NCBI GenBank assembly: GCA_030530785.1
Contig: JAUMUJ010000009.1
Location: 1 to 62,559, forward strand
Length of the DNA: 62,559 nt
Direction: 5' to 3'
DNA from: Moraxella sp.
GTDB lineage: Bacteria; Pseudomonadota; Gammaproteobacteria; Pseudomonadales; Moraxellaceae
The notes under the pieces were generated by a model, which worked only from the letters and a program-made list of their open reading frames with translations, was not told the DNA's origin and did not search any database. A program made the position numbers and the translations under genes. This document shows positions 1 through 62,559 of this stretch, one piece after another; the first letter of the stretch is position 1, and each line of letters starts with the position of its first letter.

Positions 1-42
1 GTTTGTTAGTTTTTGTAACTGGTTGTGCCTGAATGAGTGCGT

Positions 43-70
43 ATTATACGCTAAATTTTTTAGGTGTCAA
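43..70 (-). promoter_or_regulatory. Strong sigma70 promoter (proximal of a tandem pair) reading out of the window
   Basis: Read on the minus strand, a perfect -35 box TTGACA (65-70) and a perfect -10 box TATAAT (43-48) are separated by 16 nt. The -10 lies in a small palindrome (gcgtat-t-atacgc). Transcription would run leftward past position 1. No gene is visible between it and the window edge, so the target lies outside. Two consensus promoters in tandem are typical of a stable-RNA (rRNA or tRNA) operon, but that is inference. Confidence 0.7.
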
Positions 71-190
71 GCATTTTTTCAAAAATTTTAAAGTTTTTTA
101 AAATTCAATCATTATCTTAATCTTAAAAACTCTAACTTATGAAAATAAACAAATTATTGATTTGTTCGTCCGCCTACCTAAGTGGTGCAT

Positions 191-218
191 ATTATACAAG
201 ATGGTTTTAGATTGTAAA
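191..218 (-). promoter_or_regulatory. Strong sigma70 promoter (distal of the tandem pair)
   Basis: On the minus strand, TTTACA (213-218) and TATAAT (191-196) are 16 nt apart, the same geometry as the promoter at 43-70. It lies about 150 bp upstream of that promoter and points the same way, in an A/T-rich non-coding stretch just beyond the 3' end of rnpB. Confidence 0.6.
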
Positions 219-263
219 GGGAAATTTTAAAAAAATTTATAACCCAATGATTTTTAAGAAAAA

Positions 264-768
264 TTGGCAAGCCGATAAGCCGGATTCTGTCGTGGACAAT
301 CATTCATCTAGACGCACAATCACTCATGCGTTCAAGCAACCTACCCGTATCCTAAGCGGGCCACTCATGGGATACCTATTTGGTCTTGCTACACGTGGAG
401 TTTACCTTGCCATGAACTGTCGCCAGTCATGCGGTGGGCTCTTACCCCACCGTTTCACCCTTACCTGACCACTCAACCAAATGTTTTTATATTGGATAAA
501 TTTATAAAAACAAATTACAATGCACCCTTATGCAAACTGTTGATTTTTGGATGGATAAATTTTCTCTACAAGCCCACATTTCCAAAAATATCTTAATCAA
601 ACAATGTCGTTTTAAAAATTTACAATAAACACTTGGTTGAGTGGTCGGGCGGTCTGTTCTCTGTTGCACTGGTCGTAGGCTTTCGCCCCCTAGCCGTTAG
701 CTAGCACGTTGCCCTATGTAGTCCGGACTTTCCTCCCTCCTTCTGGACGGCGATTGTCTGGCTTGCCA
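264..768 (-). ncRNA. rnpB: RNase P RNA (bacterial type A) with an expanded P12 arm
   Basis: This is the catalytic RNA of RNase P, which matures tRNA 5' ends. On the minus strand the conserved blocks appear in order: the 5' segment with GGAGGAAAGTCCGGACTACATAGG (complement of about 712-737), CGACCAGTGCAACAGAGA, AGGTAAGGGTGAAACGG, GGTAAACTCCACG, and the 3' block GACAGAATCCGGCTTATCGGC. The ends pair as P1 (266-273 with 760-767). The gene is about 505 nt, against 377 nt in Escherichia coli. The excess sits in P12, where 467-480 and 633-646 form a perfect 14-bp inverted repeat enclosing a 152-nt A/T-rich loop. The short open frames in this stretch are spurious. Confidence 0.95.
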
Positions 769-774
769 AAGACC

Positions 775-802
775 ATTATAGCATAATTTGGTAATTTTTC
801 AA
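775..802 (-). promoter_or_regulatory. rnpB promoter
   Basis: On the minus strand, TTGAAA (797-802) and a perfect TATAAT (775-780) are separated by 16 nt, 6-7 nt upstream of the P1 5' strand of rnpB. It slightly overlaps the 3' end of the broken NYN-LOTUS-TerD gene. Confidence 0.75.
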
Positions 803-2358
803 TCATCAACATCCACCCCAAATGCCATACAAAGCTCACGCAAACCGTGCCATACAAATTGCGGTCTTGGCACAACTTGCCAGCCCCCATCTGTTCTGTT
901 TAAAATCAGCAAAATCGCACTTTTGGCGGTGTCATTGGTGGGGGCGAATTCTCCCATAAAGAGCTGTCTGCCATCTTGTTCAATGATGATTTTGATGGGA
1001 GCATCTATCACATCAGACTCATGACTGGCACTAAACACAAGCCGATGAATGTCGCTACTTTGGGTGGACAGTTGGCACGCAAACATCTCATACACGATAT
1101 TACTGTCAAGCTCAATATTGCCATCACTGCTTTGGGTTTGCCCATAAAAAATCATGTCGCCATCATGACGCACTTTTTTATTATCGCCAAGTCGCCACAG
1201 TACCGAATCAATACCTGTTCCACGATACATATAGACATTTATTTTACCATTTAAAATCAATGGGGTCTGACTGACATCATCTGGGGTTAGTGGCTTTTGT
1301 GGCGTGCTGTCAGTCTTAGGTGCAACATCAGGCTGTTGGGTGGGTTTAGACGGTTGGTTTTTTAATTTGACATAGACACCGTTTGGTTGTTTTTTGATGT
1401 CAAATAGGCGAATGGCAGTGATTAGGTCGGAGAATTTTTTATAGCCATATTTATCCACATCAATGGCGGGGTTTTTATTTAACTCGCTGGCAATATGGCT
1501 GATGTTACACCAACCCTATTCGGCTTTGGGGTTGTTGGTTATTAAATCTTCAATGGTGGCTATTAGGATTTTGTCAGCTTGGAGTTGCTTGGGAGTATAC
1601 TTAAAAGGAGTTTTTGACTTGACATAAAGTTTAGCAAAATTATCCTTATCGTTTCTGACATAAAATAATTCAGTTGCTTTGATAAGATGAATGAGCTTTT
1701 CATAACCATAATTTTCATGATTTAATGCTGGATATTTTTTGTTAAATTCAAATAAAACCTCCCTATAATTAGACCAATTTTCATCATTTAAATCCGACAA
1801 ATCAGCAATCACTTTATTTAACGCATTGATAAGTACGGTGTCTTTTTGTAGTTTATCTCTTGATATTCTTGGTACAGATGGCACAAATTGGGCTGGCTGA
1901 TTGGATTTAGCAGGTTCTTGCTTTGCCTCATTTAAATTTTCTACTTCAAAAAACTCATCGCACGCTTGGCGAAAAGAGATAACCGCTTCTTTTTTGCCAA
2001 AGCCGTACACCTTAACGCCACTTTTGCGGACACGCACGGCAAGACTGGCAAAATCACTGTCGGACGACACCAAGCAAAAACCATCATACTCGCCACTGTG
2101 TAATAAATCCATCGCTTTAATAACAAGGGCGATGTCGGTGGCATTTTTGCCTTTGACGTAGGCGAATTGTTGCATGGGGTCAATGGCGTGGCGTAAAATT
2201 GCCTGTTGTCAGCTTGCCGACAAACCTGTCATTGACCAGTCGCCATAAATCTTTTTTGTGGAAATTTTACCAAGTTTTTCAATGGCTTGTAAGACTTTAT
2301 CTATCGTTTTGGCGGACGCATTATCAGCATCTATGAGTACGGCGATGTTATTTAACAT
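799..2358 (-). pseudogene. NYN nuclease-LOTUS-LOTUS-TerD fusion, interrupted by two in-frame stops
   Basis: One reading frame of about 520 codons runs from the ATG at 2358 (AGGA 8 nt upstream) to 799. A TGA (2209-2211) and a TAG (1516-1518) interrupt it; there is no frameshift. The N-terminal part has NYN (DUF88/LabA-like) RNase features: LIDADN, YGDWS, GKNATD and SSDSDF, with the metal-binding aspartates intact on both sides of the TGA. Two LOTUS/OST-HTH RNA-binding repeats follow, each ending in a YGY(E/K)K(L/F)..LI motif; the TAG falls inside the second. The last 150 or so residues resemble a TerD domain (DMIFYGQ..SSDG, then a WxV..HGL tail) without the GDNRTG..GDDE calcium motif. The TGA occupies a position that is usually Trp in this family. 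It is the last gene of the lemA-M48-protease unit, 39 bp after the protease gene. It is most simply a recent pseudogene; recoding or sequence error cannot be excluded. Confidence 0.75.
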
Positions 2359-2397
2359 GAAATTTTTCCTATAAAATGATAAAAAACTATGCAATAA

Positions 2398-3525
2398 TCA
2401 TGCCTGACAACCAACCAACCACAAAGCATCCTTACAGGTCTTGGCAAGTTGTGGGGTGGTCATGGGAGCGTGGGTTTGGGCGGTGTTTGGAATGCCTGCA
2501 CTTGTAAGCAGAGCGGACAGCAGTTGGTATTTGGTGGCGTAGTTCATGTTTTGGGCGTTGGTAATGCTGGACGACACCATGCCGATAACTTGACCTGTGG
2601 GGAGCATGAGCGGACTGCCACTAGACCCTGCCTGTATGGGGGCGGTAAATTGCAAAAAACGAATGTCATTGTGTATCCCCAAAAGCCCTGAGATGTTGCC
2701 CGATGTAACCTGTAACTGGCTTGTCAATCCTGATAGCGGAAAGCCCATCGTAACCACACTCTCGCCCAACAGCTCTACCTGCCCTGTCGCAAGCGGTAGT
2801 ACACAAGGTAAAGGTTCGTCCACCCGAATGAGTGCCGTATCACTGCCTTCATCGCTCATCACCACATACGCCTGCCTGTCAGCTCGCCCCTGCTGACGAA
2901 TGCCAATCATGCTTGCCCCATCTATAACATGATGACACGTCAAAAGATGATGTGTATCAATGGCAAATGCCGTCCCTGTCCAGCTCTCGCCTGCCATCGG
3001 TCGGCGTGGGGCGGTGTCGTCTGTGTGTTGGGGGAATTTTTCATATAAAGCAATGCCCAAATGCTCGCCAAATGCCTTTAAGCTCGCCCCTGTACACTCT
3101 GCCAACGCTCGGCATTTGTACTGACCGCCCCGCTCGTAGATTTCTAGCACCAACGCTGTCTTGATGTGCCTGTCATGAATGGGTACATCATAACGGATAT
3201 GCTCGTTTATGCGGATACTTAGGGCGTGTATCTCAGTGGCAGGCAACGCCAGATAGGGGTCGTGGTAGGCGTAGATGACCAGTTGTAATTTGGCAACGCC
3301 CCAAGCGAATACTTTGGGCAAATCCAACACCCACGCATTATCCCGATAAGTCGCCCAATCCTTTGGTTCGTGCAAGTAAGCTGGGCTTATTTTAGCGGTA
3401 CGGTTGGCGTCTAGGGCAAGCCACACCATGCCGACCGTTTGTCCAAACCTAAGCGAACTGTTGATACTGATGGTGGGCGATGTGTTGGCAAGGGCGGTGT
3501 TCGCCCCCAGTACAAGCGAAATCAT
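2398..3525 (-). CDS. TerD domain fused to a trypsin-like (S1/HtrA-type) serine protease
   Basis: A 375-residue protein with two domains. Residues 1-160 resemble a TerD domain: the start MISLVLGAN matches the TerD opening, and YERGGQYKCRALAE..G..LKAFGEHLGI matches its closing strand. The GDNRTG..GDDE calcium motif is absent. Residues 182-350 are a trypsin-fold protease with a catalytic triad of His199 (TCHHVI), Asp229 (SDTALI) and Ser302 (GSSGSP). There is no signal peptide or membrane segment, so it is probably cytoplasmic. The start at 3525 is preferred over the upstream one at 3585 because AAAGGA lies 7 nt before it and it matches TerD N termini. It lies 43 bp downstream of the M48 peptidase gene in the same unit. 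A stress-activated protease whose TerD part directs it to Ter complexes is inference. Confidence 0.85.
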   Translation of the reverse strand: MISLVLGANTALANTSPTISINSSLRFGQTVGMVWLALDANRTAKISPAYLHEPKDWATYRDNAWVLDLPKVFAWGVAKLQLVIYAYHDPYLALPATEIHALSIRINEHIRYDVPIHDRHIKTALVLEIYERGGQYKCRALAECTGASLKAFGEHLGIALYEKFPQHTDDTAPRRPMAGESWTGTAFAIDTHHLLTCHHVIDGASMIGIRQQGRADRQAYVVMSDEGSDTALIRVDEPLPCVLPLATGQVELLGESVVTMGFPLSGLTSQLQVTSGNISGLLGIHNDIRFLQFTAPIQAGSSGSPLMLPTGQVIGMVSSSITNAQNMNYATKYQLLSALLTSAGIPNTAQTHAPMTTPQLAKTCKDALWLVGCQA

Positions 3526-3568
3526 GGGTCTGTCCTTTGGTAATTTAACGCACACAAGTTTAACAACT

Positions 3569-5857
3569 TTATGCCTGCCAATCAATAACCACGCCCCACA
3601 GTAGCGACAACAGCCACATCAGCTCATGTTCATCTTGGCTTGTCTGACCGTCATACAAAAACGCCGTGATGAGCGTCTCCACAAAGGCACGATTGCCATC
3701 AATACTCATCAACACCACCACCCAATCACTCACAGACAAATGCCCCGCCCGATGACAAAGCCCGATAAGCTCATCATCATTCAGCGATACCGCCACGCCT
3801 GCCAGTCTTGCCCACCGCCGAATGCTGGTGGTGATTTTATCATGTCGCCCCATAATAAGACTGTTATCTTGACCGCTTGCCACCTGTGCCAGCACCACCA
3901 CAAAAGGCGACACATCACCGCCAAGATACGCCTTGACATCATCATAAGTGTGAGTGATGTCCCCATCATGTCGCTTTTGTAAAATGCTTAATAACACCGC
4001 CAATAACACTCCCCGATACATCACCGCCAGTCCCCCCACCCTGTGGCGAATGTCCGATGACGTGATGAGCGATGATAGGGTTTTTGTATAAATGCTTAGC
4101 AACTTATCATCATTGTCAGATAACGGCTCATCAAGCTCACAAAGGCGTTTTAGGGCAAGATAAATCAACAAACCATCTGCCTGCCTGTCATAGCGTGCCA
4201 CACTTTTTAGCAGTCCGTTTGGCAAATTGTGGGGTAATACAGGCTTGACACCATCAGAACATCTCCCCCAATAAATCGCCCGCAAATCCACCTGACCACC
4301 CACTTGCTCAAAAAAGCGACAACACAGCACGCACTCTAACACCGCCATGACAGACAAGGTTTCACGCAAGGCTGACGTGATGGCATAAGGCAGTTGGGCG
4401 TGGTTTAGGTCGCTTGGGACAAGATGACCATGCCGTGCCGTCAGTGTCTCATTGGTTGGGGCAGATTGCGGATAAAACAGTTGTCTGTCCTGTTCATACC
4501 AACCGTCCGCCATCAGCTTACCATCAATGACCACATCCTGCCAACCGTCATAAGACACCACCGTTTGACCACTGTCATTGATGGTGGCATTTTTTAATAA
4601 AGGATGTCTGTCATCAAGGGCGGGCTTATCAGACGTTAAAGGCTCTTGGTTGCTTTTAAAATGATAACTTTGGCAAAACCTGCGGGCATTATCCAATCGC
4701 TCTTTGGTGGCAGTGTCCAAACTGATGACGGGCATGGCACGGGCAACGACCTGCTGACGGTCATATAAAGGCGGGTGGCTTAGCGAATGGCTGTCCATCG
4801 GCTTAGGACTGGCAAAGAAAAAATGACTCATGCTCGTTGTCAAAGCAGGGTCATGTAACACGCTGTCATGTCGCATGAGACTTTGTAGGGCGTACACCAC
4901 ACCATCGCTACGGGTCAGCTGTATGCTGATGGCGTCCGCCAGATACTCTCTTTCGTGGTTAAATCTCCCCCTTACCCATTCGCCCAACATCATGCCAAGC
5001 ACGCCAAACAGCCGAAACAACACCACAGGCGTTATCATGATAAGATATGGCAAAAACAGTGTAGCTCGGGCATCGTCTCCAAACTGGCGATGACTTAAAT
5101 GGCGTTGGGTATTTTTTAGATAATCTACCCAGCTTTTTTGACTGCCGTCTAACACGACATCATCACCATGATAATCCTTATCAAACCGCCCAAGCAGATA
5201 CTCCTCCATCGCGTCCGCTAAGTCATACACCCACCCAAACATACTCATCATGACGTACATTCTAAGGTTTAACTCATGGTCGTTACAAATAAGATGTCCA
5301 AACTCATGCCCGATGAGTGCGTACAATTCATCATTGCTTAGCTTTTGGGTTGCCCCTTCGGTCAGCACCATGACCGTGTCAGACACGCCAAAGCCCGCCA
5401 CAAAGGCATTTACTCCCATCTCAAAAGGCAAAACATACAGCTTAGGCAAAGGCACGCCCGATGCGATTGCCATCTGTTCGGCAAATTCATGATACCGCCG
5501 ATAGTGGCTTGGCAAATGGCGTAATGACGGGGCTTTGATGTAGGTTTTAGTAAAAATGGTGTCGTCTTGCCCGTCATCATGGATAAACAGACGCACCGCA
5601 TGAACCGAGCCAGCCAGCGACAGACCACCTTTTTTGATTTTGTGGCGAGCGATGAGCAGTCCTGTGGCAAAATACACCCCCACCCCAAGCGATGACCCCA
5701 AAAACACGCTCACACCCAAACTGCCTGTCCATACATACGCCACCACGCCTGCCACCATCAGTAGCATGACTGCCTGCACGGTCATTACCACAAAAAACAG
5801 CCCGTACAACGCACGGCTTCGTCTGCTGTGGTGGCGTTGTTTGGCAAAAAAATCCAT
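3569..5857 (-). CDS. Large membrane-anchored M48 family (HtpX-like) metallopeptidase
   Basis: A 762-residue zinc peptidase of the Ste24/HtpX family. Two N-terminal membrane segments (about residues 18-42 and 46-70) precede the catalytic domain. The zinc motif HEFGH is at 184-188 and the third ligand lies in NHEREYLADA (about 300-309), so the active site looks intact. A further hydrophobic stretch is at about 266-292. The C-terminal half (about 400-762) is a long extension not found in the roughly 290-residue HtpX, and I do not recognise it. The gene starts 8 bp after lemA. Pairing of LemA with M48 peptidases is a recurrent arrangement, usually linked to envelope stress. It probably acts at the inner membrane. 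Confidence 0.9.
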   Translation of the reverse strand: MDFFAKQRHHSRRSRALYGLFFVVMTVQAVMLLMVAGVVAYVWTGSLGVSVFLGSSLGVGVYFATGLLIARHKIKKGGLSLAGSVHAVRLFIHDDGQDDTIFTKTYIKAPSLRHLPSHYRRYHEFAEQMAIASGVPLPKLYVLPFEMGVNAFVAGFGVSDTVMVLTEGATQKLSNDELYALIGHEFGHLICNDHELNLRMYVMMSMFGWVYDLADAMEEYLLGRFDKDYHGDDVVLDGSQKSWVDYLKNTQRHLSHRQFGDDARATLFLPYLIMITPVVLFRLFGVLGMMLGEWVRGRFNHEREYLADAISIQLTRSDGVVYALQSLMRHDSVLHDPALTTSMSHFFFASPKPMDSHSLSHPPLYDRQQVVARAMPVISLDTATKERLDNARRFCQSYHFKSNQEPLTSDKPALDDRHPLLKNATINDSGQTVVSYDGWQDVVIDGKLMADGWYEQDRQLFYPQSAPTNETLTARHGHLVPSDLNHAQLPYAITSALRETLSVMAVLECVLCCRFFEQVGGQVDLRAIYWGRCSDGVKPVLPHNLPNGLLKSVARYDRQADGLLIYLALKRLCELDEPLSDNDDKLLSIYTKTLSSLITSSDIRHRVGGLAVMYRGVLLAVLLSILQKRHDGDITHTYDDVKAYLGGDVSPFVVVLAQVASGQDNSLIMGRHDKITTSIRRWARLAGVAVSLNDDELIGLCHRAGHLSVSDWVVVLMSIDGNRAFVETLITAFLYDGQTSQDEHELMWLLSLLWGVVIDWQA

Positions 5858-5865
5858 CTGCCAAA

Positions 5866-6441
5866 TCAGCCAAGCCGTACCGTTGGGGGCGATTTAATGG
5901 AGCGGTCATTAAATTCCAACCCAAACAGCTCGCCAAAGCCAAACACGCCACTGATTAGGTTATTAGGAAAAATCTCACGGCGGTTATTATAACTCATCAC
6001 GCTGTCATTATAATGCTGACGAGCAAAGCCAATGCGGTTTTCGGTATAAGTCAGCTCATCAAACAGCTCTTTGATGACACTGTCGGCTTTTAAGTCAGGA
6101 TAATTTTCGGCAACGGCATAAAACCGTGCCAATGCTCCCGATAACACATTTTCAGCACTTGCCATTTGGGAGAGTTGCTCACCATCATCTGCCCGATGAT
6201 TGGTAAATTGACAAGCGACATTGCGGGCATTGATGACGTTTTCTAAGGTGGCTTTTTCGTGCACCAAATAGCCTTTGGCAACTTCCACAAGGTTGGGGAT
6301 TAGGTCATGACGGCGTTTTAATTGTACGTCTATTTGAGATAGGGCGTTTTTGACTTGGTTTTTTGAGATGACAAGCCCATTATAAATGAACCAAAACCAC
6401 ACCAAAATCACGCCCAAAATGACAGCAATCACAATCATCAT
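5866..6441 (-). CDS. lemA: LemA family membrane protein
   Basis: A 191-residue LemA-family protein. It has one N-terminal membrane segment (about residues 3-21) followed by a helical domain with the family motif DVQLKRRHDLIPNLVEVAKGY (about 41-61) and a conserved N(N/D)RREIFPNNLI-type block near the end. AAAGGAGCG immediately precedes two consecutive ATG codons (6441 and 6438), so the exact start is uncertain by one residue. It is the first gene of the lemA-M48-TerD/protease-NYN unit, downstream of its own promoter and a terminator that closes the preceding TerZ-like gene. Its molecular function is not established; here it most likely partners the adjacent peptidase. Confidence 0.9.
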   Translation of the reverse strand: MMIVIAVILGVILVWFWFIYNGLVISKNQVKNALSQIDVQLKRRHDLIPNLVEVAKGYLVHEKATLENVINARNVACQFTNHRADDGEQLSQMASAENVLSGALARFYAVAENYPDLKADSVIKELFDELTYTENRIGFARQHYNDSVMSYNNRREIFPNNLISGVFGFGELFGLEFNDRSIKSPPTVRLG

Positions 6442-6467
6442 CGCTCCTTTAATTGATTGATGATTTT

Positions 6468-6496
6468 ATTGTACCGCTAACGCCTTATATTTTCAA
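6468..6496 (-). promoter_or_regulatory. Promoter of the lemA unit
   Basis: On the minus strand, TTGAAA (6491-6496) and TACAAT (6468-6473) are separated by 17 nt, 26 bp before the lemA start and just after the terminator at 6506-6536. This suggests that lemA, the M48 peptidase, the TerD-protease and the NYN fusion are transcribed separately from the other ter genes. Confidence 0.5.
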
Positions 6497-6505
6497 AGTT
6501 TTTAT

Positions 6506-6536
6506 AAAAAACCGCCAAATCGCTTTGACGGTTTTT
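6506..6536 (-). terminator. Rho-independent terminator after the TerZ-like gene
   Basis: AAAAACCG pairs with CGGTTTTT around an inner caaa/tttg stem with one mismatch, with a T run on the minus strand. It lies 11 bp after the stop of the TerZ-like gene. Confidence 0.7.
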
Positions 6537-6547
6537 GTGGGCATTGG

Positions 6548-7150
6548 TTAAACGTGGGGGGTAATGGCAGGGATTAGGTCATTAAAGGTGCGACCGTTTG
6601 CCGTCTCGCCAATGGCGTGCATTTTCCATTCGCCATTATGACGATAGACCTTTGCCATAATCATGGCGGTGTGTGAGCCTTGTGCTGATAGGTTATAACG
6701 GGCAATCTCACTACCGTTACCGCCATTGACGATACGACAGTAGGCGTTTGCCACCGTCTCAAAGCTCTGTCCTGTAAAGCTGTTTACGGTAAATACCAAC
6801 GTCTGTACATCAGCGGGCACGGCAGATAGGTTTACCTTGATGACCTCATCATCGCCATCGCCTGCCCCTGTACGGTTGTCGCCTGTGTGAGTGATGGTGC
6901 CGTCTTTGGATTGTAATTGTCCAAAGTACACCACGTCCACAGGCTGTTTGGCGGTGTTGAACAATACCACAGACGCATCTAAGTCAATGCTACCGTCATT
7001 ACCACCACCACCGAACAGACCACTAAAAAAACCGCCCGATGATTTGGTGCTTGCCACGTCCCAGCCCAGCCCCATTTGAATGTGGGACAACGCACCGCCC
7101 GCTTCTTTTTCCAAAGAAATTTTTTGACCTTTTTGCAGATTAACCGCCAT
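6548..7150 (-). CDS. TerD-family protein, TerZ-like
   Basis: A 200-residue TerD-fold protein of the tellurite/stress system. It keeps the acidic calcium-binding signature GDNRTGAGDGDDE (around residue 98) and the closing YRHNGEWK strand. A glycine-rich insertion (GGFFSGLFGGGG) just before the DLDAS motif is characteristic of TerZ rather than TerD/TerE. The start at 7150 is chosen because it matches TerD N termini (MAVNLQKGQ) and has AAGGAA upstream; a longer 5' extension to 7240 is unlikely. A TATAAT-like -10 (7187-7192, minus strand) lies upstream. It sits 90 bp after the AIM24 gene and is followed by a terminator. Such proteins are cytoplasmic and associate with membrane TerC-type partners. 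Confidence 0.85.
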   Translation of the reverse strand: MAVNLQKGQKISLEKEAGGALSHIQMGLGWDVASTKSSGGFFSGLFGGGGNDGSIDLDASVVLFNTAKQPVDVVYFGQLQSKDGTITHTGDNRTGAGDGDDEVIKVNLSAVPADVQTLVFTVNSFTGQSFETVANAYCRIVNGGNGSEIARYNLSAQGSHTAMIMAKVYRHNGEWKMHAIGETANGRTFNDLIPAITPHV

Positions 7151-7240
7151 GATGAGTTCCTTAACAATGAAAAAAAACAAAAATTTATTATAACGCTGAT
7201 TGGAGTGTGATGTGTGAATTTTTGTAAAAAAATTATTCAC

Positions 7241-8002
7241 TCATTGTAGCAAACCGCCAAACAACCCACTGCCATTACTGCTTGCCCCGCTACTGGTGCC
7301 TGTACCCAGCACTTTGCTCAGCCAACCTTGATAATTATCACGGTTGCGAGAACACAGCACCACCTTACCGACACCGCTAAATTTTAATACCATGCCCTCG
7401 CCACTGGTTACTGAGTTGATGATGTTACCCAAAAAACCTTTGCTTTGGCTGGTGGAAACCGACAGTTCATAATCTAGGCGACTGTCCCAACACACCACAT
7501 GACCATTATCAATAATCACAGGCTTATCAGGCGTAACTTCAATCTCAAACAAACAACCAAAGCCCGAGACCACCACCTGCCCCACCCCTTCGGTTCGCAT
7601 GACCATAAATCCGCCCGTGTCGCCAAAAATCGCCCCACCCAGATTACGCTGAATGCTTGCTTTAATGTCCACACTACCGCTACTGGCAACAAACGCCCCA
7701 TCGGACAGCACATACTGGGCATTGCCCACGTCCAAAATCTGCATATCGCCGTCAAGCGTGGGAGCAAGCAGACAGTCGCCTTCGCCCCGAGTGGCTTGTA
7801 TTTTTTGTTGAAACAAAGACTCGCCATTGGCAAATCGCCTCATCAAGGCCTGCATGATGCCACCTTGTAGCGTGCCTTGAAGGTCTAGGTTATCTTCCAT
7901 CATGACCATCGCATTGGCTTCACAGTGCAAGCTGTCACCGTGTTTTAGGTTACAATGCAAAAATGGTTCGTTATCGCCCAATAAAGTAAAAGTTACTGCC
8001 AT
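7241..8002 (-). CDS. AIM24 family (TIGR00266-like) protein
   Basis: A 253-residue protein of the AIM24 family, recognised by its glycine-rich beta repeats and family phrases such as HCEANAMVMM, GDMQILDV, FVASSGSVDI, GFMVMRTEGVGQVVVSGFG and KFSGVGKVVL. There is no signal peptide or membrane segment. The C terminus is a Ser/Gly-rich tail. It starts 5 bp after the TerF-like gene, so the two are almost certainly co-transcribed and translationally coupled. The biochemical role of bacterial AIM24 proteins is unknown. The coupling to a TerD-vWA protein suggests a role in the same stress complex. Confidence 0.85.
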   Translation of the reverse strand: MAVTFTLLGDNEPFLHCNLKHGDSLHCEANAMVMMEDNLDLQGTLQGGIMQALMRRFANGESLFQQKIQATRGEGDCLLAPTLDGDMQILDVGNAQYVLSDGAFVASSGSVDIKASIQRNLGGAIFGDTGGFMVMRTEGVGQVVVSGFGCLFEIEVTPDKPVIIDNGHVVCWDSRLDYELSVSTSQSKGFLGNIINSVTSGEGMVLKFSGVGKVVLCSRNRDNYQGWLSKVLGTGTSSGASSNGSGLFGGLLQ

Positions 8003-8007
8003 TTTTC

Positions 8008-9324
8008 CTACCCTATGATGCCCTTTTGTTTGGCTTCATCAAGCCACTTTGGAAACTCTTCTAACAACAGCTCATAAAGCCTGTCATCGCTAATGCTGTT
8101 AATGCTGTCCACTTCAAAAAAGTTACAATTATCAACCACCCGCCCTGTCATGTCGTCCAGCTTTTTGAGTACGCCATAATTTCTGCCACCCACCCCAACA
8201 AATTGCCAAAAAATCGGCAGATTGGCACACTCGGTCAGCACCTTTTGCATTTGTCGAGAGCTACCGACCCCGCCGTCCGAGATAAACAGCACATAAACAG
8301 GCGTTTTGTCCGTCAAAGTGGCAGGATTGACTGATTGTGTGAGTTTGCCAAAAAATCCTTGACTTTGGGCGAGGCAATAATAATCAATCACCGCTTTAAT
8401 GGCGGGGATTTCGTTATTAAATCTTGCCCCCACCGCCCAATTTTTCCAGCCATGCTTGGTGGTATTGACAAAATCATTGATGTTTTGTAAGGTTACGTCA
8501 TCAAGTTGCGTGGTCAGATTGGCAAATGCCCAACATTCAAAACTGCCATCATCATCAAAGTTAATGGCAAGGGGCATGAGCCGATTGACGACCTTTTGTA
8601 CATCGCCATTTTTGTACTGCCAATTCATAGAGCCTGACGCATCAAGCACAAGAGCGACTCGGGCTTTAACATCAAGCAAACCCTTTTTTTCTAGGGTAAT
8701 GAGCGATTTTTTGGTCAAATCAATGATGGACGGATTGCCCGTTTGCTCGGCTTTTTGCAGGGACAGTTTTTTCTTTAAATCCAGTGTACTGGTGTGATTT
8801 TGGGCGGGTGGATGTGCAGGTATATCGTCCGCCACTTCGCCCCCAAAATGACGTATCAGGCTTGCCAATCCGCCATCAAAGCCCTGCCCCACCGCATTGA
8901 CCCGCCACTCGCCTTTTTTATAAAAGCTTAGTAGCATGACTGCCTTTTCGTCCGCTAAATCAGTGGGGATAAAGCTCACCATCGTTTGACCATGTTGCAC
9001 CACAGACACCGTCAAGCCGTGCAAATCCCTTGCCACACCCTGACCATCTATGCTGATGGCAAGCGTGAGCGTGTGGATTTTTGGGTTTAGGTCAGACAAA
9101 CGAATGCTAAATTTTTGACCATCAAAACCAACCGCACCGCACGGGCTTTTTGGCTGATTATAAAAAGTCATGTAGGCTTCATCGGACAGTCTGCCAAGCT
9201 CATCAAGCCCAAAGATTGCCACATCGGTAACGACTGCCGAGCGGTGCGACACCATGACATCAAAGCCCTCCACGCCCAGCCCGAATGCGGATATGGGGGA
9301 TTTTTGACCTTTAATGAGTTGCAT
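8008..9324 (-). CDS. terF: TerF-like protein: TerD domain fused to a von Willebrand A domain
   Basis: A 438-residue protein. Residues 1-165 form a TerD domain that keeps the fold markers (MTFYNQ, KKGEWRVNAVGQGFDGGL) but not the GDNRTG..GDDE calcium motif. A variable linker follows, then a vWA domain from about 221 with the metal-ion-dependent adhesion motif DASGS (228-232) and FISDGG later. This architecture matches TerF of classical ter operons. The start at 9324 has AAAGGA 8 nt upstream and matches TerD N termini; the in-frame start 39 bp further out is less likely. It is followed closely by the AIM24 gene. It may act as a scaffold for metal-dependent assembly of Ter proteins (inference). 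Confidence 0.88.
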   Translation of the reverse strand: MQLIKGQKSPISAFGLGVEGFDVMVSHRSAVVTDVAIFGLDELGRLSDEAYMTFYNQPKSPCGAVGFDGQKFSIRLSDLNPKIHTLTLAISIDGQGVARDLHGLTVSVVQHGQTMVSFIPTDLADEKAVMLLSFYKKGEWRVNAVGQGFDGGLASLIRHFGGEVADDIPAHPPAQNHTSTLDLKKKLSLQKAEQTGNPSIIDLTKKSLITLEKKGLLDVKARVALVLDASGSMNWQYKNGDVQKVVNRLMPLAINFDDDGSFECWAFANLTTQLDDVTLQNINDFVNTTKHGWKNWAVGARFNNEIPAIKAVIDYYCLAQSQGFFGKLTQSVNPATLTDKTPVYVLFISDGGVGSSRQMQKVLTECANLPIFWQFVGVGGRNYGVLKKLDDMTGRVVDNCNFFEVDSINSISDDRLYELLLEEFPKWLDEAKQKGIIG

Positions 9325-9353
9325 ACCGAGTCCTTTGTTGATAAAAAGTGGCA

Positions 9354-9385
9354 AAAAAGGCAAAACCGTGCGATTCTGCCTTTTT
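9354..9385 (-). terminator. Terminator after the second TerD gene
   Basis: An AAAAAGGCA/TGCCTTTTT stem with a 14-nt loop and a T run on the minus strand, between the terD paralogue ending at 9395 and the TerF-like gene. Confidence 0.65.
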
Positions 9386-9394
9386 GTTTAAAGA

Positions 9395-9970
9395 TTATAC
9401 CGCCACACCATAGGAGCTTGCCAAAGGACCAAGCCCACCTGTAAAGCCTTGACCGACCGCACGGAACTTCCATTCGCCATTATGCTTATAAAGCTCACCA
9501 AAAATCATTGCCGTTTCGGTGGAGCTGTCTTCGGACAAGTCATAACGAGCCACTTCTGCCCCGCCTTGTGAGTTTACGATACGGATATAGGCATCGCCGA
9601 CTTGACCGAAGTTTTGGTTGCGGGCTTGCCCGTCATAGATGACCGCACAGAACACCACTTTGGCAACATCGGCAGGGACACGGGTCAAATCCACTTTGAC
9701 AATCTCATCATCGCCATCGCCTTCACCGGTGCGGTTGTCGCCTGTATGCTCTACCGAACCATCAGCAGATGTTAGGTTATTAAAAAAGATAAAATCGGCA
9801 TCGGTGCGAACTTTACCATCTTCTTTGACCAAAAACGCCACCGCATCAAGGTCAAACGCCTGACCGTCTGTGGCACGGGGATTCCAGCCCAGACCAACCG
9901 CCATCTGGGCAAGGGTGGGGGCTTCTTTACTAAGATTGACGTTACCGCCTTTGGTTAAGCTGATTGCCAT
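9395..9970 (-). CDS. TerD-family protein (TerD/TerE type)
   Basis: A 191-residue canonical TerD-fold protein. It has the N-terminal [20 protein letters not shown]-type strand, [16 protein letters not shown], the complete [13 protein letters not shown] calcium-binding signature and the closing [16 protein letters not shown] strand. The start at 9970 (AAGGAAA upstream) is preferred over one 18 bp further out. It closely resembles the terD gene at 11250-11828, so it is probably TerD or TerE; the symbol cannot be settled by eye. It is flanked by terminators on both sides and so appears to be its own transcription unit. Confidence 0.88.
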
Positions 9971-9989
9971 GTTCATTTTCCTTATCAAG

Positions 9990-10016
9990 TAAAAAACGTG
10001 AGCTTAAAACTCACGT
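9990..10016 (-). terminator. Terminator after the DUF475 gene
   Basis: A perfect 7-bp stem ACGTGAG/CTCACGT (9996-10002 with 10010-10016), followed on the minus strand by a run of six T. It lies between the DUF475 gene and the terD paralogue. Confidence 0.7.
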
Positions 10017-10077
10017 CCTACTATAACAAAATGACCATGCTTGCACAAGCCTTATTTGTTATTATATGTATCAAAAA

Positions 10078-11163
10078 TTAACCAGTTTCGTCTTCTGTGC
10101 TGGGGTTATTTTTACGATACTGGACAGACGCTATCACAGATGCCACAATAAAGGCAATCCCAATCAGACCCGTAACCATCTCTGGCACATGAAATTTCAT
10201 GGAAATGAGCATGATAATCGCCAATGCCCCGATGGCATAGTGAGCCCCATGTTCTAGGTACACAAACTCATCTAATGTGCCTTTTTCCACCAAAAAGATG
10301 GTCATAGAACGCACAAACATCGCTCCGATGGCAAGACCTATCATGATGATAATCACATCATTGGTGATAGCAAACGCCCCGATGACCCCATCAAAACTGA
10401 ACGATGCATCCAGCACTTCTAAATACAAAAAACCTGCAATGCCCCCTTTGGCAATCGCTCCTGCCACTTCGTTACCATCCACTTTTTCATCGTCATCATC
10501 GCCTTCAAGCAACGTGGATAAAACATTGACCCCCATATAGATGAGTATGCCCCACACGCCTGCCATCAGCACGGCTGATTTTTGGGCTTCGTCCACCCAA
10601 AGCAGTGAAATCATGAGCGTAACGATGGCAACAAACACACTCATGGCATCTACCTTACCAAAGCGAGCCAGCCTGCTTTCTAGCCAGCCAAACCAATGAA
10701 TGTCTTTATCATCAAACACAAAATTTAAAAAAACCAGCAGTAGGAACATTCCCCCAAAAGCGGCGATTTCGGCGTGGTGAGCGATGAGCTTAGCAGAATA
10801 CTCTTTGGGGTCATTGAGTGCCAAATCCACCACTTGCCCCATGCTCATGTCTGCCGTTACCGCCACAATGACGATGGGAAACACCAAACGCATACCAAAC
10901 ACAGCGATGAGCATACCCACCGTCAAAAAAATCGTTTTCCAAAATTTATCCCAATGTTTTAGTACGGACGCATTAACCACCGCATTATCAAAGGACAGCG
11001 AGATTTCCATGAGTGCCAACACCAGCGTAAAAAATAATGCTGATACCAAGGCGGTCGTCCCGCCGTGTATAAAACCCCAATAGCCCGCCCCTATCAGTGC
11101 CACCACCGTAAAGATGATGTCAAAATAAAAGAACTTTAAATTTTTCATCATAGATGACATTTT
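10078..11163 (-). CDS. DUF475 family integral membrane protein (TerC-like)
   Basis: A roughly 361-residue polytopic membrane protein of the DUF475/TerC superfamily, with about eight to nine hydrophobic segments. The family signatures are present: EISLSFDNAVVNA in the second segment and LEVLDASFSFDGVIGAFAIT in the second half. Both carry the membrane-embedded acidic residues typical of TerC-like putative metal exporters. An acidic loop (EGDDDDEKVD) separates the two halves. Start choice is uncertain: ATG codons at 11163, 11154 and 11151 and a TTG at 11178 are all in frame, and GGAA at about 11166-11169 best suits 11154. It lies between terD and its paralogue and probably forms the membrane anchor or ion channel of the Ter complex. 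Confidence 0.88.
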   Translation of the reverse strand, partial: KMSSMMKNLKFFYFDIIFTVVALIGAGYWGFIHGGTTALVSALFFTLVLALMEISLSFDNAVVNASVLKHWDKFWKTIFLTVGMLIAVFGMRLVFPIVIVAVTADMSMGQVVDLALNDPKEYSAKLIAHHAEIAAFGGMFLLLVFLNFVFDDKDIHWFGWLESRLARFGKVDAMSVFVAIVTLMISLLWVDEAQKSAVLMAGVWGILIYMGVNVLSTLLEGDDDDEKVDGNEVAGAIAKGGIAGFLYLEVLDASFSFDGVIGAFAITNDVIIIMIGLAIGAMFVRSMTIFLVEKGTLDEFVYLEHGAHYAIGALAIIMLISMKFHVPEMVTGLIGIAFIVASVIASVQYRKNNPSTEDETG

Positions 11164-11176
11164 CCAAACAATAATC

Positions 11177-11207
11177 AAAAAAAGTGGTAATCAAACTACC
11201 ACTTTTT
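11177..11207 (-). terminator. Terminator after terD
   Basis: AAAAAGTGGTA (11179-11189) pairs perfectly with TACCACTTTTT (11197-11207) around a 7-nt loop. T runs on both sides make it potentially bidirectional. It separates terD from the DUF475 gene. Confidence 0.75.
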
Positions 11208-11249
11208 ATCAATAAACACAATGACTGTTGTGTATCGCATGAATGCAAG

Positions 11250-11828
11250 CTAGGCGATGTTAATGCCGTATTGAGCACACATCGCTCCCAGTCCACCGCC
11301 ATAGCCTTGACCGACCGCACGGAACTTCCATTCGCCATTATGACGATACACTTCGCCGAACACCATCGCCGTTTCAATGGAATAATCTTCGGCTAAATCA
11401 AAACGCACCACTTCGGCTCCTGTTTGTTCATTGACCACACGGATAAACGCATTGGCAACTTGCCCGAAGTTTTGACCACGAGCTTGGGCATCGTGAATGG
11501 TTACGGTGATGGCAATCTTTTCAATCTCGGGCGACAGACGGGTCAAATCCACCTTAATCACCTCGTCATCACCATCGCCAAGCCCCGTGCGGTTATCACC
11601 CGTATGCTCTACCGCCCCATCGGTGGATTTTAATTGATTATAAAAAATAAAATCATGGTCGCCACGCACTTTGCCCGTAGCGGTCAGCAAAAACGCACTG
11701 GCATCAAGGTCAAAATCCTGCCCTGATGTGGCTCGCTCGTCCCAACCTAAGCCGATGAGCAGTTTGGTTAAAGTAGGGTCGGTTTTTGATAGGGATAAAT
11801 TACCACCTTTATTTAATGAAATTGCCAT
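11250..11828 (-). CDS. terD: Tellurium resistance protein TerD
   Basis: A 192-residue protein that closely follows the enterobacterial TerD pattern from end to end: [67 protein letters not shown] (calcium site), [23 protein letters not shown], and [29 protein letters not shown] followed by QYGIN. It is cytoplasmic, calcium-binding, and implicated in resistance to tellurite, oxidants, phage and colicins. A GGAGC ribosome-binding site lies 8 nt before the ATG. It is the first gene of the Ter island, followed by its own terminator. Confidence 0.95.
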
Positions 11829-11928
11829 AAAAAGCTCCTGTCATTTGCTTAAAAATTTCACACAAGTAATGAGCCAATTTACCACAAATCCGCCACAATT
11901 ACAATGCCGTTAATGACACCCAAAAGCA

Positions 11929-12759
<831 letters not shown>

Positions 12760-12769
12760 TTATCCAAAC

Positions 12770-12795
12770 AAAAGCCGAACCTGTGTCCGACTTTT
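12770..12795 (-). terminator. Terminator after the nitroreductase gene
   Basis: AAAAGCCGAA (12770-12779) and TCCGACTTTT (12786-12795) form a 10-bp stem with two G-U pairs and a T run on the minus strand, 10 bp after the stop codon. Confidence 0.6.
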
Positions 12796-12804
12796 GAGAT
12801 ATCA

Positions 12805-13587
12805 TCAGCGTTTGGCAAAACCTTGTGATTGTAAATATTCTAGCATGAATGGACGCACGTCCCCACCAAAGGTATCAGCGATTTGGGCTTTCCAGTCCAG
12901 CTCCAAGCCACGAGTGCCATAGTAGGCTTTGACTTCGTCATTATAGACCGACAACACCTCATCGCTTGGGGTTTGGTAAGTGTCAGTGGATACGATGACA
13001 TCAAGTGGTAGGCGTGGGCGTTGCGATTGGTTGATTTTTGAACCCCAATCAGGGTGTCCTAAGCACAGACCAAACAGCGGTATGACGTGTTTTGGTAAGC
13101 CCAATATGTCGCCTGCTCGCTTGATGTCGTTACGCAGTGAGCCGATATATACCCCACCAAGCCCCAAGCTCTCTGCCGTTGCCAGCATATTTTGAGCCAT
13201 AAGAGCAGTGTCAATCGCCCCGATGAGTAGTACTTCTGTCCAGTCAGTATTAACATCGGCAAGGGCGTGATGACGGTAAGCATCCGCACAAAAAACCAAA
13301 TACTCCGCACAGCTTTCCACATAACCATGCCCCAAGCGTTTGCCGTCTGCTGTCGCCTTATCATACTCGTCTGCCGTCATATCGCATGAGATTTGGCGTA
13401 GGGCAACTCGTTTGGCTTTATCTACCACCCGAATCACACTCACTGCTTGCAAGTAGCTGGACGTGGACACCGCTCGCCCCGCTTCTAAGATGGCAGTAAG
13501 CATTTCGTCAGAAATCGGCTCGCCTGTGTATTTACGCACTGAACGGTGATTTAATAAAGTCTCTAAGGTGGGTTTGCTGTCTAACAT
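12805..13587 (-). CDS. nfsA: NfsA-type oxygen-insensitive NADPH nitroreductase
   Basis: A 260-residue flavin oxidoreductase of the NfsA/Frp branch. The N-terminal [25 protein letters not shown] binds FMN phosphate. The middle has [27 protein letters not shown], and the [11 protein letters not shown] motif of this branch follows. The C-terminal region (SWR-like dimer arm, ending [10 protein letters not shown]) is of normal length. The enzyme reduces nitro compounds and quinones in the cytoplasm using FMN and NADPH. It is divergent from smpB. NfsA and other Frp-like enzymes cannot be separated by eye. Confidence 0.85.
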
Positions 13588-13702
13588 CTCATTTTTCCGC
13601 TCTAAAAATCAATTTATCTTAACAGGCTTTTTTGATAAAGGCAAATTTGTTTTTATCGGGCAAATCTTTTATAATGAAAGCACGTATTTTATGGGAAAAG
13701 CC

Positions 13703-14179
13703 ATGTCAAAAAAGCCAAAAAAACCATCAAACCAAATCTGTGCCAACAAAAAAGCTCGCCATGAGTATTTTATAGAAGACACCTTTGAAGCAGGGCTTGC
13801 CCTAGAAGGCTGGGAGGTCAAATCCATCAGAGCAGGCAAAATGACACTCACAGATGCTTATGTGATTTTTAAAAATGGCGAAGCGTTCTTATTTGGTTCG
13901 CACATTCAGCCCCTACTGACCAGCTCCACACACATCAACCCCGACAACATTCGCACCCGCAAGCTGTTACTTAACCGCCGTGAGATTGATAAGCTGTTTG
14001 GCATGGTAAACCAAAAAGGCTATGCGGTCGTCCCCCTGTCGTGCTACTGGAAAGGCAGTCGGGTCAAATGCGAGATTGCCCTTGCCAAAGGCAAAAAACT
14101 CCACGACAAGCGAGCCACCCTAAAAGAGCGGGATTGGCAAATGGATAAAAAACGAGGCTTTAAGGCGGATTTGCGTTGA
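13703..14179 (+). CDS. smpB: SsrA (tmRNA)-binding protein SmpB
   Basis: A 158-residue partner of tmRNA in trans-translation rescue of stalled ribosomes. The SmpB core is intact: [52 protein letters not shown], and the basic tail ending [19 protein letters not shown]. The ATG at 13703 matches family N termini; an in-frame ATG at 13691 is possible. Its stop overlaps the TTG start of tsaC. No tmRNA gene was seen in the window. Confidence 0.96.
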
Positions 14180-14763
14180 AACCTGCCGACATCACGCACG
14201 CCCTAAAACAAGGCAAACTCATCGCCTACCCCACCGAAACGGTGTGGGGCATGGGCTGTGATGCGTTTTGTGAACGTGCGGTTTTTGAGCTGTTAAACAT
14301 CAAAAACCGCCCTGTGGATAAGGGCTTGATTGTGCTGACTGATAAGGTGGAACGGATTTTGCCGTTTTTAGAGCAACTGCCTACCGAACGTCAGCGTGAA
14401 ATCATCAAGTCTTGGCAAATAGATAACACCGCCCAAGCCACCACTTGGCTGTTTCCCATACCTGATAACATCGCCATTCCTGCATGGCTGACAGGCACTC
14501 ATGATAGCCTTGCCATACGGGTAATAAACCACCCGCTCATCGCTGGGATTTGTTGTGAGCTTGCAAGCGATGACAACCCCTTTGGTTTTTTGGTATCTAC
14601 AAGCTGTAACCCAAACGCCCGACCCCCCGCCAAAGACCTTGATACCGCTTGGACATATTTTGGTAATAATCCCAACGTGATGTTTTTAGATGGCGACACA
14701 CTTGGCTATGATAAACCCAGCCAAATACGCTGTGCCCTGAGCGGAAAAATCATGCGGGATTAA
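14176..14763 (+). CDS. tsaC: Threonylcarbamoyl-AMP synthase (TsaC/YrdC family)
   Basis: A 195-residue YrdC-domain enzyme that makes threonylcarbamoyl-AMP for tRNA t6A37 modification. Key blocks are [16 protein letters not shown] (substrate pocket), [11 protein letters not shown], and [11 protein letters not shown], with [20 protein letters not shown] near the end. It appears to start with TTG at 14176, overlapping the smpB stop TGA, so the two are translationally coupled. TsaD, which uses its product, is encoded at 52094-53152. The length fits TsaC rather than the longer Sua5. Confidence 0.93.
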
Positions 14764-14787
14764 AAAACCCAACCGAAGTTGGGATTT
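14764..14787. terminator. Bidirectional terminator between tsaC and infC
   Basis: A stem of CCCAAC/GTTGGG with a CGAA loop, flanked by A and T runs. It lies between the convergent tsaC and infC genes and can serve both. Confidence 0.75.
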
Positions 14788-14790
14788 TGG

Positions 14791-15312
14791 TTATTTTTTT
14801 CTGATAGGACCTAATAACATACCCATTTGGCGACCCTCCACCTTAGGGGCTTGTTCTACGCTGGCAATCTCTTCGGTGTCTTTGATGATACGCTCCAACT
14901 GGGCTCGCCCGATGTCTTGGTGGCTCATCTCACGCCCACGAAAGCGAATGGAGACTTTTACTTTGTCTTTGTCTTCCAAAAACTCCACGATTTTACGCAG
15001 TTTAACCTGATAATCCGCTTCTTCGGTACCTGGTCGTAGCTTAATTTCTTTAACTTGGGTTTGTTTTTGGTTCTTTTTGGCTTCTTTGGCTTTTTGCTTT
15101 TGTTCGTACAAATAGCGTTTATAATCCATGATTTTGCAGACGGGTGGCTTTGCGTCTGGCACAATCTCAACCAAATCAAGATTACTCTCACGAGCGGTTT
15201 CTAATGCCTGTTTTAGGCTTACCACGCCAAGCTGTTCGCCATCAGCACGCACAAGGCGGACTTCTTTGGCACGAATGTCTTCATTGACGTTTAGACGATT
15301 TGACGGTTTGAT
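14791..15312 (-). CDS. infC: Translation initiation factor IF-3, apparent AUC start codon
   Basis: A 173-residue IF-3 that binds the 30S subunit and proofreads start codons. The N domain has [22 protein letters not shown] and [28 protein letters not shown]. The C domain has [21 protein letters not shown] and [13 protein letters not shown], ending with [11 protein letters not shown]. The first in-frame ATG/GTG/TTG codon (15252) would cut off conserved N-terminal residues. The ATC codon at 15310-15312 lies 8 nt after a GGAG and gives the expected length. Rare AUU/AUC/AUA start codons are known for infC and underlie its autoregulation. thrS is on the same strand but 1.2 kb upstream, and rpmI/rplT do not follow. 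Confidence 0.93.
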
Positions 15313-15454
15313 GGGTCGTACTCCAAATAAAAAGATTGAGTGTTATTCTAATTAAAAGCGATAAAAATTTCAAGGGGGATTTGATAAATTGGGCAAGAAT
15401 TTATAAAGTTAATCATAAAACCCGCCCAAATAAACAAACTTTCAAAAACCAAGA

Positions 15455-15730
15455 CTACTCGCCACAGCTCAAATAATCGTAAAATACCCAACCCAAAAAC
15501 TTATCATTATCATAACTAAATGCACGCACCCACACCCTGCCGTTTTTGTCTTCCCTATAACCATTGATATAGACGTAAGTACCATTTTTTAAAGTACCCA
15601 ATACCTTACCATACGGGGCTTTACGATACTTCAACGGCGTACCTGTGGGGTCAGCAACTTTACAAGTCTCGGCATACGCTGACGTGCTAATCGCAAGCGT
15701 GGCAAATAGAGCAAGGGCTAGTTTTTTCAT
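15455..15730 (-). CDS. Small secreted protein with a bacterial SH3-like fold
   Basis: A 91-residue protein. It has a clear signal peptide (MKKLALALFATLAISTSAYA, cleavage after AYA) and then about 70 residues resembling a single SH3-like domain: CKVADPTGTPLKYRKAPYGKV.GTLKNGTYVYI, then WVRAFSYDNDKFLGWVFYDYLSC. Two cysteines, one near each end of the mature protein, may form a disulphide. AAGGAG precedes the ATG at 15730. It is probably periplasmic. Its upstream region shares the string ctatctttgct with that of the gene at 15978, suggesting a duplicated promoter. The function is unknown. Confidence 0.75.
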   Translation of the reverse strand: MKKLALALFATLAISTSAYAETCKVADPTGTPLKYRKAPYGKVLGTLKNGTYVYINGYREDKNGRVWVRAFSYDNDKFLGWVFYDYLSCGE

Positions 15731-15861
15731 AAAACTCTCCTTAAAAAACATGGCAATCTTTATTTTAGCATAGAATTAACAGCAAAGATAGGGGGATTTA
15801 TTTTTAGGCTCATTATCATTTGTTGTGCTTTATCTGAATCACAAAGGATAAACCGTCCATA

Positions 15862-15960
15862 TTAAAATCTCATCAAGATTTTATTATCACCATTTTTAGC
15901 AAAACCTTGTCCGCTCATTGTCATTGGTGTACATAAAACAGCGATTTTAATATTTCTCAT
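15862..15960 (-). pseudogene. Decayed duplicate of the neighbouring secreted-protein gene (N-terminal remnant)
   Basis: A 32-codon frame beginning MRNIKIAVLC and continuing MSGQGFAKN parallels the signal peptide of the intact gene just upstream (MKTLKAVAVC..MSGQSFANT). It then ends at a stop. Only the signal-peptide portion survives, so this looks like the remnant of a tandem duplication. Confidence 0.5.
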
Positions 15961-15977
15961 AAAACACCTTAAATTTT

Positions 15978-16379
15978 TTAAAATAAGTTCTCATCAGCAC
16001 ATACTTTCACATCAATCTTAATACTGCTTTTGTTTTGGGTGGTAAAAGACACGCCATATAAGCCTGTTATGGTTGGCTCATACAAATAAATCGTGGGATA
16101 AAAATCAATCAGCTCTCCCACACTCATTAAGGGTTTTTGGTTTGGGTCTGTGATATGAATGTTGATTTTTGCGTTGCTTTGAATTTGAAAGCCTAGCTGT
16201 TGATTTTCGGTGAGTGCTAATACAAAAGTTTGATTTGGTTTTTTGCCAACTTTTGTGTTAAAATCATGACAAGTTTCACCTTTGGGAAATGTGATTTGTA
16301 TGGGTTTGGCAGTATTGGCAAAACTTTGTCCACTCATGACAAATAAGGCACAAACAGCAACCGCTTTTAAAGTTTTCAT
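15978..16379 (-). CDS. Small secreted protein of unknown function
   Basis: A 133-residue protein with a signal peptide (MKTLKAVAVCALFVMSGQSFA) and a mature beta-rich part that I do not assign to a family. It has two cysteines (GETCHDF and VKVCADE), a possible disulphide. The phrases KINIHITDPNQKPL and YLYEPTITGLYGVSF suggest a pre-peptidase-like or beta-sandwich fold, but this is weak. It lies between thrS and infC, with a degenerate duplicate immediately downstream. Confidence 0.7.
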   Translation of the reverse strand: MKTLKAVAVCALFVMSGQSFANTAKPIQITFPKGETCHDFNTKVGKKPNQTFVLALTENQQLGFQIQSNAKINIHITDPNQKPLMSVGELIDFYPTIYLYEPTITGLYGVSFTTQNKSSIKIDVKVCADENLF

Positions 16380-16440
16380 AAAATACTCTTAAAATGAAGT
16401 TAGTTTTTATCGTATCAGAAAATAAAAAGCAAAGATAGAC

Positions 16441-16484
16441 ATAAAAATAAAACCCACTCAATTTTCTTGAATGGATTTTATTTT
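16441..16484 (-). terminator. Terminator after thrS
   Basis: AAAACCCACTCAA (16449-16461) pairs with TTGAATGGATTTT (16467-16479) over 13 bp with two G-U pairs and a 5-nt loop, followed by T-rich sequence on the minus strand. It lies 13 bp after the thrS stop and would separate thrS from the downstream genes. Confidence 0.65.
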
Positions 16485-16491
16485 TAACAAC

Positions 16492-18420
16492 TTACTCTGC
16501 CTTTGGTTCAACCCGCCCTTTTAATGCAATCGCCTTATCTAGCACGCCCACAAAATCATCAAGCGACATACTGCCCAAATTCTCGCCCTCTCTTGTGCGT
16601 ACATTGACCGTTCCGTTTTCTACTTCTTTGTCGCCCAGTACCAACATAAACGGAATGCGTTCTAGGGTGCGTTCACGGATTTTAAAGCCGATTTTTTCGT
16701 TACGCAAATCACTGATGGCACGATAGCCTTTGGCGTTTAGCTTGGCGACCGCGTCATTAACGGCATCTGCTTGTTTGTCGGTAATGTTCATCACGACCGC
16801 TTGGGTTGGGGCAAGCCACGCTGGGAAAAGACCAGCATAATGCTCAATCAAAATGCCGATAAAACGTTCAAACGACCCCAAAATCGCACGGTGTAGCATG
16901 ACAGGTCGTTCACGCTCACCGCTTTCACTCACAAATTCAGCATCTAAGCGTTCTGGCAGATTAAAATCCAGTTGTAGCGTACCACATTGCCACACACGAC
17001 CTAGGCAGTCTTTTAGGCTAAACTCAATCTTAGGACCATAAAACGCCCCTTCGCCTGCTTGTAGCTCCCAGTCAAGCCCTGCTTCGTCTAGTGCGTCCGC
17101 TAGGTCTTTTTCTGCCAAGTCCCACAGCTCATCGGAGCCGACACGCTTTTCGGGGCGGGTGGAGAGTTTCATGGCGACATCATCAAAGCCAAAATCCTTG
17201 TACACGTCAAGCGTTAGTTTAATAAAATCAATCGCTTCGGAGCGGATTTGGGCATTGGTACAAAAGATGTGAGCGTCATCTTGGGTAAAGCCACGCACAC
17301 GCATAATTCCATGTAACGCCCCAGACGGCTCGTTGCGGTGGCATGAGCCAAACTCAGCAAGGCGTAGGGGCAAATCACGGTAGGATTTTAGCCCCTGATT
17401 AAACACCTGCACATGGCAAGGGCAGTTCATGGGCTTAATGGCATAATCACGGTTTTCAGACGATGTGGTGAACATATTTTCCGCATAGTTTTCCCAATGC
17501 CCAGAACGTTCCCACAGACTTCTGTCCACGACTTGTGGGGTCTTGATTTCAAGATAGCCGTTGTCCTTTTGGATTTTACGCATGTATTGTTCTAGCACTT
17601 GCCAAATCGTCCAACCGTTCGGGTGCCAAAACACCATACCAGGAGCTTGTTCTTGTAAGTGGAACAGCCCTAGCTGTTTGCCGATTTTGCGGTGGTCTCG
17701 TTTTTCGGCTTCTTCTATGCGTTTGATGTAGGCTTGTAAGTCTTTTTTATCCGCCCACGCTGTGCCGTAGATGCGTTGTAATTGCTCGTTTTTGGCATCG
17801 CCACGCCAGTACGCACCGCTCATCTTGGTAAGAGCAAACGCCTTTAAAAAGCGGGTATTGGGCACGTGTGGCCCTCGGCACATATCAATGTACTCTTGAT
17901 GATAATACAGCCCCATGTGCGTCTCATCGGGCATGTCTTCCACCAAGCGAAGTTTGTAAGTTTCGCCACGCTCAGAAAATGTTTTGATGACCTCATCTCG
18001 TGGGGTCATTTTTTTAATCACGTCATAATCTTGGTTAATGAGCTTTTTCATACGCTCTTCAATCGCTTTCATGTCCTCAGGCGTAAAGGGGCGTTCGCTA
18101 TAAATGTCATAATAAAAGCCATCTTCAATGACAGGCCCGATGACCATTTTGACCTCAGGGTAGAGCTGTTTGACGGCATGACCGAGCAAATGAGCACATG
18201 AATGGCGGATAATCTCCACACCCTCAGCATTTTTTGGGGTGATAATCTCTACGGTAGCGTCTGTTGTGATGGGGTCGCAGGCATCTACCAGCTGACCGTT
18301 CACACGCCCTGCCACGGTGGCTTTGGCAAGTCCTGCACCGATATTTTGAGCGATTTGCATGACGGTGGTCGCCCCGTCAAACTGTCTAATACTGCCGTCT
18401 GGCAGAGTAATGGCTACCAT
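16492..18420 (-). CDS. thrS: Threonyl-tRNA synthetase
   Basis: A 642-residue class II synthetase charging tRNA-Thr. It has the N-terminal TGS domain ([21 protein letters not shown]), the editing domain with [16 protein letters not shown] and [15 protein letters not shown], the catalytic core ([66 protein letters not shown]) and the anticodon-binding C terminus. Length is normal. In many bacteria infC follows directly; here two or three small secreted-protein genes and a terminator intervene. Confidence 0.97.
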
Positions 18421-18701
18421 AGGATTCTCCTAAATGTGGCGTTGGTAGTGATATTTGTTACCATCAAATATATAACCGCTACCAATGGATTGGTTTAAAA
18501 TTTAAAAAGGGATTATTATAACAGATTTTTGGGACTAAAAAAAGATGAAAAATGAGTTTATGCTCCACTCTTGCAAAGCATTTGATAACTCATCACAGAC
18601 ATGATTTAAAAAAGCGACAGAACGCACAAAATTAAATATTGACATGAAACACATCATGATTTATCTTAATAAAATGTTTATTTTATTATTGGACAATCAA
18701 A
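18421..18701. other. Intergenic region between thrS and a divergent membrane-protein gene
   Basis: About 280 bp of A/T-rich sequence between divergently transcribed genes. It must hold promoters for both, and possibly a thrS leader. I see no convincing tRNA-like or terminator-antiterminator structure in it. Confidence 0.4.
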
Positions 18702-19139
18702 ATGCAATCAAATAAAATCATTTCGCTAAAAGATTATCTTCGCCCTTGGAAATTATTTAGCTTATCTTGTGGTATTGGTATTTTGCTTGTCGGCTCTGTC
18801 ATAGAACAAGCCATGGATTGGGATTTTGGCATCAGTTTTATCATGGCAATCAGTACTTATTTATTTTCTCCCATTACCAGCCGAGTGATTTTTTATAAAA
18901 AATTTCGCACCTTACCACTGATTATTTTGGCGATATTTGGTCTTTGGTTTTCAGTAGATGGTGTTTATTGGTTGTATTGGTCAATCAAAGATGCCGATGT
19001 GGTAGAGTTTATGCGAGACGCTAATTTTTTACCAAGTTTATGCTTGTATTTAATGTGTGCGTTTATTTGGCTGTTTGATGGTTCATTAAAAGAGCTATTG
19101 ATGGTACTCCCTAATTACAGACGGTCAAGCATTGGCTAA
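18702..19139 (+). CDS. Small integral membrane protein of unknown function
   Basis: A 145-residue protein with four predicted membrane segments (about residues 18-36, 42-62, 71-90 and 110-128), short loops and a basic C terminus (YRRSSIG). No family is recognised. The loop YKKF.TLP and the WSIKDADVVEFMRDANFLPSL segment carry most of the polar residues. It stands alone between thrS and kptA with its own upstream A/T-rich region. Confidence 0.65.
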   Translation: MQSNKIISLKDYLRPWKLFSLSCGIGILLVGSVIEQAMDWDFGISFIMAISTYLFSPITSRVIFYKKFRTLPLIILAIFGLWFSVDGVYWLYWSIKDADVVEFMRDANFLPSLCLYLMCAFIWLFDGSLKELLMVLPNYRRSSIG

Positions 19140-19315
19140 CATGGATAATTGATGGCAGTCTTATTATTTGTAAGACAAATTGATTAAAGCCACAATCACC
19201 ATTTATCATGACGATTTTATGTCATCAATAAGAGCCTTTTTTAGTCGCTGTGTGGTATTCTCTTGTTTGGTTATTTTTCCATGTTTTTCCATGCAACTTT
19301 TGGTGATTGGATATT

Positions 19316-19873
19316 TTATCGGCAAAGCGTGTTGATATTAAATTCAATATACCCCACCGCCACACTCTTTGTCAGCCACACGCCATTTTCAGCCCGATAA
19401 AAAACATGACCGTCTGCGTGCATTTTGGCGGTGTCAATGGTCAAAACCACCGCCTTACCGTGCCTTGACCCCACCTTTTTGGCGGTATCGCCATCGGCAG
19501 ACAGATGGACATAATGGCGAGATTGGGCGGTCAGACCATGCTGTTTTATGCCGTCTAGCGACTTAATCGCCGTGCCATGATACAGCACATTTGGCGGGGT
19601 TTGTGGCTCATAGTGGCGTTTGACGCTGGGGTGCGAATGCCCTTGTACCGCTCGTATCTGCGTGCCGTCATCGGACAGTTGAAATCGCTGTTTATTATTA
19701 TTTGCCACAACTGATAATAATTGGGCATGGTCAAACTGCTTACCAAAAGCATAAGCATTGCCAATGAGTGTGTCAATATCTGTATAGCCTTGTTCATCAA
19801 GCACAATACCAATTAACTCAGGCTTATGTCGTAATACCCGACTTAAAAATCTACTCACTTCTTTATCCTGCAT
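19316..19873 (-). CDS. kptA: RNA 2'-phosphotransferase (KptA/Tpt1 family)
   Basis: A 185-residue enzyme that transfers an RNA 2'-phosphate to NAD+. The family signatures are present: SRFLSRVLRHKPELIGIVLDEQGY at the N terminus, IRAVQGHS, LYHGTAIKSLDGIKQHGL, RHYVHLS, and GKAVVLTID. The catalytic Arg-His-Arg set appears intact. In eukaryotes the enzyme removes splice-junction phosphates; its bacterial substrate is not established. A 2H phosphoesterase (2'-5' RNA ligase-like) at 51502 is a second RNA 2'-end enzyme in the same window. Confidence 0.93.
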   Translation of the reverse strand: MQDKEVSRFLSRVLRHKPELIGIVLDEQGYTDIDTLIGNAYAFGKQFDHAQLLSVVANNNKQRFQLSDDGTQIRAVQGHSHPSVKRHYEPQTPPNVLYHGTAIKSLDGIKQHGLTAQSRHYVHLSADGDTAKKVGSRHGKAVVLTIDTAKMHADGHVFYRAENGVWLTKSVAVGYIEFNINTLCR

Positions 19874-19942
19874 ATTTTTCCTTTAAATCACAGTCTATTT
19901 ATTGGTTTGATTTTAAAAATACCAATCATTATATCGCTGATT

Positions 19943-21292
19943 TTATAATTTTGCAATCATGTCAATAATATGACCCACTTTATCTGAGCATTCTTGATAT
20001 TCACTATCCATGTCTGATTTTATGGTAATGCCACCCCCCGCCCACAGTGTCGTTTTTTGCCATTTTTGTAAGGTGCGAATCAGCACATTCCAATTCCCTG
20101 TGCCATCAAAATTCATATAGCCCATCGTCCCGCAATACGCCCCACGGGGAGAATGTTCCAATTCAAAAATAATCTCACAGGCTCGTTTTTTGGGTGTGCC
20201 TGTGATTGACCCTGCTGGCAAACTGCCAAACAGCACTTCTAGGCTATGCACGTCTTTTAATTGGGCGGTAATGGTGCTGACCATATGATGTACGTTTTTA
20301 AAACTTTCAATGGCAAAACGTTTGGGTGTTTTTACCGTACCGATATGAGCGTATTTACCCAAATCATTTCTGAGCAAATCCACAATCATTAAATTTTCGC
20401 TGATGTCTTTTTCACTGTTTGCCAATTCATGTTTTAACCCATTGTCTATATCGGTATCATCATGGCGTGGGCGTGTGCCTTTTATGGGTTTGGTGATGAT
20501 ATGAATGTCATTTTTTGTTTTATAAAATTCAAAAAATAATTCAGGAGATACCGATAAAATCTCAAACTCTCCCAACTTTAAAAACCCTGCAAATGGGGCG
20601 TTAATTTTATCTTGTAAATAAGGTAAATAACTGGCTAAACCGCCCAAATCTGCTTGCCATTGTTGGGTTAAGTTAATTTGATAAGTATCGCCCGCTTTAA
20701 TGTATTCTTGGGTTTGGTTAAAGGCATGAGTATAATCCGATTTTTGCCATGATGGGATAAATTGAGCGGGTGTTGGTTTTGGTGATTTTTTATTTAATAA
20801 ATCAGTTAAGCTGTTTTTTATCTCATCAAACAGTTGTTTATCGGCATTGATACCAATCAATTCAAACCCGCATTCGCACAGTCTGATATAAAAATCATAA
20901 TGCCCAAAATAAGCACAAGGCTGGTCAGGTTTGATGGTGATGTCAGAATTTAACTCATGGGCGGACAAATCATAACCAATAAAACCCATCAAACCATGTG
21001 CATAATTGCCTTGATGTGTGGTGGTTTTGGCGTGGGCTTGGCAATAAGTGATGAGTTCGCTTTGCCAATCAACATAAGTGGACTGATAACATTGGGGTGG
21101 TGCGTGGCGTGTGCGTTTGTCTATGAGCAGTGTGTCTGTAAAAGTTGCCGTCCACGACACAGCAGGACAGATACCGATGACGGGGCGATGAGCGTTATGC
21201 AAAAAACACACCTGCCAATCAGGGTGGTGCGTGGCAATAAGTGCGACAAGCTGGCTTGGGCTGTGCGTGGTGGTAAAGGGGTGTGTGAGCAT
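19943..21292 (-). CDS. pabB: Aminodeoxychorismate synthase component I
   Basis: A 449-residue chorismate-utilising enzyme making 4-amino-4-deoxychorismate for folate. The C-terminal chorismate-binding domain has AGDTYQINLTQQW, FLKLGEFEILSVSPELFFE, KPIKGTRPRHDD, LMIVDLLRNDLGK, GSLPAGSITGTPKKRACEII, and RGAYCGTMGYMNFDG..NVLIRTL. The PIKGT motif with lysine is the PabB type rather than anthranilate synthase. The glutamine amidotransferase partner (pabA) is not adjacent. Confidence 0.93.
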   Translation of the reverse strand: MLTHPFTTTHSPSQLVALIATHHPDWQVCFLHNAHRPVIGICPAVSWTATFTDTLLIDKRTRHAPPQCYQSTYVDWQSELITYCQAHAKTTTHQGNYAHGLMGFIGYDLSAHELNSDITIKPDQPCAYFGHYDFYIRLCECGFELIGINADKQLFDEIKNSLTDLLNKKSPKPTPAQFIPSWQKSDYTHAFNQTQEYIKAGDTYQINLTQQWQADLGGLASYLPYLQDKINAPFAGFLKLGEFEILSVSPELFFEFYKTKNDIHIITKPIKGTRPRHDDTDIDNGLKHELANSEKDISENLMIVDLLRNDLGKYAHIGTVKTPKRFAIESFKNVHHMVSTITAQLKDVHSLEVLFGSLPAGSITGTPKKRACEIIFELEHSPRGAYCGTMGYMNFDGTGNWNVLIRTLQKWQKTTLWAGGGITIKSDMDSEYQECSDKVGHIIDMIAKL

Positions 21293-21354
21293 TTTTAAAG
21301 ATCAAAGAAAAAAGGGGGATTTTAAAGGAAAATGGGGAAAAGGGAAAGAGCCGT

Positions 21355-21759
21355 TTACACCGTCCAATCCTCCACCACCAAATCAGCGATACGCTCAAAC
21401 TCTCTGCCATTGCGTGTAACCACCACCGCCCCCACCGCCAGAGCGTGGCTTGCTATCCACAAATCATTGTTACCAATGGGCGTGCCTTTGGTTTTTAAAA
21501 TACTCGCCCATTTGCCATAATGGTCAGTCATCTTAGGGTGTGATGACAGAACAGGGATAAGTTTGGCTAAATGCTCAAAATCTTGTTTGGCTTTATCAGG
21601 ATTTTGGCTACCGTACGCCCCTTTTAATAGCTCTCCATAAGTAATAAAACTCATACAAAGCTCGTGTTTGCCTAGCATTCGGTTAATTTTTTCACGCACG
21701 GCAGGCGGTTTATTTTTCATAAAATAAATCAGCGTATTGGCGTCAAGCATATATCTCAT
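21355..21759 (-). CDS. vapC: VapC-type PIN-domain ribonuclease toxin
   Basis: A 134-residue PIN-domain toxin. Acidic active-site residues are visible in MLDANTLIYFMKN, SFITYGELLKGAY and GNNDLWIASHALAVGAVVVTRN. Such toxins cut initiator tRNA or rRNA to arrest translation. It overlaps vapB by 4 bp (ATGA), giving tight translational coupling. The active site looks intact, so the module is probably functional. Confidence 0.92.
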   Translation of the reverse strand: MRYMLDANTLIYFMKNKPPAVREKINRMLGKHELCMSFITYGELLKGAYGSQNPDKAKQDFEHLAKLIPVLSSHPKMTDHYGKWASILKTKGTPIGNNDLWIASHALAVGAVVVTRNGREFERIADLVVEDWTV

Positions 21760-22001
21760 AGAGCTTCTCGCTCTTGGGGCGGTTCGTTATCCCTGTCTTC
21801 TATGGCACGAATGACATCATCATCAAAATTGGTGAATAACTCAAACAGCTCATCGCCAAGCCCCTTTTGTGGTGTGGGTTGTCGCAAAATCAAATCGCCA
21901 TTGTCCGCCTTGATAATCTCTACCGTATCCACAGTTAGACGGAAATCGGCAGGAATACGCACAGCTTGGCTATTGCCACTTTGAAAGACACGAGTTAGCA
22001 T
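21756..22001 (-). CDS. vapB: VapB-type antitoxin with AbrB-like DNA-binding fold
   Basis: An 81-residue antitoxin. The N-terminal swapped-hairpin AbrB/SpoVT fold is recognised by MLTRVFQSGNSQAVRIPADFRL, followed by TVEIIK..GDLILRQP. The acidic C-terminal tail (FDDDVIRAIEDRDNEP) is the toxin-neutralising part. The start at 22001 has AAGGGGG 4 nt upstream; longer in-frame starts reach into the operator and are less likely. It represses its own promoter together with VapC. Confidence 0.88.
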   Translation of the reverse strand: MLTRVFQSGNSQAVRIPADFRLTVDTVEIIKADNGDLILRQPTPQKGLGDELFELFTNFDDDVIRAIEDRDNEPPQEREAL

Positions 22002-22011
22002 TTTGCCCCCT

Positions 22012-22035
22012 TGTATATACTTCATTTTGTATATA
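22012..22035 (-). promoter_or_regulatory. Probable vapBC operator
   Basis: Two copies of TGTATATA (22012-22019 and 22028-22035) lie 16 bp apart directly upstream of the vapB ribosome-binding site, inside the likely promoter. VapB antitoxins with AbrB folds bind such repeats to autoregulate. Confidence 0.5.
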
Positions 22036-22042
22036 TTAGCAT

Positions 22043-22071
22043 AAAAAGCCCATGATAACAATGGGCTTTAT
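22043..22071 (-). terminator. Terminator after fabB
   Basis: AAAGCCCAT (22045-22053) pairs with ATGGGCTTT (22061-22069) around a 7-nt loop, followed by a T run on the minus strand, about 20 bp after the fabB stop. Confidence 0.75.
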
Positions 22072-22090
22072 TTTGGGTTACTTTTGATTT

Positions 22091-23323
22091 TTAACCTTCA
22101 AACCTTTTCAGCACAATCGCCGAATTTGTCCCACCAAAGCCAAAACTGTTACTCATGGCGGTGTTAATCTTAGTATGGCGTGTGGTCTGCACGATATCAA
22201 AGGGCTTGGCTTTTTCGTCCATGTCAGTGATGTTAATGCTTGGAGCAATAAAGTCGTTATTCATCATCAGCACACAATAAATCAGCTCTTGCACGCCTAC
22301 CGCTCCCAAGCTATGCCCTGTCATGGATTTGGTTGAGCTAATCGGCGGGGTTTTATCTGCACCGCCAAACACGTCTGCGATGGCGTGTAGCTCGGTAATG
22401 TCGCCAAGTGGTGTGCTGGTGCCATGTGAGTTTACATAGTCCACCGTATCAAGTCCCGCCTGCGTTAGGGCAATTTGCATACAGCGAGTTGCCCCTTCTC
22501 CGCTTGGAGCAACCATTTCCGCTCCGTCTGATGTTGCCCCATATCCCACAATCTCGGCTAAGATGGTCGCCCCACGAGCCTGTGCGTGTTCTAGGCTTTC
22601 TACGACCACCATACCACCACCGCCTGCGATGACAAAGCCGTCTCGGGTACTGTCATAAGGGCGACTTGCGGTGGTGGGCGTGTCATTGTAACTGGTACTC
22701 ATCGCCCCCATCGCATCAAACATACATGACTGCGTCCAATGCTCGCTCTCTCCACCCCCTGCGATGACCATGTCTGCCTTGCCAAGCTGAATCAACTCCA
22801 TCGCATGACCGATACAGTGGCTGGACGTGGCACAAGCAGACGACAGTGAGTAGCTGATGCCCTTAATGCGTAGCCCTGTGGCAAGCGTGGCAGAGACCGT
22901 ACTGCTCATAATTTTCGGTACAGCCATCGCTCCCACGCCACGAAGCCCTTTGGCTTTCATGTTGTCCACCGAGCCTACCACATCAGCTGTGCTTGCCCCA
23001 CCCGAGCCTGCCACCACCGCCACTCGCACGTTATCGGCAACATCATCAAGACTTAGCCCTGCATTATCAATGGCAGACAAAGCGGACACATAGGCATAAA
23101 GACTTGCGTCCGACATAAAGCGTTTTAGTTTACGGTCAATGCCTGACGTATCCAGCACACTTTGGTCAATAGAGCCTGACACGCACGATTTAAAGCCATT
23201 ATCGGCATAGCTTTGGTTAAAGATGATGCCTGATTTGCCATTTTTTAGGCTGTCGGCAACAGTATCCAAATCATTGCCGATGTTTGAGACAATGCCCATG
23301 CCTGTGATGACAACTCGCTTCAT
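22091..23323 (-). CDS. fabB: 3-oxoacyl-ACP synthase I
   Basis: A 410-residue condensing enzyme of fatty-acid elongation. The active-site cysteine is in [14 protein letters not shown], and the two histidines are in [12 protein letters not shown] and [14 protein letters not shown]; the glycine-rich [12 protein letters not shown] closes the protein. The SSACATSS context and the sequence style favour FabB (unsaturated fatty acids) over FabF. It stands apart from the fabD-fabG-acpP group at 55-57 kb. Confidence 0.92.
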
Positions 23324-23392
23324 AGAATTTCCTTAGTAAGATTTAACAAGTTTACAGTTGTAGGGGTATTGTAGCACAACACCCACAAAAAA

Positions 23393-23418
23393 CAAAAACG
23401 GCAAGAAACCTTGCCGTC
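23393..23418 (-). terminator. Terminator after ssb
   Basis: ACGGCAAG (23398-23405) pairs with CTTGCCGT (23410-23417) around a short loop, with a T run on the minus strand. Confidence 0.75.
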
Positions 23419-23432
23419 TGTTGCACGCCTGA

Positions 23433-24092
23433 TTAAAATGGCATATCGTCATCTTGGGGGGCGTTCGCACCGCCTTTGGGTGAGCCTTGTGGGGCAGTGG
23501 GTGCGGTGGGTTTTTGGTTTGTAAACTGGTTATTATTCATGGCATGATTGGGCATACCCCCCTGCGTGGGCGCATGATTAAAGCCCTGTATGGGGTTATT
23601 ATTGGGGTATTGCTGATTAAAATGCCCCTGTGGTTGCGGGTTTTGGTTAAAGGCTGGGTTTTGACCGCCCCATGATGGCGGTTGCTGACCCATGCCACCA
23701 CCATGAGACGGATAGGGCTGACCGCCTGCCATTGGGTCATGGTTGTTATTATGGTTTGGATTGCCACCGAGCATAACCATATTATTGGCACGAATTTCGG
23801 TACTATAACGCTCAATACCCTGCCCATCGGTGTATTTACGGGTATTAAGACTGCCTTCAATATACACCATAGAGCCTTTACGTAAATAGCGACTGGCAGT
23901 TTCGCCCAAACGATTAAATAAACTCACCCTGTGCCATTCGGTTTGTTCTTTTTGTTCGCCCGTATTTTTATCCGTCCAACGCTCTGATGTTGCCACGCTA
24001 ATATTTGTTACGCTACCGCCATTAGCAAATTGGCGTACTTCTGGGTCATTGCCCAATCTACCGACGATGATTACTTTATTGACACTTGCCAT
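23433..24092 (-). CDS. ssb: Single-stranded DNA-binding protein
   Basis: A 219-residue SSB. The N-terminal 110 residues form the OB fold ([64 protein letters not shown]). A Gln/Asn/Gly/Pro-rich linker follows, and the acidic tip ends DDDMPF, the docking peptide for replication and repair partners. The linker is long, about 90 residues. The start at 24092 matches family N termini; a start 15 bp further out is unlikely. Confidence 0.96.
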
Positions 24093-24194
24093 TTTTTTAA
24101 CTCTCAACGATTTTTACTGCTTAAAATCAAATTTGACTTGCTTTATTGTCATTAACGAGTAAGCCCATCTTTTGATAATTATCAGCTCTTTTTA

Positions 24195-24226
24195 AAAAAT
24201 AAGTCAGAATAACTCTGACTTATTTT
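24195..24226 (-). terminator. Terminator after the H-NS-like gene
   Basis: AAAATAAGTCAGA pairs perfectly with TCTGACTTATTTT around a 5-nt loop, with a T run on the minus strand, about 22 bp after the stop codon. Confidence 0.8.
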
Positions 24227-24247
24227 AACACATTAGCTTTGGATAAA

Positions 24248-24556
24248 TCACACCGCAAAGTCTTCTAGCTTTTTGCCCTGAGCCAACGCTTGCTCTAACC
24301 ATACTGGCTTACGACCACGACCTGCCCAGACATTTTTAGGGTTAGCAGGGTCTCTGTAAGCGATACGGCTTTCTTTGTGAGCTTTTTTGCCAATTTTTAA
24401 AATCTCTTCAATGGTAGAGCCATTTTCTTTGGCAATTTGTTTAAATTGCAAATAGGCATCTTTTAAGCCTTGTGCTTGCTTTTGTTTGATTTTGGCTTGT
24501 GCGTCTTTTGCTAGGGCTTCTAGCTCTTCTACGCTCAGATTATCTAGATTGCTCAT
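24248..24556 (-). CDS. H-NS family nucleoid-associated protein
   Basis: A 102-residue protein of the H-NS family. It has an N-terminal coiled-coil oligomerisation region (LSVEELEALAKDAQAKIKQKQ), a linker, and a C-terminal DNA-binding domain with YRDPANPKNVWAGRGRKPVWL, the AT-hook-like GRGRKP loop that inserts in the minor groove. It silences A/T-rich, horizontally acquired DNA. The gene has a long A/T-rich upstream region (24557-24731) and its own terminator. Confidence 0.9.
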   Translation of the reverse strand: MSNLDNLSVEELEALAKDAQAKIKQKQAQGLKDAYLQFKQIAKENGSTIEEILKIGKKAHKESRIAYRDPANPKNVWAGRGRKPVWLEQALAQGKKLEDFAV

Positions 24557-24731
24557 AAGAACTCCTATAATTTAAGTTTAAACCATAAAAACCACCACTT
24601 AAACAATATTGGAAAAACCAACCACCAACATCATAAAAGTTTATGTGCTTTTATTCGTGGTCTATATTATCATAATTTATAAAAAAACTTCAATATTTTT
24701 TTAAAAAATCATAAAAAAATATCGCTCACAT
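24557..24731 (-). promoter_or_regulatory. A/T-rich upstream region of the H-NS-like gene
   Basis: About 175 bp of very A/T-rich DNA with several A tracts. It includes a possible TTGAAG/TAATAT promoter on the minus strand. The composition is what an autoregulating H-NS-type protein would bind, but no single operator can be defined by eye. Confidence 0.35.
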
Positions 24732-25154
24732 TTAAAGCATAAACCACGAAAAATAAAACAGCAACAAACACGCCCCAAGCGACAAACCCCAAACCACCGA
24801 GCGAAAAGTTGCCATATCTAAGGCATACGCCACGCCATATATCACACGCAATAACACATAAAACCATGCCAACGCATTCACGATATGTTGGGGAACAAAA
24901 CAGTACATGGCAATCAGCACCGCCCCAACAAACATGGGCAAACCCTCAAAACTGTTTGCTTGCACGGCATTTAGACGAGCAGACAGCCCTGTGCTTTTAT
25001 CAAAAAATGCTCTGGGATTATGATTGTCCTGTTTAAAATCAAAACCACCCGTCTTTTTTGCTAAAATTGCAAATACATAAGGCAACAAACACGCCACCGC
25101 CATCGCCACCACTGCATAAGACTGCTCGGACGGAAAATTCTGTATCAATCCCAT
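24732..25154 (-). CDS. MAPEG family membrane protein
   Basis: A 140-residue four-helix membrane protein of the MAPEG superfamily (glutathione-dependent eicosanoid enzymes and relatives). The conserved core is DNHNPRAFFDKSTGLSARLNAVQANSFEGLPMF, with the basic and Asn/Glu residues used for glutathione binding, followed by WFYVLLRVIYGVAY. The ATG at 25154 directly follows the osmC stop (1 bp gap), so the two genes are coupled. The bacterial substrate is unknown. Confidence 0.88.
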   Translation of the reverse strand: MGLIQNFPSEQSYAVVAMAVACLLPYVFAILAKKTGGFDFKQDNHNPRAFFDKSTGLSARLNAVQANSFEGLPMFVGAVLIAMYCFVPQHIVNALAWFYVLLRVIYGVAYALDMATFRSVVWGLSLGACLLLFYFSWFML

Positions 25155-25155
25155 A

Positions 25156-25572
25156 TCACACACTCACAATGGCATAATCGTGCGTGATGTTCACCCCGCC
25201 ATCGGCAAGCATTTTGGACGCTGAGCAGTATTTGGTGGCAGAAAGCTCAATGGCTTTGGCGACTTGGGACGCTTTGATGTCTGTGCCTGTAACCACAAAG
25301 TGCAGATGAATGTCGGTAAACACCGCAGGAATGGCATCGGCACGCTTGGCAGACACTTCACAACGCACATCGCTGACATTTTGGCGGGATTTTTGTAGGA
25401 TACTGACCACGTCATAACTGGCACAACTGCCAAGCCCCATCAAAATCAGCTCCATCGGTCTTGCCCCAAGCTGTTGCTTTGAGTCCACCACCACCGTATG
25501 CCCCGAACCGCTTTTGGTTTCAAAATTGATGGCTTCGTTTTTTAGCCACGTTACGCTTGCTGTCATGCTCAT
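25156..25572 (-). CDS. OsmC/YhfA family peroxide-handling protein
   Basis: A 138-residue OsmC-fold protein. The markers are LGARPMELILMGLGSCASYDVVSILQKSRQNV, with the reactive cysteine, and AIELSATKYCSASKMLA, with the second. This GLGSCAS..KYCS spacing resembles YhfA/OsmC-like rather than Ohr. Members reduce organic peroxides. AAAGGG lies upstream of the ATG at 25572. It forms a two-gene unit with the MAPEG gene. Confidence 0.88.
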   Translation of the reverse strand: MSMTASVTWLKNEAINFETKSGSGHTVVVDSKQQLGARPMELILMGLGSCASYDVVSILQKSRQNVSDVRCEVSAKRADAIPAVFTDIHLHFVVTGTDIKASQVAKAIELSATKYCSASKMLADGGVNITHDYAIVSV

Positions 25573-25785
25573 AAAATGCCCTTTAAAAACAGTTAAAAAA
25601 TACCGCTAAAATGGGGGCATTTTGATAAAATTCAAGCGATTTATCATGGATAAAATTTACTTACCATTTATTTGACGTATTTTTGGTAAGAATACACCTT
25701 TACTCTATACTTTTTGATAAAAGTTTGGTTTAATAGGCAGGTTTGTCATGTTTGACGATTTTTTAAAGAAACATAAGAGCGTATT

Positions 25786-26280
25786 ATGATTGATGCAGAC
25801 GGCTTTCGTGCCAATGTCGGTATCATCTTAGCAAATACACAAGGGCAGGTTTTGCTTGCCAAACGCATCGGCGATGACAGTTGGCAGTTTCCACAAGGGG
25901 GCATAGACAGGGGAGAGACCCCCCTAGATGCCATGTACCGTGAACTGTACGAAGAAGTGGGGCTACACCCCCATCATGTCAAACTACTGGGCGTAACACA
26001 TGATTGGTTACGCTACCGCCTACCCAGACGCTGTGTGCGAGTCGGTCAAGAACCGCTGTGTATCGGACAAAAACAAAAATGGTTTTTGCTCCAACTAGAT
26101 GAACCCAATACCGAATATATCCGCTTTGATACCGCCATTCCTGAATTTGACGAATGGTCTTGGGTCAGTTACTGGTATCCTTTGGGGCAAGTTGTTCCCT
26201 TTAAGCGGGGGGTTTACCAAAAGGCTCTGTTAGAGTTGGTTGGTCGCCTACCTTTAAAACCCGAGTTGGCATTGCCTTAA
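25786..26280 (+). CDS. rppH: RNA pyrophosphohydrolase RppH
   Basis: A 164-residue Nudix hydrolase that trims 5'-triphosphate mRNA ends to start RNase E-dependent decay. The Nudix box is complete ([23 protein letters not shown], about 39-61). The N-terminal [13 protein letters not shown] and later [18 protein letters not shown] and [13 protein letters not shown] are typical of RppH. Length is normal. Confidence 0.95.
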
Positions 26281-26284
26281 ACAC

Positions 26285-26312
26285 AAAAAACCGTCCATCA
26301 GGACGGTTTTTT
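26285..26312. terminator. Bidirectional terminator between rppH and rpmE2
   Basis: A perfect AAAAAACCGTCC/GGACGGTTTTTT stem with an ATCA loop between convergent genes. Confidence 0.85.
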
Positions 26313-26324
26313 AATGAGATGTGC

Positions 26325-26588
26325 TTATGCTTTTTTGCCACGATTAGCAAAAGCACCAAAACGCTTATTAAAGGTGGCCACACGACCTTCGTTAGCGGCT
26401 TGACGTTGCTCACCTGTGTAAAATGGGTGAGACGCACTGGAAATATCCAATGGGTAGTAGGGATACTCTGCCCCTTCGTACTCACGGGTGGTCTTAGTAG
26501 CAACGGTAGAACGAGTCAAAAAGTACACGTCTGCATTGGTGTCGTGAAACAGCACTTCACGATATTCTGGGTGAATGTCTTTACGCAT
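26325..26588 (-). CDS. rpmE2: 50S ribosomal protein L31, type B
   Basis: An 87-residue L31 of the zinc-free type [30 protein letters not shown], then [15 protein letters not shown] and [11 protein letters not shown]. The CxxC zinc ligands of type A L31 are absent. Type B copies are often induced by zinc limitation through Zur; I cannot identify a Zur box by eye here. Confidence 0.95.
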
Positions 26589-26769
26589 GAGAATAATCCA
26601 ATAAACCTAAGCACTAATAAAAAGGCATCATAAAACCAATCTGCCAATCATGGCAATGTCATCATCAACCAACTTTGACATGACACACCATAAAGTCATT
26701 TATTAGCCAACTTAGGTGGGAAATAAAACGGCTATTTTATAAAAAAATACCATCACTTGCAAGTAAAAT

Positions 26770-27321
26770 TTATCCTATCAGCGTCTCTTTATAAACCACA
26801 TAAGACACAATCAACCCAATGGGCATCAAAATAAGAACGCCCAGCCCCATAGGTATCATCGCCACCACTCCCAAAAGCATCATTACCACACCCAGCACCG
26901 ATAATGGTAAGATGTTTGCCAAACACGCCTTAAAACTTAGCTGTATCGCCTGCCAAGCGGACACTCCATGAAATAATATCACAATCGGTGCAAGCCATAA
27001 TGCCATCGCCAGTGGTATCATGATTACCATCATCATTAACGACATCAAAATAAGCGTCATGCCTGTTGGAATCTGCTCCATCATGACATAGCCAAAAAAG
27101 ACACTGCCAAATAATATCATCATGGGCAACACCAAAACAACGCTCAGCACAAATAAAATGACCTGCTGTAATGCATGATGTTTAAAACCTACCAACATAT
27201 CGGCAATGCTCACATCATCGCCCACATCAATCAAATAGGCCATATAAGCCACGCCTGCCATAAAAAATATACCAAACACGCCCGTAAAAAAGTTCACAAA
27301 CGACTGAAAAATCATTAACAA
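26770..27321 (-). pseudogene. C-terminal fragment of a BPSS1780-family membrane protein, cut by an IS element
   Basis: About 184 codons encode five or so membrane segments, with the family-like stretch LSFKACLANILPLSVLG near the end. No plausible native start is present: the frame opens at a TTG right at the IS607 junction. The N-terminal part of the same gene is at 29257-29508. Joining the two parts at 27321 and 29257 restores one continuous frame of about 267 residues. Confidence 0.8.
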
Positions 27322-27382
27322 TACCTAACATTATATACTAAAACTATTGAAATACGACAGACATTTTGTTAAAATATCGCCC

Positions 27383-28003
27383 ATGAAAAAGCTATATAAA
27401 ATGGGCGAAACTGCCACTTTGTTAAATCTACACCCCAACACTTTACGAGCCATGCACGCTGATGGCTCATTTGTGCCTGTTCGTGTGGGGCGTGGCAATA
27501 TTCGCTATTACTCCCATGAGCAAATCCAAGCCTTTTTAGGCGAGAATGAGCCAAATGCTGACGACCAACAACGTAAAATCATTGGTTATTGCCGTGTCAG
27601 TAGTGCCAAACAAAAGGCAGATTTAGCACGCCAACAAGAGCGTTTGGAGCTGTATATGCTATCCAAAGGCTATCAATTTGAGATGATTTGTGATGTGGGT
27701 AGCGGTATCAATTATCGCAACAAAGGCTTACTTGCCCTGCTTGAAAAAGTCAATAACAACGAAGTGGATAAAGTGGTTATCATGCACAAAGACCGCTTAC
27801 TGCGTTTTGGCTTTGAATTGTTTGAGCATATTTGCACCCTGCACGGCACACAAATTGAAGTTGTCATCAACAATCATCAATCAGACGAGCAAGAATTGGT
27901 TAATGATTTGGTGCAAATCATTACCGTGTTTAGTTGTAAATTACGAGGCAAGCGTGCCAAACGCACCAAAGACTTTATCAAAGAGTTATCGCCCAAAGAC
28001 TAG
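27383..28003 (+). CDS. tnpA: IS607-family serine recombinase (TnpA)
   Basis: A 206-residue transposase. An N-terminal MerR-like helix-turn-helix (MGETATLLNLHPNTLRAMHADG, then IRYYSHEQI) is followed by a resolvase catalytic domain beginning IIGYCRVSSAKQKADLARQ with the nucleophilic serine, then VVIMHKDRLLRFGFELFEHIC. This domain order (DNA-binding first) is characteristic of IS607. The ATG at 27383 is preferred over an upstream TTG at 27347. The stop lies 3 bp before tnpB. Confidence 0.92.
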   Translation: MKKLYKMGETATLLNLHPNTLRAMHADGSFVPVRVGRGNIRYYSHEQIQAFLGENEPNADDQQRKIIGYCRVSSAKQKADLARQQERLELYMLSKGYQFEMICDVGSGINYRNKGLLALLEKVNNNEVDKVVIMHKDRLLRFGFELFEHICTLHGTQIEVVINNHQSDEQELVNDLVQIITVFSCKLRGKRAKRTKDFIKELSPKD

Positions 28004-28006
28004 GCC

Positions 28007-29170
28007 ATGATTTTAGCCAAAAAAGTCCGCCTACTGCCCACACACGAGCAAGAACAGCTACTCTTTGCCAGTTGTGGTGTGGCACGTTTTGCCTACAACC
28101 GTGTCAAAGCCGTCAGCGAGCGTTATTACAAGATGTTTGGCAAAGGCTTGTCTGACAAGGTGTTATCTACTTATTTTACCAAACTTAAAAAGCGTGTTAA
28201 TTTTACATGGTTAAACAGCCATTCAGCCGACATTCCCAAACAAGCGGTTAAAGATTACATCAAAGCCAAACAAGCGTCGTTTAGGCAATATGGCAATGGC
28301 TATCATGTCAATTTCAAATCCAAGCACCATGCCAAACAAGGCTTTTATGCTGACTATGTCAAAACCAAAATCCGCAAAAAGTCCGTCTATATTTCCATGA
28401 TTGGCGACATTCGCACATCACGCCAACTGCCACGCAACCGAAAACTTTCTAACCCAAGAGTGATGTTTGACGGCAAACATTGGTACATCAGCATTGGCTT
28501 TCATCATGACGAACCAAAAGACAACGCCCCATCAAATGACATTGTGGGTGTAGATTTGGGCTTAAAAGACCTGTTTACCTGCTCCAATGGTATGGTTTGC
28601 ACCAACATCACAAAAACCGCACGTTATCAAAAGCTCATTCGTGCCAAAAAGATTGCCCAACGCCAAGTGAGTAAACGCTATGTTAAAGGCAGTAAAAAGC
28701 AGTCAAAACGCTATTACAAAGCCAAAAAGCAATTTAATAAATACACAAATAAATTAAGTAATATTACCAAAAACCACATTCATCAAGCCACAAGTGCATT
28801 GGCGAAAACCAAACCAACAGCGATTGTGATAGAAACGTTAGACGTGAAAAACTTGATGAAAAACAGACGATTGTCCGCCACTTTCCAAAAAAGCAATCTA
28901 GGCTTTATCAAGCATTGTATCAGCTATAAAGCCCAAAAATGGGGTATTGATTTGGTCGTGGCAGACAAATGGTTTGCAAGCAGTCAGTTATGTTCTTGTT
29001 GCCATCAAAAATATGACAGCGACAAACAAGGGCGTAAATGGGGCTTGGCTATTCGTGAATGGACTTGTATTCATTGTGGCACACATCACGACCGAGACAA
29101 GAACGCAAGCCAAAATTTGGCAAATTATGGGCAACGATACCGCCCATTGGCGAGTGCTGACACCCATTAG
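28007..29170 (+). CDS. tnpB: TnpB RNA-guided endonuclease
   Basis: A 387-residue TnpB. The N-terminal region (KVRLLPTHEQEQLLFASCGVARFAYNRV) is the OrfB helix-turn-helix. The RuvC-like catalytic residues are visible in VGVDLGLKDLFTCSNG (Asp), AIVIETLDVKNLMKN (Glu) and HDRDKNASQNLANYG (Asp), with a four-cysteine zinc finger (CSCC..CIHC) between the last two. All catalytic positions are intact, so it is likely an active omega-RNA-guided nuclease, ancestral to Cas12. It promotes retention of the element by cutting empty donor sites. Confidence 0.93.
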   Translation: MILAKKVRLLPTHEQEQLLFASCGVARFAYNRVKAVSERYYKMFGKGLSDKVLSTYFTKLKKRVNFTWLNSHSADIPKQAVKDYIKAKQASFRQYGNGYHVNFKSKHHAKQGFYADYVKTKIRKKSVYISMIGDIRTSRQLPRNRKLSNPRVMFDGKHWYISIGFHHDEPKDNAPSNDIVGVDLGLKDLFTCSNGMVCTNITKTARYQKLIRAKKIAQRQVSKRYVKGSKKQSKRYYKAKKQFNKYTNKLSNITKNHIHQATSALAKTKPTAIVIETLDVKNLMKNRRLSATFQKSNLGFIKHCISYKAQKWGIDLVVADKWFASSQLCSCCHQKYDSDKQGRKWGLAIREWTCIHCGTHHDRDKNASQNLANYGQRYRPLASADTH

Positions 29171-29256
29171 CTCCCCATCATCAGATGACGAGCTGATAGC
29201 ATGATGACCCAAACAAAAGAGTGATGACTTTAACAATTAGTAACAGTTGTTAATTA
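29100..29256 (+). ncRNA. Candidate omega-RNA at the IS607 right end
   Basis: In IS605/IS607 elements the guide RNA of TnpB overlaps the 3' end of tnpB and runs to the element's right end. Here the roughly 85 nt after the tnpB stop include an imperfect hairpin (CATCATCAG pairing with CTGAT..ATGATG). The guide would be taken from the flanking sequence beginning near 29257. Boundaries are approximate. Confidence 0.35.
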
Positions 29257-29508
29257 TTGGTAGGGTTGTTGTATCGGCACAAAAGATAATGCCATCATCG
29301 CCACCAAATAAATCAATGTCGTCCCTATCCATAGTGATGGACGAGCCTTAAAAATCACCCATGCTTGCTTTATCCAATCCATGCCACTGCTTATCGGCAA
29401 ACGGTTGGGGGTGCTTAATAAGTCGCCCTCTTGGGATTGATGATGGTCATCAAATTGGGGCAATTGATGGGCATGATAATCCTGTGGCGATTTGTCTAAA
29501 TTCACCAT
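29257..29508 (-). pseudogene. N-terminal fragment of the IS-disrupted BPSS1780-family membrane protein
   Basis: It encodes 84 residues: a polar N terminus with His/Gln-rich stretches, then GMDWIKQAWVIFKARPSLWIGTTLIYLVAMMALSFVP, the first membrane segment typical of the family. A TAA arises directly at the IS607 junction. The gene continues at 26770-27321 beyond the element. Confidence 0.8.
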
Positions 29509-29665
29509 AAGTCCCAGTTTGTTAAAGATGGCATTTATTGTAAATAATTATTTATTAAATAACAATCTACCATTACCAAAAAAACAATAAAACTGCTATA
29601 ATTCTAACCTACACTTAATTAAAACCATCATATCGCATGATATTTATACGGATTTAAGGATTTTT

Positions 29666-30040
29666 ATGCAACTGTCTAACCTAGAACACCTGCCCAATCA
29701 TACCATCACCGAACGCCTAGACGTGGTCTATGGCAGTACCGTCCGCACCAAGCACGTTGGCAAGGATTTTTTAGCGGGACTAAAAAACATCGTGGGCGGA
29801 GAGCTGGTCGCCTACACCGAACTGTTAGAAGAAGCCCGCCAAGAAGCCCTAGAACGCATGATACTCAAAGCCCAAGAGCTGGGAGCAGATGCTGTGGTGG
29901 GCATACGTTTTTCCACATCTAACGTGGCAACAGGTGCGTCCGAGATTTTTGTCTATGGTACGGCGGTGAAAGCGGTAAAAAACGCCCCATTTGCAAATAC
30001 AGAACAATCCCCTGCATTAGCTTCCACTTTTTTTAAGTGA
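29666..30040 (+). CDS. YbjQ family (UPF0145) protein
   Basis: A 124-residue protein with the YbjQ fold. TERLDVVYGSTVRTKHVGKDFLAGLKNIVGGEL is followed by YTELLEEARQEALERMILKAQELGADAVVGIRFSTSNVATGASEIFVYGTAV. Members form pentameric rings and are often labelled as heavy-metal-binding, without firm functional evidence. It is followed 13 bp later by a second, membrane-anchored copy. Confidence 0.9.
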   Translation: MQLSNLEHLPNHTITERLDVVYGSTVRTKHVGKDFLAGLKNIVGGELVAYTELLEEARQEALERMILKAQELGADAVVGIRFSTSNVATGASEIFVYGTAVKAVKNAPFANTEQSPALASTFFK

Positions 30041-30053
30041 TTGGGCAAAAGAG

Positions 30054-30536
30054 ATGGATATTATTTTAAATAATCTGCAAATTGTCATCGCCATTGTTTT
30101 GTTTTTTGTGGGGTGGTATTTTGGCACGATGAATGAACGCAAACACTTATCTGCCCTGCATGATAACGAGTTGCTTTTGGGTCATGTCATCATCTCAAAT
30201 GAACGTTTTTTTGAACCGACCGTTCAAGGTAACGGACAACTTGTCATGGGCAGTGTGTCCATCGCCCAAGACAGATTTAAACTGGTGCTTGCGGGCATTT
30301 TAAGTTTATTTGGCAAAAATCTGACCGTCTATGAAAGCCTGCTAGAACGTGCCAGACGTGAAGCCATCGTACGCATGAAATGGCTTGCCCATGAACACGG
30401 CTACAACCAAATCTACGGGGTGCGTATTGAGACATCAGCGATAGATAATGGTGGCGTGGAAGTGCTGGTCTATGGCACGGCGGTGGTGAGTGTGGATAAC
30501 CCAAATGTTCCACCAAAATTACCCACAACACGGTAA
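30054..30536 (+). CDS. Membrane-anchored YbjQ-like protein
   Basis: A 160-residue protein with an N-terminal membrane segment (about residues 7-24, LQIVIAIVLFFVGWYFG) joined to a divergent YbjQ domain: VMGSVSIAQDRFKLVLAGILSLFGKNLTVYESLLERARREAIVRMKWLAHEHGYNQIYGVRIETSAI..GGVEVLVYGTAV. It shares the domain with the preceding gene and is co-directional, so the pair probably arose by duplication and may form a mixed oligomer at the membrane (inference). Confidence 0.85.
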   Translation: MDIILNNLQIVIAIVLFFVGWYFGTMNERKHLSALHDNELLLGHVIISNERFFEPTVQGNGQLVMGSVSIAQDRFKLVLAGILSLFGKNLTVYESLLERARREAIVRMKWLAHEHGYNQIYGVRIETSAIDNGGVEVLVYGTAVVSVDNPNVPPKLPTTR

Positions 30537-30553
30537 AACTCATTCATCTTTTA

Positions 30554-30654
30554 GCCAAACACACCGACCGTGAACCCCCATCAGCATAAACTTCAAATCA
30601 CACATTGCCAAATTTTTAATCTTTATTGTTCAACAGAGCGGTGTGTGATTTGGC
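30554..30654 (+). promoter_or_regulatory. Structured leader upstream of cysI with competing stems
   Basis: The segment 30639-30654 (CGGTGTGTGATTTGGC) can pair with GCCAAACACACCG at 30554-30566, leaving a 3-nt bulge. Alternatively, its core 30642-30651 pairs perfectly over 10 bp with AAATCACACA at 30595-30604. The two pairings exclude each other. This is the form of a conditional leader, but chance or a decayed repeat is possible. Confidence 0.3.
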
Positions 30655-30775
30655 GGAATTATGGCTGTCAATTATGAAATTTTAGCATAATTATAGCCAC
30701 GATTGGCATTTATCAAGCACACAAAAAATCAGTACCATATTGCACCAATCTTAAAAATTCAGGAAATCTCGCCCC

Positions 30776-32452
30776 ATGTATCAATATTCTTATGCCGACC
30801 AAGCTCTCGTTGATGAGCGGGTCGCTCAATATCGCCATCAAACCGAGCGTTTTTTAAAGGGTGAACTGTCCGAAGATGAATTTTTACCCATTCGCCTACA
30901 AAATGGATTATACATTCAACGCCATGCCCCCATGCTTCGTGTCGCCATTCCTTATGGACTGCTGGCAAGCTACCAACTTCGCACGCTGGCACATATTGCC
31001 GACAAATTTGACAAAGGCTATGGGCATTTTACCACCCGCACAAACATTCAATTTAACTGGGTAAATCTCGCCCAAGTTCCTGATATTTTACAAGTTTTGG
31101 CAGACAATCAAATGCACGCCATTCAAACATCGGGCAACTGCATTAGAAACACCACCACCGACCCTTTTGCAGGGGTGAGCGATGACGAAGTCGCCGACCC
31201 CCGTCCTTATTGCGAAATCATTCGCCAATGGAGTACGTTTCACCCAGAATTTGCTTATTTGCCACGCAAATTTAAAATCGCCGTCATCGGAGCAAAATCT
31301 GACCGTTCAGCCAGTCAGCTACACGACATCGGTTTGCACCTCATCAAACAAGACGGCAGGCTTGGCTTTGAGGTCATCGTTGGGGGTGGGCTTGGACGCA
31401 CACCAATTATCGGCAAGGTCATTAACCAATTTTTACCAAGAGAACATTTATTGAGTTATTTGGATGCCATTTTGCGTGTTTATAATCTAGAAGGTCGCCG
31501 TGATAATAAATATAAAGCCCGCATAAAAATCTTAGTAGAAAGCATTGGGGCAGAAGAATTTGGCAAAAGAGTGAATGAAGAATGGCAATACTCCAAAGAC
31601 GGAACATTGACATTAACCGATGAGCATTTTAAAAAAGCGGAAAGCCACTTTTCCACACCCAATTATGAAAATACAGACCCCCTAAAATCTCATGAGACTT
31701 TAAACCAACAGCTTAAAGACACATCTTTTAAAGATTGGTATCAACACAATACCATCAAACACAAACATCACGGATACCGAATTGTCGTCATCTCCTTAAA
31801 AGCAGGAATGGTCAATCATCAATTTATCCCCGCAGGAGACATGACCAGCCATCAAATGCGTGCGTTGGCAGATTTATCTGATAAATACAGTTTTGGCGAA
31901 ATACGCATTACTCATCATCAAAATGTGGTTTTTTCTGACGTAAAAATCACTCATCTGTATCAATTATGGCAATCTTTAAAAGAATTAAATCTTGCCCGCC
32001 CCAATATTGGCAAACTTACTGACATGATTGTTTGCCCTGGTTTTGATTATTGTACTTTGGCAAATGCAACCACACATAACATCGCCGAAAGTATTGAAAA
32101 ATCTTTTGATGATTTAGATTACTTATATGATTTGGGCGACATTCGCTTAAATATGTCTGGCTGTATGAATGCCTGTGCACATCATCATGTGGCAGACATT
32201 GGCATCTTAGGCGTGGACAAAAAAGGAGAGCATTGGTATCAGATTAGTTTGGGTGGCAACTCCTCAAAGGACGCCAAATTAGGGCAAATATTAGGTAAAG
32301 CCGTGCCAGCTCATGAAGTCGCCCATGTCGTCTCAACCATCACCAAAGTTTATAAAGACAACCGCCAAGAAAGCACAGATGACATAGAAAGATTTGGCGA
32401 TTTTGTGAATCGGGTTGGTTTAGAGCCATTTAAAAAAGCCATATACGATTAA
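30776..32452 (+). CDS. cysI: Assimilatory sulfite (or nitrite) reductase, siroheme protein
   Basis: A 558-residue reductase with duplicated ferredoxin-like and siroheme half-domains. TTRTNIQFNWV and TSGNCIRNTTTDPFAGV mark the first half. The [4Fe-4S]-siroheme cysteines lie in CPGFDYCTLA and NMSGCMNACAHHH near the C terminus. It reduces sulfite to sulfide in cysteine synthesis. It is followed by a DUF934 gene and cysG, the siroheme synthase that makes its cofactor, which supports sulfite reduction. The electron donor (ferredoxin or a CysJ) is not encoded nearby. Confidence 0.92.
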   Translation: MYQYSYADQALVDERVAQYRHQTERFLKGELSEDEFLPIRLQNGLYIQRHAPMLRVAIPYGLLASYQLRTLAHIADKFDKGYGHFTTRTNIQFNWVNLAQVPDILQVLADNQMHAIQTSGNCIRNTTTDPFAGVSDDEVADPRPYCEIIRQWSTFHPEFAYLPRKFKIAVIGAKSDRSASQLHDIGLHLIKQDGRLGFEVIVGGGLGRTPIIGKVINQFLPREHLLSYLDAILRVYNLEGRRDNKYKARIKILVESIGAEEFGKRVNEEWQYSKDGTLTLTDEHFKKAESHFSTPNYENTDPLKSHETLNQQLKDTSFKDWYQHNTIKHKHHGYRIVVISLKAGMVNHQFIPAGDMTSHQMRALADLSDKYSFGEIRITHHQNVVFSDVKITHLYQLWQSLKELNLARPNIGKLTDMIVCPGFDYCTLANATTHNIAESIEKSFDDLDYLYDLGDIRLNMSGCMNACAHHHVADIGILGVDKKGEHWYQISLGGNSSKDAKLGQILGKAVPAHEVAHVVSTITKVYKDNRQESTDDIERFGDFVNRVGLEPFKKAIYD

Positions 32453-32466
32453 TTAAGGAGTACAAA

Positions 32467-32934
32467 ATGCACTTAGTTCAATTTGATGACAAATGTCATT
32501 TAGCAGTAATAAATGCTTATCTTACTGATGATAAACTAAAAATCGGCGATAAAGAACAAAATATTCTACCCTTAATCTCTTTATCCACACCACAAGATGC
32601 CCACGCTCTCATTACGGCTGATACAACCATTGATGAGCTTAATCAATATTTTCCAAAATATAATGACCATATTAACTTACTGGTGATTTATGTGGAAGAT
32701 TTTAAAGATGGCAGAACATTCAGCCTAATCCGATGTTTGAGAAATTTAAATTATCAAAAAGACATCATCATTGCAGGTAATTATGGGCTTGACCAAGCAG
32801 GGTATTACCATAAGTCAGGAGCGACTGGGTTTCTTGTGCAAGATAAACAGCTAGACACCTTATTAACAACACTCAACGACTTAAAAAGTGGTCATCTGGG
32901 AAAGTCCGTAAACGGCTTACCCATGTTTCAATAA
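32467..32934 (+). CDS. DUF934 family protein, sulfur-assimilation associated
   Basis: A 155-residue DUF934 protein. The family motif GRTFSLIRCLRNLNYQKDIIIAGNYGLDQAGYYHKSGATGF is clear. DUF934 genes almost always follow cysI in proteobacteria and usually precede cysH; here cysG follows instead. The molecular role is unknown; an accessory part in sulfite reduction is inferred from context. AAGGAG precedes the ATG. Confidence 0.9.
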   Translation: MHLVQFDDKCHLAVINAYLTDDKLKIGDKEQNILPLISLSTPQDAHALITADTTIDELNQYFPKYNDHINLLVIYVEDFKDGRTFSLIRCLRNLNYQKDIIIAGNYGLDQAGYYHKSGATGFLVQDKQLDTLLTTLNDLKSGHLGKSVNGLPMFQ

Positions 32935-32947
32935 TCGTGCCATCATC

Positions 32948-34360
32948 ATGAATACATTGCCACTGTTTTTTAATCTACAAAATCGCCCCGTGTTAATCAT
33001 TGGTGGTGGCGATGTCGCCTTAAATAAAACCGCCTTAATCCATTCTTTTGGAGCAAAAATCACTGTTATAGCCAAAAAAATTGATAAAAGATTTTATCAA
33101 TTATTACACAGTGATGACCATCAAATCATCACCAAATCATATGAAAAAAAAGATTTAAAACAAGAATACAGTTTTTGCGTCATTGCAACCAGTGATAACG
33201 CACTGAATCGTCAGATTTATCACGATTGTAAATCGTTAAACATGGCAGTAAATGTGGTGGACACGCCAGAGTTGTGCGATTTTATATTTCCTGCCATCGT
33301 AGACAGAAACCCAATCACAATAGGAATATCCAGCAATGGCAATTCTCCTGTATTAACCCGCCTTATTCGCACAAAAATAGAAAGCATATTGCCATCTAAT
33401 ATTGGTCAAATGGCAAAAACAGCAGGAAAATTTAGAAAAACTGTTCAATCTTGTTTGCCAGACATCAATCAAAGGCGAAAGTTTTGGGAGCATATTTTTT
33501 ATGATGGATTAAATGGCGTTGGTTTGTTGGCGAATAACAAAGCCATCCATCAAAACAATCTAAACCATCAATTAACCTACTTTAAAAAACACAGCCAAAC
33601 ATTGGGTGAAGTTTATATTGTCGGCACGGGGGCAGGAGACCCTGATTTATTAACTCTTAAAGCATTAAGACTCATGCAACAAGCAGATGTTGTTTTTTAT
33701 GATGCCTTAGTGTCGTCAGAGATATTAACACTTTGTCGGCGTGATAGCGACAAAATCTTTGTTGGTAAAAAACGAGCCAATCACACCAAAACACAAGATG
33801 AGATTAACCAAATGCTGGTGGATTATGCCAAAAAAGGACACAGGGTGTTGCGACTAAAAGGCGGAGACCCTTTGATATTTGGGCGGGGCGGTGAAGAGAT
33901 GTTGGCTTGCCAAAAGGCAGGTGTTCCTTATCAGCTGGTGGCAGGCATCACAGCAGGTCTGGCAAGTGCAAACGCCACTGGCATTCCGCTGACCCATCGG
34001 GGCGTGGCAACAAGCGTGCGTTTTTTGACGAGCTGTTATCAAACGGGGGAGCGTTTTAGAGGGCTAAAAAGCACCTACCAAAGCGATGAAACGTTGGTGT
34101 TTTATATGGGACTTCACGCTTTACACAACGTGGTGGCAAGCCTGATGCCTGATTTGCCCAGCGACACACCTGTGGCGATTGTGTCTCATGCCAGCTTGGA
34201 CAGCCAGCAAGTTTTGGTGGGCAATCTAAATAACATCGTTGCCAAGCAAGCAAAAGCCAACTTGCCAGCACCCGCCATTATCATCGTGGGCAAGGTGGTG
34301 CAATTTTATCTTGAAACCACCGACAACACACCAAAAACGCCACGCTCGCCCAGCGTTTAA
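32948..34360 (+). CDS. cysG: Siroheme synthase (CysG, trifunctional)
   Basis: A 470-residue enzyme. The N-terminal NAD-dependent precorrin-2 dehydrogenase/ferrochelatase part has PVLIIGGGDVALNK and DTPELCDFIFPAIVDRNPITIGISSNGNSPVL. The C-terminal uroporphyrinogen III methyltransferase part has VYIVGTGAGDPDLLTLKALRLMQQADVVFYD, RLKGGDPLIFGRGGEE, and AGITAGLASANATGIPLTHRG. It makes siroheme for CysI, encoded just upstream. The N-terminal third is A/T-richer than the rest. Confidence 0.95.
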   Translation: MNTLPLFFNLQNRPVLIIGGGDVALNKTALIHSFGAKITVIAKKIDKRFYQLLHSDDHQIITKSYEKKDLKQEYSFCVIATSDNALNRQIYHDCKSLNMAVNVVDTPELCDFIFPAIVDRNPITIGISSNGNSPVLTRLIRTKIESILPSNIGQMAKTAGKFRKTVQSCLPDINQRRKFWEHIFYDGLNGVGLLANNKAIHQNNLNHQLTYFKKHSQTLGEVYIVGTGAGDPDLLTLKALRLMQQADVVFYDALVSSEILTLCRRDSDKIFVGKKRANHTKTQDEINQMLVDYAKKGHRVLRLKGGDPLIFGRGGEEMLACQKAGVPYQLVAGITAGLASANATGIPLTHRGVATSVRFLTSCYQTGERFRGLKSTYQSDETLVFYMGLHALHNVVASLMPDLPSDTPVAIVSHASLDSQQVLVGNLNNIVAKQAKANLPAPAIIIVGKVVQFYLETTDNTPKTPRSPSV

Positions 34361-34467
34361 TCATGCCCAATCCGCCAAATTCACTCAAAAATCTCCCCAA
34401 ACCCCCATTTTCTTGCTAAAATAGGGGGTATTTTTTTATCTAAATTTTACCAAAATTCGGAGCGTTT

Positions 34468-37353
34468 ATGAGCGTTTTAGACAAGCTGTCTGCCACTTAC
34501 GACCCCACCCAAATTGAATCAGGCATTTATCAAACGTGGGAAGACAGGGGCTATTTTAAGCCAACCCTTGATAAACCAAAATCTTTTTCCATCGCCATTC
34601 CCCCACCAAACGTAACAGGCTCACTCCATATGGGTCATGGCTTTAACAACACCATCATGGACGCACTTACCCGCTTTCATCGCATGAAAGGCTACAACAC
34701 CCTATGGCAACCTGGTACTGACCACGCAGGGATTGCCACACAAATGGTGGTGGAGCGCCAGCTTGGTTTGCAGGGCATTAGCCGTCATGATTTGGGGCGT
34801 GAGAAGTTTATTGAAAAAGTGTGGGAATGGAAAAACCAATCTGGTGGCAACATCACTCGCCAAATCCGCCGTCTGGGTTCATCGGTGGACTGGTCTCGTG
34901 AACGCTTTACCATGGACGATGATTTATCCAAAGTGGTCAAAGAAGTGTTTGTCCGCTTGCATGATGAAGGCTTGATTTATCGTGGTAAACGATTGGTAAA
35001 CTGGGACTGCAAACTACACACCGCCCTATCCGACTTAGAAGTGGAGAGCGTGGAAGAGCAAGGCAATCTGTGGCATTTTAAATATCATTTTACCGACAAA
35101 GGTTTGACCACCCAAGACGGCAAAAATTACCTTGTCGTGGCAACCACACGCCCTGAAACCCTGCTTGGCGACAGTGCGGTGGCAGTACACCCTGATGATG
35201 AGCGTTATGCCCATTTGATTGGCAAAAGCATTGTCCTACCCATCACAGGGCGTGAAGTACCCATCGTGGCAGACGATTATGTGGAAAAAGACTTCGGCAC
35301 AGGGTGCGTCAAAATCACGCCAGCTCATGACTTTAACGACCATGAGCTTGGCAAACGCCACGACTTACCGCTCATCAATATTTTTGATACAGATGCGTGT
35401 GTCAAGGCAGAATTTGACTTTATCGCCAAAGTGGGCGAGCCGATTTCTGACCACATCACCGCACCAGCCGACTATGCAGGGCTTGACCGCTTTGTCGCTC
35501 GTAAAAAATTGGTGGAGCAAGCCGAACGTGAACACTGGCTTGAAAAGATTGAACCTTACACCCTAAAAGCCCCCCGTGGCGACCGCTCTGGCGTGATTGT
35601 TGAGCCACTTTTGACCGACCAATGGTACGTCAAAATCGCCCCCCTTGCTAAGCCCGCCATTCAAGCGGTACAAAATGGCGACATCAAATTCGTCCCTGAG
35701 CAGTACACCAATATGTACATGGCGTGGATGCGTGATATTCAAGACTGGTGTATCAGCCGTCAGCTGTGGTGGGGACATCGTATCCCTGCATGGTATGATG
35801 ATAATGGCAGTGTGTATGTGGGGCGTGATGAAGATGAAGTGCGCACCAAACACAATCTGGGCGACACCCCACTTCGCCAAGATGAGGACGTGTTAGATAC
35901 TTGGTTTAGCTCGGCTCTGTGGACGTTTAGCACGCTGGATTGGACGGGGACGGATAAAGATTTTGACAACACCATCTTACAAAACTTTCACCCCACAAGC
36001 GTGCTGGTAACGGGCTTTGACATCATTTTCTTTTGGGTTGCCCGTATGATTATGATGACACTTCATTTTGTCAAAGATAAAGACGGCAAGCCACAAGTGC
36101 CATTTCATACCGTCTATGTACATGGCTTGGTGCGTGATAGCGAAGGGCAAAAGATGAGTAAGTCTAAGGGCAATGTGCTTGACCCTTTGGATTTGATTGA
36201 CAGCATTGACCTAGAAAGTCTGGTTGCCAAACGCACGACAGGGCTGATGAACCCCAAAGATGCCGTAAAAATTGAAAAAGCCACTCGCAAAGAATTCCCA
36301 GATGGCATTCTTGCTCATGGCACAGATGCATTGCGTTTTACCTTTGCAAGCCTTGCCAGCACAGGGCGAGACATCAATTTTGACCTAAAACGTGTGGAGG
36401 GGTATCGTAACTTTTGTAATAAGATTTGGAACGCCACTCGCTTTGTTCTCATGAATGTAGAAGGCAAACCAATCAGCGACACACCCCGCACCGAGCTGTG
36501 GGAGCTGTCCGAAAAATGGATTGTCAGCCGATTGCAAAAGTGTGAGCAAGCGGTAAACTTGGCATTTGAGACCTACCGTTTTGATTTGGCTTCGCAATCC
36601 ATTTATGACTTTATTTGGAATGAATACTGCGACTGGTATGTGGAGCTTGTCAAGCCCGTCCTAAACGATGAAAGTGTGTCCGATGAGCGTAAAGCCGAGA
36701 TTCGCCGTGTGCTGTTGTCGGTACTGGAAGTCGCCCTGCGTTTGACGCACCCCATCATGCCGTTTATCACCGAAGAGATTTGGCAAACGCTTGCCCCCAT
36801 GCTTGGGCAAACAGGCGAAAGTATCATGCTTGCTCCGTTCCCTGTGGCGGACGATGAGCGTATTGACGAGCAAGCCGAAAGCGACATGGCATGGCTACAA
36901 AATCTCATCGGTGCGGTGCGAAACATTCGTGGCGAGATGAAGCTGGGCAATGCCGTGCGACTGCCTGTGCTACTACAAGGCGTAACGAACGAGGAGCGGG
37001 CAAGCCTTGCACGCATTGAAAGCCAATTTAAAGCCCTTGCTAAGGTTGAAACATTGACCATTGTCGGCGATGATGACAAGATTCCCCTGTCATCGCAAGC
37101 CTTGATTGGTTCGCTAAAAGTGCTGGTGCCGATGAAAGGCTTGATTGACCCAACTGCCGAGCTAAACCGTCTAAATAAAGTGCGTGAAAAACTGCAAGCC
37201 CAAGCGGACGCAATCAGCAAAAAACTATCCAATGAAGGCTTTGTCGCCAAAGCACCTGCCAATGTCGTCTCGGCTGAAAAAGACAGACTGGCTGAATTAG
37301 AAGGGCAGATTGGTAAGGTTAGGGAGAGTGTGGAAGAAATTAAGGCTTTGTAA
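34468..37353 (+). CDS. valS: Valyl-tRNA synthetase
   Basis: A 961-residue class I synthetase. The HIGH-type motif is in [18 protein letters not shown], and the KMSKS loop in [17 protein letters not shown]. The editing domain ([25 protein letters not shown]) and the C-terminal coiled coil ([32 protein letters not shown]) are both present. Length is normal. It is monocistronic; the A/T-rich modification cassette follows after 78 bp. Confidence 0.97.
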
Positions 37354-37365
37354 TTAGCCCAATGT

Positions 37366-37407
37366 ATCACTCCAAGCATTGTAATATGTTTGGGGTGATA
37401 TATGTTT
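37366..37407 (+). terminator. Weak hairpin after valS
   Basis: GTATCACTCCAA can pair with TTGGGGTGATAT over 12 bp with two G-U pairs and a 14-nt loop. The T run after it is short, so terminator function is uncertain. Confidence 0.35.
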
Positions 37408-37431
37408 TAAGAAATAAGATTTGGATAGTGT

Positions 37432-40110
37432 ATGAATGATGACATCTTAAAAAAATTAACAGAAATTGTTGATAACTTCAATATTGAAAATTTTATTTAT
37501 GATTTCTTGCTGGCATATGGTATCAGCAAGTCTGTTGTTAGTCGCCTAAAAAAAGGAGACCAGAATCGCTCAGCTCGTCAAAATGAAGTTTTATATGCAA
37601 AAAAGATAATATTTAGAACAGAAAATAGCGACAATCTTTTTAATGCCATAGACGATATTCACAAAGATACTCTTATCCAAAAACACAATCCAAGATTTGC
37701 TGTGATGACTGATTGCGTGCAGTTGGTTGCAAAAGATTTAAAGTTTGGGAAAACATTAGATATTCCATTAAAGGAATTACCAAAATATTTTGATTTCTTT
37801 TTGCCACTAGCAGGTAGTGAAGTTTATTATTCAGCAAATGATAATGAAGCAGATAGAAATGCCGCCTATAAAATGGCAACTTTATACGACAAATTGATTG
37901 AAGCTAATCCTGATATTTATCAATCAAAAGAGCGTACTCATCATTTAAATGTCTTTTTATCAAGATTGTTATTTTGCTTCTTTGCAGAAGATACAGGTAT
38001 TTTTCCTGAAGATAGTATATTTACTAATACACTTGTTCAGCATACCCATAAAAATGGTCAGGACACACATTTATTTTTAGATAAGTTATTTTCAAGATTA
38101 AATCAAAAGAATGCCGACAATTTACCTGATTTTTTAACCAAGTTTCCCTATGTGAATGGCGGTTTGTTTAAGGATAATATTTTATCTCCAGTATTTTCTA
38201 GTGAAGCCTATAAAATATTGGTTGAACTGGGTGAGTTGCAATGGAAAAATATCAATCCAGATATTTTTGGGTCTATGATTCAAGCTGTAACCACAGGTGT
38301 TGATAGAAGTAAATTAGGACAACATTATACTTCTGTACCCAATATTTTAAAACTCATCAAACCTTTATTTCTTGATGAGTTTTATGAAGAATTAGAAAAA
38401 GCAACCACAATCACTCAATTATATAAATTACAAAATCGGATTGCTAATGCCAAATTTTTTGACCCTGCTTGTGGTAGTGGTAATTTTCTAATTATCACTT
38501 ATAAAGAGCTTCGGGTATTAGAAATTGAAATTATTAAAAAAATTATAGAGTTGTCAGTAGACAAACTTACTTTAAGTACTTTTGCTTCTCAAATCAATAT
38601 CTCAAAGTTTTATGGGATTGAAATTGATGATTTTGCTCACGAAATTGCTATTTTATCCTTGTGGCTTGCAGAGCATCAAATGAATATTATTTTTGAAGAA
38701 CGATTGTTTGGCTATACGGAAGTTGCTTCCATCTTGCCTTTAAAATCAATTGGCAACATTAAACAAGGAAATGCCACAAGAGTAAAATGGGAGGCGGTTT
38801 GCCCAATTTTGGATGATGATGAAGTTTATGTGATTGGTAATCCGCCGTATCTAGGATATAGCAGACAAACAGAAGAAATGAAAAAAGATATGGATATAGT
38901 TTTCGCAACAAAAAATGACTACAGAAAATTAGATTATATTTCTTGTTGGTTTTATAAAGCTACACATTTTATAAAAAATAGCAATGCAAAATATGCTTTT
39001 GTTACAACCAATTCTATAACTCAAGGTGAACAAGTTAGTTTATTGTGGCCATTAATTCTAGAAAATGGTCAAGAAATTGATTTTGCTTATCAATCATTTA
39101 AATGGACTAATAACGCCAAAGGAAATGCTGGTGTAGCAGTAGTGATTATAGGCATAAGAAATATTAATAATTTATCAAAATCACTATACAATGAACATAT
39201 GAGGCAAGGAGTGAAAAATATTAATCCTTACTTGATTAATTCTGCTAATGTCTACATAAAACCTAGAAGGAAGCCAATTAGTAATATACCAATAATGATC
39301 AAAGGAAGTTCTCCTGGTGATAATGGTTATCTTTTGTTAAATGAGGAAGATGTAAAAAAAGTTCTGTCAGAGAATCCAGAGGCAGAAACATTTATAAAAA
39401 AATATATTGGAGCATCTGAGTTTATTGAAGGAGTATATAGATATTGTATATATATTCCAAAAGATAAAGTTAAGCAAGCTTATCAAATTGATGATTTTGC
39501 CAGACGTTTTGCAGAAGTTGAAAATTTCAGGTTGACTAGTAAGAAAATTGCAACTCAAAAAAAAGCTGAAATACCACATTTTTTCGATGAAGATAAGTAC
39601 CAAGCTGGCGAGTTTATCTTGGTGCCACAAACAGGCTCCGAAAGAAGGCATTATATACCAATTGGTTATTTTGATGACTCTTATGTCGCTTCGAATGCAA
39701 CAAGAGTTATTTATAAAGCTAAACCATGGCTGTTTGCTATAATTTCATCAAGAATGCATATTGTCTGGGTGAAAGCAGTAGCAGGTAGATTGAAAACTGA
39801 TATGCAATATTCAAATACCCTTTGTTATAACACCTTTCCTTTTCCAAAAATTGACAAAAAGCAAGAAGAGATTTTATCTCAATATGTTTTTGACATTTTA
39901 GACGCTCGTGCCAATCATCTTGGAAAAACTTTGGCGTGGATGTATGATCCAGATACAATGCCTTCTGATTTAAAAGAAGCACATCAAGCACTTGATGAAG
40001 CAATAGAAAGATGTTACCGTTTACAGCCCTTTTCTAGTGATGCCGAACGCCTAGAATATTTATTTAAACTTTATGAAAAAATGATCGCCAACGAGAATTT
40101 AAAAGCATAA
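37432..40110 (+). CDS. MmeI-like class I SAM-dependent DNA methyltransferase with degenerate nuclease region
   Basis: An 892-residue protein laid out like MmeI-type (type IIL/IIG) enzymes. It has an N-terminal region, a helical spacer (CFFAEDTGIFPEDSIF, about 182-197), GQHYTSVPNILKLIKPLF, the SAM-binding motif DPACGSGNF (344-352), the adenine N6 catalytic motif NPPY (470-473), then a target-recognition and C-terminal region (VPQTGSERRHYIPIGYF, later NTFPFPKI). In MmeI the N terminus holds a D..ExK nuclease site. The aligned stretch here (KKIIFRTENSDNL, residues 57-69) lacks the Glu and Lys. It therefore probably methylates without cutting. A helicase and a GIY-YIG nuclease gene follow. Base composition is visibly richer in A/T than valS, suggesting transfer. 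Confidence 0.88.
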   Translation: MNDDILKKLTEIVDNFNIENFIYDFLLAYGISKSVVSRLKKGDQNRSARQNEVLYAKKIIFRTENSDNLFNAIDDIHKDTLIQKHNPRFAVMTDCVQLVAKDLKFGKTLDIPLKELPKYFDFFLPLAGSEVYYSANDNEADRNAAYKMATLYDKLIEANPDIYQSKERTHHLNVFLSRLLFCFFAEDTGIFPEDSIFTNTLVQHTHKNGQDTHLFLDKLFSRLNQKNADNLPDFLTKFPYVNGGLFKDNILSPVFSSEAYKILVELGELQWKNINPDIFGSMIQAVTTGVDRSKLGQHYTSVPNILKLIKPLFLDEFYEELEKATTITQLYKLQNRIANAKFFDPACGSGNFLIITYKELRVLEIEIIKKIIELSVDKLTLSTFASQINISKFYGIEIDDFAHEIAILSLWLAEHQMNIIFEERLFGYTEVASILPLKSIGNIKQGNATRVKWEAVCPILDDDEVYVIGNPPYLGYSRQTEEMKKDMDIVFATKNDYRKLDYISCWFYKATHFIKNSNAKYAFVTTNSITQGEQVSLLWPLILENGQEIDFAYQSFKWTNNAKGNAGVAVVIIGIRNINNLSKSLYNEHMRQGVKNINPYLINSANVYIKPRRKPISNIPIMIKGSSPGDNGYLLLNEEDVKKVLSENPEAETFIKKYIGASEFIEGVYRYCIYIPKDKVKQAYQIDDFARRFAEVENFRLTSKKIATQKKAEIPHFFDEDKYQAGEFILVPQTGSERRHYIPIGYFDDSYVASNATRVIYKAKPWLFAIISSRMHIVWVKAVAGRLKTDMQYSNTLCYNTFPFPKIDKKQEEILSQYVFDILDARANHLGKTLAWMYDPDTMPSDLKEAHQALDEAIERCYRLQPFSSDAERLEYLFKLYEKMIANENLKA

Positions 40111-40128
40111 TTGATTAGGTGAATACCA

Positions 40129-42108
40129 ATGCCAGATTTTTTTAAAGCCGAATATCAGCGAACAGGTCTTAGCAAAAAAACAAATGAACTGGGTATGCGA
40201 GAAATGCAAGAAATTGCATTTCGGGCAAATTCTGCTCAATACTTATTGATTAAAGCACCGCCTGCTTCGGGTAAATCTCGTGCTTTAATGTTTATTGCTC
40301 TTGAAAAATTACAAAATCAAGGTATTAAAAAAGTCATTGTTGCTGTGCCAGAGCGTAATATTGGAGCTTCATTTAAAGCAACAGCATTAAGTAAAGACGG
40401 ATTTTTTGCTGACTGGCTACCAAATCCACATTATAATTTGTGTACTGCCAATTCAGAACAAAGTAAAGTCAAAACATTTTTGGAGTTTCTGGATTCGGAT
40501 GAGCAGATTTTAATCTGTACACACGCTACTTTTCGTTTTGCCTGTGCTAAAATTGATGAGAAACAATTAAATGATTGCTTAATTGCAATTGATGAATTTC
40601 ATCATATTTCGGCAGATGAAGACAATAGATTGGGCGAAGTTATTAAAAATATTATGGCAAAATCAAATGCTCATATTATTGCAATGACAGGGTCATATTT
40701 TAGGGGGGATAATGTCCCAGTATTATTGCCAGAAGACGAAATTAAATTTACCAAAGTAACTTATAACTATTACCAACAATTAAATGGTTATGAGTTTTTA
40801 AAATCATTGGGAATTGGTTATCATTTTTATACTGGTCGGTATTTCAAAAAACCATTTGATAAAGAGATTTCCGCCCTAGAAGAAGTATTAGATATTAACA
40901 AAAAAACGATTATCCATATCCCAAATGTTAATGCCAATGAATCGTCAAAAGATAAGTTTGCTGAAGTGGGGCATATTATTGATATATTAGGCGATGTAGA
41001 ATATCAAGATGACAAAACTGGGGTTATTTATGTTACGAATGCAAAGACCAAAAAACGCTTAAAAATTGCGGATTTGGTTAATGATGATCCAAAAGAAAGA
41101 GAAAAAATCTCAGCTTATTTACGCACTTGTGCAATGGAAGATGTGGATGCAATTGATGTCATTATTGCTTTGGGTATGGCAAAAGAAGGTTTTGATTGGC
41201 CGTATTGCGAGCACGCTTTGACAATTGGTTATCGTGGTTCGCTAACTGAAATCATTCAAATTATTGGGCGAGCAACCAGAGATAGTGCTAATAAAACTCA
41301 CGCACAGTTTACCAACTTAATCGCCGAACCTGATGCTGAAGGCACAGAAGTTAAAATAGCGGTAAATAATATGCTAAAGGCAATTACTGCTTCTTTATTA
41401 ATGGAGCAAGTATTGGCACCTAATTTTAATTTTAAACTTAAATCTGAAAATGAAGAAGAAGCCAAGAAAGATAAACAAAATGACGATAAAAATACCATTC
41501 GTGTGCGTGGCTTTAAGACACCCACTTCTCAGCGAGCCAAAGATATTATTGAGCAGGATTTAAATGATTTAAAGGCAAAAATATTGCAAGATGACACAAT
41601 GTTAAAAGCAATGCCCGGAAATTTGGAGCCAGAAGTTATTAACAAAGTGCTTATTCCCAAAATCATTAAGGAAACCTATCCTGATTTAGATGATAATGAT
41701 GTTGAAGCCATAAGACAATATGTCGTTATTGATTCTGTAGTTAAGAATGGCGAGATTATTGAGCAAGCCGATAAGAAATTTATTAGAATGGCAAATAGCT
41801 TTGTGAATATTGATGATATTCATATTGATTTAATTGACCAAGTTAATCCATTTCAAAAAGCCTTTGAAATCTTATCTAAAGCCATTACATCAAAAACATT
41901 GAGAATTATTGATGAACATATTCAAGCAATCAAAATAGAGATGACTGAAGAAGAAGCACTGCTATTGTGGCCAAGGATTTTGGACTTTCGCAAAAGTACA
42001 GGCGAGTTGCCAAGTCTACAATCATTTGACCCTAGAGAAAAAAGAATGGCAGAAGCAATAGTTTTTTTGCGAGAATTAAAGCGTAAGCGTCAAATGGGCG
42101 AGATTTAA
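40129..42108 (+). CDS. Superfamily 2 (DEAD/DEAH-like) helicase of a modification/defence cassette
   Basis: A 659-residue helicase. Walker A is APPASGKS (43-50); Walker B is DEFHH (155-159), followed by TGSYFRGD as motif III. The second RecA-like domain carries GFDWP..CEHALTIGY and motif VI QIIGRATRD, giving an intact ATPase core. The C-terminal 250 residues are charged, helical and unassigned. It starts 18 bp after the methyltransferase and 10 bp before the nuclease gene, so the three genes form one operon. It probably translocates DNA or remodels it for the partner nuclease. Confidence 0.85.
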   Translation: MPDFFKAEYQRTGLSKKTNELGMREMQEIAFRANSAQYLLIKAPPASGKSRALMFIALEKLQNQGIKKVIVAVPERNIGASFKATALSKDGFFADWLPNPHYNLCTANSEQSKVKTFLEFLDSDEQILICTHATFRFACAKIDEKQLNDCLIAIDEFHHISADEDNRLGEVIKNIMAKSNAHIIAMTGSYFRGDNVPVLLPEDEIKFTKVTYNYYQQLNGYEFLKSLGIGYHFYTGRYFKKPFDKEISALEEVLDINKKTIIHIPNVNANESSKDKFAEVGHIIDILGDVEYQDDKTGVIYVTNAKTKKRLKIADLVNDDPKEREKISAYLRTCAMEDVDAIDVIIALGMAKEGFDWPYCEHALTIGYRGSLTEIIQIIGRATRDSANKTHAQFTNLIAEPDAEGTEVKIAVNNMLKAITASLLMEQVLAPNFNFKLKSENEEEAKKDKQNDDKNTIRVRGFKTPTSQRAKDIIEQDLNDLKAKILQDDTMLKAMPGNLEPEVINKVLIPKIIKETYPDLDDNDVEAIRQYVVIDSVVKNGEIIEQADKKFIRMANSFVNIDDIHIDLIDQVNPFQKAFEILSKAITSKTLRIIDEHIQAIKIEMTEEEALLLWPRILDFRKSTGELPSLQSFDPREKRMAEAIVFLRELKRKRQMGEI

Positions 42109-42118
42109 GGTAGGTAAA

Positions 42119-43333
42119 ATGAGTGATAAAAAATTAACCTTAAATGATATTTTAAATGATGATGCTTTTGGTATTTTGGATATTCAAACAAAAGCAACTC
42201 ACATTAAAACTGATGAAGACCGCTTAATTGATGAATTTGAAGAAATTAATATTTTTTTGGATAAAAATAAGCGTGAACCTAGTTCTGGCAGTATGTCCGA
42301 ATATGGATTGCTAGCAAAATTAAAAAAAATTCGTAATGATGACATTGCCAAAAAAACCTTAAAACCGTTTGACAGACACAATTTATTGGGATATGTTGAA
42401 ATAGACATTCCAACATTGCAAGAAGTGCTTGGTGATAAATCTGGCATCTTGGATATTGATGATGATTTTTCTGTTTTCCAATATCGGCATATTCCAAAAG
42501 AGCAAGATAGAGCCAAAACAGACTTTATTGCTCGCCGTAAACCAATGGGTGATAGAGAATTTTCCCCTTATGAGAAGCTATTTCATCAAGTTCATCAAGA
42601 TATTGCAGAAGGCAGAAGGAGAATTATAGAGTTTAAGGATGTAGATACCGAATTAAAGGCTGGTGGTTTTTATTTTATTGATGGTGTAATGATTTATCTT
42701 GAAAGCACGGAAACTAGTCGCAAAGATTCTGATCTAAAAAGCTCTATGATAAATCGTAAAGATGGTCGAACAAGAACCATTTTTGAGAATGGAACGGTTA
42801 GTAATATGTATTATCGTTCTGTGAGCAAGGCTATTTACGCAGGTGGTGCAAAAATGGTTTCCGACTTGGATAAAGCTGAACAATTGGTTTTCTTTGATGA
42901 ACCACAACATATTGATAATGAAGATATTAGTTCTGGTTGGATATATATTTTAAGATCAAAATCACAAAGAGCAGAAATTAAAAATATTGAAAACTTATAC
43001 AAAATTGGGTTTTCAAGTATGCCCGTTGAAGAGCGTATTAAAAATGCCAAAAATGAAGCAACTTATCTTTATGATGATGTGGCGGTCGTTTGTACCTATG
43101 AAGTTTATAATATTAATGCCAAAAAACTAGAACAGTTGATTCATAGAGTATTTGCAAGTGCCTGTTTGGATATTGAATTTACCACTAAAGACAATTTAAG
43201 AATTAACCCAAGAGAATGGTTTATTGTACCAAAAGAAGTTATTGAACAGGCAATTGGATTGATATTAAAAAATGAAATTGTACATTATAGATTTGATGGG
43301 GGTTGTCAATTATTAGTTAGAAAAGATAATTGA
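42119..43333 (+). CDS. GIY-YIG (T5orf172-like) nuclease
   Basis: A 404-residue protein. The N-terminal 260 residues are helical and charged, with no family I recognise. The C-terminal 140 residues form a GIY-YIG domain of the T5orf172/MUG113 type: SGWIYILRS (GIY strand), NLYKIGFSSMPVEERIKNA (YIG strand plus catalytic Arg), EQLIHRVFASACLDIEF, and INPREWFIVP, with the metal-binding acidic residues. It is last in the methyltransferase-helicase operon and probably supplies the cutting activity. Its stop is followed by a convergent gene. Confidence 0.82.
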   Translation: MSDKKLTLNDILNDDAFGILDIQTKATHIKTDEDRLIDEFEEINIFLDKNKREPSSGSMSEYGLLAKLKKIRNDDIAKKTLKPFDRHNLLGYVEIDIPTLQEVLGDKSGILDIDDDFSVFQYRHIPKEQDRAKTDFIARRKPMGDREFSPYEKLFHQVHQDIAEGRRRIIEFKDVDTELKAGGFYFIDGVMIYLESTETSRKDSDLKSSMINRKDGRTRTIFENGTVSNMYYRSVSKAIYAGGAKMVSDLDKAEQLVFFDEPQHIDNEDISSGWIYILRSKSQRAEIKNIENLYKIGFSSMPVEERIKNAKNEATYLYDDVAVVCTYEVYNINAKKLEQLIHRVFASACLDIEFTTKDNLRINPREWFIVPKEVIEQAIGLILKNEIVHYRFDGGCQLLVRKDN

Positions 43334-43366
43334 CAAAGTATTGGTTGATGAGTTTAAGTGAGGGTT

Positions 43367-44272
43367 TTATGTAAAAACCTCCCCAACCACCCCAAACACC
43401 ACACTATGCCCCTGTACAATCACATCAATATCAGGGGCATAGCCACCACCCATTGTTACCACCATTGGCAGTCGGCTATCAAACAGCGTTTCAATCACAT
43501 ACCACTCTCGCTCGTACAGCCCATTCATCGTTAGATTTATCCGCCCAAGTCTGTCATCAGCCAGCACATCCACCCCTGCTTGATAAAACACAAAATCGGG
43601 TTTAAAGTCATCAAGCACTTTGGGTAAATGGTATTTTAACAAACTTAAATACTCATCATCGCCCACACCGTCCGCCAAACCAATATCCAAATCCGATTTT
43701 GGTTTATGATAAGGATAATTTTTCTCGCCGTGCATACTCATCACAAAAACATTGGCATTGTCCGCCATAAGGGACGCATTGCCATTGCCTTGATGAACAT
43801 CTAGGTCAAGGATTAAAATGCGTTTGGCAAGCCCTTCTTTTAACAGCACATTGCTCGCCACACAAATGTCATTTAAAATACAAAAGCCCTCGCCACTGTC
43901 CGCAAAGGCGTGGTGCGTCCCACCCGAAGTGGACAGGCTAATGCCGTCCGTCAAGGCATAATTGGCACATTCTATGGTTGCCCCAACCACCAGCCGTTCA
44001 CGGTCTATCAGGGACTTACTCATTGGCAAGCCAATTTTTCGGCAGTCTTTGGGCGATAAGGTCAGATTATCAAGGGCGTGCCAATACTCCACCGTGTGCG
44101 TGGTCAAAATCTCGTTCACGCTTGCCATTTTTGGGGTAAAAAACTGCTCGGGCGTGGCAATGCCGTCCGCAATCAGTTTTTTGGGCAAAAGTTCATATTT
44201 TGCCATGGGGAAACGGTGTCCATCTGGCAAGGGCAGGGCAAACTCGGGGCAATGAGCGATTTTAAAGGACAT
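43367..44272 (-). CDS. Histone deacetylase family (class II-like) amidohydrolase
   Basis: A 301-residue zinc deacetylase fold. STSGGTHHAFADSGEGFCILNDICVAS, LILDLDVHQGNGNA (zinc-binding Asp and His), FYQAGVDVLADDRLGRINLT, and MGGGYAPDI match the family; the catalytic HH pair and zinc ligands are intact. Bacterial members act on acetylated polyamines, acetoin-related or other small amides, or proteins; the substrate cannot be predicted. It is 5 bp downstream of the YbjN gene and probably co-transcribed with it. Confidence 0.92.
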   Translation of the reverse strand: MSFKIAHCPEFALPLPDGHRFPMAKYELLPKKLIADGIATPEQFFTPKMASVNEILTTHTVEYWHALDNLTLSPKDCRKIGLPMSKSLIDRERLVVGATIECANYALTDGISLSTSGGTHHAFADSGEGFCILNDICVASNVLLKEGLAKRILILDLDVHQGNGNASLMADNANVFVMSMHGEKNYPYHKPKSDLDIGLADGVGDDEYLSLLKYHLPKVLDDFKPDFVFYQAGVDVLADDRLGRINLTMNGLYEREWYVIETLFDSRLPMVVTMGGGYAPDIDVIVQGHSVVFGVVGEVFT

Positions 44273-44277
44273 AAAGA

Positions 44278-44913
44278 TTATTGGGCAGTATGGGTGGGCA
44301 GAAAAAACGTCCGCTTTTCATCGTTCACGACCGCTTTTATCTCATCGCTTATCTCCACATAGTCGCTTACCCGTTGGCTAGGCTCATCATCGGACAGCAC
44401 CGTTTTTGTGATGTTTTTGGCGATTTGGGTCAAACTTGCCACCGCCTGCAAATAACAGCCCAACGCCTTATCACTTAGCACGGTAAATTCAGCATCAAAG
44501 GTAATTTTAGTACGCACTTCACCATCTGTGGGGTCAAATTCAATCCCGCCGAAGTTAATGTTCAGATTGGTTTTGACAATCTCCATCAGCATGGCGGTAT
44601 GATGACTGGCAGGCACGCTGTCATCTAGCACCCCAAACATCACCACCAACTGATTGTCTTCATTAATGCGAAACACACACGTCCAATCGTTGTCGTTGTC
44701 TGTAAAGCCCAAAATCAGATGGTGTGTCTGACCATCATCAGCAGGTGGGCGATGGTCATATTTCCACTTTTGTTCATCAAGCCATGCCATGATTTGTGTG
44801 GTGATGGGGTGATTTTTATCCGATGGTGTTTTTTGGTGATGGCGGTTTATTTTTTTATCCGTGTCAGTGGGCGTTTTTAATTTTAACAACAGGCTTTTAA
44901 TTTTTTGAAACAT
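44278..44913 (-). CDS. YbjN domain protein
   Basis: A 211-residue protein. It has a basic, polar N-terminal 45 residues, then a YbjN-type domain: WACVFRINEDNQLVVMFGVLDD-like strands (TCVFRINEDNQLVVMFGVLDD), MLMEIVKTNLNINFGGIEFDPTDGEVRTKITFDAEF, and LQAVASLTQIA. This domain resembles type III secretion chaperone folds and is found in putative sensory regulators. It is probably cytoplasmic. It is the first gene of a two-gene unit with the deacetylase. Confidence 0.8.
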   Translation of the reverse strand: MFQKIKSLLLKLKTPTDTDKKINRHHQKTPSDKNHPITTQIMAWLDEQKWKYDHRPPADDGQTHHLILGFTDNDNDWTCVFRINEDNQLVVMFGVLDDSVPASHHTAMLMEIVKTNLNINFGGIEFDPTDGEVRTKITFDAEFTVLSDKALGCYLQAVASLTQIAKNITKTVLSDDEPSQRVSDYVEISDEIKAVVNDEKRTFFLPTHTAQ

Positions 44914-45065
44914 TGCTTTACCATGATTTTATCAAAATACCATCTTAGCATAACAAAAAACAGGAGTTTTAAAAAGTCTTTTTTGTGTGTTTTTGTGGTG
45001 TTATGGCAAGTTTTCATTTGTGTCAATTTTTGTTATGATAGCGGTTTATTTTTGATTGATGACCT

Positions 45066-45668
45066 ATGACCCATTCAGCAATTTTACAACTGCATCAAGT
45101 CGCCATTGGACGGGGCGATTTTATCTTGTGCGATGATGTGAATCTTACCTTACACTCAGGCGATGTGTGTCATCTGGTTGGCGAAAATGGGCTGGGCAAA
45201 ACCACCCTATTAAACCAAATTGCAGGACTGCTACCCACCGTTCACGGCGTGATAAAAAAATCCCCCCTTGTCTATGTCTCTCATCAGCTGGGTATCAGCC
45301 CCGCCTTGACGGTCGCCCAAAACCTACGCTTTTTGTTGTCATTGTATGACATACAAGCGGACGATGACACGCTAAGCACCGCCCTTGACATGGTGGGGCT
45401 ATACGGCTTGGGCAATACGTCCAGCGTTCAGCTATCAGCAGGTCAAAAAAGACGCATTGGACTGGCACGACTGTTTATCATGACCCCAACCCACGCCCCC
45501 TTGTGGCTACTTGATGAGCCTTTGACCGCCCTAGATGTGGCAATGGTCGCCAAACTAGAAAAACGTATGGGAGACTTTGCACACACCGGCGGAGTAGTGC
45601 TTGCCACCAGCCATCAAGCCATGCAAGGGGCGACTTGCGTGCTAGATTTAGCGGAGTTTGCCTTATGA
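45066..45668 (+). CDS. ccmA: Heme exporter ATP-binding protein CcmA
   Basis: A 200-residue ABC ATPase of cytochrome c maturation system I. Walker A is GENGLGKTT, the signature is QLSAGQKRRIGLARL, Walker B is LWLLDEPLTALD, and the switch His is in LATSHQ. The compact size is typical of CcmA. It overlaps ccmB by 4 bp (ATGA). The other ccm genes are not adjacent, so the cluster is split or rearranged here. Confidence 0.93.
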   Translation: MTHSAILQLHQVAIGRGDFILCDDVNLTLHSGDVCHLVGENGLGKTTLLNQIAGLLPTVHGVIKKSPLVYVSHQLGISPALTVAQNLRFLLSLYDIQADDDTLSTALDMVGLYGLGNTSSVQLSAGQKRRIGLARLFIMTPTHAPLWLLDEPLTALDVAMVAKLEKRMGDFAHTGGVVLATSHQAMQGATCVLDLAEFAL

Positions 45669-46324
45669 AAACCCTCCTACAACGAGAATGGCAAATCAAA
45701 CGTCAAGGAGCGGTGCAGTGGCTGTATCCTTTGGTGCTGTTTTTGCTCATCATCACGCTGTTTCCGCTTGCCATCGGCTCAGAGCCTGAGACGCTGTTAC
45801 GTCTTGCCACATCGGCGGTGTGGATAGCGGTACTATTATCACTGGTTATGGGCATAGAAGAGCTGTTTCGCCCTGATTTTGATAATGGCACGCTTGCCCA
45901 GCTCATCATCTCAGGCTCGCCCTTAGCGTTGTGGGTAGCGGTCAGATTGGCGGTACATTGGTTGTTTAGTGCAGGACTTGTGGCGGTGCTGTCGTTTTTG
46001 GCGATACCCTTGTTTGGCTTGCCTGTGGGCGACACGCTCATGCTTTCTGTCTCTATCGTGGTCGGCTCACCCATGCTTCTTATGCTGTCTGCCATCGCAA
46101 GCTCACTCACATTGACCCTAAAAAACGGGGCAGTACTCGTGCCACTCATCGCCCTACCCATGCAACTGCCCGTGCTGATTTTCGCCACAGGAGCGGTGGA
46201 CTTGTATGCCACAGGACTAAATGGCTTGCCCGTGCTTGCCATGCTTGGAGCGGGGAGTATTTTGGCGGTGATGGTAACGCCTTTTGTGATTGCAGGGATA
46301 TTAAAAATGGCGTGGGCGGATTAA
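45665..46324 (+). CDS. ccmB: Heme exporter membrane protein CcmB
   Basis: A 219-residue polytopic permease with about six membrane segments. The N-terminal LQREWQIKRQGAVQWLYPLVLFLLIITLFPLAIGSEPETL, the MGIEELFRPDFDNGTLAQLIISGSPL loop and ALPMQLPVLIFATGAVD near the end match CcmB. It works with CcmA in the CcmABCD complex that releases holo-CcmE in the inner membrane. The start at 45665 overlaps the ccmA stop. Confidence 0.93.
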   Translation: MKTLLQREWQIKRQGAVQWLYPLVLFLLIITLFPLAIGSEPETLLRLATSAVWIAVLLSLVMGIEELFRPDFDNGTLAQLIISGSPLALWVAVRLAVHWLFSAGLVAVLSFLAIPLFGLPVGDTLMLSVSIVVGSPMLLMLSAIASSLTLTLKNGAVLVPLIALPMQLPVLIFATGAVDLYATGLNGLPVLAMLGAGSILAVMVTPFVIAGILKMAWAD

Positions 46325-46335
46325 ATTTAAATGGT

Positions 46336-46364
46336 TTTTTGGGGAACGCCATTTCCCCATTTTA
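46336..46364. terminator. Convergent terminator between ccmB and the cardiolipin synthase gene
   Basis: GGGGAA (46341-46346) pairs with TTCCCC (46353-46358), flanked by T-rich and A-rich tracts. Confidence 0.6.
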
Positions 46365-47909
46365 TAAAAGCGGACTAAATAACCTGACCGCTCCATCTAA
46401 TAATTTTAAATGCCATTTTCTGGCTTGCCAATCATCAAGGCATACCATCTCGCATTCTTTTAAATAATCCTGCTGTAATTCATCAATTTCATCAATCAGC
46501 CCATAGCTTTCATCGCCCCGATAAATGGCAAGCGTTACTTCCATATTTAAATAAAAACTTCTCATGTCCATATTAACCGTACCAAAAAGAGCATATTCTT
46601 TATCAACGCTGATAATCTTACTGTGCAAAAGACCCGTTTTATATAAAGCCAACCGAACCCCCGCTTTTAATAATGACTCAAAATAGGCTTGGGAAGCATA
46701 TTTTACCAGCTTTGAATCATTAATCTTAGGCATGATGATACACACGTCCACGCCACGTTTTTTGGCACTTAATAAGGCAAGCATTAACGGTTCATCAGGC
46801 ACAAAATACGGCGTGGTAATCATAATCTGACGTTTGGCGTGATATAAGGCACTTATGATGGTTTCATACACCAAATGCCCTGACAGTTGTGGGGCTGATG
46901 GCAACAGTTGTAATTGGACATCGTGAATGATGGGGTAGTTTTTTTGGGTTTTTTCGTGATAATCTTTGGCGGTAATGTCGTCATCGCTGAATTTGTTGCG
47001 ATAATTATTTATCATGTTTTTTAAAAAATAAACATTATCGTCTTTTTCGGCACTCATGTCAGTGGCAATGACCGACCCCATCGCTTTAATCACACCCAAG
47101 TTTTTTTGATGAATGACCCGAAGCATGACATCAACCCACCGCCCGACATTGCTTTCTTGTTTAAAAAAATTAGGGTCTGCCAAATTAAAACTGCCCGTAT
47201 AACCGATATGCTCATCAATACAAATCAGCTTGCGATGATTGCGAATGTCAGCACGAGCCACTAAGGTTTTAAATAACCCCACCGCAAACAGCTCTTCAAT
47301 ACGCACACCTGCCGATGTCAGCTCACGATGGCTGTCATCAGCAAAAAACTTGGCACTGCCCACACTGTCTGCCAACAGCACGCACGACACACCCCGCTCA
47401 CAGGCACGCTTTAACGCATCAAAAATCTCCAATACCCGCCCTTTGGGGTGGACGATATAAAACTCCAACAACACCGATTTTCTGGCAGTGTTAATGTCGG
47501 CAATGATGACATCAAACATCTGCTCTGCCCCCGTCAGCAAGGTGGTGCTGTGATTACCCTGCACACCAAAGCCTGCCTGACGCTCAGCCATGCCCGCCAA
47601 AGCTCGCCACTTATCATGAGCGATGATGTCAGGGTCGCTACCAACATGGATATTTTGGCGTTTGGCAAAATCTACCAATAAGGTCTCAATGGTGGCAATG
47701 CGTTTTTGATAATGTTTACTGATAAAAATTTGACCAAAAATCAAATAGACAATCACCCCAAAATAAGGCATTAGGGCAAGTACCGCAATCCATGCAATCG
47801 CCACACCGTAATTTTTTTGACGCATTAAAATGTTAGCCACCAGCACCAAAACCAGCACAAAATGCAAAACAGCCAATACGCCAACTGTCCAATATTCCCA
47901 ATTTATCAT
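46362..47909 (-). CDS. cls: Cardiolipin synthase (ClsA-type)
   Basis: A 515-residue phospholipase D-family enzyme joining two phosphatidylglycerols into cardiolipin. Two N-terminal membrane segments (about 5-27 and 36-57) precede the catalytic part. The HKD motifs are NHRKLICIDEHIGYTGSFN (about residues 232-250) and LHSKIISVDKEYALFGTVNMD (about 420-440). Length and layout match ClsA. It is monocistronic, on the minus strand. Confidence 0.93.
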   Translation of the reverse strand: MINWEYWTVGVLAVLHFVLVLVLVANILMRQKNYGVAIAWIAVLALMPYFGVIVYLIFGQIFISKHYQKRIATIETLLVDFAKRQNIHVGSDPDIIAHDKWRALAGMAERQAGFGVQGNHSTTLLTGAEQMFDVIIADINTARKSVLLEFYIVHPKGRVLEIFDALKRACERGVSCVLLADSVGSAKFFADDSHRELTSAGVRIEELFAVGLFKTLVARADIRNHRKLICIDEHIGYTGSFNLADPNFFKQESNVGRWVDVMLRVIHQKNLGVIKAMGSVIATDMSAEKDDNVYFLKNMINNYRNKFSDDDITAKDYHEKTQKNYPIIHDVQLQLLPSAPQLSGHLVYETIISALYHAKRQIMITTPYFVPDEPLMLALLSAKKRGVDVCIIMPKINDSKLVKYASQAYFESLLKAGVRLALYKTGLLHSKIISVDKEYALFGTVNMDMRSFYLNMEVTLAIYRGDESYGLIDEIDELQQDYLKECEMVCLDDWQARKWHLKLLDGAVRLFSPLL

Positions 47910-47974
47910 GTGTTACTCACGGTGGTTTTTGGGTATTTTAGCACACTTTTAAACGCAACAAACGCCACACACCA

Positions 47975-48751
47975 TCAAGACACGCCTGACAAATGCCCCA
48001 CCATCAGTACCAACATCATCACTTCGGTCAGCTCTATCGCCCCACCGATGATGTCGCCTGTCATGCCCCCGATACGCCGTCTCCAATAACACCGATAGCC
48101 CCACGCCAACCCCAAAAACCCAGCCCCAAGTACCACCATCAACACGCCTGCCCCATAAAGACCGACCGCCAACACCAACACCCAACACCCAAGCACTGCC
48201 CAAGTGGTACGTTTTGGCAGATAATCACTCATGGCTTTACCAATGCCATCTGTCCGCACATACGGCGTGGTCAAAAACAGCACCAAGCTCATCATACGCC
48301 CGATAATAGGAACGATGATGAGCCACATCAAGGCATTTTGTTCCATGAGTGCATAAATCAGGCTAAATTTTAACAGCAACACAACCACCAAAGCGATGAC
48401 CCCCATCGCTCCTGTGTTGGGGTCTTTCATGATGGCAAGCGTTCGCTCCTTATCGCCATAGCCACCAACCACCCCATCTGCCATGTCCGCCACCCCGTCC
48501 AAATGCAGTCCGCCCGTCAGACACACCCACACGGTCAGCACCATCACTGATGATACCATAAGTGGCAAAAACGACAGCACCCACGCTGTCAATGTCAGTA
48601 ACCCCCCAATCATCAGCCCAATGAGCGGATAATACAGCACCGACAGGGCATTTTGTCTGGGGTTGGGCATACTCGCCAACGTGATGGGTAGCACCGTCAT
48701 AAACTGCACAGCAATAAAAAATGGCATGATGATGGCGTTTTTAATGTTCAT
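47975..48751 (-). CDS. cobS: Adenosylcobinamide-GDP ribazoletransferase (cobalamin synthase)
   Basis: A 258-residue membrane enzyme joining adenosylcobinamide-GDP and alpha-ribazole. FFIAVQFMTVLPI opens the protein, GGLHLDGVADMADGVVGGYGDKERTLAIMKDPNTGAMGVIAL is the catalytic aspartate-rich motif, and IIVPIIGRMMSLVLFL follows. About seven membrane segments. It overlaps cobC by 4 bp in a cobT-cobC-cobS operon. Confidence 0.94.
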   Translation of the reverse strand: MNIKNAIIMPFFIAVQFMTVLPITLASMPNPRQNALSVLYYPLIGLMIGGLLTLTAWVLSFLPLMVSSVMVLTVWVCLTGGLHLDGVADMADGVVGGYGDKERTLAIMKDPNTGAMGVIALVVVLLLKFSLIYALMEQNALMWLIIVPIIGRMMSLVLFLTTPYVRTDGIGKAMSDYLPKRTTWAVLGCWVLVLAVGLYGAGVLMVVLGAGFLGLAWGYRCYWRRRIGGMTGDIIGGAIELTEVMMLVLMVGHLSGVS

Positions 48752-49341
48752 ACATCAGCCACCTGTAATGCACCGTCATACCAAAACTCATGAAGCTCGC
48801 CCAATGCCACAGGAGTGGTTAAAAGTTGGCTCATCGGCAAGTCATGTGCCACCAGATACAGCATTTTTATCACGCCCCCATGACAAATCACGCACACACG
48901 CTCCATCTGATAAAGACAAGCCGTGCGATACACAAAAGCGATGGCAGATAAGATGCGATGCTTAAAGTCTGCCACACGCTCGGCATTGGGTGGGGTATAA
49001 AGATGGGGGCTTTGCCAATACAAAGCCAGCTCATCAGGATAACGCTCGTATAGCGTGGCGGTGGTGGTGTTTTCCCAATCGCCAAAATCAATCTCTTGTA
49101 ACTCGTCCACGATAAATAAAGGCAACCCATAAGCGTCAGCCTTGTCGCTGGCAAAAGTGCGACAACGGGATAAGGGTGAGCTAAACACACCTTGCCATGA
49201 GCGTGTGGGAGCATATTTATCAAAAGTCTTAGCCATTTGCTGGTAGCCTTTGGTGGTCAAAACATCGTCCGTCCGTCCCCGCAAGACATTGCCCTGCTCT
49301 AACAGCACCGTCTGTCCATGTCTAATAAAGGATAATCTCAT
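48748..49341 (-). CDS. cobC: Alpha-ribazole phosphatase-type histidine phosphatase
   Basis: A 197-residue phosphoglycerate mutase-like phosphatase. The catalytic RHGQT is at residues 7-11, SSPLSRCRTFA follows, DELQEIDFGDWENTT provides the acid, and VICHGGVIK carries the second His. Between cobT and cobS with 4-bp overlaps on both sides, it is best read as CobC, which removes phosphate from alpha-ribazole phosphate or cobalamin phosphate. Confidence 0.9.
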   Translation of the reverse strand: MRLSFIRHGQTVLLEQGNVLRGRTDDVLTTKGYQQMAKTFDKYAPTRSWQGVFSSPLSRCRTFASDKADAYGLPLFIVDELQEIDFGDWENTTTATLYERYPDELALYWQSPHLYTPPNAERVADFKHRILSAIAFVYRTACLYQMERVCVICHGGVIKMLYLVAHDLPMSQLLTTPVALGELHEFWYDGALQVADV

Positions 49342-50384
49342 GGGGCGTCCTTGTCTGCCACGCCTGCACTTTCAAAGGTTGCCATCTTATCATGCATCAC
49401 ACAAGACAGCTGAATGATGGTCAAACTTGCCACCGCCCCACTGCCCTCACCCAAACGAAGACCCAAATCCAGTATCGGCTCGGCATTTAGATCAGACAGT
49501 ATCATATGATGAGCCTGCTCTTGTGAAAGATGACCAAAAAACAGCCAATCTGCCACTGATGAATTCATGTGTACCGCCACCTGTGCCGACACACTGGCAA
49601 TAAAGCCGTCCACCACCACAGGCAAACCAAGCTGTCCTGCCCTGATGTACGCCCCCACCATTGCCACCATCTCAAAACCACCCACACTCCTAAGATACGC
49701 CAACGGGTCATCTAACTTTTGGTATTGTGCCACCGCTTGTGCCACCACGTTTGTTTTTTTGTGCAAGGTGTCATCATTTACCCCCGAGCCACGCCCCGTC
49801 ATACGCTCGGCACTCTCGCCTAATACCAGACACGCCAACGCTGATGCTGAACAAGTATTACCAATGCCCATCTCGCCTGCCACATAAATGTCTGCCCCAT
49901 CAGCCACTGCTCGCTCCACGCTACGCTTGCCGATACTTAACGCTTGGGTGCATTCATTGGCACTCATGGCAGGCTGTTGGATAAAGTTTTTTGTGCCATG
50001 TGCTATCGGCTCATGTATCACGCCTTGTATGTCATCTGCACCGATAACCCCGCAGTTAATCACTTCAAGGTTTGCCCCGACATGATGAGCCATCACGCTC
50101 ACACACGCCCCACCTGTGGCAAAGTTATGGAGCATTTGTCGTGTTACCACTTGTGGATAAGCCGACACTTGCTCTGCCATGACCCCATGGTCGCCTGCAA
50201 AAATCGCCACATAAGGACGGCAAACATCAGGCTTAATCCGACCTTGCATACCCGCTAAACGTACGGCAATACGCTCCATCTGCCCCAGTGAACCTGTGGG
50301 CTTGGTTAGGCGGTTTTGGTGGGCAAGTGCTTGGGCTTGGACGGCATGGTTAATCGGCTTGGCGGGGTTTTGATACCAGTTCAT
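49338..50384 (-). CDS. cobT: Nicotinate-nucleotide-dimethylbenzimidazole phosphoribosyltransferase
   Basis: A 348-residue enzyme making alpha-ribazole phosphate, the lower-ligand nucleotide of cobalamin. TKPTGSLGQMERIAVRLAGMQG, VAIFAGDHGVMAEQVSAYPQVVTRQM, ATGGACVSVMAH, GEMGIGNTCSASAL and LDLGLRLGEGSGAVASLTII match the family. It is the first gene of the cobT-cobC-cobS unit. With cobU at 51 kb, only nucleotide-loop assembly genes are present here, consistent with corrinoid salvage or remodelling. Confidence 0.95.
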   Translation of the reverse strand: MNWYQNPAKPINHAVQAQALAHQNRLTKPTGSLGQMERIAVRLAGMQGRIKPDVCRPYVAIFAGDHGVMAEQVSAYPQVVTRQMLHNFATGGACVSVMAHHVGANLEVINCGVIGADDIQGVIHEPIAHGTKNFIQQPAMSANECTQALSIGKRSVERAVADGADIYVAGEMGIGNTCSASALACLVLGESAERMTGRGSGVNDDTLHKKTNVVAQAVAQYQKLDDPLAYLRSVGGFEMVAMVGAYIRAGQLGLPVVVDGFIASVSAQVAVHMNSSVADWLFFGHLSQEQAHHMILSDLNAEPILDLGLRLGEGSGAVASLTIIQLSCVMHDKMATFESAGVADKDAP

Positions 50385-50450
50385 AAATACTCCTTGTCAT
50401 GACCGATAAAAATCTGTATGCTATTATATAAAACCTTTTGAATAAAAACG

Positions 50451-50995
50451 ATGTCTTACCCCAAACTACTCATCTCCCTGTCCCTATTTGTCGCCCCCAC
50501 TTTGATGGTAAAGCCCACCCAACCCCAAGTCTTTGCTGACCCTCCTGATGACATCACCATCATTTAGCAAATCAAACAGCAAAAACAACACGGCAAGGAC
50601 TTTTATGCACAAAAACAATGAACTTAGGCACACTTGGCAGTTGTTTTTGATGAGCGACCACCATTACCAATCCTATGGCAAACGCCCTGTTTATTATTTT
50701 AATCCGCCCATTTTATTAAGATTTGACGAGCATCAATTTAACATCACACAAGATTGTTAATCACTCACTCACGGGCGATTATCGGTTATCGGCAATGGAC
50801 ATGGGATTTATCATCGCAGACAACATCACGCTCCACCACGACCCCTGCCCCATCTCCCCCACCGCCATACAACGCACCAGCGAACACATCGGTTTTGGGG
50901 AGATTATCCCCATCACGATGAACGATAACAGCGAAAATGTGCTGATTTTTGATGGCGAGAGCGGTGTGTTGATATTTAGACGGTCAGCCCTTTAA
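50451..50995 (+). pseudogene. Decayed secreted META-domain (HslJ-like) gene
   Basis: A broken gene across two frames. The ATG at 50451 opens a signal peptide-like stretch (PKLLISLSLFVAPTLM) that ends at a TAG (50565-50567). Recognisable sequence resumes in another frame near 50610 (ELRHTWQLFLM..PILLRFDEHQFNITQDC). A one-base shift at about 50757-50760 then moves it to a third frame (NHSLTGDYRLSAMDMGFIIADNI..LIFDGESGVLIFRR). The W-L, G/DC-N-x-LTG-Y pattern and the beta-rich end resemble META/HslJ domains. One nonsense change and two frameshifts make it a pseudogene. It lies between the cobT and cobU genes. Confidence 0.6.
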
Positions 50996-51505
50996 GGTCA
51001 TTGGCAAACCCGCCACACAAAACACCACTTTATCGGCACAGCTTGCCACATTTTGATGTAAAAAGCCACTTTCGTCCACAAATCGCCGTGTCAGTTGCCC
51101 CATCGGCACAACCCCAAGCCCCGTCTCATTGCTGACCAAAATCAGCTCGCACGTTGGTGGAAGCGTCTGTATCAGGCTTATAAATTTATCCAGCTCATCT
51201 GCCATCACTTTATCATCTGCCAAAAGCAGATTATTTAGCCACAAGGTCAAACAATCCACCAAAATCACACGATGAGTATCCATACATCGGGCGATACTGT
51301 CGGCTAACGCTGTCGTGGTCTCTTGGGTGTGCCAATGGGCAGGGCGGTCGCATTGATGGCGGTGTATTCTGTCTGCCATCTCATCATCTAAGGCTTGGGC
51401 GGTGGCGATGTAGCACACGCTGTCGCCTTTTGATAAGTCGGTCGCCAACGTCTGAGCATGGCGACTTTTGCCCGACCTTGCCCCACCTAAGACCAAATAA
51501 ATCAT
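50984..51505 (-). CDS. cobU: Adenosylcobinamide kinase/guanylyltransferase
   Basis: A 173-residue bifunctional enzyme that phosphorylates adenosylcobinamide and adds GMP. The P-loop is GGARSGKSRHA (about 7-17). IATAQALDDEMADRIHRHQCDRPAHWHT contains the guanylylated His, and VDCLTLWLNNLL and LVSNETGLGVVP are typical. The start at 51505 overlaps the upstream 2H gene stop (ATGA). It is transcribed with tsaD and the 2H gene rather than with cobTCS. Confidence 0.94.
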   Translation of the reverse strand: MIYLVLGGARSGKSRHAQTLATDLSKGDSVCYIATAQALDDEMADRIHRHQCDRPAHWHTQETTTALADSIARCMDTHRVILVDCLTLWLNNLLLADDKVMADELDKFISLIQTLPPTCELILVSNETGLGVVPMGQLTRRFVDESGFLHQNVASCADKVVFCVAGLPMTLKG

Positions 51506-52122
51506 CTCAAATCCCACACCATCACGTCTGTCAGCCTGCCTTGCCCCTGTGTCGCCTGATAATACCCAAAGGTCAGCTTATCCACTCCAAAGGACATGGG
51601 GCGACATGGGACACCACGCAACACCTCTAATACATCAGCCTTTAAAAAACTGTCTTGATAAAACCCCAAAGTAACGTGCGGTACATAATGACCAGGAGCT
51701 ATCTCGCCATGCACCATTGATAACGCATGGCGAATGCGGTGCAATTCATCACTGTGGCGTGTCTTGATGACCACACAATTATCAAAGGCGCATAGATTAG
51801 ATAAAGTCAGATAAAAAGGTCTGATGACACGCCTGCCAAGCCTGCTCAATGCCTCCACCTGCCTGCCCACGTCTTGCCACGTCATCTCATCATCATACAC
51901 TTTGTTTGCCACCCAAAATCCGCCCACAAATACCGTAACGTGAAATTGGCGATGATAATTTGGGGCAAGTAGTGTGGTCAGCTTTTGCCGATTGGCACAG
52001 CAATGTGCCAGCACGTCAGGGCAAGTTATCTGCACATACCACAGCCCAAACTTTGTGCGTCCCCGATGCCAGTCTGACAAGGCGGTCAGCTCATCATCTG
52101 TGGGCAGTTTGTGCGTGTACAC
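51502..52122 (-). CDS. 2H phosphoesterase (2'-5' RNA ligase-like) protein
   Basis: A roughly 206-residue protein with the two HxTx motifs of the 2H phosphoesterase superfamily: [10 protein letters not shown] and [11 protein letters not shown], about 95 residues apart. [13 protein letters not shown] near the start resembles ligase/phosphodiesterase N termini. I choose the GTG at 52122, which has GGAGAG 5 nt upstream; longer frames extend into tsaD without homology. Even so it overlaps the tsaD 3' end by 29 bp, and its stop overlaps the cobU start. The substrate is unknown: RNA 2',3'-cyclic phosphates or other cyclic nucleotides are possible. Confidence 0.78.
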
Positions 52123-53152
52123 CCAAGCTCTCCATGCTCCAACGTGGCACACACACCACCGACAAATCGTCTGTCTGCCCCATGCTAAGCCGACAATAGC
52201 CAGCATACGCTATCATCGCCCCATTATCGGTGCATAGGTGTAAGGGAGCATAATGCACGCTCGCCTCCATCTTGGCAAGGGCGACTTCCAAATGTGTGCG
52301 TAAGGTGGCATTAGCGGATACCCCGCCTGCGATGACAAGCTGTGTCAGCCCTGTTTGTTTTAGAGCTTTGGTGCATTTTTTGACCAATGTGTCCACCACC
52401 GCATACTGAAAACTTGCCAAAATGTCCGCTCGCACCGCAGGGTCGGTGTCGCTCCCTGCCGTGTCCTTGATAAGATTATGTACGGCTGTTTTCATGCCAC
52501 TAAAACTAAAATCCAACCCCCTGCCCATCATCGGGCGTGGCAAGTCATAGGCATGAGCGTTACCCCCTTTGGCAAGTCGCTCCACGTTCGGGCCACCGGG
52601 GTAAGGCAAACCGAGCATTTTGGCGGTTTTATCAAAACACTCACCCACCGCATCATCAATGCTCTCACCCAATATCTCATACTGCCCCACGCCGTCCGCT
52701 CGCACCAGCATGGTATGCCCACCCGAGACGAGCAAGCAGACAAAAGGAAAATTGACCCCCTTGTCATTTTCTATCATCGGAGCAAGCAGGTGTCCTTCCA
52801 TGTGATGAACGCCAATGGCAGGCACGCCAAGCCCATAAGCAAGCGTCCGCCCAAATAACGCTCCCGTCATCAATGCCCCAATCAAGCCTGGTCCTTTGGT
52901 ATAAGCGACCGCATCAATGTCTGCTTTGGTGATGTTTGCTTTATCCAAAAGCTCATTAAACAGTGGCACAAGTTTGCGAATGTGGTCTCTGCTGGCAAGC
53001 TCAGGCACGACCCCGCCATAAATGGCGTGTAGTTCAATCTGACTGTACAGCACTTGGGCAAGCACCCCGCCTTGACCATCATTCATCTTGCTGTCATAAA
53101 TGGCAAGCCCTGTCTCATCACAGGACGTTTCTAAACCTAATACTTTCATCAC
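52094..53152 (-). CDS. tsaD: tRNA threonylcarbamoyltransferase TsaD
   Basis: A 352-residue ASKHA-fold enzyme transferring threonylcarbamoyl to A37 of ANN-decoding tRNAs. [17 protein letters not shown] opens the protein; GVHHMEGHL binds the metal; [21 protein letters not shown]-like ([20 protein letters not shown]), [11 protein letters not shown] and [14 protein letters not shown] follow. It works with TsaB, TsaE and TsaC (at 14176). Two adjacent ATG codons (53152, 53149) are possible starts. The A/T-rich region upstream contains a MITE-like repeat. Confidence 0.96.
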
Positions 53153-53428
53153 GGTCTTAACTAAAAATTTGGGGCTATTATAGCATTTTTATTAAGACGA
53201 TTGAAAACGCCATACAATGATAGATTGGCGTGATTCATTAACCATGCTTTTGCTGGATTTGTAGGGGCAGATTACATTTACCCTTTGTAAAGACATTATT
53301 TTTGGGCGTTGTGTTCGCCTCCTACACACCCGTCTTGCAAAAAAGCATTTCATTTTAACATCCAAACTCATTGAAAAACCCATCAAGATATGCTAATTTT
53401 AAATTTTTAGCCAAAACCCCACACCAAA
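53153..53428. other. Intergenic region between divergent tsaD and coaE
   Basis: About 276 bp without a supported gene. It holds the promoters of tsaD and coaE and a short imperfect palindromic repeat at 53260-53326. The open frame across it on the minus strand has no protein-like features. Confidence 0.5.
53260..53326. repeat. MITE-like imperfect inverted repeat
   Basis: A 67-bp unit starting TGTAGGGGCAGATTACATTT and ending as the near reverse complement (GCGTTGTGTTCGCCTCCTACA). The outer 10 or so bases pair well and the inner part is degenerate. Repeats beginning TGTAGGGGCG.ATTACATTCGCCC and ending in the complement are widespread non-autonomous elements in bacterial genomes; identity with them is from memory. 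Confidence 0.5.
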
Positions 53429-54064
53429 ATGCCAAACGCCCCCAAATCCCCCCTTATCATCGGTCTCACAGGCGGTATCGGTAGCGGAAAAACCGCCGTC
53501 AGCGACCATTTTGCCACGCTCGGCATAGACGTGATAGATGCTGACGTGATTAGCCACGCCATTACCGCCAAAGGCTCGCCCGTATTGGACACACTTGCCC
53601 AAGCGTTTGGGGCGGACATCATCACAAACGGCGTGCTTGACCGAAACGGTTTACGCACGATGGTCTTTGCTGACCCTGTCAAACTTGCCACACTAAACGC
53701 CATTACCCACCCTGCCATACGCACCCAAATCAAGCACGAGCTTGACCATGCCACCAGTGCCTATGCCATATTATCCGCCCCACTTTTGTTAGAGAGCATT
53801 AAGGGCGATGATAAGGGTTTGACCGCTTTTTGTGATAGGATTTTGGTGGTGGACGTACCGCCCGATGTGCAAATAGAGCGAGCAAGCAGGCGAGATGGAC
53901 AAACAGCGGACAGCATTCGGGCGATTATGGCAAAACAAATAGACCGCCCAAGTCGCCTTACCCTTGCCGATGATGTGGTGGATAATTCGGGGAATTTGGG
54001 GGAGTTATACGCCCAGCTTGATACGCTTCATGCTTTTTATTTAAGATTAAGTGGACAGCCATGA
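53429..54064 (+). CDS. coaE: Dephospho-CoA kinase
   Basis: A 211-residue P-loop kinase for the last step of CoA synthesis. IIGLTGGIGSGKTAVSDHFATLGIDVIDADVISH carries the Walker A and the DAD motif; FADPVKLATLNAITHPAIRTQI and APLLLES are typical. The DRPSRLTLADDVVDNSG segment near the end matches the family. Its stop overlaps the next gene by 4 bp (ATGA). Confidence 0.95.
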   Translation: MPNAPKSPLIIGLTGGIGSGKTAVSDHFATLGIDVIDADVISHAITAKGSPVLDTLAQAFGADIITNGVLDRNGLRTMVFADPVKLATLNAITHPAIRTQIKHELDHATSAYAILSAPLLLESIKGDDKGLTAFCDRILVVDVPPDVQIERASRRDGQTADSIRAIMAKQIDRPSRLTLADDVVDNSGNLGELYAQLDTLHAFYLRLSGQP

Positions 54065-54573
54065 TTTATCTTATCCTAGACGTGCATTATCAGGACGATG
54101 GCGGTAGCACAACTGCCCATGTCGCCGCCATTCGCTTTACGGGAGTGCAGACGCACACCATCTTAAATCACTATCGGCTCTGTGTGCCTGATGTCGCCCC
54201 TTATCAATCAGGGCAGTTTTATCAGCGAGAGATGCCTTGTCTTTTGGCACTATTGGCGACCATCAGCGAGCCTTTTGATGTCATCATCATAGATGGCTAT
54301 GTCTATTTGGACGGTCAGCAAAAAGCAGGTCTGGGCAAGCACCTATACGACCACCTACCCACCCCAAAGCCCATCATCGGCATTGCCAAAAATCGCTTCA
54401 TGGGTATCAGCGAACACTTTGCGGTGTATCGTGGCACGAGCAAGCACCCCTTATATGTAACCAGTATCGGCATTGATGACCCCGCCACCTTTGTCAAGCA
54501 GTTACAAGGCAAACATCGCCTGCCCGACATCGTCTCCCAAGTAGATAGACTTAGTCGCCCCGCCCAATCGTGA
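54061..54573 (+). CDS. Endonuclease V family protein (short form)
   Basis: A 170-residue protein resembling endonuclease V, which nicks DNA at deaminated purines (inosine). Matching blocks are LDVHYQ (catalytic Asp), VPDVAPYQSGQFYQREMPCLLALL, VIIIDGYVYLDGQQKAGLGKHL, IIGIAKNRFMG, and PLYVTSIGID, with a final R.PD...VDRLSR. It is about 50 residues shorter than Escherichia coli Nfi, mainly at the N terminus and in the DG.G.HPR loop, which reads DGYVYLDGQ here. Activity is therefore plausible but not assured. It is coupled to coaE by a 4-bp overlap. Confidence 0.75.
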   Translation: MIYLILDVHYQDDGGSTTAHVAAIRFTGVQTHTILNHYRLCVPDVAPYQSGQFYQREMPCLLALLATISEPFDVIIIDGYVYLDGQQKAGLGKHLYDHLPTPKPIIGIAKNRFMGISEHFAVYRGTSKHPLYVTSIGIDDPATFVKQLQGKHRLPDIVSQVDRLSRPAQS

Positions 54574-54578
54574 GCCAA

Positions 54579-54611
54579 ATAAAAACCGCCCCATACAGAG
54601 CGGTTTTTTTA
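54579..54611. terminator. Bidirectional terminator after the endonuclease V-like gene
   Basis: AAAAACCGC (54581-54589) pairs with GCGGTTTTT (from 54600), flanked by A and T runs between convergent genes. Confidence 0.8.
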
Positions 54612-54631
54612 AGTATCTGGTAAAGCCCAAA

Positions 54632-55114
54632 TTACTCAGGGATACGAAGCACTTGACCCACATAAATCTTGTCTGGGTGAGACAGTAGCGGTCTGTTGGC
54701 TTCAAAGATTTTCATGTAGTCGCCATTGCCATACATTTCTTTGGCGATTTTTGAGAGCGTATCGCCTGATTTGACGGTATAAAAACGAGACTCAGGCTCA
54801 GGGGTTGCTACGGTCATTTGGTCATCCACATGAGCCACATACTGCACGTTTCCTGCCGCCAGCACTGCTTTTTCACGTTCAGCCTGAGACTGTGCCACGC
54901 CTTTTAGGACAACCGTGTCGGTGTCGCCATTGTAGTTTATGGACAAACCATCAATCTTAGCATTGGCTTGCACACGAGCCAAAAGCAGGTTGGCAATCTC
55001 TTGGGCGGTTGGCTCTGCCACAGGGGTAGACGTGGTCTGTGCTGGTGCTTCGTCTTTTTTGTTGCGATTAAATACTTTGTCGCCGATGTCTTTGGCAAAA
55101 CTAAAAATACCCAT
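54632..55114 (-). CDS. LysM and BON domain protein (Kbp/YgaU-like)
   Basis: A 160-residue protein. The N-terminal MGIFSFAKDIGDKVF and BON-like region (residues about 38-100, with VVLKGVAQSQAEREKAVLAAGNV) are followed by a LysM domain (FYTVKSGDTLSKIAKEMYGNGDYMKIFEANRPLLSHPDKIYVGQVLRIPE). This matches Kbp/YgaU, a potassium-binding stress protein. There is no signal peptide. It has its own promoter region and is followed by a terminator. Confidence 0.92.
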   Translation of the reverse strand: MGIFSFAKDIGDKVFNRNKKDEAPAQTTSTPVAEPTAQEIANLLLARVQANAKIDGLSINYNGDTDTVVLKGVAQSQAEREKAVLAAGNVQYVAHVDDQMTVATPEPESRFYTVKSGDTLSKIAKEMYGNGDYMKIFEANRPLLSHPDKIYVGQVLRIPE

Positions 55115-55230
55115 GATAACTCCTTAAATGGTTGGGGGATACTGTGTATATAGTATTACAAAATTAGCCATCTTGCATTAACATTTGACCAAAAAATTGT
55201 TATGCTTATGTAGCGGTATGTTACGCAATA

Positions 55231-55258
55231 AAAAAACCACTTCTTAATGAAGTGGCTT
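55231..55258 (-). terminator. Terminator after acpP
   Basis: CCACTTC (55237-55243) pairs with GAAGTGG (55249-55255) around a 5-nt loop, followed on the minus strand by a run of T. Confidence 0.75.
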
Positions 55259-55274
55259 TAATGTCAAAGACAGA

Positions 55275-55508
55275 TTATAGCTTGGCAGTAACGTAGTCAA
55301 TCGCTTTTTGAACGGTGGTCAGCTCGGCTGAATCTTCGTCAGGAATGGTGATGCCAAACTCGTTTTCAAACGCCATGACAAGCTCAACAAGGTCAAGCGA
55401 GTCCGCTCCCAAGTCGTCCATAAAAGACGCTGTGTTGTTAATTTCGTCAGCATTTAGGCTCAGTTGTTCAGCAACGGCGGCTTTCACTTTGGCTTCAATA
55501 TCGCTCAT
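55275..55508 (-). CDS. acpP: Acyl carrier protein
   Basis: A 77-residue ACP with the phosphopantetheine site serine in [18 protein letters not shown]. It carries growing acyl chains in fatty-acid synthesis. The ATG at 55508 gives the normal length; a longer in-frame start at 55526 is unlikely. It lies 247 bp downstream of fabG on the same strand. Confidence 0.97.
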
Positions 55509-55754
55509 GATAAGTATCCTTTTCAAAGGTTAAAGGTAGGTTAAACACCATAAAAAATAACACACCAATTTTATGGCAAGACGTGCGTATGATAAAACAT
55601 TTTTGGGTTTTGTGCAAGTGCTTAGTACGCTTGTTCACATATTTAGTGGGCTTTTTGGTATTAACCCAAGCCCACCACGCCAATCATAAAACCTCCTTAT
55701 TTGGTTGGTCTTTTATGAAACCATTAAAGGTTGTCGTCTTATTGGCGTTTTGGT
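55509..55754. other. Intergenic region between fabG and acpP
   Basis: 246 bp holding the acpP promoter region. A 64-codon plus-strand frame with a hydrophobic stretch crosses it, but it lacks a ribosome-binding site I can recognise and is not called as a gene. Confidence 0.4.
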
Positions 55755-56483
55755 TTACATATACATACCGCCATTGACCGCAAGCACCTCGCCTGTGATG
55801 TAGCTTGCGTCCTCACTTGCCAAAAACGCCACCGCTGCTGCCACTTCATGGGGCTGCCCCATGCGTCCAACAGGCACAGCATCTAACATGGAGTTAATCA
55901 AACGCTCGTCTAGCTCTTCGGTCATGTCAGTTTCCACAAAACCAGGAGCGACACAGTTTACCGTAACGCCACGAGAGCCAATCTCACGAGCCAACGCACG
56001 GGTAAACCCCTCCACGCCTGCTTTTGATGCAGCATAGTTGGCTTGACCTGCGTTACCCATCTGCCCGACCACAGACGTGATGTTAATAATCCGCCCAAAA
56101 CGGGCTTTCATCATGCCACGCACGGCACGGCGACTGACCCGATAAATGCTGGTCAAGTTGGTATCAATCACGCTGTCCCAGTCATCATCTTTCATACGCA
56201 TCAAAAGACCGTCTTTGGTGATGCCTGCGTTATTAACCAGCACGCTGACACTGCCATAAACACTGTCTATCTCCTCAAACAGCTTATCAATGGCAACATC
56301 ATCACAGACATTCAGCACCCGACCAATGCCCCCCGACTCGCCCAAATACTCAGCGATGGCATCCGCCCCTTTTTCGCTGGTGGCAGTACCGATGACAAAA
56401 TGCCCATCTTTGGCAAAACGCTCGGCAATGGCTCGTCCGATACCACGACTTGCCCCTGTTACTAAGACTATCTTACGACTCAT
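55755..56483 (-). CDS. fabG: 3-oxoacyl-ACP reductase
   Basis: A 242-residue short-chain dehydrogenase. The NADPH-binding TGASRGIGRAIAERFA is at residues 9-24, NNAGITKDGLLMRM in the middle, the catalytic tetrad includes INITSVVGQMGNAGQANYAASKAG, and TGEVLAVNGGMYM ends the protein. It reduces the keto group in each elongation cycle. It overlaps fabD by 11 bp. Confidence 0.97.
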   Translation of the reverse strand: MSRKIVLVTGASRGIGRAIAERFAKDGHFVIGTATSEKGADAIAEYLGESGGIGRVLNVCDDVAIDKLFEEIDSVYGSVSVLVNNAGITKDGLLMRMKDDDWDSVIDTNLTSIYRVSRRAVRGMMKARFGRIINITSVVGQMGNAGQANYAASKAGVEGFTRALAREIGSRGVTVNCVAPGFVETDMTEELDERLINSMLDAVPVGRMGQPHEVAAAVAFLASEDASYITGEVLAVNGGMYM

Positions 56484-57426
56484 ATAAATGCTCCAATTTT
56501 TCTAAACGTGCCAACTTATCGGTAGGCAAAGCAGTGATGGGGGTTTTTTGGCGTTTGGCAAGGTTGGACAGCACGTTACCTGGTCCACACTCTATAATGA
56601 CATCAATGCGTTTGTCCGCCAGTTTTTGCATGGTTTTTGACCATAATACAGGCTCGGATAGCTGCTCAATCAACGCCGTCTTAATGTCGCCAACCGCTTT
56701 ATGAACCTCAGCATGGCGGTTTTGAATGACAGGGATTTGAGCTTGGGCAAAGGCGGTATTTGTCAAAAGCTCACCAAGTTTTTGGCTGGCAGGATTCATC
56801 AGCTCACAATGAGACGGCACAGAGACTTTTAAAGGAACGCACTTTTTGCCCAAATTTTCTACCGCCGATAACACCCGAGATACACCCACCTGTGTGCCTG
56901 CAATGACCACTTGACCAGGACTGTTAAAATTGGCAGGATTGACAATGCCCGTGTTATCCTTAGCGTCATCACATAAACTGACCACTTGCTCATCGTCCAA
57001 GCCCAACACCGCCGCCATCTGCGTATCCATGCCCGCCACAGCATCCGTCATGAGCTTGCCTCGCTCATGCACAAGGCACACAGCATCAGCCAGACTCATC
57101 ACGCCTGACGCCACCAAAGCAGAGTACTCACCCAAAGAATGCCCCGCCAGATATAAAGGCATGATGTTTTGGCTGGCAAGTTTTTCTTGCACAATCCGCC
57201 AAATCGCCACACTGGCACTCAAAAGTGCAGGCTGGGTGTATTTGGTCTGGTGCAGACGCTCTTCATCATGAGTAATCTCCCACAAATCAAAGCCCAAAGC
57301 ACGACTTGCTTCATCAAAAGTCGTCCGCACCACGTCAAAATGCTCGGCAAGCTCGTCCATCATGCCCACCGCCTGCGACCCTTGACCTGGAAACACCACA
57401 GCGATACGTTTATTATGCTCTGTCAT
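56473..57426 (-). CDS. fabD: Malonyl-CoA:ACP transacylase
   Basis: A 317-residue acyltransferase that loads malonyl groups on ACP. FPGQGSQAVGM opens the protein, LAGHSLGEYSALVASG carries the nucleophilic serine, VSVPSHCELMNPA the catalytic His, and IECGPGNVL the oxyanion region. It is coupled to fabG by overlap. Confidence 0.97.
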   Translation of the reverse strand: MTEHNKRIAVVFPGQGSQAVGMMDELAEHFDVVRTTFDEASRALGFDLWEITHDEERLHQTKYTQPALLSASVAIWRIVQEKLASQNIMPLYLAGHSLGEYSALVASGVMSLADAVCLVHERGKLMTDAVAGMDTQMAAVLGLDDEQVVSLCDDAKDNTGIVNPANFNSPGQVVIAGTQVGVSRVLSAVENLGKKCVPLKVSVPSHCELMNPASQKLGELLTNTAFAQAQIPVIQNRHAEVHKAVGDIKTALIEQLSEPVLWSKTMQKLADKRIDVIIECGPGNVLSNLAKRQKTPITALPTDKLARLEKLEHLYES

Positions 57427-57533
57427 AAATTACCTGTCTGTTGTTGATTGGTGGCTCATTGTACCACGTTTTAAAAGGGTTGGTTTTTGATTTTTTCATC
57501 TTTTTGTGGTCATATTGTGTTCAAAAAATACTC

Positions 57534-57573
57534 AATAAAAAAACCAAGCCCACCCTAAGATGACACTTGGCTT
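57534..57573 (-). terminator. Terminator after rpmF
   Basis: Around CCAAG/CTTGG, the minus strand reads AAAGCCAAG..GGGCTTGGTTTTTTT. It lies 26 bp after the rpmF stop and separates it from fabD. Confidence 0.6.
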
Positions 57574-57598
57574 TCTTTTGTCATAAAGCGTACGAAAG

Positions 57599-57787
57599 TT
57601 AGGCTTCTTCTACGGCTTTTACTTTAAATAACTGACGACCACGATAAAAACCATCTTTGGTGGCGTGGTGGCGAATGTGTTTTTCGCCAGTGGTTTTATC
57701 AATGCTCAAAGTAGCCACGCTGATACGGTCATGTGAGCGACGCATGTCTCTGCGTGAACGGCTTTTACGGTTTTGTTGAACTGCCAT
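57599..57787 (-). CDS. rpmF: 50S ribosomal protein L32
   Basis: A 62-residue L32: [20 protein letters not shown] at the start, then [28 protein letters not shown]. It follows yceD, the usual order. The plsX and fabH genes that often come next are missing; fabD is the next gene. Confidence 0.96.
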
Positions 57788-57966
57788 GATAAGCTCCTAA
57801 AATGGGTATAAGGCTTGTGCCAAAAATCGGTCAGTGTCTTTTTGGGTCGCTTAGCATCATTTTGACCCCAATATCATCACACAAGACACACTAAACCTAG
57901 TATTATACCTAAAAATTTGATGATTTAAAAGGATAAAATCGTACTTTTTAAGAAGTTTTTGTCCAA

Positions 57967-58488
57967 TCAAGACGGTTTGGACTTTAAATTTGCCAAAATC
58001 GCAAAGGGGTTATCATCGGGCGTATCAGGCAGGTCGCCCACGCTGTCGGTCAATAATTCACAGTCATCATGGCGAGGCGATAAGGGCAGTGCCAATATCA
58101 GCCCGTCTTCTAGCAAATCCCTAATTGGCAGGTGGCTAGGATTGCCAAGCTCGGATAATAAAACATACTCTTGGTCTGCCACTTGGTCAATCTGGGTGTC
58201 GCTGTCTAAAAGTGCCATCTGATACACGCCCGACACGTCCACCACCAAAGGCGACAGGCAACGCTGACAGACCACCGACAGACAGCCTTTGACATCATAG
58301 GTCAGCCATAAAATGCCGTCTTTTTTGGTCAAATCCACCGACACCATCAAAGGCGTGTCTGCTTGGGTGTCGGCAGACAAGCGTTCAAGCTCAGCTAAGG
58401 CAAGTTCGCCTTGCCAAGTAAAGCCAATGTTTGCCCATTTGTCAAGGTTAATAGTGGCAGGGAGAGTTTTGTTGGGGGTGTGTGTCAT
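57967..58488 (-). CDS. yceD: YceD family (DUF177) protein
   Basis: A 173-residue DUF177 protein. The conserved centre is LSVVCQRCLSPLVVDVSGVYQMALL, and the acidic end (LPDTPDDNPFAILANLKSKPS) is typical. Members lie directly upstream of rpmF and are linked to 23S rRNA processing or accumulation; the mechanism is not settled. Here the gap to rpmF is about 180 bp. Confidence 0.92.
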   Translation of the reverse strand: MTHTPNKTLPATINLDKWANIGFTWQGELALAELERLSADTQADTPLMVSVDLTKKDGILWLTYDVKGCLSVVCQRCLSPLVVDVSGVYQMALLDSDTQIDQVADQEYVLLSELGNPSHLPIRDLLEDGLILALPLSPRHDDCELLTDSVGDLPDTPDDNPFAILANLKSKPS

Positions 58489-58639
58489 GGTATTTTGGTG
58501 TCAAAAATTTATCTGATTGTAGCAAAAAATCCCAACATTCGCCACCAAAAATCCACATAAGACAAAAAATGGCTTTTTAGGATTGCTTTTTGGGGAAAAT
58601 TTGGATAGAGTAGAGTTTTTGACCACACAAGGATTTTTT

Positions 58640-59770
58640 ATGAGTGCCTTACGAGATGACATTGACCCTGATGGGTTATTAGAGTATTCGGTCGTCTATA
58701 CCGACCGTGCCTTAAACCATATGTCAAAAGCCTTTCAACAGGTCATGACCGACTTATCTGCCACCTTAAAATCACTGTATCAGGCAGACGGTGTGGTCAT
58801 CGTGCCAGGTTCAGGGACATTTGGCATGGAGGCGGTCGCACGCTGTTTTGCCCATGATAAAAACGTGCTTATCGTGCGAAATGGCTGGTTTAGTTATCGT
58901 TGGAGTCAAATCCTTGACACCGCAGGCATCGCCAAAAGTAGCACCGTGTTCAGTGCAAGCATCACCGAACAAAACGGCAAACCCACCTTTGCCCCTGCCG
59001 ACATAGACACCGTAACCACCCACATCAACACCCACCGCCCCAGCGTGGTGTTCGCCCCGCACGTTGAGACAGCTTCTGGCATGATGTTGTCAGACGACTA
59101 CATCAAAGCACTCTCCCAAGCGGTGCATGACGTGGGAGGCATACTGGTCATTGACTGCATTGCCTCAGGCTGTGTGTGGCTTGACATGAAAGAGCTGGGC
59201 ATTGATGTACTACTGTCCGCCCCCCAAAAGGGCTTGTCTAGTACGCCCTGCTGTGGTTTGGTCATGCTCTCCGAACGTGCCAAAGCGATGGTAGCAGACA
59301 GTACACCCACCAGCTTTGCCCTAGATTTAAAGGCATGGCTTGGTATCATGACCGCCTACGAAAATGGCGGACACGCCTATTATGCCACCATGCCCACAGA
59401 TGGGTTAAGACAGCTAAGAGACACCCTAAATGAATGCCAAGCGGTCGGTTTTGACACCCTAAAATCCGCCCAAATTCGTCTGGGTCAAGAAATCCTAGCA
59501 GTATTAAATAACAAGGGCATACAAAGCGTGGCAAATCCTGTTGCCCAAGCAGTCGGGGTCATCGTCTGCCATGCTCCCACCGATGAGCTACACAAAGGGG
59601 TTACCTTTGCCAAACATGGCGTACAAATTGCAGGTGGCGTACCCCTACAAGTGGGTGAACCTGCCAACTATAAGAGTTTTAGAATTGGGCTGTTTGGACT
59701 GGATAAACTGACCGATGTGGACGGCACGGTCGCCCGATTTAAAAAAGCGTGCGATGAGGTGTTCGCCTAA
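58640..59770 (+). CDS. Class V PLP-dependent aminotransferase (alanine-glyoxylate type)
   Basis: A 376-residue fold-type I PLP enzyme. GSGTFGMEAVARCF forms the phosphate cup, APHVETASGMMLSDDYI follows, and VIDCIASGCVWLDMKELGIDVLLSAPQKGLSSTPCCGLVML carries the Asp and the Schiff-base lysine (APQKGL). The C-terminal GLFGLDKLTDVDGTVARFKKAC is normal. It resembles alanine-glyoxylate or serine-pyruvate aminotransferases; the exact substrate is open. The ATG at 58640 has AAGGA upstream and is preferred to one 57 bp further out. Confidence 0.88.
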   Translation: MSALRDDIDPDGLLEYSVVYTDRALNHMSKAFQQVMTDLSATLKSLYQADGVVIVPGSGTFGMEAVARCFAHDKNVLIVRNGWFSYRWSQILDTAGIAKSSTVFSASITEQNGKPTFAPADIDTVTTHINTHRPSVVFAPHVETASGMMLSDDYIKALSQAVHDVGGILVIDCIASGCVWLDMKELGIDVLLSAPQKGLSSTPCCGLVMLSERAKAMVADSTPTSFALDLKAWLGIMTAYENGGHAYYATMPTDGLRQLRDTLNECQAVGFDTLKSAQIRLGQEILAVLNNKGIQSVANPVAQAVGVIVCHAPTDELHKGVTFAKHGVQIAGGVPLQVGEPANYKSFRIGLFGLDKLTDVDGTVARFKKACDEVFA

Positions 59771-59781
59771 GATGACCCAAC

Positions 59782-59811
59782 AAAAAAGGATAGGTTGCCC
59801 TATCCTTTTTG
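59782..59811. terminator. Bidirectional terminator after the aminotransferase gene
   Basis: AAAAAGGATAG (59783-59793) pairs perfectly with CTATCCTTTTT (59800-59810) around a 6-nt loop between convergent genes. Confidence 0.85.
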
Positions 59812-59819
59812 GTGGTGGT

Positions 59820-60689
59820 TTATTGATAATAACCGACCGACACTTCCACTCGGCGGTTCGGCTCTAAGCAGTCAATCAGAGCTTTGTGAGACTGATTGTC
59901 GCTACATTCTTTGACTTGCATGGATTTACCGCCCCCTGTGGCGATGATTTGGGCGGGATTGACCCCTTTTGATACCAAATAAGCACGCACCGTTTGAGCT
60001 CTTAGTGCCGACAAATTCATGTTATACATCTCATCACCCAAGCGGTCGGTATAACCTGTGATGACGATTTGTCCGATGTTGTCGCCATAAGCTAAGATTT
60101 TATCGGCAATCTCATCTAATTTGCCACGCCCTTCTGCTTTCATGTGGTCAAGTTGCCATTTGTCAAAATCAAACAAAGCGTCCGCCCCAAGCCCAAAGTT
60201 TTCATGATGAAGTTTGGTGCTTGCCACCACAGGCACAGGCACGGACACAGGACTGATGGTCGGGCTGACCACTGGATTTGGCTTGGCTTGGTTGGCACAA
60301 TCGGCAGGTAGCCAGTAGAACTCTTGACCCTTATAGTTTTTATCAAAAATCACTTTATACTGACAGATTTTTACACTGTCATCGGCTTGATAAAATTTTA
60401 AAATATAATCCCACTCCCTAGCCTTTTGAGCTTCACTAAAATGAGGGCGACCGATAAGCTGATACAGCTCATCTTTGGAGATACCCGCACGGATTTTAGA
60501 CAAGTTTTCGCTGTTGGGGAATTGACCATCTTTTTGCCATGCCTTATCCAGTTTGGGAAAAACAATGTCTTGACTGTCGGCAACACGCCCATCATCGCTG
60601 ATGTTTTGGCTTAAATGCTTGGTTCCCATACAGCCTGTCATGGCACTCATCATCAGTGCAAAAGCGGTAAATTTTGTGAATATTTTCAT
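59820..60689 (-). CDS. Lipoprotein with BamE-like and OmpA domains
   Basis: A 289-residue lipoprotein. The signal peptide ends in the lipobox MTGC (Cys20). Residues about 60-125 resemble a BamE/SmpA domain (NLSKIRAGISKDELYQLIGRPHFSEAQKAREWDYILKF). A Pro/Val-rich linker (about 137-157) leads to an OmpA-type peptidoglycan-binding domain (ADALFDFDKWQL, VITGYTDRLGDEMYNMNLSALRAQTVRAYLVSKGV, IIATGGGKS, ALIDCLEPNRRVEVSVG). It should sit at the outer membrane and bind the cell wall. It starts just after the terminator of the autotransporter gene. Confidence 0.92.
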   Translation of the reverse strand: MKIFTKFTAFALMMSAMTGCMGTKHLSQNISDDGRVADSQDIVFPKLDKAWQKDGQFPNSENLSKIRAGISKDELYQLIGRPHFSEAQKAREWDYILKFYQADDSVKICQYKVIFDKNYKGQEFYWLPADCANQAKPNPVVSPTISPVSVPVPVVASTKLHHENFGLGADALFDFDKWQLDHMKAEGRGKLDEIADKILAYGDNIGQIVITGYTDRLGDEMYNMNLSALRAQTVRAYLVSKGVNPAQIIATGGGKSMQVKECSDNQSHKALIDCLEPNRRVEVSVGYYQ

Positions 60690-60704
60690 ACTGTTATCCT
60701 TTTT

Positions 60705-60731
60705 TTAAATACCGCCCGCAAGCGGTATTTT
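60705..60731 (-). terminator. Terminator after the trimeric autotransporter gene
   Basis: AAATACCGC pairs with GCGGTATTT around a 6-nt loop (60707-60729); the minus strand continues with a short T/A run directly before the lipoprotein gene's ribosome-binding site. Confidence 0.7.
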
Positions 60732-60748
60732 GTCAAATTAAGCCCGAT

Positions 60749-62559
60749 TTAGAAGTGGAAACCTGCACCGATGGCTCCGCCTGCGTTGCCTTGTGTGTCA
60801 GCAGAACCACTGATTTTCAGTACCCAGCGACCGTTATCAGACAACTTAGACAAACCAACTGCCACCGCACCTTCGCCATTATAGGTTGCCATACCACCTG
60901 TCAGCATGGATTTACCTGGAATATAAGCCTGTGGCAAGGCTGCCATCGCCATCGCTGATGATACCCCTGCATTGGCATCGTCTTTAACCTCATCAATTTT
61001 GGCGTTTAGCTGATTACCCATATTGATGGTGTTATTTGCCAAGTTGGTGATGGCTTCGTTGGTATGATACAACTGTGAGCCGTTGATGGCATCGGTTGAG
61101 GTGGCAGACACCACGCCTGCGGCGACATTTTGGATTTGGCGGGTTTGAGTGTCTGTGCCTACCGACACCACGCCCACCACGTCATTCACGCCTGACACAT
61201 TGGCATCATTTGCCCCTGCGTAAGTATAGTTGCCACCATTGGCTGTGGTATTCACCGCAACTGCGGACGAATTATCACCCAAAATCACCGAGTTGGCAAG
61301 CGTTTGAGTAACGTTATTACCAAGCACAAAGGTGTTGTCTGTTGCCACAGTGTTGTTATTACCCACCGAGTAGCTGTTTGCCCCATTGATGATGCTTGGG
61401 TCACCAATCGCACCAGAGTTTTCGCCCGTTACAATGTTACCTGTACCGATGGCGATGGTGTTTTTGGCATTCGCTTGCGAACCTTTACCCAAGGCGATGG
61501 CGTTTTCCCCAGACGCTTTGGCTTGATAGCCCACCGCTGATGCGTACGCACCAGATGCTGACGAATCTTCATCGTGTGCCTCTTGACCATCAATGTTTTG
61601 CTCGCCTGTGCCGTCATTGACATGGAAGAACTTGATACCGCCTTCATTCATGTTTTTGATGGCTGTGATGAGCGTGTTGTCTGTTTTGGCTTCATTGCCA
61701 GACACATTGTAGGTTTTAAGAGCATCTGACACATCAAGCTCTTTACCACTGCTGTCAGTAACCACGTTACCATCAGTGTCTGTTACCTTACCATCGGGCG
61801 TTGTGCCACCGATGACCTTATTGATGGTGGTGTTAATGTTGGTTACGTTGTTTTGTACGGTGGTTAAGTCGCCAATGGTCGCCACGTTACTGCGTTCTGT
61901 GGCATTGGGGTCATTTTTAATTTCATCAAGCGTTTTGCCATTTAGCCCACTGGCAACATTGGTAATTTTCTTGTTACCTGCATTGATGCCGTCAGTAGTT
62001 ACTTTCACATCGCCTGCAGTTAATCCGCTGTTGGTTAGGCTGACATTGTCGCCCACTTTAACGCCATCTTTGTTGATGGTGGTGTCGCCTGTGGTAACGC
62101 TGTCAAATTTCACGTCTTTGGCAGTGGCGATGGTAAAGTTGCCTTCATCACGGGTAATTTCAATGTTATCACCGTTGATAAAGTCCACGCTGTCGCCTGA
62201 GGCAATGAACTTACCTGCATCACCATTGGCTTTGGCAGTAAAGCCTGAGCTGTTGATGGCGTTGATGACATCACCTGCGGTGGCAAGGGCATTTTTATCG
62301 CCTGTGGTGGCAGCCTTACCATTGGTGCTGGTGATGGGGGCAGTGTTGGCAGTTAGGTTGCCATCAGCATCAGTTTTGATGGTGGTGTTGTCAGTTTTGG
62401 CTTCTACGGCATAAGTGGTGCTACCATCGGCGTTGTTTGTTGGGGTAACGCTCACACCTTTACCACCTTCAACCTTAGTGGTGGCAGCTTTTTGAGCCTC
62501 TTTTAACTGACCCACATTCACCGCATCATTGTTATCAGTACCAGCTTTAACGTTGGTGA
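60749..62559 (-). CDS. Trimeric autotransporter adhesin (YadA/UspA-like), 3' part
   Basis: At least 603 codons; the frame is open to the window edge, so the N terminus is missing. In order: repeated stalk segments (ADGSTTYAVEAKTDNTTIKTDADGN, GDTTINKDGVKVGDN, KKITNVASGL) and neck-type sequence; YadA head repeats (ASAVGYQAKASGENAIALGKGSQA, NTIAIGTG, SYSVGNNNT, NTFVLGNNV); a neck (QIQNVAAGVVSATSTDAINGSQL); and the C-terminal four-strand anchor (PQAYIPGKSMLTGGMATYNGEGAVAVGLSKLSDNG, ending AIGAGFHF with terminal Phe). Such proteins form trimeric surface fibres for host-cell or matrix adhesion, or serum resistance. Confidence 0.95.
   Translation of the reverse strand, partial: TNVKAGTDNNDAVNVGQLKEAQKAATTKVEGGKGVSVTPTNNADGSTTYAVEAKTDNTTIKTDADGNLTANTAPITSTNGKAATTGDKNALATAGDVINAINSSGFTAKANGDAGKFIASGDSVDFINGDNIEITRDEGNFTIATAKDVKFDSVTTGDTTINKDGVKVGDNVSLTNSGLTAGDVKVTTDGINAGNKKITNVASGLNGKTLDEIKNDPNATERSNVATIGDLTTVQNNVTNINTTINKVIGGTTPDGKVTDTDGNVVTDSSGKELDVSDALKTYNVSGNEAKTDNTLITAIKNMNEGGIKFFHVNDGTGEQNIDGQEAHDEDSSASGAYASAVGYQAKASGENAIALGKGSQANAKNTIAIGTGNIVTGENSGAIGDPSIINGANSYSVGNNNTVATDNTFVLGNNVTQTLANSVILGDNSSAVAVNTTANGGNYTYAGANDANVSGVNDVVGVVSVGTDTQTRQIQNVAAGVVSATSTDAINGSQLYHTNEAITNLANNTINMGNQLNAKIDEVKDDANAGVSSAMAMAALPQAYIPGKSMLTGGMATYNGEGAVAVGLSKLSDNGRWVLKISGSADTQGNAGGAIGAGFHF

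Follow-up and report, generated by a model that had tools for sequence, protein, structure and literature searches.

A Ter island in Moraxella that looks like one half of a split stress-response system

Ten genes on one contig of a Moraxella sp. genome raise the question of whether a lemA-M48 pair, a protease and an NYN-LOTUS RNase act together as an effector arm on a TerD complex, as an earlier note on this DNA had proposed. The window, by which we mean the whole 62,559-nucleotide stretch analysed, carries these genes co-directionally on the minus strand at 799-11828 (ORF list of the window), just as they had been read. They sit between coaD (12184..12687, minus strand), which is present in 21/22 genus genomes, and the RNase P RNA gene rnpB (260..769, minus strand; Rfam RF00010, 313.5 bits); rnpB is also near coaD in 9/15 searched coaD loci without an island. 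The same ten-gene order is repeated in Moraxella sp. VT-16-12 (locus L015), and the island is therefore not an assembly accident. From its sequence features it is not clearly a single operon, given a 13-pair stem followed by T between TerD1 and DUF475 (11207-11179) and a promoter-like site matching 10/12 positions upstream of lemA (6496-6468). Such stems and promoter-like sites exceed shuffles only moderately, with 31 stem sites vs 20.8 (sd 4.6) and 24 promoter-like sites vs 15.1 (sd 4.1).

The core of the island consists of three free TerD proteins, a DUF475/TerC-like integral membrane protein, TerF and AIM24. TerD1 (11250..11828; Pfam TerD, 288.7 bits) is followed on the minus strand by the membrane protein (10078..11178; DUF475, 1.6e-114; TerC, 4.9e-15), TerD2 (9407..9970; TerD, 283.2 bits), the TerD-vWA protein TerF (8008..9327; vWA-TerF-like, 1.3e-73; TerD, 1.2e-20), the AIM24/TIGR00266-type protein (7241..8002; AIM24, 1.5e-54) and TerD3 (6548..7150; TerD, 6.7e-56). 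A Ter system is marked by multiple TerD-domain proteins alongside a TerC-like membrane protein and by TerF and AIM24 as neighbours, all of which Pfam found here. The free TerD proteins share 82-95% identity with three relatives and are close to solved TerD (2kxt, E 2.3e-83 for TerD2). DUF475, AIM24, LemA and M48, all named in the earlier note, were each matched by Pfam. Its count of six TerD-domain genes stood for the three free proteins, the vWA fusion and the tail behind the LOTUS domains, where Pfam TerD matched, and fell short at the protease, whose TerD-type half scored 15.6 bits against a cut-off of 25.3. It had also seen neither terA nor terB of the classical terZABCDEF set, and neither was found here: in a search whose control was positive in 4/14, TerB was found in 0/22 genus genomes, and none of the six TerD matches in the window's genome, which is 86.9% complete, is a separate terA. 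The Psychrobacter ter cluster in the main text of PMC5822837 resembles the window in its TerD-type genes, terC and TIGR00266/AIM24, the TIGR00266 gene being in all ter clusters analysed there, but differs in having an inverted terA; that main text uses neither the word trypsin nor the word peptidase.

The protease gene (2398..3525, minus strand; Pfam Trypsin_2, 2.9e-22) likely starts at 3525 rather than 3585, judging from the alignment, and joins a TerA/TerD-like domain to a trypsin-like protease. Profile-profile comparison matched the TerD-type half to TerD at 97.5% and to TerA at 99.0%, with four unrelated profiles below 0.5%; on these scores the domain is degenerate. TerA-like domains were seen in both enzyme fusions by profile comparison. 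The acidic motifs of TerD1, DLDA and GDGDDE, have their patterns in 64/64 pooled TerD1 rows vs 0/122 protease rows and 0/21 NYN rows. Pooled TerD3 rows usually have GDGDDE and lack DLDA, and TerA and TerF are likewise without the patterns, so that the enzyme fusions are not alone in having lost them. The His, Asp and Ser of the protease, which we take to be catalytic from their motif, are invariant in 20 aligned rows, and loose patterns recover His in 116, Ser in 118 and Asp in 83 of 118 long rows. A TerD-type domain with such conserved residues is the mark of the TerD-trypsin family. A member was reported from Pseudomonas syringae in 2008 (PMC2605481), and there, as in Pseudomonas plasmid ter operons and in the window, the TerD-type domain is N-terminal to the protease. 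Among 10 island, module and relative proteins, PADLOC gave no Ter-specific match and matched only the protease (RT-Protease, HamA) and the M. oblonga NYN protein (HEC-09, weak), the RT-Protease match running through the protease domain. A phage origin of the protease was rejected, as the 10 phage records matched cover only 34-41%, the protease part alone.

At least two Ter biosynthetic genes lie beside the protease gene in 71/79 loci, a scan drawn from the best 80 of 138 found, in which automatic ORF and BLAST labels can miss divergent genes. Its loci overlap the genomes of our 41-locus and 22-genome sets (L118 is the L015 contig), so that the counts are not independent, and its taxonomic groups were assigned by record name, Streptomyces L144 being put in g7. 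Biosynthetic genes also adjoin the protease gene in an annotated Pseudomonas plasmid ter operon, where it lies between ATP-grasp and PRTase, whereas the window has it next to the core TerD genes, apart from the module. Given these neighbours, the protease is by position an ordinary Ter gene.

The biosynthetic module (ATP-grasp, PRTase, HAD, StiP and C-C lyase) lies outside the window, as a complete five-gene set on contig C31 of the same genome. In this draft the island (C6:799-11828) and the module (C31:1739-6896) are both near contig ends, which leaves their separation distance there unproven. In genome G036 both are internal and in different contigs, and in G025 the module is deep within a contig other than the island's; the G025 module shares its flank on the ATP-grasp side with that of the window's genome. 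Across the genus sample of 22 genomes (4 with the island, 18 without), the module occurs in 3/4 island genomes vs 0/18 others, a test that counts related genomes as independent. It was not found in M. oblonga (G075), despite an island and an open RNase gene there, and the halves are thus not strictly dependent. Most of the Psychrobacter loci examined have the two halves next to each other, and the protease gene there is one of the genes within the biosynthetic operon. The position of the module on another contig and its co-occurrence with the island make the island look like one part of a Ter system that has been split. The earlier description of the island had missed this module, the fact that the RNase gene is broken, and the 2008 report (PMC2605481). 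Compared with the Ter systems with a nucleoside-like metabolite module reportedly described by Anantharaman, Iyer and Aravind in 2012 (in part by way of PMC7824862), the window shares free TerD, TerC-like, TerF and the AIM24 neighbour, and its genome also has the ATP-grasp, PRTase, HAD, StiP and C-C lyase genes. It differs in that the module lies on a separate contig, the genus sample lacks terB and the window terA, and an RNase is fused to a TerD-type domain.

Taken as a whole, the locus is probably best explained by a Ter stress-response system split in two in this Moraxella lineage, the island being its scaffold-and-enzyme half, with lemA-M48 as a separate element and with signalling and docking steps that we infer. 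Upon stress or invasion, the module would make a nucleoside-like signal, as Anantharaman, Iyer and Aravind reportedly proposed in 2012. A complex of TerC-like, TerD and TerF proteins would sense it, and TerA-like domains without the acidic motifs of free TerD would dock the protease, in relatives the RNase too, onto this complex, where they could cleave proteins and RNA of the cell or of an invader. Since the split sets the half presumed to make the signal apart from the half that would use it, it makes the signalling hypothesis testable. Alternatively, the island could be a plain tellurite or oxidant tolerance locus, in which protease and RNase clear damaged protein and RNA as housekeeping enzymes and no dedicated signal is involved. 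The closeness of the free TerD proteins to solved TerD would fit this, as would PMC5822837, which discusses ter genes as underlying the tellurite resistance of Psychrobacter glacincola. We nevertheless hold it to be unlikely, as the biosynthetic genes beside the protease in those 71/79 loci (best of 138) suggest a signal or product, and the separated halves co-occur genome-wide.

The last gene of the island, NYN-LOTUS-LOTUS-TerD (799..2358, minus strand; Pfam pieces NYN, OST-HTH and TerD), has a frame that starts at about 2358 and meets in-frame stops at 2209-2211 and 1516-1518. An intact fusion is therefore not encoded in the window, where no one open protein holds NYN and LOTUS; the fusion described earlier keeps its domains and loses its integrity. 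An alternative genetic code was rejected on inspection, one stop being TGA and the other TAG, with neighbours open under table 11. The same gene carries a different frame break in VT-16-12 and is open in M. oblonga (521 aa), so that 2/3 Moraxella copies are broken, and the NYN piece was not found at the G036 island. From these frames, the RNase arm was probably lost in the window strain. The two stops in the window, the different break in VT-16-12, the missing NYN piece, a module lying elsewhere and a TerD-protease in only 4/22 genus genomes might even describe a decaying remnant, an island being lost; this we find very unlikely, as nine of the ten genes have open frames, the free TerD proteins keep their high identity to the three relatives, the protease keeps its catalytic residues and the module genes on C31 are complete.

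In relatives the NYN-LOTUS gene has a constant position. It occurs in 15/79 loci (best of 138) and directly follows the protease gene in 15/15 of these, in Moraxella and Psychrobacter, so that the two genes are a conserved pair inside Ter loci. In 13/15, all Psychrobacter, it precedes PRTase, with overlapping frames in 9 of 13. Given its place behind the protease, the NYN-LOTUS gene is, on gene order, part of the Ter locus, and protease and NYN-LOTUS can reasonably be viewed as an arm of enzymes attached to a TerD-type complex. The TerD tail is missing in 2/7 NYN operon copies checked with Pfam, and it has no clear mutual match with the protease's N-terminal part (9.5% in profile comparison). 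A search for NYN-LOTUS-TerD outside the family covered 369 genomes of the class, of which 42 matched at E 1e-25; only the window matched the TerD tail, at a threshold where a weak tail alone could be missed, and the other matches, among those listed, stop by query residue 269 of 440.

The lemA-M48 pair (LemA, 5866..6441, Pfam LemA 1.5e-48; M48 metallopeptidase with HEFGH, 3569..5857, Pfam M48 4.1e-16; both minus strand), whose two genes travel together, behaves differently from the conserved pair of protease and NYN-LOTUS. A single arm of the Ter complex for proteolysis and RNA cleavage, made of all four genes, would fit the ten-gene order repeated in the second species; lemA-M48 is also somewhere in 4/4 island genomes vs 6/18 others (Fisher p 0.029, uncorrected for kinship). 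Yet it is inside the island in only 2/41 loci, window included, and in 1/79 (best of 138); in the latter scan, none of the 53 Psychrobacter and none of the 16 Pseudomonas loci carried a label for it. Eight other genus genomes have the pair elsewhere, two of them with a Ter island on another contig. Linkage to TerD genes is thus not conserved; the pair occurs independently of the TerD fusions, the finding that the earlier note had said would count against a unit, here for the lemA-M48 part of it. We rejected a single ten-gene system on these counts and consider the four-gene arm highly improbable; of the effector arm first proposed, protease and NYN-LOTUS stay and lemA-M48 drops out. The split-system reading treats lemA-M48 as a separate membrane-proteolysis pair, which looks like a later, lineage-specific insertion. 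Trees join the copies of the window and VT-16-12 (M48 100/100, LemA only 80/84), and most simply the pair would have entered the island once, in their ancestor. Among the literature matches listed, no title or opening of an abstract concerned lemA-M48 in Ter loci.

A wider reading can be put forward tentatively, and with rather less confidence than the split itself: Ter may be a modular signal-to-enzyme system, in which a TerD/TerC complex, acted on by a nucleoside-like signal, uses a degenerate TerA-like domain as the docking point for exchangeable enzymes, namely the protease, a LOTUS-guided RNase and perhaps further occupants of the same slot in the operon. The bacterial LOTUS-type RNase has a conserved operon place and is possibly one of several enzymes borne by such a domain. 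Bacterial LK-nuclease/NYN proteins with OST-HTH domains (PMC2848206) resemble the window's gene in joining one or two LOTUS domains to an NYN-type nuclease. In the part of that 2010 article devoted to them, they have no conserved-neighbourhood linkage to other known RNA-processing systems and a probably standalone role is suggested; here there is a place in a Ter operon and often a TerD-type tail, which would give them a functional context. A predicted RNase linked to TerD genes in the literature differs in its fold, its few occurrences and its lack of fusion to TerD in the passage that describes it. Among the matches listed, no title or opening of an abstract treated NYN-LOTUS-TerD, and the 2012 paper may already list such fusions. 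If the modular reading is true, bacterial LOTUS-NYN RNases would have a defined pathway. Enzymes fused to TerD-type domains offer assayable outputs in protein and RNA cleavage. The slot between the protease and the next module gene has non-NYN content in 7/71 loci (from the best of 138): a DnaJ-domain protein in L138, proteins that resemble it in L151 and L179 (P. glacincola, P. immobilis), a TerF gene in Thiothrix (L187) and other-strand genes in three loci. These cases are few and suggestive of a cargo slot behind the protease gene. Beside the module, two fast-changing genes in the window's own genome, G025 and G036 encode SWIM and DUF5691 proteins, three of which had no match in PADLOC.

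We found ten co-directional genes on the minus strand, as the earlier note had claimed, running from 11828 down to 799 on contig C6; the draft assembly measures 1.9 Mb and is 86.9% complete. Their Pfam domains, in gene order, are TerD, DUF475/TerC, TerD, TerD-vWA (TerF), AIM24, TerD, LemA, M48, a trypsin-like protease and the NYN, OST-HTH and TerD pieces of a putative RNase gene. This island is bordered by rnpB (260-769) on the NYN-gene side and by coaD (12184-12687) on the other. Among 15 searched coaD loci without the island, rnpB lies near coaD in 9, indicating that the island fills a site that is empty in those loci; rnpB was not found at the other 6, longer stretches included, the short loci L076 and L077 having been left out of the search. 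A small ferredoxin-like gene (11932-12174, minus strand) lies between coaD and the first TerD gene (TerD1), and follows coaD in 17 of 21 coaD loci of the genus, island-less ones included. Between TerD1 and DUF475 is a candidate terminator or attenuator (11207-11179, minus strand; 13-pair stem and T-rich tail). In a 63% complete genome of the genus (G109), a lone DUF475 gene follows coaD (2821-3870 of locus L213) and is possibly a remnant of the island; the sole TerD match found there is a lone divergent TerD.

The protease, a TerA/TerD-like domain fused to a trypsin-like domain, has catalytic-type His, Asp and Ser residues that are invariant across 20 aligned rows. At E <1e-40, counting listed rows, 62 of 249 family genomes have a match: the window's genus contributes 4 of its 22, g9 (Psychrobacter) 52, g7 three, and g8, g12 and g16 a single genome each, with none from g15. 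A free TerD-type gene lies near the protease in 37 of 41 loci (40 fetched stretches and the window). A named scan covered 79 distinct loci, the best of 138 relatives found, and 71 of these hold at least two genes of the five-gene Ter biosynthetic module (ATP-grasp, PRTase, HAD, StiP, C-C lyase): 52 of 53 in Psychrobacter, 16 of 16 in Pseudomonas, 3 of 7 in others and 0 of 3 in Moraxella. Plasmid records with a protease match number 240, of which 127 are from Pseudomonas, and the one plasmid operon inspected reads ATP-grasp, protease, PRTase, phosphatase, StiP, HpcH/HpaI lyase, HAD-IB, then TerD, TerD, TerB, TerC, TerD, TerD. These module genes and this place in a plasmid ter operon mark the protease as a standard Ter gene. 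As early as 2008, TerD-trypsin was among the architectures given for P. syringae (PMC2605481), and newness is limited because the Ter system and the protease fusion were both known beforehand. One matching record titled Streptomyces cinereus (L144) agrees in both length (5095) and match position with L033, from Moraxellaceae genome G042, and is probably mislabelled or contaminated.

PRTase_2 scores above cut-off in 3 of the 4 genomes with the island (the window's own, Moraxella sp. VT-16-12 and G036) versus 0 of the 18 others of the genus (Fisher p 0.0026, kinship ignored), 3 of which have weak matches below cut-off. In each of the three it belongs to a module of five genes that lacks the protease. 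Our own module, on contig C31, is complete (C-C lyase, StiP-PELOTA, HAD, PRTase_2-TRSP and ATP-grasp; 1739-6896 of locus L061), and no TerD gene is labelled beside it. VT-16-12 carries its module on a contig different from that of the island, about 100 kb in, and in G036 both are internal, on different contigs. Since both pieces are near contig ends in our own draft, the split there is argued solely from the genes that flank the module on its ATP-grasp side, six of which are shared with VT-16-12 and two with G036. In M. oblonga the island is present and the module was not found. Adjoining our module is a divergent pair encoding SWIM zinc-finger and DUF5691 proteins (L061, 7033-9932), also seen in VT-16-12 and G036; it changes faster than the module and is a possible further part of the system.

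An NYN-LOTUS-LOTUS-TerD fusion had been proposed, and its domain pieces are present; the gene is not intact, with in-frame stops at 2209-2211 and 1516-1518. One NYN piece, from the middle of the gene, retains 91-93% identity to two relatives, so the breaks are either young or assembly errors. VT-16-12 has another frame break, near the gene start, and the M. oblonga gene is open (521 aa; NYN, two LOTUS and TerD). The suggested pairing of TerD-protease with NYN-LOTUS held up: the NYN gene, present in 15 of the 79 best-of-138 loci, is directly 3' of the protease gene in all 15. PRTase in turn follows in 13 of these, all Psychrobacter, with overlapping frames in 9. Six more g9 genomes without the protease fusion carry the NYN gene in a like operon, directly after ATP-grasp in 5 and directly before PRTase in 5. 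In L138 (11629-12699) a DnaJ-domain protein takes the slot held by NYN-LOTUS-TerD in other Psychrobacter. Run against Pfam, 5 of 7 Ter-locus copies gave TerD, one below cut-off, and two (L104, L114) did not; of 369 genomes searched across the class, the window alone matched the TerD tail at E 1e-25. Outside Ter loci, the genus has three other NYN-LOTUS genes (L107-L109). The 2010 OST-HTH paper describes bacterial nuclease-LOTUS genes as not tied by conserved neighbourhoods to any known RNA-processing system, and as perhaps standalone (PMC2848206); the Ter slot is a conserved neighbourhood. HEPN, a different RNase fold, is reported to adjoin TerD genes on a few occasions (PMC3710099).

The protease N-terminal part scores 15.6 bits against Pfam TerD, and profile-profile comparison gave 99.0% to TerA and 97.5% to free TerD, versus <0.5% to AIM24, PRTase, DUF475 and its own protease half. 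The NYN tail gave 99.6% to TerA, 98.4% to TerD, <0.5% to AIM24 and PRTase, and only 9.5% to the protease N-terminal part. DLDA and GDGDDE are acidic, putatively calcium-binding motifs. Counted by simple pattern in rows that include overlapping records, they occur, respectively, in 64/64 and 64/64 TerD1, 89/90 and 86/90 TerD2, and 0/98 and 89/98 TerD3 rows; neither was found in 122 protease-fusion, 21 NYN, 92 TerA or 12 TerF rows. Away from the island, our contig C18 has an isolated gene for a divergent protein with a TerD domain, some 230 aa long (L099, 5592-6287), a kind matched in 18 of 22 genus genomes. G045, a genus member without the island, has a free TerD (L100, 6087-7424; 70% to TerD1) adjoining a TerA-like protein.

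The module has been proposed to make a signal derived from a nucleoside or nucleotide, which TerD may sense (PMC7824862, PMC7159879). In such a model, the module product would be sensed by TerD-side proteins, and the fused enzymes would dock and act on their putative targets. We consider signal and docking likelier than plain damage control, which is in turn likelier than the unit proposed in the earlier note, with lemA-M48 as part of its effector arm.

That last proposal was not borne out: LemA-M48 is in 2 of the 41 protease loci and 1 of the 79 best of 138. The pair (M48 protein of 762-881 aa, M48 matches <1e-40) occurs in 10 of 22 genus genomes, within the island in our genome and VT-16-12, and elsewhere in eight (G036, M. 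oblonga, G100, G109, G081, G010, G089, G097). In favour of a looser tie, the pair is somewhere in the genome in 4/4 island genomes versus 6/18 others (p 0.029, kinship ignored). The M48 tree joins the window and VT-16-12 at 100/100, and the LemA tree pairs them at 80/84 only; the simplest reading is that LemA-M48 moved into the island once.
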